Source of the DNA: Chrysoperla carnea
Lineage: Eukaryota > Arthropoda > Insecta > Neuroptera > Chrysopidae
DNA length: 64,000 nt
Assembly (NCBI RefSeq): GCF_905475395.1
Contig: NC_058342.1
Span: 31,082,140 to 31,146,139, forward strand
Direction: 5' to 3'
In this document: positions 1 through 64,000 of the stretch, piece by piece
Layout of the letters: every line of letters begins with the position of its first letter
Position numbering within the stretch: position 1 is the first letter of the stretch
Program-made: the position numbers and the translations under genes
The notes under the pieces: generated by a model
Seen by the model: only the letters and a program-made list of their open reading frames with translations
Database searches by the model: none
What the model was told of the DNA's origin: nothing

Positions 1-2
1 GG

Positions 3-325
3 CTTGCCATGAATTTTGAGAATATTTAGAAAATAATTTACAATCAATTTATTATTTATTTGTCCAAAGTTTATGTTTGAGTTGTGAGTTATTAGAAGAA
101 GTTAAACATAATAGAGATTATTTAAAGTAAGAACAAGGAAATTTTATTAAATATCCTGATCAAGCCAAATGAAGGTAATGTACGCACATATTGGGTTGAC
201 TACTAAATCAGAAGTATGTCTTTTTTAAACTAATATTACAATTAATTCATAAAGTATAGAGTTAAAGTAGCTTTAATATTTAATTCTTAATTATTTGACT
301 TCTTAAATTAATACTTCAGAATTAC
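3..325 (+). repeat. Dispersed repeat, inverted copy at 60850-61185
   Basis: This AT-rich, non-coding stretch recurs in reverse complement at about 60850-61185 with only scattered differences. Shared landmarks include CATGAATTTTGA, GACTACTAAATCAGAAGTATG and GTTAAAGTAGCTTTAATATT. I see no terminal inverted repeat, target duplication or coding capacity, so the element class is unknown. The left end is at the window edge and may extend beyond it. Confidence 0.8.
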
Positions 326-1941
326 CAATGCACAGATATCCAAACAGTATCGTCAACAAAAAAATCAAAGCAAATCTGAGTAAAAAAGTAAGCGATACAT
401 TTATAATATACGAAGATACCATAGGAATATAGTTTCAACCGAGTGTCCCACTACACCTCTTGATTTTTTTTTTCTTCAAGTTATGTTTTTTAAATAAAAT
501 TTCTGAATATACAATTTTATTTGTAGTATCGTGAGATTTATTTCAATAACTGTGTCTTAACTCGAAGTTAAAAAAAATTCATCCTTGATAGATAAAATTT
601 GGTCACTCCTAGATATTATATTATGTTATTTTATAGATGTATTATACGTATAGGAATAGCAATAGATGCCTACTGACTGAGTAGTGAGTACTGCCTAGTG
701 CCCTAGTGCCAATTAGAACTAGAAGCGTCCTTTAGAAAATCGTTTTGATATGTTAAATTCATGTTGGTTTCGTCTGTTCACGAACAGTGGTTCGTGATCG
801 TATAATCGTATATCGTACGTTATACGTATGTATATCGTTTGTGGTACTCGTAACTCGTTATCGTTGTCGTTGTGCATTGTGTTGTGCGCGTCGCGGCGCA
901 CTACCATCCCAAGCAGGGGTTATAATATTCAATTGGATAGAGAAGAAACAGACGGCAGCACTCGCTTTCAGTTTTTTTTGCACAGCTAAAAAATAGTTAA
1001 TAAAAAAAAAAAAACCATCAAAAATGAATTAAAACAAAAATTTTCCGTTCAAAAATTCATTTTTGAAAGAAAATTTGTTGCAAAAAAACTTCTAAAAATT
1101 TTGTGTTGTGAAATATAAAAAAATTACTTGTTTCTTTTTTTTTTAAATATACTTTTGTATTTGTGTGTACTTAAAAAATAAGTGATATTTTTGAAAGTGT
1201 GTGTATTAGTAATAGATTTTCCCAAATGCACTTGAAAAAAGTAAAAATCTTGTTTTTAAATTTAAGTGGGGTAGCGTTGTTAAAATGTAGTTAAAAATTA
1301 AATAACCCAATTATTTTTAAATAAAATAATGATATTAATAAATTAAAAACATGATTAATAAATAAATTATTATTAATAATGATATCTGCAATGCTTTTTA
1401 AGAAAAGTCGTATTAAATTGAAAATTTTATTAAATTTTATTAGGTAGGACGATACCTAAACGTTAACGTAAAAGGTAAATAAGGGCTGCTAAAACTACCT
1501 ATTTTTAAAATTCAATTTTCAAAATCAAATGCATATCTTTATGCGTGTAATTTCTTTAAATTCAAATTCAAACACTAATCAAATCACATTTTCAAACATA
1601 ATAAGATTAAAATTCACAGTTTAATCTAATTAAGAAAATTCCTTTTTCAAGGGGTGAAGAATAATTTTCACAGTCCGCCATTTTAATTTGATTGTTTAAC
1701 ATTTATTATAAAAAAAATTAAATAAACTTTTATTAAAATTTTCTCCAAAAAATGTGTTTTGTGATTTACTAAAACTTTGTGTGTGTTTTTTTTTTGGTAC
1801 GTCAAAAAAGAAAAGTTTCGTATAAAAGTGGTTAAAAAACTGTATACAATTAAAAAATATTGTATACAGTTTGGGATATAAAGAAGAAGACTGGACAGTG
1901 TGTTTAAAAATTGTCATTATTAAAACATTCCGCCACATAGT
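326..1941 (+). promoter_or_regulatory. Shal upstream region, probable promoter and 5' UTR
   Basis: No coding region is seen here. The most GC-rich part, 840-970, contains CG-rich words such as GCGCGTCGCGGCGC and a TTCAGTTT initiator-like word near 965, followed by about 970 bases of A/T-rich leader before the Shal ATG. Placing transcription start near 965 is inference. A 5' UTR intron cannot be excluded. Short ORFs at 719-907 (minus) and 787-996 (plus) overlap each other on opposite strands and have no recognisable content. Confidence 0.3.
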
Positions 1942-3056
1942 ATGGCGTCGGTCGCCGCTTGGCTACCATTTGCCCGAGCGGCGGCCATAGGATGGGTACC
2001 CATTGCTACTCATCCTTTACCTCCGCCACCGATACCCAAAGATCGTCGAAAAGCTGACGATGAAAAACTGTTGATCAACGTGTCCGGACGTCGATTTGAG
2101 ACATGGCGTAACACTTTAGAAAAATATCCAGACACGTTACTTGGTTCAAACGAACGTGAATTCTTCTACGATGAAGATTGCAAGGAGTACTTCTTTGATC
2201 GTGACCCAGATATTTTTCGACATATTTTGAATTACTATCGTACTGGAAAATTACATTATCCAAAACATGAATGCTTAACTAGTTATGATGAGGAATTAGC
2301 GTTTTTCGGGATACTACCAGATGTGATTGGAGATTGTTGCTATGAAGACTATCGAGATCGTAAACGTGAGAATGCTGAACGTTTAATGGATGATAAACTG
2401 TCAGAGAATGGTGATCAAAATTTACAACAGTTGACGGATATTCGTCAGAAAATGTGGCGTGCATTTGAAAATCCACACACGTCAACAGCAGCTTTAGTAT
2501 TTTATTATGTGACGGGTTTCTTTATAGCCGTGTCCGTGATGGCCAATGTCGTGGAGACGGTTCCGTGTGGGATCCGACCAGGACGAGCTGGTACCCTGCC
2601 ATGCGGTGAACGCTACAAAATAGTATTCTTTTGTTTGGACACAGCCTGCGTTATGATCTTCACTGCTGAGTACTTGTTGCGGCTGTTCGCAGCACCAGAC
2701 CGTTGTAAATTCGTTCGTAGTGTGATGAGTATCATCGATGTGGTCGCCATACTTCCATATTATATAGGTTTAGGTATTAAAGACAATGATGACGTGTCCG
2801 GTGCTTTTGTCACGCTACGTGTTTTCCGTGTATTTCGTATTTTTAAATTTTCACGTCATTCACAAGGGTTACGTATCTTGGGTTATACTTTGAAGTCATG
2901 TGCCTCTGAACTTGGTTTTCTTGTATTTTCGCTAGCCATGGCAATTATTATATTTGCTACAGTCATGTTCTACGCAGAGAAAAATGTTGATGACACCAAT
3001 TTCACATCGATACCAGCTGCATTTTGGTATACAATTGTCACAATGACAACGCTGGG
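1942..3056 (+). CDS. Shal: Shal coding exon 1 (N-terminus, T1, S1-S5, pore helix)
   Basis: Encodes residues 1-371 and two bases of codon 372. It ends CTGGG before donor GTAAGT at 3057, so the first glycine of the GYG filter is split by the intron. Reading through the donor would stop at once (TAA at 3058-3060). Confidence 0.96.
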
Positions 3057-6000
3057 GTAAGTTTATTAACTTCGTAAACTTCTATCTACTAACGCTAATC
3101 TAAAATCTAACTTCAGTACTTCAGTACTTATGTAGTTAGTGCTACTAACTTTTTACTATGTTTTTTTTTATTTAAAGAAACTTTATTCAACTAATTGTTC
3201 ATGCATGATTTATTTTAAAGCACATGTTTTCTTCCTTTCCTTTTATTCCCTTCATCCTTGTCTTGCGTGCGAACACGGGCCAACATAATACTCAAAAGTT
3301 TAACACCGAAATTTCTTTTCAAATTACAAATTGATTTTTCAAATTGATCTATGATTTTCGATCAAGATAGTCTCTATGCAGTAAGAAAGCAAAAAGTTAA
3401 ATAATTATCTGTGAATAGATCTTTGATCCAAGATTTTCCATCCAGATAATCGAATTCAGCGATTGTTTGCCGTTTTTTGACCTAGAACATACTAGAAAGT
3501 AATACAATGATTAAAACGTTCGATCGTTTTCGAGTCCTTTCTAAGTGTGATTCGATGAGAAAATTGATGTAAATTTGATAAATAATGAATAACAGGCTGA
3601 TCGAGTTAGGCCAGAAAAATAAAGTTAGTCAAATAATTTTAGCCCCTTATGAGTGCTTTTTATTTAATTAAGCTTTATCTAAATAGGGCAAAAACGATTG
3701 ACCTAGTCACAGGGCTAAATAACTTCAAGGCGTTAATCTTTTTTTGGGGAAAAATTTCTATCTACAATGTAGTCAATATGTAGTCAACTTATCAGTAACT
3801 ATTCTGTAACTAAGGGCTTCATTTTCTTGGCTAGAACAGTAAATCACTCTTTACTGACAAAAATGAGAGCTACGTCAAAAATAGATTAGTCTGTTCGAAT
3901 ATTAATACTCGATCAGTGTGAATAAGGCTTTATTAATAAATTCAAAAAATATTATTTAATGTTTTACTAAGAAACATGTGCGTACTGAAAGGAGAAGGTC
4001 GGGGTCCCTACCCCCTCTCTCCACGAGGGCTGCCTACCGTTTTGTTGGCTGAGTATGTACTTTATGCTAAAAATTTATAATTTGCTCCTCTCTACATTAA
4101 CAATTCCTGTTTCCCTCCCCTTGGACCAAAAGCTGATTTAGCCAAAGTGAGTTAATTGTCCAGGAAGTCTCTGAATGGCCCTAGGATAAAGCCATAAAGC
4201 ATGCTATCGAGAAGCAAATAATTTGGTTGGGTTGGAATTCTAAGAAAGATAGTGTTTGTTACATTTTTCCAGCCGGTGCAAAACCTAAAAAAGGCAAAAG
4301 AACCGGTTTTGATAACAATATTTGAAATTTGTTAGACAGTATATTACTTTGATTGAAACAACTCATGCGTTTGTGTCAACTTCACGACTCAATACCGTGG
4401 TGTATCACATTCGTGGCACCATTCGCCATATATGATTTCGCGATGAGGTTGAGACAATCGGTTGATATTAAGAATTTGTTTTCAGTGTATCTTTCTTAAA
4501 ATTTTTTCTTCTACTCGGCCAATTTTTTTGCTTTTTGATAGCATGGATCTTATTTTGTATGGTATATTTTGATTCCCTGGAATATAAAAGTTGTAAGCTT
4601 AAATTTTAGGCATGTGCATGATTTGTTTAATGAGTGAATAATAATAAATTTTGATTTGTTTAAACAAATGACAGTTACGGAGATATGGTACCTGAAACAA
4701 TAGCGGGTAAAATAGTTGGGGGTGTATGCTCGTTGAGCGGTGTGTTGGTGATAGCCTTACCTGTTCCAGTAATCGTATCAAATTTCAGTAGAATATATCA
4801 TCAGAATCAACGTGCTGATAAACGCAAAGCTCAAAGGGTACGTCAAATAATTTCGATTGTCAAAATTGAACGTGTTTATGACTTGACTACTGTACGTTTA
4901 CTGTTTACTACTTTCACACTATGTACTTAACTTAAATCACGTTCCACATGCATAGATACAACAGTTATATGTATTATAGTGTGAAGTATGCTTTATAACA
5001 AAACTCACAGCTACTTAGTTCAGTATCAGTGCCTATTTTTAACCAGCAGTATTATTTTGAGGTTCACGTTTTTATTTATAAATTATAACATTAATATTAA
5101 CTTTAACATTATACTTTATATTACTTATAGTACAATTAAACTAAGTATCTAATAGGAAAAAATTAATACATCTTTGAAATTTTCCAAGGTTATTTATTAA
5201 GGTGTAAACACTTCGTAAAAAAAAGTAGACCTCTCTCAGGGCCGTTCCTAACATCCTTTTTTGGGGGATAGTTAAGGGTTTTAATCTGTTTTTTATAATT
5301 TGTAAAAAACTGATTAAAACTCCCTACTACCCCTCAAAAAAAGGGGGCTAGGTACGCCCCTGAGAGGTCGACTTTTTTTTACAAAGTATTTACAGCCTTA
5401 TAAACAAATGTGGAAAATTTCAAAGATGCATTAATTTTTTCTTTATTATAATGATATTTTATTTAATTTTATTAGACTATTATATTATATTAATATTTTA
5501 ACATTACATTTACATCCTACTATAGTACAGTCGCTGCGGTTCGACTACAATGTCCTATTTACAATCCACATACGACATACTCAGACAATATGCTACGTCT
5601 AGTCTCCATCATTATCAAATCTATGACACAAGCGCGAATCCAGCCCTCAAAACAGGTGATGGGCTCGGCGCAGCATCCGAAAAACGGCCAAATGCGAATC
5701 GGAGTATGAACTCACTCATGGTCGATATAGTGCATTCCTACAAAGGAGATGTTTACAAAATATATGACGCTCTGACCAAAATTTTGTACAGTGTATTCGT
5801 AAATTAATAAACCTGTAAAATGTTAGTTTGCTCGCTTACAAAAATTACAAAAGTAAATGTGCGTTTGTTTACACATCACAGTGTCACATTTAGATTCTAA
5901 ACTACTGAACCAATTTTGATGAAATTTTTGTTACTTCAAATTAAATTAAACGCCAGTATACATTTTACATTAAATAACTTTATTTAAGTTCTTTACTTAA

Positions 6001-9000
6001 ATAACAAATTCAAGCTTTTGTTTTTTTTTTTCGCGGAAGCGTTGATAATATCATCGATTTCCAGATGTTTAGGAAAGCAAGCCCGAATAATCTTATTTTC
6101 ACATTCTGTTTTCCATTTGGCCACCCAGAGTCATTATTCATTTATAATAATTGATTCACTATCGTTAATGAATCTCCAGTAATACAAACAAAAAATTGTG
6201 GGATATGAAAAATGAACTTTCGACTTTTTATGTGTGTATCTGTATTCTTTGCTCTGACTCGTGAGACATGATCAACACGTGCGTCTGTACTATAAAAAAT
6301 TCACAATATTTTTCAAATTGAATTTGGGCCGTTTCTTTTGGCCATGCGCAATAAAATTGAAAACAGTACACTTGTGAATGAATACTGTTGAAGCTTATTT
6401 AGAATTAATTAATTTTTGATTTAACATTGCTATATAGTTCAGTTACAGTAGGTACAGTTATGGTGAATTCACACCGCAATCAATGACAAGTCCACCTATC
6501 CACTGATCAATGAACTATGATACTTACTTTTAATCCGAGTATTTGCGAACATATGGGCGCGCATCTCACACATAATATTTGACATTTGTATTTACAAGTC
6601 AAATATGTATGATATTCGCGCATATGGTCCGCAAGTGCTCGGACTAGAAGTAAGTAGTATGAACTCTATGAAATCCATGATTCAATCGTCATTTTATAGA
6701 TCATTTTTCATAGACATACTAATCATAGAGCTCAGTGATGAGTGGACGGAGCAAAGGAGCAATTAATATTCACGTGTCACGTGCGTTTTGAGTTCAACAT
6801 AAAATCTTCAAAAACAAATCGCTTTACTAAAAACGTATTAACTCATAAATTGTTTCGTTTTCTTGTTTTTCTTCTATCTTTTTTTGTTTTATAGTTTGAG
6901 GTTAAGTTTTTTTTAAATTTATTACTATAACAGTTGTATATTGTTGTCTCTCTTTACTATTACGTTTACGTATGGTTGTGGTACGTTATGCGTATCTGCG
7001 GACATACATAATTACACATTTACTATGGTGGTTGCGTTCAATTGAGGTGAGTGCTAGTACCGGCACCCCGTATATGATAATCAATTTTTCTTTATTATAA
7101 ATGAGGTGCCAGTGCTACCTTTCTCCTCATTATAGCTCACGTCGACTGAACGCAGCCACTGTGAAATTATATTCAGTGTCAAATAATTTGCAACAGTAAA
7201 TCACATTCTAAACGATTTTTACTGTAATAATAACACTTAGAATGTTATCACTGATGCGTTTTTAATGACACGGAGATACATTCGCATCACTTGCTGCATT
7301 GTTGCTATCACGTTGCCTATTTGATATTTATATACAATTTGCTCCGTAATTCTCGTATTCATCTCACACCATAGAGATATGAAGATAGAGAACGCTAGCC
7401 TGTTAGTGGATGCGAAGCGAGAGAGAAGACTGCCAGTAAGTTCCCCTGTGTCCTTGTCTAATACATATGATTATGACAAGGACCCAGGGGAACTCACTGA
7501 CAGTCTTCTCTCTCATTTAGCATATCGCCTCCACTTATAGGCTAGCAGATTCCTCGCGTTCTCTATGTATATTATTCTATGGCTCACACTGTAACCGGAT
7601 TGACTAAAAATTTAAATTACACACCACGTTAGCTGTTAATAGTTCCGTTTTATTAATTTTTAAATTTTTTGTAAAATTCCAAGAAAACAATTATTTCTCA
7701 AAACACAAAATCAAATCAATTAAATTTTGCAAATGTCACCATATTATAGTGTATCATTACCATGGAAACGCCTCCAATAGAACTCATGCACGGTGCGAAT
7801 ACTTGATTGAATTTAAAAAAAAACTAGGGACTTTTTTACTTTTAGTTTGACTTTAGAAATTCATTCTTCAAAGATTCTTAGTGACTTTTCTTCTTATGTC
7901 AATATTTAGCCAAATATAAATTGCCAAAAGTGTTATCTTGGTCTAAGTGGTCATTTAATAATTTCACTGCAAATATTTACCTTTAAAGTTTGCGAAGGTT
8001 TAGTCAAAAACCCAATCTTGTGTCATACCCAAATGATATATAGATGGCAGCATTTAGAACACGTAATTTTAAAAAACATGGAATAGTTATTATACAGTGC
8101 AACCTCATTATAATACTTTGGTGAACAAATAAATAGAGATGATGTAAACTGTACTAAACTTTGTAGTTGCGGTTTTGTGAGAGGCTATTTCCGTTATAAT
8201 ATTTACAAAAACATGTTTATTTGATAATCTAATAATTGATTTGGCGAGATTTATGGGCACAATTTGACTCTGATGGTATTACAGAAAGCAAGATTAGCGC
8301 GAATACGTATCGCAAAAGCATCCTCAGGTGCAGCATTTGTTAGCAAGAAGAAAGCGGCTGAAGCACGTTTGGCCGCCCAAGAATCTGGCATCGAATTGGA
8401 TGATAATTATCGTGAAGAAGATATATTCGAGTTACAGCATCATCATTTACTGCGATGTTTAGAAAAAACAACGGTAATTTGAGTTAATTTTTTGTTATTT
8501 TGTTTTGAATTACTAAAACTAATCGCTACATAAAAATAGTATCGTATCCGTATGCTAATTACAATTAATTGAACTGTGATTCTCTGATATTCTTTTGTTT
8601 TGTTTTGTACAAAATGAATTGCCTTCAATTCGATCCGTATATTTTGAACACCCAAAGTGTTTACAACTGTGGAAAATTTCAAAGATGCATTAATTTTTTC
8701 TTTATTACCATGATATTATTTTTAATTTTATTAGATTATTTAGTGTTTTTAAAATTGATCTTAGCTCAGTTTTAAATCCACGCACGTTGAATCCATTTTT
8801 GAACAGCACAAACATACGAGTATAGTTGTTTAATCAAAATATACGGCGGATTTATATTTGACGGCCAATTCAAATAATTACAAATTATGAACTTACAACA
8901 GGATAGGGAATTTGTTGAATTGGATGTACCATTTAATGGACAACCAAAACGACCGGGATCACCCTCGCCCATGGCAAGTCCAGCACATTCAAGTACAAGT

Positions 9001-12000
9001 CGTCATGTCGGCGGTCTGTTACACGCATGTTGCGGAGGTTGTTGCTGTACGCAACGTTATCAGGTACTAATTTTGTTATTTAAAACATTGCAATCTTGAA
9101 ATCAAATTTCAATTCGATCTGACTCCTGGTTTAGGTATTTCGACCTGTGATCCGAATGTAATTATTATTATTATTATTATTATAAATTACCTTATTGTAA
9201 GAGTACTGTTTCGTTACTCGTTACATGGCCTAAGACCTCTTGGAGAACACACAAATTAGTGGAGTGGAGTGACAAATTAGTCACATGGTTTCTACTATTT
9301 CTAATTTTCCGCCACTTAAAAAATGTAGTGATCAAATTGAACTTTATCGTTATGATTTCCGCAACTTTAAAAAAAAAATATAGCGAAAAAGTTCAGCCAT
9401 TTAAACTTTATCAGTAAGAAAAAAACAATGAAATAAGTTCAATTTGACGATCAAGCTTTTATATGTCCTCGAAGACTAATAATTTTCACGAAGACATCTA
9501 TAAATAATAGCTTGTAGCTAATTCATACCGATCAAAGCTTTATCGAAATACCTATTTAAAATTAATCCATTGTTCTAGACATTGGAGCAGATATTATATG
9601 AAATTTGATTTCAATGGCTACCCTTGTGGAAATAAATCTGTTCTGGAACTCTGGAATATTAACTTTGAAATTCAGACAAAGAATATGTCAAGTGAAACTA
9701 TCTCTGAATAAGTCAGAAAAAGTCTGAAAATATCAAATAAATTATTAATCAATCATTTTCTGTCATTAAATTATTGATTAATAATTTATTTGATATTTTC
9801 AAAATTTTTCTGACTTTTTCAGAGATAGTTTTACTTCACATATTCGTTTTCTGAATTTGAAACTAAATATTCTCCAGAGTTCCAGAACAAATTTATTTTT
9901 ACAAGGGTAGAGGTATCTCAAATCTTGGATCAGTATTGCCAGCCCTTGAATAGGATACCCACTAATATTTCGTATAAAACACCAAATTTATTTTTACAAA
10001 ATTTTTCGGAATGTATCAACAAGTTGGCAACACTGTCTTTGATAAAATAATTGAATAGTGTAACAATTTTGAGGTGATGTTTTTTTTTCTTTGAGAAGAT
10101 TAAAGAATCTAACCTAGAATCAAAATGTCCCCGAATCTGTCTTTGAATTAAGAAATACCAACATGACAATTACAAAATAAACGTATTACGTAACGCATTT
10201 ACGTGTACGTAATCGTTTGTGATTGGCTTCAGTTGGCTCATTTGGTTAGACAAAGACAATAAAAGTATTTTTTTTCTTGATTTTAGGTGAATTTCTATTT
10301 GTTTAAAAAAGAAACTTTTCCATTCAACAATTCCTAATTATTTTTTTGTTTATCATGTTTCTGTTTGTTTTCATTTTACAAGCGTTACAAAACGGGAATG
10401 GGAAAGGCTAGTTTGGGAATGATGGATGTTGCCGAAACTGAAGTTAGTTTTAGTACACATAACGTAAAACGTAAATAATTAAACGTAAATACGTTTACGT
10501 TAAACATGATCGTTGCGTTGGTTGTTATATTTTTTTTTTTAATATTTTACCTTATTTTTGGTTTTTATTTTTATAAATGGCGTCGCTCTTTGTCAAAATA
10601 CTTTTTCACCTATGCTACCTAAATAAATTTAAAAATAAATGATCATCGATCATTTGTCCTGTCGTAGATTGCTAGAGAAATTTAATTTTTCTATTTGGTA
10701 TCTGTTTTAACTTTGAGTCTCTTCTTACCCTTTTCGCCTCTTTTAGAGCCTGTTTGTGAGTATTGTTAAAAATCAAACACCATGGACCGATCGATCGATT
10801 TTGGTGATTTTGATATTTAACTTTACAATCTTTTTGCTGTTTAGTTTGTATCGATATTCGAACGAGTGTAGATTAAAATACCTACAGGAATATTCCATTC
10901 AACAAGTTTTCCTTTAAAAGATCCGAGTTCATTACTCATTTTGGCTTCCTAAAAATATGCAACATTTGGAATAGTGAGTTTTCAAAAACTATTCGCTCAG
11001 ATAAACGTGATTTTTGTAATTTTTTTAGGTCTAAATTACCACTTATACTGAGATTCATCGAAATTGGTACAAAAAATTTACTTTGATAAATAGTTTCAGA
11101 TATATTATCTGAATCCTTGCTCGATTTTAGATGATATTTCTCGATCTCGGCATATCTGGCAAACATTGAGTCAAATCGCCAAATTAACATGATTTTTATT
11201 GTTTTTGGGAAGAAGTTTTCAAAAAGAAGTTTTGACCCAAAAGATACAAAATTAATTTGTCGATGTGTAGCATTATTTTTGCAATATGCCCAGAAACCAG
11301 TATTTTAACCTGACTCAGAATATCAGAGGTTTTGGACGCAATTCTCGTTAATATATGTAAATTTCGTCATATAAGTGACGTATTGAGATATAAAATGTTC
11401 AGCGCAATAATGAATCTAAATGTTACATATTTTGAGTCAGAAACGTGTTACATGAACTGAATTGTTATGTTACACCCTGTAAATTTTAATAGCTATCTTG
11501 ATTAATGATCATATAAATTGCACAATCTTATATTTCATTATAATGTCTTAACACAAATTTCAATTATCCCCCTTGTAAAATATTAGCCCTATTGATTTGA
11601 GTTCAAGCGCTGAACGGAGTTGAGTTAGCATTAAAATTTATGACATTGAGAAATATTCAAATCCTTTGAACCCGCCCCCCGGTCTACTCGTACTCGTATT
11701 GGCTAGTATTGTATAATTTTATGTTAAAACAAAACAGGTTTGTGTGGACCATGACCATCCGGTTTAATTATGTAAAAATTTAAATCTTGATCTTTAGGTA
11801 AGTCAAGGGAATGTCGCTGACCGTTGACCGTTCACCGTTCATATAAATCTTAATGTGTTCCTGTCTCCAATACCAACTTAGTTTTCTTAGATTCTCTTTC
11901 TGAATCATTCTTATGATATTTCTCCCTAGCATTACCATTTGTTTATTTTAAGTGTACTTTAAGGAGGGTGACTCGCCAGTAATAGAAAAAAAATTAATTA

Positions 12001-15000
12001 GTTGATAATAATCCGAATTTTTAGTATATTATAATTAATGAAACATATTATTATACAGTGTATCGCATTTAAGAAACCTGCACACTTACGTCACTTAAGG
12101 GTACCCTTCAAAAAAATCGAAAAATCCAAAAAAATTTTTTACTCTCAGAATTGGATAAAACTTGGTTTATAAGGTAAAAATGACCCAAAAAATCCAAAAA
12201 TCGGGTTCATTTAACAATCGGATAAGTAGTTTTGGAAATATGGCCAGAAATATTGGGCGAATTTGCAATATCTCCAAAACTACCGCCCCAATTGCGAATT
12301 TAACGTGATTTTTGAATTTTTTGGGTCAAAATTAGCTTATAAACTGAGTTTTGTCAAAATCGGAAATAATATTTTTTTCTCAATTTTTTGCAATTTTCTT
12401 AAGGGGTACCCCTTCAAAAAAATCGAAAAAACCGAAAAAATTTTGTACTCTCAGAAATGGATAAAACTTGGTTTATAAGGTAAATATGACCCAAAAAATC
12501 CAAAAATCGGGTTCATTTAACAATCGGATAAGTAGTTTTGGAAATATGGCCAGAAATATAGGGCAAATTTGCAATATCTCGAAAACTACCGCCCCAATCA
12601 TGAATTTAACGTGATTTATGAATTTTTTGGGTCAAAATTAGCTTATAAACTGAGTTTTGTCAAAATCGGAAATAATATTTTTTTCTCAATTTTTTGCAAT
12701 TTTCTTAAGGGGTACCCCTTCAAAAAAATCGAAAAAACCGAAAAAATTTTGTACTCTCAGAATTGGATAAAACTTGGTTTATAAGGTAAATATGACCCAA
12801 GAAATCCAAAAATCGGGTTCATTTAACAATCGGATAAGTAGTTTTGGAAATATGGCCAGAAATATTGGGCGAATTTGCAATATCTCCAAAACTACCGCCC
12901 CAATTGCGAATTTAACGTGATTTTTTAATTTTTTGGGTCAAAATTAGCTTATAAACTGAGTTTTGTCAAAATCGGAAATAATATTTTTTTCTCAATTTTT
13001 TGCAATTTTCTTAAGGGGTACCCCTTCAAAAAAATCGAAAAAACCGAAAAAATTTTGTACTCTCAGAAATGGATAAAACTTGGTTTATAAGGTAAATATG
13101 ACCCAAAAAATCCAAAAATCGGGTTCATTTAACAATCGGATAAGTAGTTTTGGAAATATGGCCAGAAATATAGGGCAAATTTGCAATATCTCGAAAACTA
13201 CCGCCCCAATCATGAATTTAACGTGATTTATGAATTTTTTGGGTCAAAATTAGCTTATAAACTGAGTTTTGTCAAAATCGGAAATAATATTTTTTTCTCA
13301 ATTTTTTGCAATTTTCTTAAGGGGTACCCCTTCAAAAAAATCGAAAAAACCGAAAAAATTTTGTACTCTCAGAATTGGATAAAACTTGGTTTATAAGGTA
13401 AATATGACCCAAGAAATCCAAAAATCGGGTTCATTTAACAATCGGATAAGTAGTTTTGGAAATATGGCCAGAAATATAGGGCAAATTTGCAATATCTCGA
13501 AAACTACCGCCCCAATCATGAATTTAACGTGATTTATGAATTTTTTGGGTCAAAATTAGCTTATAAACTGAGTTTTGTCAAAATCGGAAATAATATTTTT
13601 TTCTCAATTTTTTGCAATTTTCTTAAGGGGTACCCCTTCAAAAAAATCGAAAAAACCGAAAAAATTTTGTACTCTCAGAATTGGATAAAACTTGGTTTAT
13701 AAGGTAAATATGACCCAAGAAATCCAAAAATCGGGTTCATTTAACAATCGGATAAGTAGTTTTGGAAATATGGCCAGAAATATAGGGCAAATTTGCAATA
13801 ACTCGAAAACTACTGCCCCAATCGTGAAATGAACATGATTTTTGAAGTTTTTGGGTCAAAATTACCTTATAAACTGAGTTTCGTCAAAATCGGTAATAAT
13901 AGTTTTTTCTCAATTTTTTGCAATTTTCTTAAGGGGTACCCCTTCAAAAAAATCGAAAAAACCGAAAAAAATTTTTACTCTCAGAATTGGATAAAACCTG
14001 GTTTGTAAGGTTAATATAAACCAAAAAATCCAAAAATCGAGTTCATTTGACGATCGGATTCATATTTTTGAAAATATGGCCGCAAATATAGGGCGAATAT
14101 CTCGAAAACTACTTACTCCTAAATGAACTTCTCTTTCAAAACTACTTACTCCTAAATGAACTTCTCTTTCAAAACTACTTACTCCTAAATGAACTTCTCT
14201 TTCAAAACTCTCGTGAAATGAACTTGAGGTTTGAAATTTTTTGCTCAAAATTAACTTACCTTACCGATCAATTAAGAAGTTTAATTAATTAATAATACAC
14301 TAAATAACATAAGCATTCTCATAACAAATTATGTTATTTAGTATATTTTTATTTAATTAATTACTTTCTTAATTGGTCGGTAAGTTGCCCTAATATTTTT
14401 AAAATATAATAATATGTTTCGCTAACTATAACACACTAAAAATTCGGAATATTATCTACTAATTTATTTTTTTCTATTACTGGCGAGTCACCCTCCTTAA
14501 GTTTGTTCCCTGCATAATTAATTGATCTCAAAATATTTCATCTATTTTTATTTATTTATTTTTTTTCTTTTGTGATTAATCAAATTTCTTGCCATTTTGA
14601 TTACATTTTCAAATATGAAACTTGAACAAAAAAAATGTCATCAGTTTGAATTCGCTAAATATTTTTTTTTTTAACTTGGTAACGTAAAATTCGACTGACT
14701 TCAGTGTAGTCAAGATTTTATTAGGAAAAATGATTGTCCCCGCAGGCGTTAACACCAAAAAATCGAGTTTAGATGTTTCGACTATGTAGAAGTTAATTTA
14801 GTGCAGTCAGAATTTTACAAAGAACACTGAAAGTCCGCTTGTTAAAAGACAAACTGAAATACGCGTCGTAACCCTTTGGTGTTCCAGCTTGTCTTTCGCC
14901 GATCGGACTTTCAGTTTTCTTAGAACAATTTTGACTACACTGAATAAATTAAGTGAAACAGCACTCGATTTTTTGAAACTCCAAGTTCTGACAATTAAAC

Positions 15001-16412
15001 TTTCACTTTTCCCAATAAACTCTCAACTATATTTACAAGGACTCACGAACAAAATTAGCGACCAGTGACATGTTTCTCTTAAAATTAGCTAATTCATACT
15101 GATGATGACTAACTTTTAATTGAAATGCGTATTATTTTAGCCAAGTTGGCTTTAATGATGAGACCAAGTCTCAATATGGACCGTAATAGTCTACCTTACT
15201 AAAAACTTTCATTTGGAAACTTATCAAAAATATCTTTTAATAACATCTGAAATTGATTTTTGAAAATGTAATCAAAAATATGAAATTTATTTTGTACGAA
15301 TTACAATGAAAAACTTTCGATTTGGAAAATCTCATCTAGATCAGAGTCACTATATATTACTAATTAACCTTTAAATAATATACTAATTGAGCTTTTAACG
15401 CAAAACTTTCTTACGCTAACGTAAAACTTACCATTGATGTATGCTTTTTTGTGAATTAACATACAATCTAATCAAAAAATAAAAAACTTTGGCAGCAAAA
15501 TGCACGATGTTTGGGAAAAATAATTTAACAAGTTAATTCATCAGAGTTCTTGGCAAATTTTTTCTTTCCAAGACTGTTTTGATGGGATTAATTTTCAATA
15601 TTATTTCACCCGAACACTCTGTATTTTTTAAAATTTTGCATTCATGTTTTGGTGTGAAGCTATAATAACTATTTTGCAATTTTTGTAATTCAGACTCTGG
15701 TTTTGTGGAATATAGTTTGCTAACAAAAATTAAGTGATCAATTTTTTATCGAAAGAAAATGATCACTAAACCGTAGTTGCTAATCCAATCCGTAAAACTA
15801 CAAAAAAAAACGTCAAAATATATAAGGCAGGAATTATAGAAAACTCTTTGATTAGAGGTAAGGAGAATCATCTCTGTATATAAAAAACGTCCACGAAAAT
15901 CAGAAAATTGGTGGCGCTGCTGTAGCAAAAGGGTAATTTTTAAAAGAAAGTAATAAGAGTAAGATAATCTTCATATCAAACACCTTTTGCTATACAAGCG
16001 CCATTCTGGTGAATTTTAGAACTATTATTTGATATTTTCAGCTGAACACTTTTTCAATTTGACCCCTATTTAAGATGGTTCTTCTTATCTCTACCCTCCA
16101 TAAAATTTCAGTTCTTTTCAGTTCTGTGATTCCTACCCTGTCAAAATATAGGCTAGTGGTTAATTGTAAAAGTCGAAGCTTTTATAATTATCCACTAGTG
16201 GCGCTAGCTATTAATTAAATGTTTTTTGTGTGATGTAAAATTAATGGTCCCCAAAAATTTGAAAAAAAGAAAACATTTGAAATAATATTATTGAACAAAT
16301 GAATTGTATTTAGCAGGCATGCGGCAAATACATCCCAGCAACGTCAGCCGTTCAAAATAATCAAACTGGTGGAGGTATGGATGGAACATATCTTGTGGAA
16401 GCATCATTTTAA
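1942..16412 (+). CDS. Shal: Voltage-gated A-type potassium channel Shal (Kv4 family)
   Basis: Tetrameric plasma-membrane potassium channel carrying the somatodendritic transient A-current. Five coding exons: 1942-3056, 4675-4837, 8285-8473, 8902-9063 and 16317-16412, joining to 574 residues, the usual length for insect Shal. In order: an N-terminal hydrophobic inactivation/KChIP-binding segment ([18 protein letters not shown]); a T1 tetramerisation domain about 42-135 with the Kv4 zinc signature H105-x5-C111-x20-C132-C133; S1-S3 about 184-277; an S4 with regular arginines about 293-311; S5; the filter TLGYGD across exons 1 and 2; S6 with PVPVIV. The C-terminus contains [18 protein letters not shown] and ends GTYLVEASF. 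The start is fixed by the conserved [15 protein letters not shown]. All internal junctions are GT-AG and keep frame. Identity is secure; alternative splicing at the C-terminus is possible. Confidence 0.97.
3057..4674 (+). other. Shal intron 1
   Basis: Starts GTAAGT and ends ACAG before TTACGGAGAT. I see no coding exon and no clear element boundary in its 1.6 kb. Confidence 0.85.
4675..4837 (+). CDS. Shal: Shal coding exon 2 (selectivity filter and S6)
   Basis: Begins with the third base of the split glycine, then [16 protein letters not shown], the S6 helix with the PVPVIV gating hinge, and the membrane-proximal [11 protein letters not shown]. Donor GTACGT at 4838, phase 0. The reading frame continues into the intron to a stop at 4928, which is not coding. 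Confidence 0.95.
5155..5441. mobile_element. Foldback (hairpin) element with hAT-like core
   Basis: The left side reads ACATCTTTGAAATTTTCCA and the right side carries its near reverse complement TGGAAAATTTCAAAGATGC, with pairing continuing inward almost to the centre. Inside, 5237-5362 starts CAGGGCCGTTCCTA and ends TAGGTACGCCCCTG, termini resembling those of hAT-type MITEs. A clear target duplication is not visible because the flanks themselves pair. Confidence 0.7.
5850..6185 (+). repeat. Dispersed repeat, inverted copy at 53200-53540
   Basis: Shared in reverse complement with 53200-53540: TGTGCGTTTGTTTACACATC, then a CCAATTTTGATGAAATTTTT segment typical of insect transposon ends, then AAGCAAGCCCGAATAATCTT. 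No intact ORF. The 53 kb copy lies inside a hAT element, so this family moves independently. Confidence 0.75.
6470..6765. mobile_element. Foldback element
   Basis: The left arm TACTTACTTTTAATCCGAGT pairs with the right arm around GCTCGGACTAGAAGTAAGTA, and pairing continues through ACATATGGGCGCGC with CGCGCATATGGT. Weaker outer pairing involves TCCACTGATCAATGA with TCAGTGATGAGTGGA. There is no coding content. Confidence 0.65.
7022..7163. mobile_element. Short foldback element
   Basis: Outer arms ATGGTGGTTGCGTTCA and TGAACGCAGCCACT are imperfect reverse complements, and the inner arms CCGGCACCCC and AGGTGCCAGT also pair. About 140 bp, non-coding, the second of three hairpins within 1.1 kb. Confidence 0.65.
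7368..7583. mobile_element. Foldback element with long near-perfect arms
   Basis: GAGAGAAGACTGCCAGTAAG pairs with CTGACAGTCTTCTCTCTC, and TTCCCCTGTGTCCTTGTC pairs with GACAAGGACCCAGGGGAA around a loop near 7470. The outer ends CCATAGAGAT and ATTCTATGG also pair. It is more GC-rich than the surrounding intron. Confidence 0.7.
8285..8473 (+). CDS. Shal: Shal coding exon 3 (proximal C-terminus)
   Basis: Phase 0 at both ends. Encodes [18 protein letters not shown] through the dileucine-type dendritic-targeting motif region [15 protein letters not shown]. Acceptor ACAG at 8281-8284, donor GTAATT at 8474. Confidence 0.95.
8474..8901 (+). other. Shal intron 3 with a fragment of the 5.4 kb foldback
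   Basis: About 430 bases. Bases 8668-8742 are nearly identical to 5409-5483 (TGTGGAAAATTTCAAAGATG onward), a solo end of the intron-2 foldback family. Nothing else is recognised. Confidence 0.7.
8902..9063 (+). CDS. Shal: Shal coding exon 4 (distal C-terminus)
   Basis: Phase 0 at both ends. Encodes [20 protein letters not shown], a serine/proline-rich stretch, then a cysteine cluster ([14 protein letters not shown]), possibly palmitoylated or metal-binding by inference. Acceptor AG at 8900-8901, donor GTACTA at 9064. Confidence 0.94.
9618..9910. mobile_element. Foldback element in Shal intron 4
   Basis: CTACCCTTGT at the left pairs with ACAAGGGTAG at the right. Inner pairs include TCTGGAACTCTGGAATATT with ATATTCTCCAGAGTTCCAGA and AAATTATTAATCAAT with ATTGATTAATAATTT. 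Pairing runs almost the full 293 bp. Non-coding. Confidence 0.75.
10383..10442 (+). CDS. Candidate alternative Shal exon (20 codons, phase 0)
   Basis: Inside Shal intron 4, a long pyrimidine tract ending TTTTACAAG precedes a non-AT-rich 60-nt open segment translating [20 protein letters not shown], followed by a donor-like GTTAGT. It is in phase 0 at both ends, so it could be inserted between exons 4 and 5 without a frameshift. If the donor is not used, the frame runs on to TAA at 10476-10478 and would make an alternative C-terminus ending THNVKRK. Base composition stands out from the surrounding intron. I do not recognise the peptide from known Shal isoforms, so this is inference from splice signals and composition. 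Confidence 0.4.
12095..13990 (+). repeat. Tandem satellite array, 306-bp monomers, six units
   Basis: The landmark GAATTTAACGTGATTT recurs at exactly 306-bp steps. Units fall into types by diagnostic words: A (ATTGGGCGAATTTG, CTCCAAAACTACC) at about 12246 and 12863; B (ATAGGGCAAATTTG, CTCGAAAACTACC) at about 12552, 13170 and 13476; and a diverged C at about 13782, giving A-B-A-B-B-C. Each monomer is itself an imperfect dyad around GGGGTACCCC: the AAAACTTGGTTTATAAGG arm pairs with GCTTATAAACTGAGTTTT. The 71-codon ORFs repeating here are by-products of the period (306 is divisible by three), not genes. Confidence 0.95.
14105..14210 (+). repeat. 33-bp tandem triplicate
   Basis: Three identical copies of a 33-bp unit containing AAAACTACTTACTCCTAAAT lie between the satellite array and the right terminus of the TTAA element. 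Confidence 0.95.
14260..14384. repeat. Palindrome nested in the TTAA element
   Basis: CTTACCGATCAATTAAG at the left pairs with CTTAATTGGTCGGTAAG at the right, and ACTAAATAACATAA pairs with TTATGTTATTTAGT around a short loop. Probably a small MITE or hairpin inserted in the larger element. Confidence 0.8.
14753..14978. mobile_element. Foldback element in Shal intron 4
   Basis: CACTGAAAGTCCG pairs with CGGACTTTCAGTTTTCTT; outward, TTTAGTGCAGTCAGAATTTT pairs with AATTTTGACTACACTGAATA; further out, AAAAATCGAGT pairs with ACTCGATTTTTT. Non-coding. Confidence 0.7.
16317..16412 (+). CDS. Shal: Shal terminal coding exon 5
   Basis: Encodes [16 protein letters not shown], a GGGMDG stretch, then TYLVEASF and TAA at 16410-16412. 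The acceptor is a tandem TAGCAG (16311-16316). Using the second AG gives QRYQ-ACGK, the form expected from the fly protein; using the first would add one glutamine. Confidence 0.93.
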   Translation, partial: ACGKYIPATSAVQNNQTGGGMDGTYLVEASF

Positions 16413-17120
16413 AATCAGATTCTGGCAGACCATCGTCATCGCTTCGTCTTCCTCTCTATTACAATTACATTACAATTGAGAAAGTCACGTTCACGCCACG
16501 TACTTGACTCGTCAAAATTTAGTAAAGCAAAGCTCTCTCCTAATACAACGATTTTTACTTTAAGACAGTTTATATGTACTATTTTAGAGGGTCTTCATTT
16601 ATTTTGTGACTACTAATTTTACACCTGGCGAACAAAAATGCCATCAAACATACAAATGGCAACAAAATTTTCCAATTGAAAAATGCATTTACTGCCAAAA
16701 CGAAAAAAATTGTTCGGATGCCGGCGTCCGAAATCAAAATGTTTTAAATAGTCTTCGGCGTATTGAAGGATATTTTTTAAACTCATGAAAATTCAAATCA
16801 AAATGGACCAACTTTGGATATGAGAAATTTTGTGCTCTGGACAAAGACATAAAAGTGCCGAATACAAAGCAAGCATAAATTAGAAAGCGTTTTAAAGGAC
16901 TTATTAAATAAATAAATTTTATCTTTAAATAATTTTAAATTTTATCAAAACTATTTAAAGCAATGTATCTAGACATCCAAGAAATATTTTTAAGTATCTA
17001 GAAAAAAAACAAAACGATTCTAAACAAGTTATTCCTAATAATAATATTTTTACAAACTAGAATACCTAAATATGTACAAGGAGTTCGTAAATTCTTAATA
17101 AATTGACTAATAAAGTACGA
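16413..17120 (+). terminator. Shal 3' UTR with candidate poly(A) signal
   Basis: No coding content. Overlapping AATAAATAAA at 16907-16916 is the best nearby polyadenylation signal, about 500 bases after the stop. Other AT-rich matches exist downstream, so the true end is uncertain. Confidence 0.4.
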
Positions 17121-17756
17121 TTACGAACCTCATGTACGATATGTACCTATATTTAACATATTTTTAAAAATTAGGGAGCTCAGAAGACCAACAATAAAAA
17201 TCCCAAATGTCATGGACAATCTGAGTATCCTATCCCTACGATTGGAACAAAAATGGTCATAGCTCATAATTATTTGATATATGGCCCCCAATTTTAGCAA
17301 TGTTTGTTTAATATAACTGTGTATTCTCATTAGAAAAATCAATTTTAAAATCAAAAACAAAACAATGTTGCCAAATTTAGTAATGACAAGTGAAACAGAA
17401 CAGATAATTGGCAGCAAAAGTAGTTATAATAGGCAAAATGCATATTTTTATTTTGAACGAATAAAAATATCCCCAAAAAATATTTATGAAAATACAAAAT
17501 GTACCTTTTCTTAATTAAGTCTGAATGAATGATAAATCCGAATTCAAATTTGTTAAATTATGCTTCCAAAAACTATAACAAATTCAGTTTTTAAACACCT
17601 CACGACCTCACCACTTTTTAGATCCATCACAACACATAACACATACCTACACAATCTCAATCAAAAGACACACATTTATATAAGTCCATTGTCCAGTAAA
17701 TCTCATCTCATTTTTAACGCATGTGCAGATCATAACATACTTATGTTTTTTTTTAG

Positions 17757-17885
17757 ATAACACCAATCCCCGAAAACTTGTCCCATATCAGAGATTATGT
17801 GCGGTTGTATTTGTAGTAACTTACATGGGAACGTTATGCGTTACCGTCACCATATATGTAATACTCCTTAGTCCTCAATCCTCCG
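17757..17885 (+). other. Orphan hydrophobic coding-like segment
   Basis: After an acceptor-like TTTTTTTTAG (ends at 17756) the frame reads NTNPRKLVPYQRLCAVVFVV and continues through TYMGTLCVTVTIYVILLSPQ, a plausible single membrane helix with basic residues on one side. Composition is less AT-biased than its surroundings. No partner exons are seen, and LINE-like tail sequence follows about 200 bases on. It may be an isolated exon, a pseudogene fragment or chance. On the opposite strand, about 17905-18075 also stays open. I do not recognise the peptide. Confidence 0.2.
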
Positions 17886-18084
17886 TCAATTTGACACCAC
17901 TAGTTTTTAATTCAATGGTTTTGGAACCAAATTATATCCGATTGAGAATTCTCATTTTCTCTATCATTGTCAACTCCTTGGCTCATTTGAGCCAACCTTT
18001 CTTTGACGACCTCTCCTATTTGAAGTCCGTTGACGTCAAAGCTTTCGTGCTTTTCTAAAACGTCTTCAAATAGTTCATGGATAG

Positions 18085-18178
18085 ATTAACCCTTTTAAGG
18101 TATAACAACGGATTGGTCTGAGTGTGTCCCTTCCCAGGGCAGCCACTCTAACTTAACCTAACCTAACTAACAAAAAAG
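18085..18178 (+). mobile_element. LINE-like 3' tail ending in CCTAA repeats
   Basis: AAGGTATAACAACGGATTGG leads through AGTGTGTCCC and GGCAGCCACTCTAAC into TTAACCTAACCTAAC. It aligns with the tail of the SINE at 19518-19798 (ACAACGG, AGTGTGACC, GATAGCC, TAACCTAACC). In one frame the upstream sequence reads like a worn-out non-LTR retrotransposon C-terminus, but too degraded to classify. Confidence 0.5.
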
Positions 18179-19517
18179 GTCTTGAAACTTCACTTCTGAA
18201 AAAAAAGTACGGGAATTAATAAGTGAGAACAGAACGCAATCATCTAAGCTATTTGCCTGAAAATTTTTAGATGAAGACATAGGCAATTACCTGCATTTTT
18301 TTGACGACCTAACATAATTTTTTGCAATCTTTGTGTCGAATTTGATTTCTTGTCGAATAGTCCAAAAAATCTACATATAACGAATCTACATTCGTCACAA
18401 AGTATCACTGAGCATCCGGGCATACCTTTTGCGAACTACAAACTACTTCGCTCAATGAAATTATTGTAAGGAAGTCTAATAATAAATGGAAGGGAAAATG
18501 TTCTGAGGACATTATCTCACTTCCAAAGGCCTCCATAAGCAATATTGTTGTAGCTTTATAGTAGAGACTGGCTAGGAAGAAAACACGCTGAACGTCTGAC
18601 CCTTCCAGTGCATCGTGGTTATTGCATGAATAGGAGGAAATGACAACTTGAAGCCTGTTGTTGTCGAAACAATCTTCCTGATCTTAAACAGTTCCAAAGG
18701 ATTGTTTCAGTAGTGGCTGGTTACGAGACAGGTATCTTACGGTCAAAGCATGCTTCAGTCTAAGTCAGCCATTATAACCTAGAGTATGTTGGAATGGATT
18801 CCATGGAATCCATGTTGCAATGGATTTCAGCGCAGATAATTTGAACAGACTCGGAGTATTACATATAGTTTAAAGTGACGCAAAGTGGCCATGTTCAATG
18901 TTTTAGTACGATATCCAAGACCCGATATATAAAAACAATATAATTATATTCTTAGATACTCAAATAAAACTATTTAGAAAAAGTCGTCTTCCCGACAATG
19001 AAATAAACATTTAAAATTAAACTTTTTATAAAATAAAAAAAAAAGTTTTAGAAATCGTCTTTTAAAACAATCAAATTCACACAATTTTATGGTGAGGGGG
19101 TGATTGTCCCCCTTTTTTGTGTGTTTGTAATATGTACTTTAAACGTAATTTTCAAAGAGTTATTATTAAAAATACATTTAGTTCAGTTTCTACGTGTTGT
19201 CGTCGCGTTGGTAACCAAATAAAATTACAGTGTCTCATTCAGATTCAGACGCATTCAGATATACAATAAGAAAAAAACAAACGATACACTTTTTGTTTCG
19301 TTAAAAATACATAATATTTGCAGACTTGCAACTTTGTTGTGTTTTATCCTTTGGGACTTTACCAGAGCTTATTTTTAAGGTAACAGAGTGAATTTAAAGA
19401 TGTCAACTTCCATACACTCCAAGACTCGAAGTTTTGATCGAAGAGTTACACACAGATTATTTTAAGTAGTTTGATCTTTTAATTCTGCTTTAAACTAACT
19501 TATATTTAGAAAATATG
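18179..19517. other. Gene-free stretch, possible degraded repeats
   Basis: No ORF with recognisable content. 18470-18800 is less AT-rich than its neighbours (for example GTGCATCGTGGTTATTGCAT) and may be an old retrotransposon relic, but I cannot assign it. Confidence 0.4.
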
Positions 19518-19798
19518 TCGCCCTATTAGCTCAGTTAGTTAAGGCGTAACCAATTCCGTCCGCGGTATGCTAAAGGTAGCGGGTTCGATTCCCGCCGTCG
19601 GAAAAAAATTAATTTAATTAATAGTAGTAATGGGCATAGTATATGCATGAAGGAGGTGCACTCAGCCTCTGAAATGGAGGAGCTAATAAATGAAATTATC
19701 AGCGGAAAGGTGGTAAAACACATATAAGGTTTCACAACGGGCTCGAAAGCCTAAGTGTGACCTTCGTGGATAGCCAATATAACCTAACCTAACCTAGC
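19518..19798 (+). mobile_element. tRNA-derived SINE
   Basis: The head has an A-box-like TAGCTCAGTTAGTTAAGGCG and a perfect T-arm GCGGG-TTCGATT-CCCGC with B box GGTTCGATTCC. The acceptor stem does not pair (5' GTCGCCC against 3' CGTCGGA), so this is not a functional tRNA gene. The body runs through CATAAGGTTTCACAACGGGC and GTGACCTTCGTGGATAGCC into TAACCTAACCTAACC. Its tail matches the LINE-like tail at 18085-18178, as expected if that LINE mobilises it. Confidence 0.8.
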
Positions 19799-22700
19799 AA
19801 AAATATAAATCTGAATCAATTAAATTGTACTACTAGGCTCGAAAACACACTTTAAAGTTCAATAAGTTGGCTTCGATAAAACAAGTCAAGTATAAATTGA
19901 TTATAACAGGCTCGGCTTTGAAACAGACATAAAATTCGAGCGGAAAATAAAATTTTTTTAGGAGCATAATAGTTTTTCGTATCTTTTTTTCTCTTGAGTT
20001 ATTAATTGCCATGAAAAAACTTTGAGTCTTAGAATAAATTGTCAGTGTATCTTCAAGCTCCTTTTTTACCGTTAAAATGAGTCCTGATATAACCTAAAAT
20101 GATCAAAGATAACGAAATTACACGCTCGAAAATATTGTGTATTTTTAAGGAAACAAAATTTGTCGTGTTTTCTTTTTTACTTAGTGTATTATTTCCTTTC
20201 TTCCATATATTTTTTGGATATCATCTCCTAAAGAATATAATTACAAAAAAAAAAAATATATGAAAAAAACGTAATCTTTTAGAATTTTTAGGTTCTAGTC
20301 AAAAAACAAAATCTTTCTTAACAAATTTTATCGAAAAAATCATGAACACAAGTTTTTAAAAACTATTTAGATGTGTTATTAAATTGGCAGGTTATCAAAA
20401 AAACAAAAAATATGGCTCTAAAGTTACCAAAATTGAATCAATCGACCAGAAAATGAAAAGTTAAATCGCCGAATCAAGTGTTTGTACTCACACACAATTA
20501 TCCGCTTCTTGTGAGTGGCCTTAAAATTTTTCTAAAAATTTTTTGAATTTAATCACCAACTACGAAACGAAGTATTTCGACACAAACAAAACGTAAATAT
20601 TTGGCACTTTCAAGAAAGTTCTTGAATTTTCGAGAGCGGATCACAAGAGAGCAATACGAAAGTCTAAAACTAAGGAAATTATCATTAGATTTTCAAGTGT
20701 GAATAAGGGTTCAGTTGCATTGAGACGACAAGCGGCACAAAATTCTTCATTACAATATTCGTAGGCATGTAACTTTTTTATTCTTGGTCCTATTTAATAT
20801 GCTCTAAAATTGAAATATCTACGAAAATATGCACAGATTTAATAATTTGACAGATATCATAAGATTTGATTAAAGTTATACGATTGTCACTTACAAAGAT
20901 CCTCATATCTCGAGACCGTAAAATCATGCAAATACGTAACGCACGTAAAATTGAAGAGAAATACAGGATGTTTTTAAAAGAATATAACTGTTTTGATAAA
21001 GCCGTGACACTTGCGATGCAAATAGTCTTCTCTCTTGTGATAAGAGAAAATCTCATCCTATTGCGCAAGCTCCGAGAGCGAAATTTCAAACTTTGTTTAC
21101 ATGTTTGTAGGTTACATATATGTTTACGTGTTAAAATACATTAATTCATATAAAAGAATAGTATATTAAATTTACTTACTTATTAAATATTCTAAATAGA
21201 TATTTTATTTATTTATTTGTCATCTGTCATTGAAAACACATTGTATCCACGGGGATAGCCGAAGTATAACGCAGCCATTCGAATTTTTAACCGGCTTTAC
21301 TGAAATGATGAGAAAAACTCTCACAGCTATGAAGGTAAACAAATTTTCATGTAGTTGTTCCATTTGAAATTTTGAAAAAAGAAGGGTTCTGAAGGGTTAA
21401 AATAAGCCCTGACAAATTCAAAAAGGGTCAAGGGTAACAACGTTACATGTACAGTTACAAATATTGTGTATTTTTAACCAAAAAAAAGTGACACGTGTTT
21501 TTTAAGAAGTTTAACTTGAAATCATTTTGAATATTATAAAAAATTATGGAAATTAGCCGAGTTAGAGTGGACATTACAAGTAGTTAGGTTAGAGGTAAGA
21601 AATTAGAAATCGATTCAAAAGTATGTAGAAGGTTTAAGATGTGGTGATATTGATTTTGGTAACTTTAAAGACGTAGATATCGGTATAATTATGTTTATGA
21701 CTAAAATAAAAATGAATAATGAATCTAGGGAGGCTGTAAGGCTGTAAATAGATGATATTTTAAATTAATGTTAGTGCGTACCTAATTCAAAATGAAATTG
21801 AATGAAGTCTTTAATCGATGCAGATGTTGATGCAGCTGCATGACTTCACACACTTTTGTGAAAATTATTATGATCAGGTTAATTGATTAATTTTGATCCA
21901 ATTTGAAGTCCAATTTTAATTCCAAAACTTTGGAAAAAAGAAAAACTTTCAAAATCTAAAAACAACATTTACAGTACTTGTATTTGTATTTGTGAAGCAA
22001 CAAAGCAATGCTGAATGCAATGAATTATTAATTAATTGTACATATGTTATTGAAAATTTTATTGATTCTATAAACAAATTTTATTCAATAAATTCGTTCG
22101 TTTTTCACATTTTTAAAAGTAGGACCGCCTTAACAACACGGCACGGCTATGTGGGCCTATATCCTATACTTCTAAAGCCTTCTAATAGCTCTATCCTTGT
22201 TTAATTATCTTGGTGCAAAAGCATTTTAATAATTAATAATTGTAAACCATCAGTATCAGTAAGCTAACACGGTGCTACAAAAAAATAATAAAGTGAAATA
22301 GTGTACACACCCAAATTTTCAATTTATTGTTAAAAAACTGTTTCAATTTCTGATTCACTTAATTTTTACCCGGTTTTCAATTTTTCAAAAAGTAAGAGTG
22401 ATGGACTTTTCCAAAAATATGTATACGCTCGTAAGGTTTTACTTCTTCGGTAATAACAAATATATTAAGTTATAAATAATGGAAACAAATAATGCCAGTT
22501 AAATTTTTCTATCTGTCATCTATCTATCCTTGTCTATTGAAAGTGACATTTCATTTATCGACTAACTTCATGATATTAAAAAATTGGTAACTAACTTCAA
22601 CATGTAGTTTTCGTGTCAGCCTGAGTCACGGGTCTTAAGAAGTATAACTTCAAAAATCCTTGTAACTTTTTTTATTTAAACGACCTTTTATCGCTTGATA

Positions 22701-24744
22701 AAAACTCTTGAAAATCGTTTATGAAACAATGAACTGCACTATGTCTCGTGAAAAGTATTTTTTGATTGTAGCACCTGCACCGAGTAAATTACTATGTAAC
22801 TATGAAATGATTTGGAGGTTAGAACATTAAAATAATATTAGATACTTCTCTGGAAAAAAAATAGAAAGCCGCTCGTTAAAATACAAGCTGTAACATTAAA
22901 TTATTGAATCGGAAAAATTACCTCGATCGTTGATTCTTCTAGCATGAACTTTGTCTTTTGACAATTTGGCATTCCCAGAGAATATGGAGAGTAGAGTACC
23001 AACTCTATGTATGAAGTTTCTGGTTGATTCCCAAGAATAATTGGCAGCTAATTCATACTGGCAAAATTACAGATCAAAACACGAACCTAAACCACATTTT
23101 AAATTAGGCTCTTGAAAAATTGAAAAAAAGACGAAAAATTGAAAAAAAAAGTATTGTTAGAAGCCCACGTGTGCCGAATACCTTAAGACGGCCCTACATT
23201 TTTGAATTCAATGGAATTGTTATTAAATGTAAAACAAATCATTTTTTTGGCTACTATATAAATTTTTGAAAAACATTCTTTTTTTAATTCAGAAAAATTT
23301 AAAATACAGAAAAATTTAATTTTTCTAACTTGGCTACATCATATTGGAAAATGTTTTGTGTGTCTCGGGACGTCGACAGAGAAGTTTTAAAAGGTTAATT
23401 TTTTTCTTGACTTACCAAGTGTGGGTAAAATTATATGTCAAGAATAAAGATTTAAAAAAACTACCTTAATTTATCTTCGACTTTTAGAAAATAGACTTTT
23501 GTGAAAATTTTTTGATTTCAAACGGAAATTGAGAAAAATCTATGCTTCATCATTTGAGGTAGCGATGTTTAAAATAAATTTGACTTTTGAAGTAATCATT
23601 TTAACTTATAGGGTGAGACAAAATATATATTAAATACAAAGCAATAAATACTTCTTAATAATTAGTTTTTTTATTTTGAACGAATCATCCGATTAAGAAT
23701 ACAAATGAAATACTATTTCATTCCGATAATTGCCTTAGCTGGATATGCAGCAGCTCATTCTAACAATTTCCAATTTTCAGTACATTTTTTAATGATTTGA
23801 GCCTCTGTTAGATTTGAGCTTTACTTAGTCACATGAATTGCGTCCTTTAAAGCCTTAATTGTCTCTGAATGATACTAGCATAACGTTTGTACCTGACTTG
23901 CCGCAAATAATAATCCAACGAATTACAAGCTTTCAATGTTACGTTTTTAATATTTTGATAAATGAAGCTTTTGTTTGTGTCAATATTGAATAATTTCAAT
24001 ATTTTCAATATTTCCCGAAATTAATCAAGCGAATATCGATTAGGAACGTATTATTAAATTTATGTCACCTGAAACACAGCCGATTGGCGAATAAATCGCT
24101 AATTCATAAACGTCTCAAAATATGTCTCACCTTATACTTGGGATGTACTAAGAAATGAAAAATTGAGACAATCTGTGAAGCTGAATAAAAAAAAATGTTT
24201 TTCAAATAATTGAAACAAAATTATAAATAAAACAAATAAATAAACAAAAAACCTCAATAAAACATATTCTAAAACAAAGTGAATCTAAACGCTTATATTT
24301 GTTAAACAAAAAATGTAAAATCATAAAACTATCGAAATATCAAAATAACACCAAACACCAGTTACCAGTAATATCGAACCAGACAGACTACCAGACTACC
24401 ACATTACCAAATTACCACCATTTATAATGATTTGATTGTGTATTCAAAATAAAATATATCAAAGTATGTAATACTTTAATTACCTATGTTTTATGCATTA
24501 TAATATTAAATCAGTGCTACATCAGACCACAGGACCCAACTTTATTTATAATAACATGAAAATGTTGATTGACTGTGTTTCCAATACGATTGGAACTTTT
24601 TTGATAAATAGGCAACTTGTAAGTCGTTAATGTAATATGCGTCTGTCAACTGCTTTCACACTATATTTACAGTACATCAAATAAGAAGTATAATGTCCGT
24701 GAAAATAAACTCTTCTCTCACTAGTACCATGTTGAATATGCTTA
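19799..24744. other. Gene-free AT-rich stretch
   Basis: About 5 kb with no supported gene. Overlapping opposite-strand ORFs at 20790-21089 and 20866-21144 share the same bases and have no known motif. No tandem array or clear element boundary is seen. Confidence 0.5.
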
Positions 24745-24752
24745 AGTGAAAG

Positions 24753-24862
24753 CAGGACCCCATTTTTTCGTTTGAAGCATTTTCCTCGATTAAATTTATT
24801 TATCGAGTGTCCGGCAAATATTAATTTTGCCCGGGGTGGCTAAATAGCTAGATCGGACCCTG
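24753..24862. mobile_element. hAT-type MITE, 110 bp, 8-bp target duplication
   Basis: Starts CAGGACCCCATTTT and ends GATCGGACCCTG. It is flanked on both sides by AGTGAAAG (24745-24752 and 24863-24870), a perfect 8-bp duplication as made by hAT transposases. No coding capacity. Confidence 0.85.
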
Positions 24863-25942
24863 AGTGAAAGTTGAATATTATGTGTTCATAGCCAAGTTCT
24901 CTTCTCTATAAACTTTATAAACTAAAATTCAACATCTTCAGGATAGGATGAATTTTAGCAAAGCTAGAGAAAAGTAGAATTAAAGGATATTCTTCAAAAG
25001 ATATCTAGAAATACGAATGATTACTAAGAGAAGTGAGGTAATTAAATGAAACAATCGGCAAATTAGCGACAAATATATGCAATGCGTGGAGGTTTCATTC
25101 GTTCTGCACACAAGTCCGACAAGTGGAATCATCTGAGAGCCCTGATTTAATATGACTATATATTTTAATATGATTATATTTGATACGGTCCTCTCGAATA
25201 AATAAAAAAAAAAGATGCGCTCCTGTGTTATTATATATTACGTTACGTTACGTTACATTAATTAAGTAATTTATTAATCAGATTCTAAGGTGTTCCAAAA
25301 TCATCGGACCAAACCGACATTATTTGTATTCCTAACAAAATTCTAAGACGAAAAACAGTTTCATGTTTTTTGATTTGACGTATCGTTTTAACAGTTAAAG
25401 CCTTTTTAGTTTTAAGAATTATAGGAAATAAATTTTACTATAATTTATCATCAGGTTATTTTTTTAAGTTTTTAATACCTATTAACAATAATTAAAAATC
25501 GTAAAAACATTTTTTCTAAATCACTTGACTAAAATTTAACTGTCAAATTCAATGATTAGCTGTTGTTACGTAAACATAACCTCAAAATGTTTTTAAATAA
25601 TTTAAATTTTCTTAATATTAGTCGAAAAATTCCTAAAATTAAAAACCATACGAAGCCTTAATTGCTGTTAAAGATGCAGCGGGTCAGATCGAAAAACACA
25701 CAAAGGAATTCATCAAGTTGGTGCGATGATTTAGGGTATTGTCCACACCTCTGTATTTTAATTATTTAATTTTTCTTATCATAATAGTGATATTAAAAAA
25801 TAAACAAATAAAACCCTTGGTCTTAATGATTAATCCAAATGGACCATTTCAATAAAATTTTGAAAAAAAAAACAAACGTTTACTCATTTTTCATTGGATT
25901 GTGATTTCATTTTACGTAATATTTGGATCAGGATCATTCAAA

Positions 25943-26350
25943 CAGGCACGGATTTACAAATGATACAGGAAGAGGAAGGAGGGGGAGGTGGAACATTATA
26001 TGCTTCCCTTGTTCAGGAAAACAACTACTTAAGTTTCTCGTTATCGTTTCCATTTGATGCCCGTAAAACTAATAAGTGTAGTGAAAAAATCTAACCTCAT
26101 GACTCTTCATATCAAGTACAAGTGAAATTTTCAAAATTTAAAAAACGCCTGACAAATTTTTCGGGTACGGAACCCTTAACTCGCACTTGAGACAAATATA
26201 AGAACACTCTCCGTTAAATTACCTTTCAAACGAAACCAATAAAATTAAAATCGGTTCACCCGTTTAGGCGCTACGATGCCACAGACAGACAAACACACAC
26301 ACATAGCGGTCAAACTTATAACACCCCTTTTTTTCAATTCGGGGGTTAAA
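25943..26350 (+). mobile_element. Transposon fragments (hAT-like end, then retroposon-like tail)
   Basis: Begins CAGGCACGGATTTACAAATG, a hAT-style terminus. From about 26150 the sequence (TACGGAACCCTTAACTCGCA, ATCGGTTCACCCGTTTAGGC, CACAGACAGACAAACACACA, GGTCAAACTTATAACACCCC) matches tails commonly scattered in insect genomes as RTE/SINE-type repeats. Boundaries are approximate. Confidence 0.5.
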
Positions 26351-27589
26351 AAATGATACACTTAAAATTTGACAACCGTCAGTGGCGGATTTCATGGTGA
26401 TTGCGTCCTAGACCCAAGCAATTGCAAGACGCCTTTTTTGTAACGAAATATAGTCTTCTTAATCATATTAGGCGTCGTTTTTTTTAGCCTTCGTAAATCA
26501 ACGGGGCGTCCTTCGTCTTGTGTGTCGCCCCCTTTTCATAAAAATGCTTGCCTTTTGCTCCCCATTTATTTTAGTCTTCGTAAATCAACGTGGCACCCTT
26601 TTCGTACAAATTACCTAAACTTTTAAAATTTCGACACCCCTTAAATGTTGTCGCCCCTTTTCACTTTATTTTAAACAGTGACGTTTTAATCACAGGGATA
26701 GCTATTACAAATCGTGGGGCCCCTCATTCGTCGGAAAAGGATATTTTTAGAAGTCCATGTCACCAAATGAATGATCCTAGAAACATTTCGTTCGAAAGAT
26801 AATAATTCTTGATAGAAATATCTATATAAATGTAATATCGGATATAATGACCATGTAGATTGTTAAAACCGGTTTTTTACAATATTTGAAGTTTGAGGTT
26901 AAAAATGAAAATCACATGAAAATAAAAATGAGATTATTTATTCTAAATCCTAATTAAAAAAATGTAAATGTAAAGACTCTTGTGAGAATAAATCTTATGA
27001 AATTGTTAATTACATTCAAAAAAAAAAAATTAAAAAAAAAAAAAAACCAAAAAAAAACACAAAAATATTTCGAGATAGAAATTATTTTGTTTCATATTTC
27101 ACAACTAATAAATATTTTGCCTTAAAACAAAGCAGTGAAAAATCAATATGTTTATTTTTCGTTGTCTATCTAGATTCGAATCGATGAAATATGAACACAA
27201 TAAAAACAATTGATGGCCGTTATATTTTTTAGTTATTTTTTTGTGTTTGGATCGATATCGATATTCAAAAAAATATCGATCACGATGAGCTACGTTTTGA
27301 TTTTGCTTTTGCTCGATGAAGGTTTTTTTATATAATTCATGATTATAAAACAAAATTCAAATTTTTCAAAACAAAACAATGGCATTTTTTCCAATTTTCA
27401 AATACAGGCCTAAATACACCAACAAAATGTTCGAAATCACAGTACAACAAACAATTTTTCAAAATCAAACTTTCAACGAGCGGTATCGGTATATCTCTAT
27501 TTATTTTAATAAAAACAATTTATTCAATTTTGCTTGCATTTCTTTTTTTTAAATCCCCTTTGTAATCAGTCTAATTAGGGATCATCGGA
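26351..27589. other. Gene-free stretch
   Basis: GTGGCGGATTTCATGG near 26393 is a solo hAT-like terminus. Poly(A)-rich simple sequence lies at 27018-27065. No supported gene. Confidence 0.5.
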
Positions 27590-29200
27590 GTGTGGCAAAA
27601 ATTTCATTCAAATCGGATAAAATTTGGGTGTATTATGAAAAAAATTAATTTTTGAACTTTATGACGTCATCAAAATCCAAAAAATTTTATTTTGCTCTAT
27701 CTCATCCAAATTAAATTCAATTTTAATAAACAAGGTATGGAATTATACTAAATTTAGGTCATACTTTTCAAAGTTGTGGTCAGATTTAACCTATCTATAA
27801 AAGTTTTGAAGATAGTGTGGTCCTGGTTCCGATATTTCGCACAAAGTTGAATGTTAGCTAAAAAATAACATCAAAAATGAAAAGTTTGACCCAAAATTAG
27901 TAGGTTTCAAAAAAAATTCCGTTCAAATCGGATAAAATTTGGGTGTATTATGGAAAAAATTAATTTTTGAACTTTATGACGTCATCAAAATCCAAAAAAT
28001 TTTATTTTGCTCTATCTCATCCAAATTAAATTCAATTTTAATAAACAAGGTATGGAATTATACTAAATTTAGGTCATACTTTTCAAAGTTGTGGTCAGAT
28101 TTAACCTATCTATAAAAGTTTTGAAGATAGTGTGGTCCTGGTTCCGATATTTCGCACAAAGTTGAATGTTAGCTAAAAAATAACATCAAAAATGAAAAGT
28201 TTGACCCAAAATTAGTAGGTTTCAAAAAAAATTCCGTTCAAATCGGATAAAATTTGGGTGTATTATGAAAAAAATTAATTTTTGAACTTTATGACGTCAT
28301 CAAAATCCAAAAAATTTTATTTTGCTCTATCTCATCCAAATTAAATTCAATTTTAATAAACAAGGTATGGAATTATACTAAATTTAGGTCATACTTTTCA
28401 AAGTTGTGGTCAGATTTAACCTATCTATAAAAGTTTTGAAGATAGTGTGGTCCTGGTTCCGATATTTCGCATAAAGTTGAATGTTAGCTAAAAAATAACA
28501 TCAAAAATGAAAAGTTTGACCAAAATTAGTAGGTTTCAAAAAAAATTCCGTTCAAATCGGATAAAATTTGGGTGTATTATGAAAAAAATTAATTTTTGAA
28601 CTTTATGACGTCATCAAAATCCAAAAAATTTTATTTTGCTCTATCTCATCCAAATTAAATCCAATTTTAATAAACCAAGTATGGAATTATACTAAATTTA
28701 GGTCATACTTTTCAAAGTTGTGGTCAGATTTAACCTATCTATAAAAGTTTTGAAGATAGTGTGGTCCTGGTTCCGATATTTCGCATAAAGTTGAATGTTA
28801 GCTAAAAAATAACATCAAAAATGAAAAGTTTGACCAAAATTAGTAGGTTTCAAAAAAAATTCCGTTCAAATCGGATAAAATTTGGGTGTATTATGAAAAA
28901 AATTAATTTTTGAACTTTATGACGTCATCAAAATCCAAAAAATTTTATTTTGCTCTATCTCATCCAAATTAAATCCAATTTTAATAAACCAAGTATGGAA
29001 TTATACTAAATTTAGGTCATACTTTTCAAATTTGTGGTCAGATTTAACCTATCTATAAAAGTTTTGAAGATAGTGTGGTCCTGGTTCCGATACTTCGCAC
29101 AAAGTTGATTGTCAGCTATAAAAGAACATCAAAAATGAAAAGTTTGGCCCAAAATTAGTCGGTTTCAAAAAAAATTTTGTTCAAATCGTCATTTTCGTCA
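27590..29200 (+). repeat. Tandem array, ~315-bp unit, about five copies
   Basis: The word ATGACGTCATCAAAATCC starts at 27661, 27976, 28291, 28605 and 28919, a period of 315, 315, 314 and 314. Other landmarks repeating with it are CTATCTCATCCAAATTAAAT and GTGTGGTCCTGGTTCCGATA. A sixth, diverged unit decays over about 29190-29340. The perfect palindrome TGACGTCA occurs once per full unit. No long ORF and no obvious terminal inverted repeat was seen at the array ends. Confidence 0.95.
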
Positions 29201-29340
29201 TCAAAATCCAAAAAATTTATTTTTGCTCTAGCTCATCCAAATTATTTCCAATTTTACTAACCCAAGTATGGAATTTAGGTCATACTTTTCAAATTTGAGG
29301 TAAAATTTAAACTACCCATAAAAAATTCTTTTTCTTTTTG

Positions 29341-30408
29341 AAAAATCCATCTGACTCAAAAAACAGATATAATCAAATATTTTTGGGAATTTAGAATAAT
29401 TTCGAAATGTTAAGAATTGTACATGATTTTATTAAAAATAGATCACAGATAATTCTACAAAATTCAAAAAATAAATTTTTACATAAATAAAAAAAATTGC
29501 ACGTTATTGAAATCATTTTAAAATTAGGAAACTGACAGTGGTGAATTTAGGGCTCATTTGATGATTACTAAAATCATACTTCTCTGAAGAAATAATAAAT
29601 TCTGGTTTTCTAAAGGCAAGCTATCTATCTGTTAAATTGGAGTGCTCCAAATTCGACTTTTCATTTTTCTTAGCAGAAGGGACATTTAAGACTCATTCAT
29701 TTTCTTTCCAAAAATTAATTGAATTGTTGAACAAAATTTTTCCGAAATGTTCACAACTTTTGTCTCAGTTATTTTTCTATTGGTTAACTAAAAAACGAGC
29801 TATTATCCATAATAGATTAAAATGTTCCACCTTGTATAAGAATCATAATTTTAGGTCTCTTCAATATCGTTATAACGAGTTTTTACTGTATTTTAAATTT
29901 TCGAAATTCACCACTGTTCAGTATTTTAAAAAGAACACATTTTTAATACAGAGTGGATAAAAAAATAGACTTCAATGTCCTTTTTCGAGGGCCACTCTCT
30001 ATTTAAAAAAAAAAGGGCAAGGCACTTGATTACGTAGATTTGACACTTTGAAATAAAATTATTCATATATTTGTAACAAAAATAAATTATCAAATAAATT
30101 ATACATTTAATAGATTCAAATTTGTTGAGATTCGTCAAAATTATTCATTCAAATCGTTCAAAACCATAGAGATAATACCATAGAGCTGTATCAAAGAGGT
30201 TATATAACATAGAGGCTTAAAAGCATAGGAATCGCTATATTAATATTTTGAATTATTGTATAAACACGTGCATGTCTGCGCAATAAGTGAATTCTTGACC
30301 GCCTTGAGAGAGGTTCAAAAAGTAAAAAATTGTAGGCATTTAAAAGATCAACCATTTGGTGATGATTTTGTAGCTTTATGATATTATCTATATTCAAAAC
30401 ACCACGTA
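29341..30408. other. Gene-free stretch with repeat fragment
   Basis: A segment near 29786-29840 (TAACTAAAAAACGAGCTATT) recurs, diverged, at 31968-32020 inside the MFSD12-like gene (TTAACTAAAAAACAAGCTAT). The ORF at 29637-29960 overlaps this repeat and has no recognisable domain. Confidence 0.45.
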
Positions 30409-31036
30409 CAGAGTGTCCAAAAACAATTTATACTCATTTCTTACAATTTTTGTATTTGTTTGGGTTCAATACAAGTTATTCAAACCTTCGTCCATCGCGT
30501 GAAGCTTCCGCACAGAAACATTAATTATCTTGATAATGTAGCCTCAAAGTAGATGAATAATCACAAATTTTATAACAAAAATAAGACATAGAATAATTTA
30601 TAAATCATAATTAGATATAGTTCAAATAATAGAACATAGATGGACCTACGATTAACTTGAGTATGTGATAAGGCTGTGCTCAAATCAACTACCAGACTTT
30701 GATAGCGTAATAGAATCAGAACGCCGCATTTAGACTACTAAAATTAAAATTTTAATTTCGAGATTTAATAATTGAGCTTCTGACCTTTATACATATTTCA
30801 TAATTAAAAAACAAAAAAAGGTGAAAACAAACATTTAATCGAGTTAATTGTTGAAATTCCACGCGATGGACGAAGGGTTAAATCATTAATAACAATTGCA
30901 CGACAATTGAGAACTAAGAATTGATAAATACGTTCTAGATGGGGGCGATTGGTCGAGTATTTTCTATGGTTTGTTATCGCCATAAATTTTATTTAAAGTA
31001 CCATCCATGTTTACTGAATTCATTTTGGACACCCTT
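30409..31036. mobile_element. Tc1/mariner-like non-autonomous element
   Basis: TA then CAGAGTGTCCAAAA at the left, and TTTTGGACACCCTT then TA at the right. Internally CCTTCGTCCATCGCGTG (about 30485) is mirrored by CACGCGATGGACGAAGG (about 30859). No transposase ORF remains. It lies just downstream of the MFSD12-like stop codon and may supply its poly(A) signal. Confidence 0.65.
30988..30993 (-). terminator. Candidate poly(A) signal of the MFSD12-like gene
   Basis: AATAAA on the minus strand about 190 bases beyond the stop codon at 31181. It falls within the right part of the mariner-like element. Confidence 0.35.
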
Positions 31037-31180
31037 TATAATTACGTCGGAATAATAAAAAAATAAATAAATTTAAAACTAATAAATTCAACAACAAAAA
31101 CAAAATAAATTCTTCTAGATTGGTGTGACATGCGCAACAGTTTAATGCGCATACAAATTATAAACTAAATTAGTCGCTCA

Positions 31181-31376
31181 TTAATGATCAATCGTTTCGT
31201 TAATAATTTGAGGCCGTGGAACAGGATCTTCATTTAAATTTTCATATAAATGCGTACGTCCTAAATTCGTTGTACGCAATATTATTATAGAAATTAAGCC
31301 AAATACTGCAGAACCACCACAAACGTAACATAACGCATCTCGATAGTATGTTGATTCGGGGAAAATCGTTGAGTGT
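31181..31376 (-). CDS. Mfsd12: MFSD12-like exon 6 (last helix and cytosolic tail)
   Basis: Begins by completing a leucine codon split by the intron, then HSTIFPESTYYRDALCYVCG, a final membrane helix, and an acidic/polar tail ending NETIDH and TAA. Confidence 0.9.
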
Positions 31377-34180
31377 CTATAAAAAATGTGAAGAAAATTA
31401 TTCGATGTAATAATATTAATAAATAATCCACTCGTCTTATTCAAAAAAGGGATCAACTTCGGAATATAACGAAATAAGTGGAAATTTTGGTCAGGGCGTC
31501 ATATATTTTGTAAACATCGGCTTTGTAGGAATGCACTATATCCATCATGGGCGAGTTCATAGAATACTAATAAATAGTTACTTACAAATGTTGAATGATT
31601 ATAACAGCAATACCATTTGATAATTTATCGGAAAAACTCATCAAACCGTAAACAAATGCACCACGATCCGTATCCGTTCCGATAAAATCAGCTGTTAAAC
31701 CTAAACTGGTCACTAATAGCATCGAACCAGAGGCCCCAAGTAAAACTGCCACTCCATATATTTCATAGTGAAGATAATTTGGTCCGTCACGAAAACGCAT
31801 CCAGAAACATGCAATTACACCCCACACAACACCAGCGAAAAACGCCATCTATGAACATTTAAATTTTTAGGTTATAATTTGAGAGTTTAAAATCTGCCAG
31901 ACCAAAAAATAACATCCTTTTCTCGTAGAGTTTGTAGAATGTCAAACTTCACTTATACAGGGTGGATCATTAACTAAAAAACAAGCTATTAGCCACAATA
32001 CATTAAAATGGTTCACTCTGTGTGATTTTCAAAGTTTTCCAGTTCACTCGGAACTCTAAAAGAGTAATTTGGAGCACCTAGAGACATGTCGTTCATGCTT
32101 AAGCATTCGTGGCTATTACAAAAATGAAAGTTTTAGTTTTTTGGCCATGTCTGTTATGGCAGCTTGAAAAATCGAGAATGCGATTACAAGAGAAAAATGT
32201 TAGTAATTTTTACCTTTCGGCCCGATTCCTTGTTCAATGAATGTACGACAAATGATGTTGCAAAACTACTGAGGTAGACACAAAGTGGAATCACTGCTAA
32301 TAATTGAGCGCTTAGTTTGAGCGTTTCATGTAAGTATAATGGTAACAACACTTGACTCAGGTTCACGAATAATCGAGTCGACATGTAAACACATGCCACC
32401 TGAAATTATTGAAAAATTTTAACAATTAACAAATATGTTTTGAAGCAGTCCATAAACGATCAATATTTTTATCTCTTCTTAGTTTTCAATCCCACAATTT
32501 CCGGTATTTATAGAATTTTATTTTCTACCTGATGCAACAAGGATTGTCCGTTTCTTCTAGGACCCCCTGTATGAGATTGATAATATTGATCCAAAACTAA
32601 CAAAAATTTGTGAGCTTGTTAACAAGGTTATAAACAGAGTAAAAAAAATTGAACGTTTAAGGATCTATAGATCTGTGGATGATTTAAAATAAAAATATCT
32701 ACCAAATATAAATTCCCGTCCTGAAATACATTTTTAATTGTACGTCGTGGCGATTGACCTTGTATATTCAATCGGGTTGCATCGTTGTACTCTGCAAGAA
32801 TGTTATCTGGTTCGCGTACACCAATATGAAAGATTGTGGAACATATTGTACCAACAACTAATCCAATCCAAACAACTCGACGAAATTTTGGTGCATCGGC
32901 AGGTGAGACACGTCCATCACCTGTAGTGTCTACACCCAACGACCACCATGTTATAGAGTATACCAAAATATTTGAGAATACCGTAAAACTATATCGTAGC
33001 GCAGTTAAACGTGTTCGCTCATGTTCGTTGGGTGTTAATTCAGGTATCAGTGACAGATGTGATATTTGGACGGCCGCCCATCCAAATTGAAATACGATCA
33101 CAAATGAAGCGTAATAAATAAGTTGAGCCCATGTATCACTTTCTTCACAGCCGACACAACTTCCAAATATAAACGGGAAAGTTGTTAACGTGCAAATTGT
33201 TCCTACGAAAAATCAATCAATGAAGTTCAAGCTCACTTAATATATTAAAATATTTTATTTACACAAAAATTACTAGACGCTTTCAATCCGGAAAGCATAT
33301 TGGTTCAGTCAATAAACCGCTTTTTTCAAAATTTTTGTGCATCTTTTTTGGATTTCTGTTTTTGATAACATTTCGAACCCATCCCTCATAGTTACGAAGT
33401 GTGTACCCTAAAAAAATTTTTTTTCCAAATAGGGAGACTGAACTATATTCAAAAATTTGACCATTATACAAGATTAATTCTCACTTTATAAAGAGTACCA
33501 AACAAAATAATTTTACAAACAAAAAAATTAAAATGCGATCCAAATAAAAATGCCCTTTTATTATTTTATATTGACCTACTACACTGAGACTACTTTCATA
33601 AATTAGGTTCATTTAAAAAGAATTAGAGCGCAAACTCCTTTGAGAAAAAATAGTGTTAAAATATTTGGAGAAGTGAGCCCTACTTTTTAGGGTAGGACTC
33701 CCGTAGTAGTACGCGAACCAATTTCAGTTGAATTGAACTTAATTAAGTCACGAAATCAGAGGCGGATTTAGGCTTAAGGGGAGTCGAATTTAAAAAGTTT
33801 AGTTTATTACACTTGTAACACACATACCTATTAAATGCCATGTTTTTCTACGCCCATATCGACACATCCAAAAATTATCATTCCTATCAGATTGATAACC
33901 CACAAAAGGCGTAGATAATGCATCTGCAATCTATAAAACACAAAACAAAAACGGAATAACAACAGAAGGGCAAAATACAAACAAAAATATTTACCTGTCC
34001 AATAAGAAGAACAATTCCGGATTGCGTAGGATTAAAATCCAAAACTAAATTAAAATAGATAAGTAGATATGTGAACCACATCGAAGCGCAAATATCATTT
34101 AAAACGTGACCAGTTGCGTACGTAAAACGTGTCGTACACGCAACACCGTTCCATATTTCTGGATATGATGTGTCTGCCAT
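31181..34180 (-). CDS. Mfsd12: MFSD12-like major facilitator transporter
   Basis: Twelve-helix MFS membrane protein; vertebrate MFSD12 is needed for cysteine import into lysosomes and melanosomes, so an organellar small-molecule carrier is the likely role. Six coding exons on the minus strand: 34180-33995, 33930-33828, 33202-32703, 32399-32214, 31848-31586 and 31376-31181, totalling 477 residues (human MFSD12 is 480). Family blocks seen in order: YATGHVLNDICASMWFTYLL; TPFVGYQSDR; CRYGRRKTWHLIG; FQFGWAAVQISHLSLIPEL; LTALRYSFTVFSNI; STRLFVNLSQVLLPLYL; LVTSLGLTADFIG; GAFVYGLMSFSDKLSNG. The C-terminal tail is polar. The start is taken at MADTSYPEIW because the upstream in-frame extension has no ATG. 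All junctions are GT-AG and in frame. Confidence 0.93.
31377..31585 (-). other. MFSD12-like intron 5 with a dispersed-repeat fragment
   Basis: Plus-strand bases 31489-31560 (GGTCAGGGCGTCATATATTT onward) recur at 53559-53630 inside the hAT element there. Confidence 0.7.
31586..31848 (-). CDS. Mfsd12: MFSD12-like exon 5
   Basis: Encodes MAFFAGVVWGVIACFWMRFR, the conserved LVTSLGLTADFIG and GAFVYGLMSFSDKLSNG blocks, ending in phase 2 at a leucine codon. The leading ATG is internal to the protein; the upstream exon joins it in phase 0. Confidence 0.92.
32214..32399 (-). CDS. Mfsd12: MFSD12-like exon 4
   Basis: Encodes VACVYMSTRLFVNLSQVLLP through LNKESGRK, phase 0 at both ends. The YMSTRLFVNLSQ block is strongly conserved in MFSD12. 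Confidence 0.92.
32703..33202 (-). CDS. Mfsd12: MFSD12-like exon 3
   Basis: Completes a split glycine codon, then TICTLTTFPFIFGSCVGC, the diagnostic FQFGWAAVQISHLSLIPEL, and the loop to NVFQDGNLYL. Short plus-strand ORFs over this exon are antisense shadows. Confidence 0.93.
33203..33827 (-). other. MFSD12-like intron 2
   Basis: About 625 bases, no exon. A solo hAT-like end (AGAGGCGGATTTAGGC) lies near 33760. Confidence 0.6.
33828..33930 (-). CDS. Mfsd12: MFSD12-like exon 2
   Basis: Encodes IADALSTPFVGYQSDRNDNF, then WMCRYGRRKTWHLI and the first base of a glycine codon. It contains the MFS loop 2-3 motif (GYQSDR...GRRK). It is too short to stand out as an ORF. Confidence 0.92.
33995..34180 (-). 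CDS. Mfsd12: MFSD12-like exon 1
   Basis: 62 codons from MADTSYPEIWNG through ATGHVLNDICASMWF to LLIGQ, donor GTAAAT, phase 0. Confidence 0.9.
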
Positions 34181-34613
34181 TATGATAAAATTAAATAGTC
34201 GACCGATGCAAGCAAGACCTACGAACGACACAAGTAACAGTAACTACGAATAGTTAATTTTGATTTGAATTGAGTTAATTAGTTGCTATTTGATTAGAAA
34301 TAAAATACCCATTATCTGAATTTATTTTCAAAAAATTATTACAAAACAATTAATTTTAAATATTATGATTCAGCAAATGATTAAAACAATATTATTTTAT
34401 TTGAAAGTCTATTATTTATTCTCTACCATACCCCATCCCCACACCCCCTCTCCAATTAGATCTACCCAGGCCATCATTAATTCAATCCCAACCAAATTTT
34501 ATGATAAAAAAAGAGGAATATGTAGCCTTTTTGAAGATTTCATTACGTAATAATCAACCTATTTTTAGAAAAAAATAACTCCTGTAACTTAATGCAAGGA
34601 AAAATTCTCAATA

Positions 34614-35091
34614 GGGTATTATCGTTAGTCAAAAATAAATTATGAAATTTGAAATAAGTTAAAATTTATGTAAAATAAAAGGACATTTCTTCTTTCATTT
34701 TTTAATCGTAATTTTAATACTGTATATCACGTGACCTAAAATGCGGGTAAGGCCTGCTGTGATGTCATAGCGGTATGAGTCATAGATCATCAGCTAGTTC
34801 AGTGTAGACAGCTGGGTATAATGTATACATAGATAATAAGTATTTATATTTATTATAATCAGATGTCTATGAATATATTTGTCAAACTTATTTGTGTTAT
34901 TTCGTATAGTGATACCCATATTACGTCCTCAAATTGGATGCCCGCGTTTTTGACAGTTTAAAAAGGTTCAAAAAAGGTTTAATTTAAGTTATTGGTAAGA
35001 AAGCGTGTATTTTTCCGAAATAAATTTTTGATGACTTTTTATTAGCAAAATCAACATTTTGAAGTACTTTTTCAAAAATAGTGGAATACCC
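34614..35091 (+). mobile_element. MITE family 'GGGTATT', full-length copy 1 (478 bp)
   Basis: Starts GGGTATTATCGTTAG and ends GTGGAATACCC; each end abuts TA, consistent with a TA target duplication. It contains TATCACGTGACCT and GGATGCCCGCGTTTTTGACA. No coding capacity. It lies in the spacer between the divergent MFSD12-like and Nup98-96 genes. Confidence 0.85.
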
Positions 35092-35734
35092 TATTAATAA
35101 CTACATCGTCATAGTCGTATAAGTTTTACAAAAAAAAGACACCAAATTTAATTGTCTACAATAAAAGTCATTACCATTTTTGGTCTCATGTACACGGTTA
35201 TGGAGATATAGCCCAAAACAGTTTTCCTTAAAATGAAGGCACTTCCCTCGCCTCTTTTTGTATGGATTTCGTGCTTTTACATTCAGTACATGATACTAAA
35301 CCTATTTAAATAAAAAATAACTCCTGTAATTTAATACAGAAAAAAATTCATTGTAGTCTGAAGTTTTTTATTAAATCCGCCACTGACCACTGACATTGAA
35401 TAATAAATGTGTGAATGTGATTAGCTAATCAATAAAATAATAATATTCATAATATTATAATTATTTATAATGAACACTCAACTAAACTAACATGAACGCT
35501 ATTATTGAACAGATGTACACTTGAAAATGATTCATTTGAATAAAATATTTTGAATATTCATTAAAATTACAAATAATTGTATTTTTTATAAAATATTTAT
35601 TTTATTTAAACAAAACAAAATTATTATTAAATATTATTTAATATTATATTTTAGTTTATTTTCATTTATTTAATTGTAGGGAAAACCAACTGCAACGACC
35701 TCGAGCTTTAATTGTAGACAACGGACCTATAATA

Positions 35735-35885
35735 GGGTATTATACTGTTTTTGTGAAAGTACTTTAAAATGTTGATTTTGCTAATAAAAAGCCATCAAAA
35801 ATTTATTTCGGAAAAATACACACGCTTTCTTGCCAAAAACTTAAATAAAATTTTAAACCTTTTTTAAACTGTCAAATCGCGGGAT
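35735..35885 (-). mobile_element. MITE family 'GGGTATT', inverted 3'-end fragment
   Basis: Reverse complement of the right end of the 34614 copy: GGGTATTATACTG, then GTACTTTAAAATGTTGATTT, then CACACGCTTTCTTGCC. The left half is missing. Confidence 0.75.
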
Positions 35886-36281
35886 TTCGAAACTTGACCA
35901 AAATATCTGTCACACCAGTAAAAAGGTTTTTTTAATATTCAAAGTGACTTAGGGAGTTGTTGGGCCCTCTCAATCGTAAAATACCTTTATAGTTATTTCT
36001 TAAGGACGTAATAAGGAATCATTTTTTAACGGAATTAGTGGACGGACACAAAATTTTTTTAAAATAATTTTCAATCAATAACTAGTCGAAACTTCAGTTA
36101 CATGATGTCAGACGTACCAATTTCTTGGTATACATATCCTTTTTCAGGGTCCAAATATCCCCAAAGCTGGATATTTGAAAAAAAAAGATGGTACATTCAC
36201 ACAAAAACAGTCATAGGATACCAGTTTTTAGCGACATCCAGATTTATTGGGCTATCTGACATCACTGCAATAATTACGTTT

Positions 36282-36560
36282 GTGTCTGCTAATTAATAAA
36301 TATGGAGTATTCCCTAAAATTATAGCAATCGGAAAAAACAATTATACAGAATATAAAAAATCAGGTTCATTTGGCGGATTGAACTAGTAGTTTTAGAGAA
36401 AAATGATATCTCGGATCGATTTTCGACGTTATCTCGATAACTACTCGCGCAAATGTTAAATACACCCGATTTTTTAATTTTTTGAATCAAAATTACCTTC
36501 TAGCATGAGTTTTATCTAATTCGGAAAAGAAAAATTTGAGATAAACATGGCATATATTTT
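36282..36560 (+). repeat. Satellite-related dispersed repeat, copy 1
   Basis: ATATGGAGTATTCCCTAAAA, GGTTCATTTGGCGGATTGAA and GATATCTCGGATCGATTTTC are shared with 38227-38420. Its phrasing resembles the 306-bp monomers of the Shal-intron array but is clearly diverged. Confidence 0.7.
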
Positions 36561-37316
36561 TATTTTTTTGAACTCACCTTATAAAAAATGATTGTTGGAT
36601 TAAATTGTTGAATTTAAATTTTCATTACATTACGTTATTTTGAATGGATTTGAATATACGTTGAAGATTTCCTTTGAATTAAATTTTGTTGTGATTGTGC
36701 AGTATCTGAAACAATGAAATTCAAAAAAAGAAAATGATTTGAATATTTTGAATTTTTTGCTTACCTACCTTATGTTTTGATTTTCTAACCTCAATATTTG
36801 ATATAAATAATTCAGATTCAGATGGTTGAATAGTTTCAACAAATAAAATCGTTTATAAAACATTTAAACTAGTTTTTATGATAAAATTTTATCAGATTTG
36901 TCGTTTTAAAATTTGCTCTATTTATGTTTTTGTTTGAAAGCACATGACTAAAATCAGTCGTCATATTTGATATTTTATGTCATTTCATTGACGTTAGAGT
37001 TACATAGAATGATTGTCAAACGATTGTAAGCGTGCCAACATCTGAGGTAATTGCTTAGGTCAAATCCATTGTAGCTTCGTAAGAAAAAATGTAAAGTGAC
37101 ACGTAATAAGTATTTTTTTAAATCAAAAAGCGAAAAAGTTCAGTGAAATCACAATATTTTATGCAAAAAATTTTGTGATATGAAAATTTAACATTCAATG
37201 TATGTTTTTTTTTATAAATGTCGCTATATTAAATGTACATTTTTTTGATAAATGTTCCTCCATTCCTTTGATGAATGTATTTTTTTAATAAATATCCTTA
37301 GCTGACGTAAACAATA

Positions 37317-37812
37317 GGGTATTATCGTTAGTCAAAAATAAATCATGAAATTTGAAAAAAGTTAAAATTTATGTAAAAATATACTTAAATATTCTGATTT
37401 CGAGTCATAAAAACACATTTTTCTTTTAAAATATTAAAATTAAAAATCGTAATTTTTCAACTATGTATATATCACGTGAACTAAAACGCGGGCAAGCCTT
37501 GCTGTGATGTCATGTCAGTATGAGCCATAGACCATCAGTTAGTTCAGTGTAGACAGTTGGGTATAATATATCCATAGATAATAAGTATTATATTTATTAT
37601 AACCAGATGTCTATGAATATATCTGTCAAAATTATTTGTGTTATTTCGTCATCAAATTGGATGCCCGCGTTTTTGACAGTTCAAAAAAGGTTTAAAATTT
37701 CATTTAAGTTTTTGGCAAGAAAGCGTGTGTATTTTTCCGAAAAAATTTTTGGTAACTTTTTACTAGCAAAATCAACATTTTGAAGTACTTTTTCAAAAAT
37801 AGTAGAATACCC
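37317..37812 (+). mobile_element. MITE family 'GGGTATT', full-length copy 2 (496 bp)
   Basis: Same termini and TA flanks as the 34614 copy, with collinear internal sequence (TATCACGTGAACT, GTTAGTTCAGTGTAGACAG, GGATGCCCGCGTTTTTGACA). Confidence 0.85.
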
Positions 37813-38226
37813 TATTACCTCATGTGTTGGCACGTTTCTCACTGTACGAAAGATAGGCGATGCTTAGTCTATGTATAACTCTAAAGTCAATGTGTCATTC
37901 ATATGAAGTATGTTCTTTTTGTACCATAGTGATCCATTATTTATACTGAGTGCAAATACAGAATGCCCGTGACTCGATGAACATACATTAAAATTAGTCG
38001 AAAGTGCTTTATATACTTTCGCCTTTACTTTCGTCCGAAACGCAATAGTTAAAGAGTTATTTATTATGGGCACTATTGAATTTAAGCAATAGAGTAAAAA
38101 CATTATTACTACACTATTTACACTTGTCTTCTACCCTCATATAAAAAGAACAATTTTCATTTGCGTCATATAGCATAGAGATACTAGAGATAGATAAGCC
38201 AAAATACTCCCAATTAATAATTACGT

Positions 38227-38740
38227 TTGTAATTACTAATTAAATAATATGGAGTGTTCCCTAAAATTATAGGAATCGAAGAAAAAAATTATACAGAATA
38301 TCAAAAATCGGGTTCATTTGGCGGATTGAACTAGTAGTTTTAGAGAAAAACGATATCTCGGATCGATTTTCAACGTTATATCTCGAAAACTACTCGCCCT
38401 AATGTGAAATACACCCGATTTTTTCGAATTGAACAAATCGAAAAAGAACAATTTGTCTCGATTTTTTGCAATTTTTAAAGGGGTACCCTTCGAAAAAATC
38501 GAAAAAATCCAAAATTTTTTTTTTTCGAAATTTGATTAAGCTCATGTTACAAGGTAATTCTGACCCAAAAAATTCAAAAATCGGATACATTTTACGATTG
38601 GTTGTGTATTTTCGAATATATAGTCTGGTAAGATAAGGATCTGTATCTTAGAAACTATTTACGCAATCGTAAAGCATATCCGATTTTTGAATTTTTTGGG
38701 TTAAAATTACCTTATACAGAGTGATATTTTGAATCGATTT
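38227..38740 (+). repeat. Satellite-related dispersed repeat, copy 2
   Basis: The first ~190 bases match 36282-36475. The following part (AAAGGGGTACCCTTCGAAAA, CCAAAAAATTCAAAAATCGG) is a diverged version of the 306-bp monomer found at 12095-13990. So monomer-like sequence also exists outside the TTAA element. Confidence 0.75.
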
Positions 38741-39524
38741 TAGGCTTGGTCTCATAAATGTTTAGTAGAATCATCCGTCAAATAATAGATATTCTAGTTT
38801 TTAAGTCCAATAATTTATGTAACTTCTATCTTATAGTATCTCTATGACTCATAAATTCATGGGAATTTTGATTGTATAACCCATGTATAATCAAAGATTC
38901 ATGATTCAATGTTTATTTAGAAACAGTTTTTTTTTGCCGCCCCCAAATTTAGCCGAATTAGCCCTTACGTAAATACACTTTTTATTTAAAAGTATTGAAT
39001 GTCCTATGAATTCGTATCTTCATGTATGGATATTTTTGATAATAATTAATTGTGTTATCTCAGTAATGAATTTTTATAGTAATTAATACTTTTATTATTT
39101 ACTATTTTCTTATCGTACAACTAGATAGTATTTATTCATTCATTGTGTTGTATCACTTTCAATAAAAAAATTGTAAACCCTTCCGATACAATGAGACCCC
39201 ACTAACATAGTTTGCTGATTTTCATTTTTTTTTTTTCAAATATGGCGTCTGGTGGTCGCCATATTGACTTTTTATTACTACCATATCTGCAGTGGCCCTC
39301 GCAAGATTAAAACAAATCTATTGAATACATATTTTTCATAAGTAGAACTTAAGGTGCACTGGCAGAGGGGGAGGTCAGGGCTAGTGCTCTAGGCAAGGTC
39401 CTTGGGAGTCAATTTGACGCCACACAAAGAACATGACCCATATTTTTACTTTGATAGGTAATCAGAGTCGAGTAAATTGAAGTCTATGGTAAGAATTATG
39501 ACGATTAATATTTATACTCTGTAT
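38741..39524. other. Gene-free spacer
   Basis: No ORF, array or element boundary recognised. Confidence 0.5.
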
Positions 39525-39840
39525 ATATGAAATATATATCAAGGTATACTTATTGAACTCCCAAGTTTGTTACACTAAGAAATATTGATGACACCGTCAG
39601 CACAATAATTCAAAAACAAAAAACGATATCAAACTGAAATTTTTATAGCATGCTCAGGGCGTAAAAAGTGAATTTGAGTTCGTAAATGAGCAATACATAG
39701 CTCAATTGGGTCTTGGGTCCATCTTACCCACCTTAAAAACCATAAGCGATGAAACAAAAGTTTAAATGTAAAAAAATTTCCCTACAAAAAAATAAACAAC
39801 TGTTGTTTGAAACATTTTGTAATGATGTGACATCATGTAG
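39525..39840 (-). repeat. Dispersed repeat family R, copy 1
   Basis: Reverse orientation of the 60 kb repeats: AACTCCCAAGTTTGTTACAC, then GAGTTCGTAAATGAGCAA and AATTGGGTCTTGGGTCCAT. Non-coding. Confidence 0.75.
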
Positions 39841-39959
39841 GCAAAAATATTATTCATTAATTACTAATTTATTGATTGCTTTCATCGTAATTGTAGGTTA
39901 TATTCAACTTTATTTATACATATAATAATTACATACACGACTGTTTTGTTTTTATCAAT

Positions 39960-40142
39960 ATTACGTCATCAAAATGGCTGATAGAGTTTTTGCGAGAGTA
40001 AAAACAGTTTAAATAAATTAATTTAAATTTAATTTTATGGCAAGAAAGCGTGTTTATTTTTCCGAAATATATTTTTTTATAGCTTTTTATTAGGAAAGTC
40101 AACACTTTGAAATACTTTTTTCAAATATAGTAGAATCTATTA
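39960..40142 (+). mobile_element. MITE family 'GGGTATT', diverged 3' fragment
   Basis: GGCAAGAAAGCGTGT, TTTTTCCGAAATA and AAATATAGTAGAATCTATTA follow the order of the right end of the 34614 copy with many differences. Confidence 0.6.
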
Positions 40143-40588
40143 TACAGTGAAATTAGATGTTGATTCCATGTTCATCTCTGAATTCAATAGATTGCACAAT
40201 AGTATGAAATATTTTATAAGTCTCTGGAATGTGGTGTTGTGTGTTGATTCTATAAATCTACTTCTGCACACACCAAGAACACCAAGGCGGTAAATAATAT
40301 ATATACACAACACTAACACACGAACGAATGCGTTCGCAGTGTTAAACTGTTAAATTACATTAAAATTTAAGTGTTTATTTTCAAGCAAAAACTTTCGACA
40401 TAAAAATGAAAAATTAAATTTAAAATATACATATTTAATAAACTGAAAAATAGAAAAAATTTGATGTTAATGGAATCGAAATCGAATGTGGTCTTATAAC
40501 CGTAAAACTCACCGCTTACTGTCAAAACATAACCATCAAATTCAAATAATTCATAAAGACGCAAATTATAATCGAACAAAATAACAAA
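40143..40588 (+). promoter_or_regulatory. Nup98-96 upstream region
   Basis: AT-rich with an ATATATATAC tract near 40298 and CGAACGAATGCGTTCG, a short palindrome, at about 40321. The promoter assignment rests only on position upstream of the Nup98-96 ATG. Confidence 0.3.
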
Positions 40589-40634
40589 ATGTTCAAACCA
40601 ACGTTTACTCAACCTGCCCCAAATACATCGTTTG
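40589..40634 (+). CDS. Nup98-96: Nup98-96 exon 1
   Basis: 46 bases encoding MFKPTFTQPAPNTSF and the first base of glycine; donor GTAAGT at 40635. Very short, recognised by the Nup98-like start and fit to exon 2 (F-G-FAGAS). Confidence 0.85.
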
Positions 40635-43600
40635 GTAAGTTATAACTAATTTTAATAAATTTCCTAGAATTTTTAAAACAATATTTGGGTACCCAATATT
40701 TGTTGCACAAAGTTCAGCGGGTTTTTTTTTTTTTGAATTTTCCGTTTTTAATTTATTTTTCAACTTGTTGATACCACATAAAAAATCGTCTCGTTTAGTA
40801 AGTGTGCTTAGGATTAGAAACCGTAACCACAGGGACCGATGTTTATAACAATTTGAGTTTAAGTCTACAATATGACAATGCAGTATGCAATTTTTTGTGC
40901 AATTTTTTGAACTATTTTCGGTTTTTATTTTTGGAAATTAAAAAAAAGCAATTATAATAATCAAGAAATGGATGAAAACGGTGGGTTTAAACTTCATACA
41001 ACAAAGTTAAAAGCTATACAAAAATCACGAATACCAAAACTAACTCATCCGTCAGTCTTAGAACAAACAATATGTGAACACTCAGAAGGCCTAAGTATTT
41101 TCTTATTTTCTCCTGTCAATATTATGATTTCTTGAGCTCCAAACTTCGTTTTTGCGCTAGTTTCGACTCATCAAGTTTCGAAGGTAACAAAATATTTTTT
41201 TAAAATGATAATATTTCAAAATAATACAATCAAATGAAATCAGTTCATATCCCTCCTTTAGTTGAATATTATTAAATGAAATTTACTAATATCTACTGAT
41301 TATCATTGGCTGCTGTTTATCGAATGATAGTCAGTGAATTTATCAATTTATCAATTTTTGTCATACCTGTAGCGCCCAAATTAGGGCTCAGATCCATAAT
41401 TGGTAAATAACTTTTTCCTTCGTCTTTATTAGTTTATTCTGTAGGCCCACGATCTGCAGTTAATAACAGAACGCCCTGTATATGAAATATATCAAGGTAT
41501 ACTAAGTTTAATCCCAAGTTTGTAACGCTTAAATTAAAAATATTGGTGCTACCAACAAAATTTTGGTGTAATTGTTCAGAAAATCACCTAATTAGCCCAT
41601 TGTCGGTTGTCCGTATAACTCAACTTGTAAACCGTTAGAGATAGAACAAAAGTTGAAGTATAAAAAATGTTTCTTATACAAAAATTAATAACATTTGTTC
41701 GAAATATTTTTTCGTAAACATCACTGTTTACCCGTAAGGGCGAAAATTAGCTTAGAAATATTATTTAGTATATATACAGGTAATATCATGTATGTGCTTA
41801 TTTATTACTATATCCACTGAGGAAGAGGAAAGATACTCTTATTACTTTGTGTGTAAGAGTGGCTATCTTTCTTTACTTACATGACGTAAAAAAAAACAAA
41901 GAATCAACACTGTCTATATATGGTAATTCAACATTTAACTCAATTATTTATTTTCACTTGTTTTACATTGATTTTAACTTGATATGTCGAAAAATATACC
42001 GAAAATTTTCTATAATTATTCTATTAACGAATTTTTATGCTCAAGGAATAATCATCGTAATTTTGTGACTTAAATTTCTGAAATTTTGAATATTTTTGAA
42101 AATGGCAATAGGGTTTGCTGGAGCATCAACATCGACACCGTTTGGACAATCGAGTTTCGGTAAGATGACAAACACATCGGGATTTGGATCAACTGCGTTT
42201 GGGGCACCTTCTACCCCCATGTTTGGTGGTCAAAATCAAACACAAACTGGCTTATTTGCGTCAACAACACCTGGACAAGCTTTTGGACAACCCGCTCAAC
42301 CTCAATCTGGTTTTGGTAAGCTCAAATTTTTCTCTCGATTTATAGAATTCAAATTAAAAACGATCACGAAAATCGGCATACAATATATTATTTTATATGT
42401 ACAAATCGATCAGAAATTTTACGCCTAAAAACTTTGGACTAACCAATTTTTTCTCTAAAATGTATAGTTTTCGGGTATATTGTCAAAAATTCCGAAATCA
42501 CCGTTTTTTTTCTGGGCATATGATAATTTTTATTGTACAGACGAAGCTAAAAATTGGCATAACTGACATTACTGTACCCAAAACTTCAGAAATTTTGAAA
42601 TGAAATGAATTAATTATTTTAAATTGAAATTGAATTACAGCATTTGGATCGCCAAACTCAACAACCAATTTATTTAACCAACCCCAACAACCATCATCAA
42701 GTGGTCTTTTTGGATCAGCTGCGAACTCAACATTCGGACAAAAAGCGCCATTCTCAACATTTGGATCACCACCGTCGTCAGGTATATTTGGATCAGCCCA
42801 ATCAACTGCGCCACAAGCACAAGCAACCCCATTATTTGGACAAACTGCCACCCAAAATACAGGATTATTTGGAGGCACATCAGCGTTCTCATCGAATCAA
42901 GCGAATCAACAAACTGGTACTGTTATCAAATTTAATCCGGTCACTGGAACGGACACAATGATGAAAAATCGTCAAACACATCAGATCCAAACACGTCATC
43001 ACTGTATTACATTCATGAAAGAATATGAAACTAAATCGTTGGAAGAATTACGATACGAAGATTATTTGGTAAATCGAAAAGGGCCACAACAAAATACTGG
43101 AAGCACTGGTTTATTTGGGCAAATGTCAACGACAACAAACGTAGGAGGTACAGGGTTATTTGGTGCAACTCCATCGGTTTCACAAGGTGGTTTTGGACAA
43201 ACATCTTCAGTGTTTGGATCACCACAAAATACAAATTTATTTGGACAAAAACCAGCATTTGGTGGACCAACAGTTGCATCAACTGCATCACCATTTTCAT
43301 TTAATCCACAACCAACAGCTACAGTTACACCATTTGGTAACACACAAGCGAAACCGTTTGGAGCACCTGCCCAAAATACCGGTTTATTTTCAACGCCATC
43401 CACTCAACCTACGAACACATTTGGTGCAACAAATACCTTTGGAAATTTTGGTGCAGCCACAAGCACAACAAGTTTTGGATTAAATCAGAATAAACCAAGT
43501 ACAGGAACGTTTACATTAAATCCTCCCAATTCAACAGGATTTAATACATTTGGACAGCAACAAACAACATTGTTTGGTGGCAACAAAACTACTCCGAACG

Positions 43601-46600
43601 TTTTCGGTCAAACAAGCGGTGGTTTTGGGCAACCAACAACGTCTCAACCCACATTTGGTGGTTTTGGAGCAACTCAACCTCAAACAAATTCATTATTTAA
43701 TAATTCAAGTTTCAATAAACCAACGACAGGGGGTTTTGGAACGGTGCAACCACAATCGAATGTATTTATGGGTGGAATGAACTTAAATCAACCCCAACAA
43801 CAATCAGCAACCAATTTATTTGGTCAGAAAACAACGAATAGTATATTTGGACAGCCAACGGCACCTCAACAAAGCATGCCATTTACTGGATTTGGACAAC
43901 AGAATGTTTCAGGAGGAATGTTAGGATTCGGGGTCTCGTTATTGGGACAAAATCAACAACAATCATCATTGTTTCCCGCTTTGAATGGTTTAAATGTACA
44001 TGATCAGATTTTAACAATTACAAAACCGTATCAAAGTATTGACTGTCTCAAAAGAATTTCCCCAAATAAAAATGGCGTAAGCGTAACTAACACAACGAAT
44101 CCAATAAACATACAATCCGTGACCGATGATAGTTTAAAATTTTCATCAAAACAATTACAAATTCCGATTAAAATGCGTTCGTTACCATCCAATTCTGATA
44201 TGAGGACATTATTCGAAGGTATAGAATCCACGGATACATTAGCCGATGATAATTTATTTACAGCAAATCCTCGAAATGCACGTCGATTATATATCCAAAA
44301 AGATTCACATATTGATGATGCACCTCGTCTAGAGACTTCACCTAGTCTAGCGAGTGGTAGCGAAATCTCACTCGAAAGTGGTTTTGAAACGAGCAGCGAA
44401 ATAAGCAGCATCGGTGGAACTGAAGATTTAGATCGAAGAAATGATGAAATTCTCGCCACAAATGGTTTAGATCGGGCAGAAATGGAAATTCGTCAGCGGC
44501 ATACAGTACCGCCAATACAACAAACCTCACCCAAATTTGGATCACACCAATCTGAACAATCCATGTTGACATCCACAAAAATTGTACCTGAAAAAAATAG
44601 TAAGATTTTGGAATTATCTCGAGATGATTTAAATACATACACTGCTTCCATTCATTCTGAGAATGAAGTAGCGAATTCAAGTAATCCCACAGGAATAATC
44701 TGCACGCGTCCTGGATATTACACAATACCGTCCTTGGAGGAGTTAGCTAAAAATATGACACCAGATGGAAGATGTATTGTTCAAGGATTTACAATTGGGC
44801 GACGCAGTTATGGAAACGTATTTTTCCCAGATACATTCGATGTTGCGGGAATAAACATCGATGAACATGTCCATTTTCGCACGAAGGAACTGGTGATTTA
44901 TGTAAATGATGAAAATAAACCACCATTAGGACATGAATTGAACAGACATGCGCAAATAACATTAGATCAAGTTTATCCACGTGATAAAGAAACCATGCAA
45001 CCAATTACTGACGTGGATCGATTAGTTCAAATGAATTATGAAGATATTTTACGGGCTTCGTGTGAACGTCATGGTACTACTTTTGTAGATTATCGACCAG
45101 AAACAGGCTCATGGGTATTTGAAGTCGAACATTTTACCCGATATGGAATATCCGACGAAGAAGATGGTATTATTCCTAAAGATAATTCAAATATAATACG
45201 ACAAGAAAGGACACAAATCGAAAAACCGTTGGAGAAAGTATTTTCTTCCAAATCAAAAATATTGGAGCAAATTTTTCCACCATTGAATCCAATGAATATT
45301 ATTTGTGAGAATGAAATCGAATCGATGGATGATCGAGATAGCAGTATGGAAGAAATTGCATCCGATGATGATATCATGGAAATGGTTAACGAACCACTTG
45401 ATGATGAATCCAGTGAAAATTTAAATGGTTATCGAGATTCTTCGACTTCGGGAATCTTTGTTAGTCCTCGCATGCAAAGCATGAAACAAACATTTTTCAA
45501 TGATGATAATCGATCTGATGCCAGTTCTCAAGCAAGTGGTCGAATTTTAACAACAAGCTCCTACGTCGACTTTCTAACCGAGGAACAAATTTACGTTAAC
45601 GAAATCTTTACAAAAGCGTATCAAGATTCAAATATCGAACTCGAATCCGCTGAGCAATTACAACAAGTTTTAGAGAAATCGGTGCAAACGTATAAATCAC
45701 CGGTTATTTTTAAACAATCTGAACCAGTTGAACCATTTCAGGTAACCAACTATTCGAAATTAGTTTATGATAGTGTTGATACTTCTCCAGAATGTCTTTC
45801 GGATGCAGAAAAAAGTTTACTTGATGATACTCCGGATATTGGGAATATGGATAAACAGGAGTATGAGGAATTGTTTGGGGATACTAAAATAATAACAGAT
45901 ATGTCAATTGCTTTGGGTATGAATTGCCGTACATCGTTTGGGAAAGGTGATCACTTTTTCGTATTAAATAAATTTCAAAATAGTTTTGTTTTCGAGGAAG
46001 AGGGTGCAAATAATGGACTTGGTCTTCAATTATTACATTTAACTTTCAAAAATGAAAGTTACCCGGATGTCGATCTATTTAAAAGTCACATCCAGGAACA
46101 TTTAAATATACAATTAGCGCATGGTGATATCGAACCGGATCAAGGCTTTCCCTATGCATTCCCTCTACAAGGACCTAAAGCTTTACATCAACACTCCGAA
46201 ATAGCACAAAAACACTACAAAAATGTTGATAAAAAAGACAGTAAAAATTTTATTGTCGGTTATACAGCTCATTTGTGGAAATTATTTGAAGCATTATGGG
46301 GCGAAGTACTTGAATTAGAATCCGAGGCACCTGATGATCATTTAACAACTTCCATACGACGGTCTTGTCTTTCGACATGGCTCGAATCATACATGGAAGA
46401 AGAATTACGGTCAAAGGAAACAAACAATCCACAAAATTTAACCATGTACGATTATATATGTGCTCATAAATTATTGGAAGCCTCAAACTTCGCTTTGGAA
46501 CAGAATAATCTAAGTTTGTCATTGTTGTTGGTGCAAATGAGTTCGAACGGTTGTTTGCGAAAATTTATTAAAGAACAGCTAAAAGCCTGGCAATTGGTCA

Positions 46601-49600
46601 AAGTAAATAAATATATTGGCAAGGATATACAAAAAATTTATTCACTTCTTGGGGGGATTGCTGTTACCAAAAATGAAACTTGGGGTATTATCAATGTTTG
46701 CGAGAATTTAAATTGGCTTCAATCGTATGCACTTCATTTATGGTAAGTTGATTTTTAATTTTATATTAATCGCTTGTCCTAAACCCTTCATCTGTACTCT
46801 CCATATGCATCCTCTTTTCTCATCATGTAGTACAGGCTGAGAATTTTCGTATTAAAAAAAACTAACTCGACCCGTCAGGAAATCCACAGTGCAGTATCCG
46901 TGGCCAAAAACAGGCTAGTAAAAAATATCAATAGTAATTTACTTTCTTTTTATTTATGGGCAACTTTATTACATATATGATATATAAATTACATAGTGAA
47001 CAAAATTAAATCTTAATATTATTTCTCTAGCTTGTTTTTTCCTAAGCAGTACATTTTTAGACCGTGAGTCTATTTTTCGTCTTTAGATATCGCGTGGACA
47101 GGAAATACGGACTAAAGAAATAATATATAAGATTACCCGTCCAGCTTTTTTAACGCGATAATTAGAAGAAAGATAGTAGTTTTTAAGAAAAAATACTTTG
47201 GAAATTGGAATGTAGAAAGTCGGAAAGGTATGAAAAAACTATTTTGGATTAAAAAAAAGTAGGGAAATACAGGTAAAATGGAGAAAATACAATTTTATCG
47301 CGAAAAACAGGAATTTACAGTGTATAGGTACACTTGATGTATAGGAACACTGATCTAGGTTGTATCAATCAACTGTTACAGTTTGTAAATTCCCTTTTTA
47401 CTTTGCGTTTTCACGTTTTTTATCATGCATCTACGAGATTAATAATTATGTAGAGGTTGTAGGGCAATTATTGACGAAGAAAATGCCTATTTTAAAATTG
47501 TTGTAGGATGCTTCGTTAACAATCCCGCATGGCTTTTCCGCAGCACCTATTTTTGCATTTTCTAACTAACCAATTTGATGAATTTGTTTCAGGTATTTAA
47601 CGCCATCACAATTAACGATAACAGATATAACAAATGAATATCAGAATTCATTTATAGATGAAAATTATGCAGCTTCGCCCAAACCATTATATACACGGCA
47701 TAAAAGAATTCAATCAAATGTTCCAATCTACGATTTATATTATCATTTGTTACGACTTTACAGCGATAGTGCTTATCCAATGGAAAAATTATTAAATCCA
47801 GCCAACTATACACCAGATCCAACCGATTACAGTCTAAGGTAACCGAAATTTTACCTAAAATTCACTTCTTGACACACAAATTTTCTTTCAACCGTCTAGT
47901 TCAATTGAACTCCGTGGGCTGACAGTATATCAGGATTATATATTAATATTCCGGATGCTATCAGAAACCCTGTTGCTCCAATTTTGTATATCCTCCCCTT
48001 CCACAGAAACTAAGTACAGCTACGCTCAGAAAACGTGTTCGAATTTATAACGCATCTACTTTTCTCCTTATTGTCTATACTTTCGGGGGAAATATAACTA
48101 AAAAATAATGAAAATTATTGTTTGAAGTTTATTACTAACAAAATACAGTGTGTCCACGGATAGAGGTAACTTCTATTTTCTTGAAATTATTTTTGAGTCA
48201 TTGTTAATTGCGAGCAACTTTTTTTAGTACCATTTTGTCAACTTAAAAGAAAGCGTAGTTTATCAGAAAGAAAAATAGTGATTCCTAATTTTTGACTACC
48301 CTGTACATTATTTGAAGTGTATTCTATATACTTTTCAGAATAAGCAAAATTTTTTCATAAAATTCAAAATAAGTAAATTTACAAGTATAGTTACCTCTAT
48401 CCGCGGATACACTGTATATTTTTGGCTCAGAAAGCCTCAAATAGTTTTAAAAATATAAACTTGATATTTAAACAATTAATTTTGTTTGTTTTTCAGTTGG
48501 TTTACATTAGAAAATTTAAAAGCATTAGGATATGTACATTTACGTGAAGATGCCGAAGATAAAATTCACGAACGTTTTGCATCGCAATTAGAACGTGTTG
48601 GTCTTTGGGAATGGGCAATATTTATTTTGCTTCATATCAAAAATACAGCGGAACGTCGTAAAATGATTGTAAATGTTATCAATCGTAATATATCGATCGA
48701 TAAAGACGATATCGTTTATATCGAAAAAGAACAGTTTGTTGTACGTGAGTTATACGTTCCACCTAAATATTTCTCACACGCTAAAGGTTTCAAAGCAATG
48801 TCCGATGGACAATATAATGCGGCCTTAACTCATTTTATTGCTGCAAATGATGGAGAGATGGCTGTTCAAGTATTTTGGGACCATGTGGGGCCTAAAGAAA
48901 TGACCAATAGTAAGTAAATTCTTTAATTTTCTAAAAATCCAATTCAAATCCTTTGAACATCCCTAGGTTTTTGACAGAAATTTTATGAAGAAAAATGAAA
49001 AAATTCAAGTTTTTATAATTTAAAAAAAAAAAAAATAGTTTAATAGTGAAACTGATTCTTGCCCATTTTACCCAGTAGAAAAATATTATTATTATTATTA
49101 TTATTATACAAACTTGGAACAAAGTATACAGTAATTATACAAGTTTAGAACAACGGAAACAGAATTATAATCGCTTGAGTCAATAATCTATTCTGCGTCT
49201 GCGTCATCGTATAATTTATAATATATAATCTCAATATTAAAAAATACTAGAAGTCTCAATCAAATCAACGTATTCTCAACATATAATTTTATGTTACAAT
49301 TGGAAATTTCAAAAATTGGATCTTCAACATTTCCTCAACAATTTACAATTGGATACAACATAATTGGTAAAAATTGTACATTTCAATAATCTGACGATTT
49401 AAGTGTGACGCAAAAAAATGGAGGGCTTGCAAAATTGCAAAAATTAGTAATAGTAACTCGAGGGCAGTAAACACAGTCAGGTTGATCTAGATACCGGGTC
49501 ACTTTGGCGTTAAAGGGGATAAAGCAGCAGATTCGTTGGCACGAGAAGGGTCGTCTCAACCTTCTGTTTCACCTGAGCCTGTCAACCCCATAGCAAGATG

Positions 49601-51473
49601 TTTCGTAATTTACTGAATCAGGGAATGCGGCAGGCCAAACTGTTTATAACCACAGCTAAGCCATTCGACTGTGCTCGTTTGAAACTTACTAGAGCACAGT
49701 TGAGAAAGATGGGGCTCTTAACACGACACTATCATCTTCATAACATGGGGTCTCTAAAGATCCCACTTGTAGAGTCTGTATGGAGGATGACGAAACTTAC
49801 ATACATGCTATTTGCACCTGCAGAAATCTGCAAGACGTCAGACTTAGAATGTTTGGATCCGAAACCTTGGTGGGCTCTCCGCGTGGCTTCTGACCTAGAT
49901 AGAATTATATAGCTTCATCCGCCTAGCAGTTCTAACTCGAAGACGTGTCTCGTCTTTGGGTAACAGATCGTTCTCAAAGAGGGCAAAGAGGACTCTTGGT
50001 CCAAGTGCTAGATACCCACTTGCGATACCCCTCTTTTTGTTATAATTATTAACTAGACCGCAGTCAAATTTCTTTTATTTTGAAGGGAAAAGTTCAAGGA
50101 ATCCGAAAAACATATAATCTGAAAATTTTCGAAAAAGTTTTGCGCGGGCAATGTTAATAGAGCGTATAATTTTGTAATATCTGTGTATTCAGTTATGTAA
50201 ATTATTCAGGCCCAGATTTACCATGCAGGCAGAGTAGGCATCTGCCCAAGGAAAAAGAATTGAAGAGCGAAACTTTGAAAACTTTGACGAAGTGAGGTTA
50301 AGTAACGAGTAAACTACATTTGACTTCGACTGTTAATTAGGACCTCCTAAATCTTCAGTCTTTCGCTATGATCCACTTAACGTCCTCTATAAAAAGTCTT
50401 CTTATCTTATTTTCATTTTTAACCCTTCCCGGCGGTTCCCACCCACCTCCCAACCCGTCAGAATAAAGATACATGGGAGTATTACAGTTTTAATATCTGA
50501 CGCGCTCGAGTTATTCCATGGATTTGTTTTTTCTTTTATATTTTCTGAAGCCTGTAAGTTCTCTCTCCATCGCTAAGTTGAAAAACTTTATAGGACATTA
50601 TAGGACAAAAAGACGTATAGAGCACCATATCTCTGGTTTGGATGATCTAAAATGACAAAATCCAGAAAATTTCTGTAGTCGATAGATGAATACAGGTATT
50701 AATCGAAGAAATCTTATTCCTTCGACTAGTACCTGGGGAAAATATCTAAGAAGATTGTTAAAATTTTTCTTTTTCATGCGTTTATCTTCGTGAATATTTA
50801 TCGACTTGACTTGAAATTTTCAGAGAATATACTTAAATATATGTACATTCCGGAAATCGATTCTTTGAAAATTCTAACCCCTTAAATCATCTAAGCTACA
50901 AAATCCAATAGTTTCAATAGGACGACACTCGAATTACTACACATTTATAGCATCGTGATTAAAATAATCAAAATTTTTGTTTGTTTTGCAGAAAATTACA
51001 AATATTTACGACGAATAACACAATACATGATAATGGGCGGCTACAACGAAGATTTACATTTAATTATTTATTATTTCATACAAGAAATCGATCGAATCAT
51101 GCAAAAAATCAAAACTGGTAACGTGACCTACATACGCGATTATTTGGATCGCATCACCCAACAATTACCAGCGATATGCAACAAAATCATTGTAACACAA
51201 ACACGAACGTGCGAACAGGTTTTAATGATCGCGGAAATCTGTAAAAATATCATCAATTTAGTGAAAATTGTTATTGAAAATGTAAAAGGTAATGATATTT
51301 CACCTTTATCTACAGTCGCATTACTTGCATCTAAATTACCTTTGCCCCCAGATTATATCCTAGAAGAAATTCATGATGTTATCTATTTTTATGTAGAGAA
51401 ACATGTCAAGGAATCTATTACTACCAATGACCAACCTGTTCACGATCTACCTTCGGTCCTGTCTCTTGAATGA
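40589..51473 (+). CDS. Nup98-96: Nucleoporin Nup98-96 precursor
   Basis: Nuclear-pore polyprotein: Nup98 lines the channel and docks transport factors; Nup96 is a scaffold of the Y (Nup107-160) complex. Six coding exons: 40589-40634, 42112-42315, 42641-46742, 47593-47838, 48497-48909 and 50992-51473, joining to 1830 residues (human about 1817). In order: MFKPTFTQ start; FG/GLFG repeats; GLEBS domain about 176-232 (GTVIKFNPVTGTDTM to LEELRYEDYLVNRKGPQ) that binds Rae1/Gle2; more FG repeats to about 540; autoproteolytic domain from GYYTIPSLEELAKN (about 775) to EVEHFTRYG, with predicted cleavage F915|T916; then acidic linker and the alpha-solenoid Nup96 ending SVLSLE. The residue after the scissile bond is Thr, where human and fly have Ser. 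All junctions are GT-AG and in frame. Confidence 0.96.
40872..41135 (+). pseudogene. Small ORF with one in-frame TGA inside Nup98-96 intron 1
   Basis: ATG at 40872 reads MTMQYAIFCAIF, then TGA at 40908-40910, then TIFGFYFWKLKKSNYNNQEM and a polar tail with KAIQKSRIPKLTHPSVLEQT to a second stop at 41133. Bridging the TGA would give one hydrophobic helix followed by a basic stretch, as in a small membrane protein. A Trp-to-stop pseudogene, a split exon or chance are all possible. No homologue is recognised. Confidence 0.25.
41474..41760 (-). repeat. Dispersed repeat family R, copy 2
   Basis: GTATATGAAATATATCAAGG, then AATCCCAAGTTTGTAACGCT, AGAAAATCACCTAATTAG, and GTAAACATCACTGTTTACCC. Reverse orientation of the 59905-60436 copy. 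Confidence 0.75.
42112..42315 (+). CDS. Nup98-96: Nup98-96 exon 2 (FG repeats)
   Basis: Phase 1 at both ends. Encodes GFAGASTSTPFGQSSFGKM, then SGFGSTAFG, PMFGGQ and QAFGQPAQPQSGF. The open frame before 42112 and after 42315 is intronic. Confidence 0.93.
42641..46742 (+). CDS. Nup98-96: Nup98-96 exon 3 (FG, GLEBS, autoproteolytic domain, Nup96 N-terminus)
   Basis: A 4.1 kb exon beginning AFGSPNSTTNLFNQPQQ. It carries the GLEBS helix, most FG repeats (TGLFGQ, TGLFGA, TNLFGQ), the autoproteolytic domain with HFTRYG at 45130-45147, and the first part of Nup96 to YALHLW. Several antisense and alternate-frame ORFs of 60-140 codons over it are shadows produced by the low-complexity FG repeats. Confidence 0.97.
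46743..47592 (+). other. Nup98-96 intron 3
   Basis: GTAAGT to TTTCAG. Nothing recognised within its 850 bases. Confidence 0.85.
47593..47838 (+). CDS. Nup98-96: Nup98-96 exon 4
   Basis: Completes the split Trp codon of HLWYLTPSQ and continues through DLYYHLLRLYSDSAYPMEKL to DPTDYSL. It is not marked by a long ORF; recognised by homology (family consensus HLWYLLPP and LRLYSD) and exact frame fit. Confidence 0.94.
47839..48496 (+). other. Nup98-96 intron 4
   Basis: GT-AG; contains the mariner-type MITE at 48146-48414. Confidence 0.85.
48146..48414. mobile_element. Tc1/mariner-type MITE (269 bp) in Nup98-96 intron 4
   Basis: Left terminus CAGTGTGTCCACGGATAGAG and right terminus CTCTATCCGCGGATACACTG are near-perfect reverse complements, and each abuts TA. 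No transposase ORF. Confidence 0.9.
48497..48909 (+). CDS. Nup98-96: Nup98-96 exon 5 (Nup96 alpha-solenoid)
   Basis: Encodes SWFTLENLKALGYVHL, the conserved GLWEWAIFILLHIKNTAERR and VRELYVPPKYFSHAKGFKAM, ending in phase 1 at MTN-K. Donor GTAAGT at 48910. Confidence 0.95.
48910..50991 (+). other. Nup98-96 intron 5
   Basis: GT-AG, 2.1 kb. It contains a TTA microsatellite (about 49084-49107) and the LINE relic at 49450-49990. A solo hAT-like terminus CAGGCCCAGATTTACC lies at 50208. Confidence 0.8.
49450..49990 (+). mobile_element. Non-LTR retrotransposon 3' relic (RNase H and zinc-knuckle region)
   Basis: From about 49470 one frame reads VRLI-stop-IPGHFGVKGDKAADSLAREG, the C-terminal part of a retroelement RNase H, with TAG where Trp is expected. 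Further on, the frame LRKMGLLTRHYHLHNMG, shifted by one base, continues as DPTCRVCMEDDETYIHAICT, matching the CxxC...HxxxxC knuckle at the end of Jockey/R1/I-type ORF2. The stop and frameshift show it is dead. The 104-codon ORF at 49598-49912 is part of it, not a gene. Confidence 0.85.
50992..51473 (+). CDS. Nup98-96: Nup98-96 exon 6 (terminal)
   Basis: Acceptor TTTTGCAG. Encodes KNYKYLRRITQYM, IIYYFIQEIDRIMQ and the closing LASKLPLPPDYILEEI helix, similar to the LAPHIGRLPMPEDY region of vertebrate Nup96, ending SVLSLE and TGA at 51471-51473. Confidence 0.95.
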
Positions 51474-52499
51474 CGTCCACACACCACCTCCTCAAATTCC
51501 AACATCCCACAACGTGTGTCTTTGTCAACGACTATCTCCGTTTTAGCCCAGTTGTTCCAATTAATTATGTCCGTTGTTCGTGCCGAACGAGACTTTCCAC
51601 TCTAGATCAAGAGATATAAAAAAGTCAAAAGTCCCACAGAGTGGCCCCGAGCGGTTTAGAAAACTTTCCAAATTTAGATAAGTTAACGAATTAACGAACA
51701 GACGGTCAAAAAAATATGCAGACCAATTATTATTGTTACGGCTGCGTAAAATCAAGAGTCTTTTTTAGACATTCTTGCATGTATGAATTATGAGATTCCG
51801 AGTATTGGACTCTGAATCGATTGTTGTTTTTGATTTGAAATGAGAATATAAGGTTAAATACAGTTTTTATTATGATAAAGGAATTTTATTTGACTTGAAT
51901 TAATTGAATTGTGGCGTGCCACTCTGTTTTCCAGATTCTTTTGATATATATTTTTATATTTCTGACCTAGAATGAGCTACAGCGCATATTTTAAGATATC
52001 TTTCATTTCACATGAACAAACATTACTGTAATTATGTGAATGCGATTTAAAATCAGAAAATCGCAGGATGTTACGAAGGTCGAAGGTGGAAGCTAGTGCC
52101 GATTAACGATTGAAATGTTTGTTGATGATAAGAAATGAACAAGATATTTGTGATTTCAATTTTTATAAAATTATTAAATCATGTTTTTCCGATACCAATG
52201 TAATTTTATAAGTTTTTTTTTTTGGTTTTTAAAACCTGAATATGTATAAAAATTTTCTTAAAATGAACTTTGTTTCTAGTTTCGTCTTTGTGTTGAATGT
52301 TTTAGCGAAAAAGTTTTTTCTCGCGCATAAAAATTCAAAACTATTTTTTTTTTTTAAATAAAACATATTTATTAATTATGGATATTTTTTAAATTATAGT
52401 TTTACAAGTTAAGCAAATTTTTAATTCAAATTTTGTAATGAAAGTCTAATAAAAAAATATTATATTTTTCAAAAATAATCATTTTATTATGTTTTATTA
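51474..52499 (+). terminator. Nup98-96 3' UTR region with candidate poly(A) signal
   Basis: No gene. AATAAA at 52357-52362 is the clearest signal, but at ~880 bases from the stop it is uncertain. Confidence 0.35.
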
Positions 52500-52690
52500 A
52501 CCGACTTCAAACAAAAACGGAGGAGGTTATCAATTCGACTGTATTTTTTTTTAATGTTTGTTACCTCAGAACTTTTGACTGAGTGAACCGATTTTGGTCC
52601 AGTTCTGACAACGACATCCATGAGAAAACCATAAAAGTCTTAAATTTGCTTCAACCTGAGGGTATTCATTTTGATCGCTAACCAACTCAA
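52500..52690 (+). mobile_element. RTE/SINE-type repeat fragment
   Basis: CCGACTTCAAACAAAAACGG, GAGGAGGTTATCAATTCGAC and GTGAACCGATTTTGGTCCAG form a block widely scattered in insect genomes at retroposon 3' ends. Boundaries approximate. Confidence 0.55.
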
Positions 52691-52835
52691 TTATCAGAGG
52701 CGGTTCATCAATTTTCAAAAACAGATATAGACCCGTTTCTATTATTAATTTGAAAAAAATGTTTTAAATAGTACATAAAAAATGCTAAGCACTGGGTGTG
52801 TAATTTGTGTGGGTTAAATGTGTATCAGTAACAGT

Positions 52836-53706
52836 CAGTGGCGGATCCACCCATATGGGCATGATGAGCATGCCCATCACCTAAATAGACTTATGATTTA
52901 ATAAAATTAAAATAAAAAAAACAATGAATCGCTTTAAATAGTCTATTGTTCCTGATATCATACTAAACCCCCATCTGATAATTTTTGGACGGAACATTTT
53001 TATTTGTTTAAAAATTCGTTTCAAACCATGTAGATTCCAAAAATCGAAAAAAAATCTTAGCGAAATCGGTACAAGAGTACTTTCGGAAATCAATTTACAT
53101 ACTACCCCTACATTAGATTCTGTTATCAATGAACCAAATGTTAAGGTGTCGAATACTTGAATATCGATATCCAGGCAGTGAAAGAGTGGTTCCGATATAT
53201 CAGCGATTCATTAATGATAGTGAATCAATTATTATAAATGAATAATGACTGGATGGCCAAATTGAAAACAGAATGTGCCAATAAACCCGCTCAATGGGGC
53301 AGGAAAGATTATTCGGGCTTGCTTTCCTAAACATCTGGAAAGCGATGATATTATCAACGCATTCGCGCAAAAAAAAAAAACGAAAGCTTGAATTTGTTAT
53401 TTAAGTAAAGAACCTAAATAAAGTTATGTAAAAAGGATACTGGCGTTTAATTTAATTTGTAAAAATTTCATCAAAATTGGTTCAGTAGTTTAGAATGTAA
53501 ATGTGAAACTGTGATGTGTAAACAAACGCACATTTACCAAGATATTTTTATATCTTGGTCAGGGCGTCATATATTTTGTAAACATATCCTTTCTAGAAAT
53601 GTACTGTATCGATCATGAGCGAGATCATTCTCTGATTCGCATTTGGTCGATTTTCGGGTGCTGTGCCGTGCCCATCACCTTTTTTAGAGGGCTGGATCCG
53701 CGCTTG
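52836..53706. mobile_element. hAT-type element, 871 bp, perfect 8-bp target duplication, with nested repeat
   Basis: Left terminus CAGTGGCGGATCCACCC; right terminus GGGCTGGATCCGCGCTTG. Flanked on both sides by GTAACAGT (52828-52835 and 53707-53714). It holds an inverted copy of the 5850-6185 repeat (53200-53540) and a piece shared with MFSD12-like intron 5 (53559-53630). The 82-codon minus ORF at 52881-53129 has no transposase motif that I recognise. Confidence 0.85.
53200..53540 (-). repeat. Dispersed repeat, copy of 5850-6185, nested in hAT element
   Basis: Reverse complement of the Shal-intron copy, including AAGATTATTCGGGCTTGCTT and GATGTGTAAACAAACGCACA. Confidence 0.75.
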
Positions 53707-53714
53707 GTAACAGT

Positions 53715-55883
53715 GTCAGTGTGTGATGTTTAGTATGTGAAGTGTAAAATAATTTGAAAGAAATCGTTTTTGAATGAGTTCATGGTAAACAGTTTTTAGA
53801 TATTTAAATAAAAATAAATCATGTAGGTAATCAGAGCTAGAAAATTGCTGTTCCATGGTAATGGTTCACTTATTTTCATTAACAATTTCACTTGTAATTA
53901 GAATTACCAAATCAACTTAAGTCAACTTACTATAACTAAGTTAAGTATACTACTGTTCTACTCCGAGTACACTTATTATCTATTATTAATAATTAATTAC
54001 TATTCTTCTTTTTTTATTTATTTTTTTTGATAATTACTATTATTTTATTTGGTTTAATGCAAATTCTCTGTTTCTAATCTTATCTATTTTAGAAATAACC
54101 TCAAATTTGTATAATCAAAATTTCGCTATAAACTTCATAGGAATCGAAACTTGTTCGTCTCTTTCTTGCAAAGCAGAATTTTATATGTAATCTTTATGGC
54201 GATACTCAACACTGACGTCACTTTAACAGTATCTTCCTCTTTCTTTAATTAGGAGTTTTAAACTTCACTTTTCTGTTCACCTGATAAGTGTTTGAAATTA
54301 GTCAACATCCCACAATTCCCAATTTAAAAAAAAATTAAAAACTGTATGATTTTTTTTGGTGTATCTGCGACATATTTATATTTTATCATAGTGCAAAATG
54401 ACTGATAGATTCTTCGTCTCTATTTACCCACGATTTTCGCTATGCATCCATGTTGCAAAACTCTATCCATACTCATCAAAATTTTGGGAGTCTCCTTCCC
54501 TTGATTGGGGATAGTAGATCGAGTCTTGATCCAAAACAGCAGATAACGCATACTTAAGACTGGTGTATCCCGACAATTTTCCCGTATGCCTCACGGGTCT
54601 ATTTAAATTCTATAAAATTGAGTCAAAAATGATGATTTGAAGAAAAGGCGATAATTGTCTAGAAGAGAGTCTATAGTCCAAAATAGGGCAGAATTTTTTC
54701 CCCATTTAGTGGCAAGATTTTATGTGATATGTGAATATAGGACAATTTTTTACACACACACTGTTTTAAAAATACAGCGAGAGGTATATGGTATATTTTT
54801 AGACAAGAAATATTAAATACCATAGAGTAAAGAGTACAAATAGATTTTCGAATTTCATTAAAGTTAAAAAATCAATTTTTGGTTTATCATCAGTATAATT
54901 TTGAGTTTATCACTGAACTTTAAGTAGTAGCATAACACGGAATACATGCGCGCGCAACGCACATAATATATTTTACAAATATAGTTCAAAAACTACTCGA
55001 CGGATTGTCAAGTAATTTTCTTATTTTGTAGATAATGTTATCCGGTTTTATTTAAATAAAAAATATGTGACCATATCATAGAACATTTAGTTATTATTTT
55101 CACTAGAATGAAAAAATTAATTGAAAAATTACACACTTGTCTTAATATTCGACCGTCATTTTTAATTTATTAAATGGCATGTTTTTCTTTTGATTAGAGG
55201 TGTCTATAATTGACACCAAAATCACTTAAATCGGTGCAACCGTTTTGAGTCTATAAATTTTTTAAATTATGCAGCCGCCATTTTAGATAAAGTCCGCCAT
55301 CTTGAATTCCTGTGGATGAAATTTTCATTTCCTCGGATGAAATCATCCATGTTGGTCTCTAGTATCACTGGGTAAAGCGGCTCGCTTTCTGTATAAAATG
55401 CAGTTTCATTTTGCTAAGACCTATGACTAAATCTATAGTTACTTGTAGTTCTATGATTCAAATAGAAGTATATGATATAAACGATATGATTATGTAGATG
55501 TCTATGTGCTGGTGTACAGTTATGGCATATCGTGCACTTGGTCGTGGTGGAGTGGAAATCATCGTGAATGGTGAATCGTGTTCGTGTAGATGAACATTAG
55601 TTTGGTAAACAACTGAATTGACAACAGTAACAGTACTAGAACTGATAGTTAAGGAGTAACTACTAGAAGTTTTTAGCAGCGATAAGTAATGTCTCGTGCG
55701 TGGTGCCATAAAAACAACTCATTGTTTGAACATTTATAAATTTTAATGTCAAAACAAATTCAATTAAAAACAAGTGTAGTTTTATTTATTTTTTTTTAAA
55801 CAAAATAAAAATAATGACAAGTGATCAATTTTTTTTTGAATTAAAACGATACCTGTAAAAGAAAACAAAATAAATGTTTGAAT
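53715..55883. other. Gene-free stretch, possible upstream region of the exon at 55884
   Basis: 54900-55370 includes transposon-like phrasing (AAAACTACTCGACGGATTGT) without clear ends. 55500-55710 is less AT-rich and carries an 83-codon minus ORF starting MAPRTRHYLSLL. Whether that is coding, or 5' leader of the plus-strand exon, cannot be told. Confidence 0.35.
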
Positions 55884-56018
55884 ATGGCTGATGATAAATT
55901 CATATGTCAAAAATTGTATATATTTGTGTTGTTTATCAATTTTTTTGGACTTGGGGTACCATTACATTCAAATTTTCATTCGAAACAATGCACTCATCAG
56001 TATCCAAAAGCGCATGAG
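55884..56018 (+). CDS. Candidate first exon with signal peptide or membrane anchor (partial gene)
   Basis: ATG at 55884 opens 45 codons: MADDKFICQKLYIFVLFINF, then FGLGVPLHSNFHSKQCTHQY and PKAHE, followed immediately by donor GTAACC at 56019, phase 0. A short polar start, a ~15-residue hydrophobic core and then a polar Cys/His-containing segment fit a signal peptide or signal anchor. Stops follow soon in the intron. I cannot identify the protein and see no downstream exon in the remaining 8 kb, which is filled with repeats; the gene would have to continue past the window. Confidence 0.35.
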
Positions 56019-56161
56019 GTAACCAAATTAAACAAATTCAAATAAATTATTATATTCTTATGTTAATTTTTTTTTTTACTTTTATTCAATACCGGTTTCT
56101 TTATTTTGAATATCAGATTGCAGTTGTTATTTAAGAATTTTTTATTTTTTTTGGAAAGATT

Positions 56162-56398
56162 CAGTGGCGGATTCGGATTTAAGCAGTCAAAAAAGGAGCT
56201 ATATTAACCCTTAATCATCCCCTTGTTGACTTTATTAAATTTGAACTCTTTTTACATTTCATGTATCTTCAAAACTAAGGATAATTGTAGTTTTCAGTTA
56301 ATTCAGCTTGTTTTTTTGACGACAGGTCGAAAGTATAATGTCAATTTTTACCCTGGAAATAGGAATTGCTCTTTATTTTTTTATTAAATCCGCCACTG
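56162..56398. mobile_element. hAT-type MITE, 237 bp, perfect 8-bp target duplication
   Basis: Starts CAGTGGCGGATTCGGATTTA and ends TTATTAAATCCGCCACTG. Flanks GAAAGATT (56154-56161 and 56399-56406) are identical. Non-coding. The same terminus appears solo at 35370-35386 and about 26393. Confidence 0.93.
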
Positions 56399-56954
56399 GA
56401 AAGATTTCTTCATGTGGTTATAAATTAAATTATTGAATGGAATTTTTTTACATATCATTATGCACAACTTTTGTGTAACACTTTTGTTATAATATTCGTA
56501 ATAATATTGTCAAACAACTTATGAAATTTGCGGGATACATTTTTTTTTAAATGTCATCCTAGTGTATAGGTTGTTCTCTAGAGACCTGAATGACAGTTGC
56601 CGTATTGAAAAAATATTGATGAAGTGATCCCGATAAATGATCTTCAAGAATTTTTAATGCGAATTTAAGGATTTTTAAATTTTATTCCGAAAGAGAAATC
56701 TTACCATTGTACGCACCGACGAAATGGTACAGTTTCCATGGTTCGGCACCTCAAACGAAAGGTCGTGAGATCAAAATCCATATCAAATTTAAGGGTTTTT
56801 AATACGAAAATATGTCATAATGTCCGTAATTCATTTATAAGTTCTATAAATTTCTATTAGATGGCGAATAAATCAATTAATATCTGATTAAGCCTCTAGA
56901 ACCACCCTAAAACATTCTTTGCTATTTAGCTTGTACTAATAACTGGGAATTGCA

Positions 56955-57380
56955 ACCTCGCCAACTGGTGATAACATTACGTACTAATTAAAACAGGAAC
57001 TCCTTTTCAGTAGTTCCAATTTAGACCAACAGGTGTTAATACTTGTACTTACCATTTTTAACAGCCAACAAAAATATTCAAATTCAAGTGAATAAACTCC
57101 ACTGCCAACTGGCGATAATAATTCGTACTAATTAAAACAGGAACTCGTTTTCAGTAGTTCTAATTTAGACCACCAGGTGTTAATACTTGTACTTACCATT
57201 TTTAACAACCAACAAAAGTATTCAAATTCAAGTGAATAAACTCCACTGCCAACTGGCGATAATAATTCGTACTAATTAAAACAGGAACTCGTTTTCAGTA
57301 GTTCTAATTTAGACCACCAGGTGTTAATACTTGTACTTATCATTTTTAAAAGCCAATAAAAATATTCAAATTCAAATTAG
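56955..57380 (+). repeat. 144-bp tandem repeat, about three copies
   Basis: CCAACTGG starts at 56961, 57105 and 57249, exactly 144 apart. TTTTCAGTAGTTC and CAGGTGTTAATACTTGTACT recur in each unit. Units 2 and 3 are closer to each other than to unit 1. Confidence 0.93.
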
Positions 57381-57794
57381 AAATGTATCTGTTTTTATTG
57401 ATATGTCAAATTAACAGATGGAGTAAGCATTTCTACAAAAAGAATCAGAATAATTTTGAAAACAAAAAACCAGTTGAAACGTCAAGATAGGTCAAGACTC
57501 ACTAAATTAAGTATTTTATAAAATAAGATTTGTTGAAGTGTGTGTGTTATAAGATAGATATGGAGCGCAACTTTTTAAACACAGTGTAGTGTAGTGAAAA
57601 AGAAATTTGAAGACAATAGAGAATAGAATAGAGGAACAAATATCGTTTTTGTAATTAGACTTCCGACATATGATATTGTTTTCTTCTTTAGAAGTTAATT
57701 AACATTTCTATAAACAAAAGCATCTTAACAAATTTAATTGGTTCCTAGTTATACCCTCTGTAAACAAATTCAATATTTTATATACATATAGGCT
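57381..57794. other. Gene-free spacer
   Basis: Nothing recognised. Confidence 0.5.
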
Positions 57795-58126
57795 TAAGGA
57801 TGTATGAGCACGGTAGTGGGGGCACAAATTTAAAAAATATATACTTTCAATTTTGGTGATAAATTATATTATAACTTGAAGATATAAGACGAAAAGTAAG
57901 AATACAATTTTTCGATATCTGGCTTAATTTTCAAAATATCGAAAATTAAAAATTTTGTTTAATTATTCAGCTTTCGATATTTCAAAAACCAAGGCACATA
58001 TCGAAAAATTTTATTCTTATTTTTCGTCTACATTCATGAAGTTAAAACAAAATTCATCATCAAAATTGAAAATAAGATAAAAATAATTTCAACCCTAAAT
58101 CTACCCTGCTCTCACATCCCTTATAT
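57795..58126. mobile_element. Foldback element family F, copy 1
   Basis: TAAGGATGTATGAGCACGGTAG at the left mirrors CTACCCTGCTCTCACATCCCTTA at the right, and CGAAAAGTAAGAATACAATTTTTCG mirrors CGAAAAATTTTATTCTTATTTTTCG further in, with an axis near 57960. Copy 2 starts at 63534. Confidence 0.8.
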
Positions 58127-58803
58127 GGACGGTGATACTTAGTTTTTTTCTTTTCTAATTCATTGCTAATATGTTTACTTTCTATTAAAAAGTTTTTTTT
58201 TTAATTTGTTTTCATTCATTCCAAATGAAAATTATCAAAAACTTCCAAAATATGTCGTTTTTTGAGATTCCTCCATAAGAACCAATGTATTTTATATCGA
58301 TTTTCAATGACTTTTTTCTTAAAAATTTGCACGGATATCTAAACTAAAACTTAAACCACAAATTCTTTGAGTAAAAGTCTGCCTATAAAAAATTTTGAGC
58401 CTTTAAATCAAACATTGCTGTCATACTCATACATGGAAAAGTGAGTTTAGTTTTTGAACACACTGTAATATTTTTTAACGTAAAGGAAATGATTTTCCTT
58501 TGAATATTTGAAAAATTCAAACAGGATTTACTTTCATCGGAAACAGAAAAAAGAATTATTGTAACCACAATTTGACCATCATTCTCTAAAGGTTTGGTTA
58601 CACGGTCCATTAATTCAAGAACGCAACACATGCAAAAATAATTGGCTTTGGGTTTGAGATCGGTTCATTATGTGTACAACAACAAGAAACTCGTGAGTAG
58701 GAGAACTCCGCCACTCAAGTTATATTTTCCCCTCATTTAATGTTTCTTATTGTTAGATGATTTTTATTGAAGCGGGATTTTTGTCTTTTCAAATTTTTCG
58801 ATA
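58127..58803. other. Gene-free spacer
   Basis: An 82-codon minus ORF at 58383-58631 has no recognisable content. No element is seen. Confidence 0.4.
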
Positions 58804-59112
58804 TGAGTCATAGACCATCAGTTAGTTCAGTGTAGACAGCTGGGTAAAATATATCCATAGATAATAAGTATTTATATTTATTATAATCAGATGTCTATGA
58901 ATATATCTGTCAAACTTATTTGTGTTATTTCGTATAGTGATACCCATATTATGCCATAAAATTGGATGCCCGCGTTTTTGACAGTTTAAAAAAGGTTTAA
59001 AATTTAATTTAAGTTTTTGGCAAGAAAGCGTGTGTATTTTTCCGAAATAAATTTTTGATGGCTTTTTATTAGCAAAATCAACATTTACTTTTTCAAAAAT
59101 AGTGGAATACCC
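58804..59112 (+). mobile_element. MITE family 'GGGTATT', 5'-truncated copy
   Basis: Collinear with the right two thirds of the 34614 copy, from ATGAGTCATAGACCATCAGT to GTGGAATACCC followed by TA. Confidence 0.85.
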
Positions 59113-59119
59113 TATTCAC

Positions 59120-59356
59120 CTATGTTGCTCATTTACGAACTCAACCTTACTTTTTACGTCCTAAGCAAATTTCAACTTGATATCTCTTTTCTTTTTTGAG
59201 TTATCGTGTTGACAGACGGACAGACAACCGACAACGAACTAATTAAGTGATTTCATGAACACCTGTATCAAAATTTTGTTGGTAGCACTACTTTTTTCAA
59301 ACGTTACAAACTTGGGACTAAACTTAGTATACCTTGATATATTTCATATACATGGT
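59120..59356 (+). repeat. Dispersed repeat family R, copy 3
   Basis: GTTGCTCATTTACGAACTCA, TTTTTACGTCCTAAGC, GACAGACGGACAGACAACC, CAAACTTGGGACTAAACTTA, ending ATATACATGGTATA. It directly abuts the truncated MITE on its left. Confidence 0.85.
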
Positions 59357-59904
59357 ATAATCAGCTTGAAAATGAGTCGTGAATCATGGAATTTGATAAA
59401 GGAATAAGAAAGATTAGGATAGGATAAAAACAAACTTGCTGGAGTATTTTCTTGACAATCTGAAATTTTTCACCTGCTAGTTGAACGCTCATGAGAACTC
59501 CATCATATTGGAAAGCTTTTCATCAATTTTATGCAATTATTTTCATTGTACACGAACGCAAAAGATGAGATTAGATGTAATAAAGATGGGCGGCTATTAT
59601 TTTAAATAATTAAAAAATAAATAAAAGTTTATGAAGTTTATATTTGATTGTGAATCATGACATTTGTGTGAAAGTATACATTTGAAGTTGAGTTCGTGAA
59701 TATTAAATTAAAATATACACATTTACCTCTACCTCTACGTATTGGATCGGATCGTATTGGAGGTATATTGGTGTGTGTATGTGACCTTTGAGAATAAAAG
59801 GTGCTACTCACATCACTATTCAGTATTCACTATCATTACAATCTGGTCGCTGGCGTCTGGTAGCTTATGGTTGGTGCTTTAAAACAGACTGAAAATTTAA
59901 TCAT
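59357..59904. other. Gene-free spacer with promoter-like words
   Basis: AATAAAAGGTGCTACTCACA at 59794 is followed about 20-25 bases on by ATTCAGTATTC, resembling a TATA/initiator pair. No ORF downstream supports a gene. Confidence 0.2.
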
Positions 59905-60494
59905 ATTTAAAAAACAAGTGAAAACAAACAATTGACTGAGTTAATTGTTGAAATACTATGTATAGACAGTGTTGTTTACTCTGTTCCATTACACATACAT
60001 ACATGTCACACACACATAACTGATATAATTCTACAATTTGCGCATAATATGCACTCTCACGGGTAAACAGTGATGTTTACGAAAAAATGTTTCAAATAAA
60101 AGTTGTTTATTTTTCTATAGAGAACATTTTTTGCATTTAAACTTTTGTTCTATCTCTAACGGTATAGAAGATGGATCCTACGGACCCAAGACCCAATTGA
60201 CCTTTGTTGATCATTTACGAACTCGACCTCACTTTTTATGTCCTCAGCACGCTATAAAAAGTAAGTAATCGTGATGACAGACGGACAGACGACAGACAGA
60301 CAGACAACCGGAAATGGACTAATTAGGTAATTTTATGAGAACCTATACCAAAATTTTTGTTATAGCATCAATATTTTTAAGCGTTACCAACTTGGGACTA
60401 AACTTAATATACCTTGGTATATTTAATATACATGGTATAAAAAGTTGGGACTAAACTTAGTATACCTTGGTATATTTCATATACATGGTATAAA
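59905..60494 (+). repeat. Dispersed repeat family R, longest copy, with duplicated tail
   Basis: Starts near GTGAAAACAAACAATTGACT and runs through ACGGGTAAACAGTGATGTTT, CTATCTCTAACGGTATAGAA and CGGAAATGGACTAATTAGG to ACATGGTATA at about 60436. The last ~58 bases (AAGTTGGGACTAAACTTAGT to ATGGTATA) are then repeated. No ORF; class unknown. Confidence 0.85.
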
Positions 60495-60849
60495 AAATCG
60501 CCTGGTTTTTCAACGCGATAAATAATTAAGGATGTGTGAGCATGGTTACAAGATAATTTTACAAGATAATTAATAGGTGGCAAGACACTGAAATTAGAAA
60601 CAATTCAGCAAAAAAAGTAGTCAAAGTTACCTCAAACCATACACTTGGGTCAACGTGTCACCAGTTGCCAGAATGCAGTAACATTATATTTTATAATAAT
60701 AATTTTAAGCAGCTGATTGTAAGTTAAGTACAATTCACAACTTACAGTTTGCTTCAATTATTTTTACTTATATTTTCCCCAAAAATATAAACTTATGCTC
60801 TGTATCGAGGGTTAATTGGGAAGAATGAAGTGATAAGCACTGATAATTT
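60495..60849. other. Gene-free spacer
   Basis: A solo fragment of foldback family F (TTAAGGATGTGTGAGCATGG) lies at about 60528. Otherwise nothing recognised. Confidence 0.45.
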
Positions 60850-61185
60850 AGAGTATTAATTTAAGAAGGCAAATATTTGTTTTATTCTTTAAAGAATTAA
60901 ATATTAAAGCTACTTTAACTCTTTACTTTATGAATAAATTGTAATATTAGTTTGAAAAAGACATACTTCTGATTTAGTAGTCAACCCAATATGTACATTA
61001 CATTACCTTCATTTGGCTTGGTCAAGATATTTATTATGACATAACATAAAATTTCCTTGTTCTTACTTTAAATTATCTTTATTAAGTTTAACTTCTTCTG
61101 ATAACTCACAACTCAAACATAAACTTTGGACAAAAAAATATAAATTGACAGATTGTAAATAATTTTCAAAATTCATGGCAAATTG
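60850..61185 (-). repeat. Dispersed repeat, inverted copy of 3-325
   Basis: Reverse complement of the window start: CATACTTCTGATTTAGTAGTC, CTACTTTAACTCTTTACTTT and CAAAATTCATGGCAA. Slightly longer than the left copy owing to small insertions. Confidence 0.8.
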
Positions 61186-61704
61186 AATCGATTAAAAAAT
61201 TTTAGTTTCCTAGGTAACACATCGTCGGGTTTTAGGGTTTGTTTTAAATTGTTGCACAGTTAAACTCCCAATCAGCAATCAAATTATAACGTGCGATAAG
61301 AAAAATAGATCCAATAATTGGAGACATTTAACAAATGGGAAATATAAGCTTAGTAATGTAGTTGAACTGCTCTTCAGTTTTTTTTTTTATAAAATGAATA
61401 AAAACAATAAAAAGTATTTAATATCATATAATTATAATTATTAGTAATCATTATTTTTAATTCACTAATTATGTACTTTATTCACTAACTTAGCATTAGC
61501 TGAAACTTAGTTACTAATTTACGCCATCCCTATCCTGTTTCTCATGAGAAGCCTACTATGATAGACAAAAATGACAGCCTTAAAAAAGAGCCTTTAGGAA
61601 TGTCCTTGAACTTGAGAAACTTTGTATTGAAAAGAAAAACGCGGCATTTCAGTTTTCCTGCGAGTCATACATAAATAAAGTTTCCATCGAATTTGAATTC
61701 AGCT

Positions 61705-61938
61705 AGTGACCCAATTGACCTATGTTGCTCATTTGCGAACTCGACCTCACTTTTTACGTCCTGAGTACGCTGTAAAAATTTCGGCTTGATATCTTTTTTC
61801 GTTTTTCAATTGTCGTGCCCACAGACGGACGGACAACCGGAATACCAAAATTTTGTTCGTAGCATCAATATTTTTAAGCGTTACAAACTTGGAACTAAAC
61901 TTAATATACCTTGCATATTACATATATGCATGGTATAA
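61705..61938 (+). repeat. Dispersed repeat family R, copy 5
   Basis: GACCCAATTGACCTATGTTG, CTCGACCTCACTTTTTACGT, CAGACGGACGGACAACCGG, ending ATGCATGGTATA. Missing the CTAATTAGGTGATTTTATG segment found in other copies. About 61970-62020 holds a reverse-oriented piece of the family's left end (TTCAACAATTAACTCAGTCA). Confidence 0.8.
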
Positions 61939-62504
61939 TAATGAAAGCACTGATATTCTACACTTTCTATACAGGGTATTTCAACAATTAACTCAGTCAA
62001 TTGTTTGTTTTCACTTGTTTCTTTTAAAGTGGTTAAGGGTCATATAACTGGACATGGAATTAAATTCCGGTAAATAAAACTTTCATACAAAAGTTGAAAA
62101 TTAGATTGCATGATTGTATGCATTTGTTACAATTGTATAATTAGTGGCTGTCTGGCTGACTGGCTATAATTAATAAGCTAAGTATAATGATTAGCTTCAA
62201 TTATTTCATAACATTCTTGGCATTCTTTGTAAACACCAATTCAAAATTATATAAAAATTAATAATTAAATGTGTGTCCATTTCAAATTCATGATCACAAT
62301 GTCAATACACTCAACAGTCAACTATTTTTTCCGATTACCCTTTTTACCGTCAATCAGTCATCCAACACAATACTAAAATCTAAAGAACTGTCCCGAATCT
62401 ACGTTTCCTATTTTAACCGGGACAAGAACTTGATAATGTTGTCCCTTCTCTCCAGCAATCAATTTTAGACTTAGGGTTGAAAATATTTGTGCTCTATTTT
62501 CAAC

Positions 62505-62624
62505 TTTGATGATGAATTTGTGTCCACACTACCGTTCTTATACAGCCTTAATTAATCAGACGCAAGGGGGCGTCCATTAATTACGTGAGGTATTTAGGGG
62601 GGGGCGGATCGAGCTGAAACTTAC
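62505..62624. mobile_element. Transposon-end fragments
   Basis: 62510-62560 matches an end of foldback family F in reverse. 62570-62615 (GGGCGTCCATTAATTACGTG) resembles a DNA-transposon terminus common in insects. Confidence 0.4.
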
Positions 62625-63135
62625 TAAATCTCACAAACAATTGACTGAGCTAATTGTTTAAATACTATGTATAGACAGTGTTGTTTACACTGTCACATTA
62701 CACATACATATAAATGATATTCTCATATAATACATACCATACAATTTGCGCCCTCACGGGTAAACAGTGATGTTTACGAAAAAATGTTTCAAACAAAAGT
62801 TGTTTATTTTTTTGTAAGGTACATTTTTTACATTTAAACTTTTTTTCTAGCTCTAACGGTTTTTACAAAATTACGGTTTACAAGATCCAATTGACCTATG
62901 TTGCTCATTTACAAAATTTCAACTTGATATCTCTTTTCGTTTTTGAGTTATCGTGATGACAGACGGACAGACAGATGACAGGTAGTCGGACAACCAGAAA
63001 TGGACCAATTAGGTGATTTTATGACCACATATATACCAAAATTTTGTTCGTATCATCAATATTTCTGAGCGTTACAAACTTGGGACTAAAATTAGTATAC
63101 CTTGATAATATATTACATATATACATGGTATAAAT
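62625..63135 (+). repeat. Dispersed repeat family R, copy 6
   Basis: From AAACAATTGACTGAGC through GTAAACAGTGATGTTTACGA, TTGACCTATGTTGCTCATTT and GACAGACGGACAGACAG to ATATACATGGTATA. Collinear with the 59905 copy. Confidence 0.85.
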
Positions 63136-63533
63136 ATAAAAGTCCAATTGATTAGTTTTTTTTTTTTTTTTTTTTAGTTGAATGAATGAGTCAATTACGC
63201 GTGTAATATTAGAAAAAATCGATTAAATTGCATTTTATAATAAAATTAAAATTGCAGGTTGCAGGGTTACAAAGCTAACAACACATCGTTTATGATTAAA
63301 TTGGTTTTTCCAATTATTCATTATTGCTTTTTCCAATTATTTTTCGTGACTTTTTTTTGAAATGGTCCAAAGTCGTACGTCTATGTGTGACGTGTGAATG
63401 CACTTTCTAAATAAATAAAAACCGTTAACAAATAATTACAAAAATGAACAAATCAATCATGTTTGATTTTTAACAATAAAATACTTTGAAGATCGACCAT
63501 ATGGCACCGACATCAACACCATACGTTCGTTAT
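63136..63533. other. Gene-free spacer
   Basis: A poly(T) run at about 63157-63176. No supported gene. Confidence 0.5.
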
Positions 63534-63800
63534 TAAGGATGTATGAGCACGGTAGTGGGGGCACAAATTTAAAAAATATATATTTTCAATTTTGATGATA
63601 AATTTATATTATTACTTGACGATATAAGACGAAAAGTAAGAATAAAATTTTCGATATCTGGCGTAATTGTCAAAATATCGAAAATTGAACATTTTGTTTA
63701 ATTATTCAGCTTTCGATATTTCGAAAATTAAGACACATATCGAAAAATTTTATTCTTATTTTTCGTCTACATTCATGAAGTTATAACAAAACTCATCATC
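63534..63800. mobile_element. Foldback element family F, copy 2
   Basis: Near-identical to 57795-58060, starting TTAAGGATGTATGAGCACGG and containing the mirrored TTCGATATCTGG and TCAGCTTTCGATATT segments. The right terminus is not found intact; the copy diverges after about 63800. Confidence 0.75.
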
Positions 63801-64000
63801 AGTTGAAAATATCAGATTTACATTCGTTTATTTCGCCAGCTTATTAAGGACGTTCTACAGTCCTACTTAACTAGCTTGAATTAATTTCAAGGGAGTGCCT
63901 TTTGGGGGTATCGACTTCCCAGTTTATTCCTTTTTTTTTTTAGGTCAAAGTACGAAATTTTCTAGTAGGTTTTAAAACTTTGCGTGTCTGTATAGTCATA

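Follow-up and report, generated by a model that had tools for sequence, protein, structure and literature searches.

A 306-bp satellite array within two nested, non-autonomous transposon layers in the lacewing Chrysoperla carnea

It has long been asked how satellite repeats spread from a single place to many. Satellite-bearing MITEs are already known, and the lacewing package described here is a variant of them. Xmix and Xstir of Xenopus (T2-MITEs, Kolobok) share with the lacewing element a TTAA target, purine-purine ends, a non-autonomous nature and a tandem array (PMC6004289, PMC12628747). The inner lacewing layer resembles miDNA4 of Xenopus tropicalis, a Tc1/mariner MITE with one to several copies of a tandem repeat thought to have been captured (PMC12628747, PMC9659126). 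Helitrons or Helentrons with central arrays, such as oyster CgiSat, likewise show scattered short arrays in which element-bound and end-less forms occur together (PMC8268682), and the Tetris foldback and TIR-220 elements of Drosophila virilis are also non-autonomous, with tandem repeats varying in number (PMC4079207). In Tribolium castaneum, as in the lacewing, satellite is found in elements near genes, here the TCAST transposon-like elements near euchromatic genes (PMC3411249). We recognised no report of the nested arrangement or of Chrysoperla satellites in the open-licence literature.

The window is the whole stretch of 64,000 nucleotides analysed here, from contig NC_058342.1. Positions 11963-14496 hold an element of 2,534 bp with TTAA on both sides (Table 1). 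Its outer 34 bp, counting the TTAA, form a perfect inverted repeat, and the inverted-end match spans 97 columns, with 88/97 identical when the TTAA is counted. No stop-to-stop frame of at least 90 aa overlaps the element. With probes that we take to be Shal motifs, the insertion was placed in a Shal (Kv4) intron, flanked by coding motifs at about 8902-9063 on one side and at 16314 on the other; judging from its size, NC_058342.1 is the X chromosome of C. carnea. The 21-base outer end has 86 exact genome sites against none for its reversed control and is therefore not a chance sequence. These results bear out much of an earlier note on this DNA, which had described a 2.53-kb unit with TTAA flanks and long inverted termini, without a transposase, carrying six 306-bp monomers, a 33-bp triplicate and a palindrome, and lying in an ion-channel intron.

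Table 1. Features of the composite element and related sequences, in window coordinates
Feature	Position	Strand	Basis or remark
Left target-site copy TTAA	11959..11962	.	Sequence comparison of ends
Left arm, outer TTAA element (palindromic MITE, Kolobok-like by its ends)	11963..12055	+	At least 43 genome matches; alignments
Left end of inner TA-flanked MITE (CAGTGTATCGCATTT...)	12056..12093	+	38 bp; most copies have 44 bp
Six 306-bp satellite monomers, each dyad-symmetric	12094..13929	+	612-bp dimer duplicated
Degenerate seventh monomer	13930..14104	+	Tandem repeat analysis, alignments
33-bp unit, 3.2 perfect copies	14105..14209	+	Repeat analysis
Site of absent inner-MITE right end in window copy	14250..14259	.	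Alignment
Palindromic core of outer MITE	~14259..14391	.	Same core in satellite-free copies
Right arm, outer TTAA element	14404..14496	-	Alignments
Right target-site copy TTAA	14497..14500	.	Sequence comparison of ends
Older diverged relative of dyad monomer, not part of element	36269..36537	+	Sequence similarity
Older diverged relative of dyad monomer, not part of element	38216..38750	+	~74% over monomer part

The window array, comprising six monomers and a degenerate seventh, has a tandem repeat score of 3618 with 96% matches, and a partial monomer likewise closes the array in the nine further copies that have both ends. Divided into half-monomers, the array past its initial half-unit reads D-A-C-B, D-A-C-B, C-B, E; the two D half-monomers are one base apart, monomer 2 is identical to monomer 4, and monomer 5 has a mosaic make-up. 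The higher-order structure claimed for the array holds in a limited sense only, as one 612-bp dimer in duplicate. The dyad symmetry of each monomer was unremarked in the first reading; monomer 3 matches its own reverse complement at 208/306 positions, compared with a maximum of 134 in 300 letter shuffles. In the other copies read, only 39 to 58 bp match the 33-bp repeat region, at 80-93%, which suggests that the perfect triplication is peculiar to the window copy. A 315-bp array elsewhere in the window lacks inverted ends and does not convincingly resemble the 306-bp unit (best E 0.011).

Satellite-free copies show the outer element to be a palindromic MITE about 350 bp long; nine of them with both ends measure 155-364 bp. 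The outer ends read TTAA followed by GGAGGG (TTAAGGAGGG, also given as TTAAGGAGGGTGACTCGCC), with inverted repeats of about 94 bp. There are 189 outer-end sites in the genome, and comparisons by position rest on the 100 listed; TTAA adjoins 53/56 outer ends examined in the fetched loci. The element is a MITE in being short, ended by inverted repeats, present in many copies and noncoding, as checked in the window copy. Judged from these ends, it looks Kolobok-like, combining a TTAA target duplication with the purine-purine (RR) terminus included in the Kolobok definition in PMC6004289. The T2-MITE motif AGGRR does not match at the start of the end, where AGGG begins two bases in. No autonomous element with outer ends was found among the 100 listed sites, and the other 89 could include larger carriers. 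A search for THAP (the Kolobok transposase combines DDE, THAP and H2CH) gave 142 genome matches; with one on another contig left out, 141 were compared with the 100 listed sites (of 189), and the shortest distance is 22.5 kb. PF20700, which we assumed to be near Kolobok, has 43 genome matches. A single PF20700 locus was read; outer-MITE ends are absent from it, and its protein frame runs on into an apparent exonuclease, as judged by frame reading and not by a library match. In viral contigs, the outer end gave 0 and 1 match, the single locus (L001) not being used.

The array had been taken for direct cargo of the TTAA element; instead, a second, TA-flanked transposon nested there carries it. 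The left arm of the outer element finishes in the TA at which the inner element inserted. This site is empty (TTATTGTATAAAAC) in 11/12 satellite-free outer-MITE loci and filled in composites (TTATTATA / CAGTG...CTG / TATAAAAC), and the nested junctions are the same in different composite copies. By pattern search, the left inner junction lies at the fixed site in 16/27 loci, one of the 27 (L028) being satellite-free; the pattern detects one place only in the outer MITE and so cannot count junctions elsewhere. L064, whose match is on the opposite strand at its right inner end, was not counted. L020, L021, L022 and L024 have the left inner end by alignment though the junction pattern fails, and in L034, L035, L066 and L067 the pattern matches neither side. 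The right inner end is present in 8/10 two-ended copies and is missing from the window copy, which hides the nesting there.

The inner end belongs to an independent family, as indicated by 1,976 genome sites (960 + 1,016; first 25 bases, at most 3 mismatches) against 0 for the control, by TA beside 15/16 ends of the independent TA-MITE copies read, and by the lack of satellite matches at E 0.01 in all 13 independent TA-MITE loci. Its ends bear a CAGTG-type terminus, which is common in the Tc1/mariner superfamily, and the inner MITE is presumably linked to that superfamily. Wherever a TA-MITE end occurs among the 37 satellite loci, outer-MITE sequence accompanies it, and the 12 satellite-free outer-MITE loci contain no satellite-free TA-MITE.

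Copies with other monomer numbers, which the earlier note had proposed looking for, do occur: nine more two-ended copies were read, of 1.2-1.8 kb and with 1-3 full monomers. Flanks of the ten two-ended copies, window included, are unrelated except for one dispersed repeat common to two. The note had also suggested looking for empty TTAA sites, and one counterpart was found within C. carnea loci: when the flanks of copy L015 are joined, 9/13 TA-MITE loci read run across the join uninterrupted. Together with the TTAA at the outer ends, these copies uphold the claim that the unit moved as one piece. Copy L016 has two weak spanning matches (70% and 85%), which were left out of the empty-site evidence. 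Monomer identity is 96.1% within a copy and 93.6% between copies, and the nearest neighbour lies in the same copy for 33/54 monomers, a value reached in 0/2,000 label shuffles. Satellite loci and plain outer-end sites do not differ in nearness to chromosome ends (37 vs 71 loci, P = 0.35), and both lie nearer to them than uniform placement.

We consider it very probable that the package is a three-layer, non-autonomous composite DNA transposon, spread by a transposase acting on its outer ends, with later change of the array in place. A TA-inserting MITE that is Tc1/mariner-like by its ends would have entered the left arm of the outer, TTAA-inserting MITE at a single TA, most simply once. The innermost layer would be a short array of the 306-bp dyad satellite within this middle MITE, and we infer the order in which the two joined. 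A transposase working on the outer ends would then have carried the package to new TTAA sites; none was tied to the package in this analysis. Unequal exchange or conversion in each landed copy may have altered monomer number and homogenised neighbours, and those satellite arrays that now lack both sets of ends would have escaped from the package. Counted against this account were the window copy, which taken alone shows no nesting, and the outer end, which departs from exact AGGRR at its first base. Since the target sites of the package are still readable and a chromosome-level C. carnea assembly exists, the order of events is testable in sister species.

The earlier note had applied a piggyBac label. 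Direct capture of the array by a piggyBac-type element would agree with the TTAA target duplication of this family and with the 125 piggyBac transposase matches in the genome, several with uninterrupted frames, but we regard it as very unlikely. PMC12324416 gives piggyBac ends as TTAACCC with terminal repeats of about 13 bp, against GGAGGG and about 94 bp here, and an intact multi-copy piggyBac family of C. carnea itself has the left end TTAACCCC and a right end without mirrored CCC. All 101 matches compared (those on other contigs and neighbouring fragments were dropped) are at least 28 kb away from the 100 listed sites (of 189), and the array is bounded by the ends of another transposon. We rejected piggyBac as the carrier on end sequence, repeat length and distance of the transposase matches. 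Even harder to credit is a derivation of the 306-bp repeats from sequence of the outer MITE itself, duplicated in tandem with no nesting. The Xenopus and Drosophila virilis precedents take this form, as in Xstir and Tetris, yet here the array is flanked by the ends of the independent TA-MITE family. Eleven outer-MITE loci without satellite contain no match to the monomer at E 0.01, which, for the loci read, refutes derivation of the monomer from the outer MITE, and its diverged relatives lie in another transposon. A relative with 72-74% identity lies in this third family, possibly of rolling-circle (Helitron/Helentron) type, and at one locus that carrier is itself inside the TTAA MITE.

The satellite might also spread chiefly alone, for example as excised circles, with transposon copies incidental, a reading that is partly compatible with the composite one and that we judge unlikely. 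The arrays are tandem, as in a satellite, and all are short among the matches listed (40 scored of 2,155 candidates). Neither set of ends is present in 11/37 satellite loci read, and one more has a tail only, so the package is not the sole form of the satellite; moreover, monomers of end-less and carried arrays are equally alike (93.4-93.5%). However, a transposon end, whole or in part, is kept in 25/37 loci, all drawn from the satellite's own match list, and two-ended copies share junctions and TTAA, so many arrays were indeed spread by transposition. The start and stop points of end-less arrays vary, and their flanks have in common only one stretch of 83 bp (L069/L071) and one of 35 bp (L033/L068). 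Beyond the composite reading, it is plausible, although we stop somewhat short of favouring it, that the 306-bp dyad family is largely a passenger that changes vehicles among at least two unrelated transposon families, nesting being the step that switches the transposition machinery. If so, dispersal would be a relay between transposon superfamilies, and end-less arrays would be drop-offs.

Copies of the nested package scattered through the genome provide one concrete route for satellite transport. A single genome displays the steps together: the cargo-free outer element, the cargo-free inner element, the filled package with varied monomer number, and package-free arrays. The direct flanks of an array may be remnants of its carrier, and caution is warranted where, as in the window copy alone, nesting is invisible.

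Set against the described systems, the lacewing package differs from each in at least one feature. T2 ends read AGGRR and the lacewing outer ends GGAGGG; Xmix and Xstir repeats are reported to have arisen by amplification of a segment within the MITE, whereas the 306-bp dyads lie within a nested TA-flanked transposon. Compared with miDNA4, the lacewing TA-type carrier sits inside a TTAA element, and it was the ends of that element that did the spreading observed. In contrast to Helitrons and Helentrons, the window element is flanked by TTAA on each side and bears long inverted repeats, features that mark it as a cut-and-paste type. Tetris repeats belong to the element's own terminal repeats, unlike the lacewing array (PMC4079207), and TCAST elements have satellite pieces within their inverted repeats and, in some, ACT duplications, again unlike the lacewing (PMC3411249).

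The 2,534-bp element lies in an intron of Shal, as coding pieces of this gene flank it on both sides (Table), which agrees with the ion-channel intron named in the earlier note. The first exon of the host gene matches the Shal-type N terminus, BTB and ion-transport families. TTAA stands just outside both ends of the element; its outermost 34 bp, TTAA included, form a perfect inverted repeat, and the two ends match in inverted orientation at 88 of 97 columns. In the interior, a 38-bp stretch precedes six 306-bp monomers and a seventh, degenerate one; 3.2 copies of a 33-bp unit, a palindrome and then the right arm follow. All stop-to-stop frames that overlap the element are shorter than 90 aa. 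These results confirm the earlier description of a TTAA-flanked unit with inverted termini, six monomers and a 33-bp triplicate but no transposase. Among the copies read, the perfect 33-bp triplication occurs in the window copy only. By size, the window's contig (C6, 38.56 Mb) corresponds to the X chromosome, given as 38.62 Mb in the report on assembly inChrCarn1.1, which lists 337 scaffolds totaling 560,248,701 bases (PMC10116181).

Table. Coordinates of the features (window positions unless a contig is named)
Position	Feature	Details
~4668-4837	Shal coding piece	
4668-4783	Rfam potassium channel RNA editing signal, inside Shal coding exon	68.7 bits versus gathering 51; conserved coding sequence may be the sole cause of the match
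~8285-8475	Shal coding piece	
~8902-9063	Shal coding piece	
~9.06-16.31 kb	Shal intron holding the element	
11963-14496	TTAA-flanked element	
~16314	Shal coding piece past the element	
27597-29188	Satellite-like array	314-315-bp unit x5.1, 98%; degenerate copies to ~29330
36269-36537	Diverged relative of the dyad monomer	90% alike to the next row across 167 bp, left extension in common
38216-38750	Diverged relative of the dyad monomer	
56960-57375	Repeat	144-bp unit x2.9, 94% alike
60392-60496	Repeat	53-bp unit x2
C6:28024000-28025400	L030, relative of the array	82-84%; flanked by a 165-bp direct repeat, 93%
C5:65802600-65806600	L073, PF20700 (Mutator) protein frame	

Whole-genome DNA searches covered 559,487,470 bases in 337 contigs; their counts are lower bounds, and loci were picked by likeness to the window copy. 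At least 43 genome sites match the left arm (40 scored of 852 first-look candidates). Both ends are present in 9 of the 20 left-arm loci that we took and extended inward by about 9 kb, and 10 keep the left end with the right end missing or cut; one left-arm locus (L028) is without satellite. Together with the window, the two-ended copies (n = 10) measure 1,220 to 2,534 bp and carry 1 to 6 full monomers, so copies with other monomer numbers, which the earlier note proposed to look for, do exist. TTAA is found on both sides of eight of them, and on the left side of the other two the sequence is ATAA. Across all loci taken, TTAA adjoins 53 of 56 recognisable ends (two are ATAA, one has a one-base shift); its lack would have meant, in the earlier reading, that the inverted ends arose otherwise. 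The 900-bp flanks of the two-ended copies are unrelated, except for a dispersed repeat common to L010 and L013. One copy, L015, is inserted inside another member of the TA-MITE family described below; when its two flanks are put together with one TTAA between them, 9 of the 13 loci read from that family run unbroken across the join (for example L056, 131-242), providing an empty site.

Satellite-free relatives of the outer element (nine copies with both ends, 155 to 364 bp, all with TTAA on both sides) are mostly palindromes. They share their arm and core palindrome with the right part of the window copy. The palindrome reported earlier is real; it is therefore not a separate feature but the core of the outer element. 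The 21-base outer end has 86 exact genome sites and 189 at up to two mismatches, against none for the reversed control. Four satellite-free outer MITEs (L040, L041, L042 and L043) combine an ordinary end with one of variant sequence, GGAAGGTCCCTCGGCAATAATAG, and look like joins between two types of end.

In 8 of the 10 two-ended copies, an inverted repeat in turn encloses the array (left, CAGTGTATCGCATTTAAGATGAAG...; right, its complement), with TA outside both ends; the right inner end is absent from the window copy and L013. The uninterrupted site, TTATTGTATAAAAC, is present in 11 of 12 satellite-free outer MITE loci. The inner end has 1,976 genome sites when up to three mismatches are allowed, against none for the control. 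In 13 such loci read, TA adjoins 15 of 16 ends, an inverted partner was matched in four, and the 306-bp monomer has no match in any. The middle layer thus comes from an independent TA-inserting MITE family. The simplest account is that the inner MITE entered the outer MITE in one event; a strict junction pattern, which checks one position only, is seen at the left junction of 16 of 27 loci and at the right junction of 10.

The array also appears to have changed in place. Fifty-four full monomers from 20 copies are 96.1% alike within and 93.6% between copies, a difference equaled in 0 of 2,000 label shuffles, and 33 of the 54 have their nearest relative in their own copy. In the window copy, comparison of half-monomers shows that a 612-bp dimer was duplicated and that the fifth unit is a mosaic. 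Such within-copy likeness, dimer duplication and mosaicism are what unequal exchange or conversion leaves behind.

For the satellite itself, matches were listed from 40 of 2,155 candidates, and we read 37 close-monomer loci from these (the window, L010-L027, L029, L032-L035 and L060-L072). An outer or inner end is at least partly present in 25, L035 has the tail alone, and neither end was seen in 11. These 11 end-less arrays have 1.5 to 4.4 units with variable start and stop points, and their monomers are 93.4% alike to carried ones (carried versus carried, 93.5%); they may be broken-out or independent arrays. Neither end was seen at L030 and L031 (82-85% monomers) either, and an array similar to that of L030 lies about 5-6 kb farther on.

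Some more distant relatives sit in another carrier. The relative at 38216-38750 has 255 matches (40 scored of 2,088 candidates), many spaced 306-307 bp, and relatives occur genome-wide as many short arrays. The three such loci read (L078, L079 and L080) hold 5.5 to 5.8 units each inside one further transposon family with common ends, AACAAGAGAAAAC... and ...ATATATACATGGTA, which suggest that it may be Helentron-like. Outer-MITE core pieces flank this third transposon on both sides at L079. By eye, the 53-bp repeat of the window resembles its end (GGGACTAAACTTAATATAC...ATACATGGTAT) in the three loci. No inverted ends were found around the 314-315-bp array.

The earlier note looked to a piggyBac-type transposase for the outer element. 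Published descriptions give piggyBac elements TTAACCC in common and repeats of about 13 bp (PMC12324416), and Kolobok elements a TTAA target and purine ends, with AGGRR in T2-MITEs (PMC6004289). The outer ends share the TTAA target and purine ends of Kolobok but are without the exact AGGRR motif. In one intact multi-copy piggyBac family of the C. carnea genome, the left end reads TTAACCCC, although a mirrored CCC was not found at the right end. With 100 of 189 end sites compared, none of 101 piggyBac matches lies beside an outer end (nearest, 28 kb), nor does any of 141 THAP matches (nearest, 22 kb). Sola3 is another TTAA-type superfamily. Judged by its ends, the outer carrier appears Kolobok-like; we do not file it as Kolobok because neither the outer nor the inner ends could be linked to a transposase. 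At L073, the Mutator frame extends into a region that, as we read it, resembles an exonuclease domain.

Small non-autonomous elements with tandem arrays are described in Xenopus, bivalves and Drosophila (PMC9659126, PMC12628747, PMC8268682, PMC4079207). Our literature search found no report of a MITE-borne array nested in a MITE of different target type and accompanied in one genome by both MITEs without cargo and by the spread composite.
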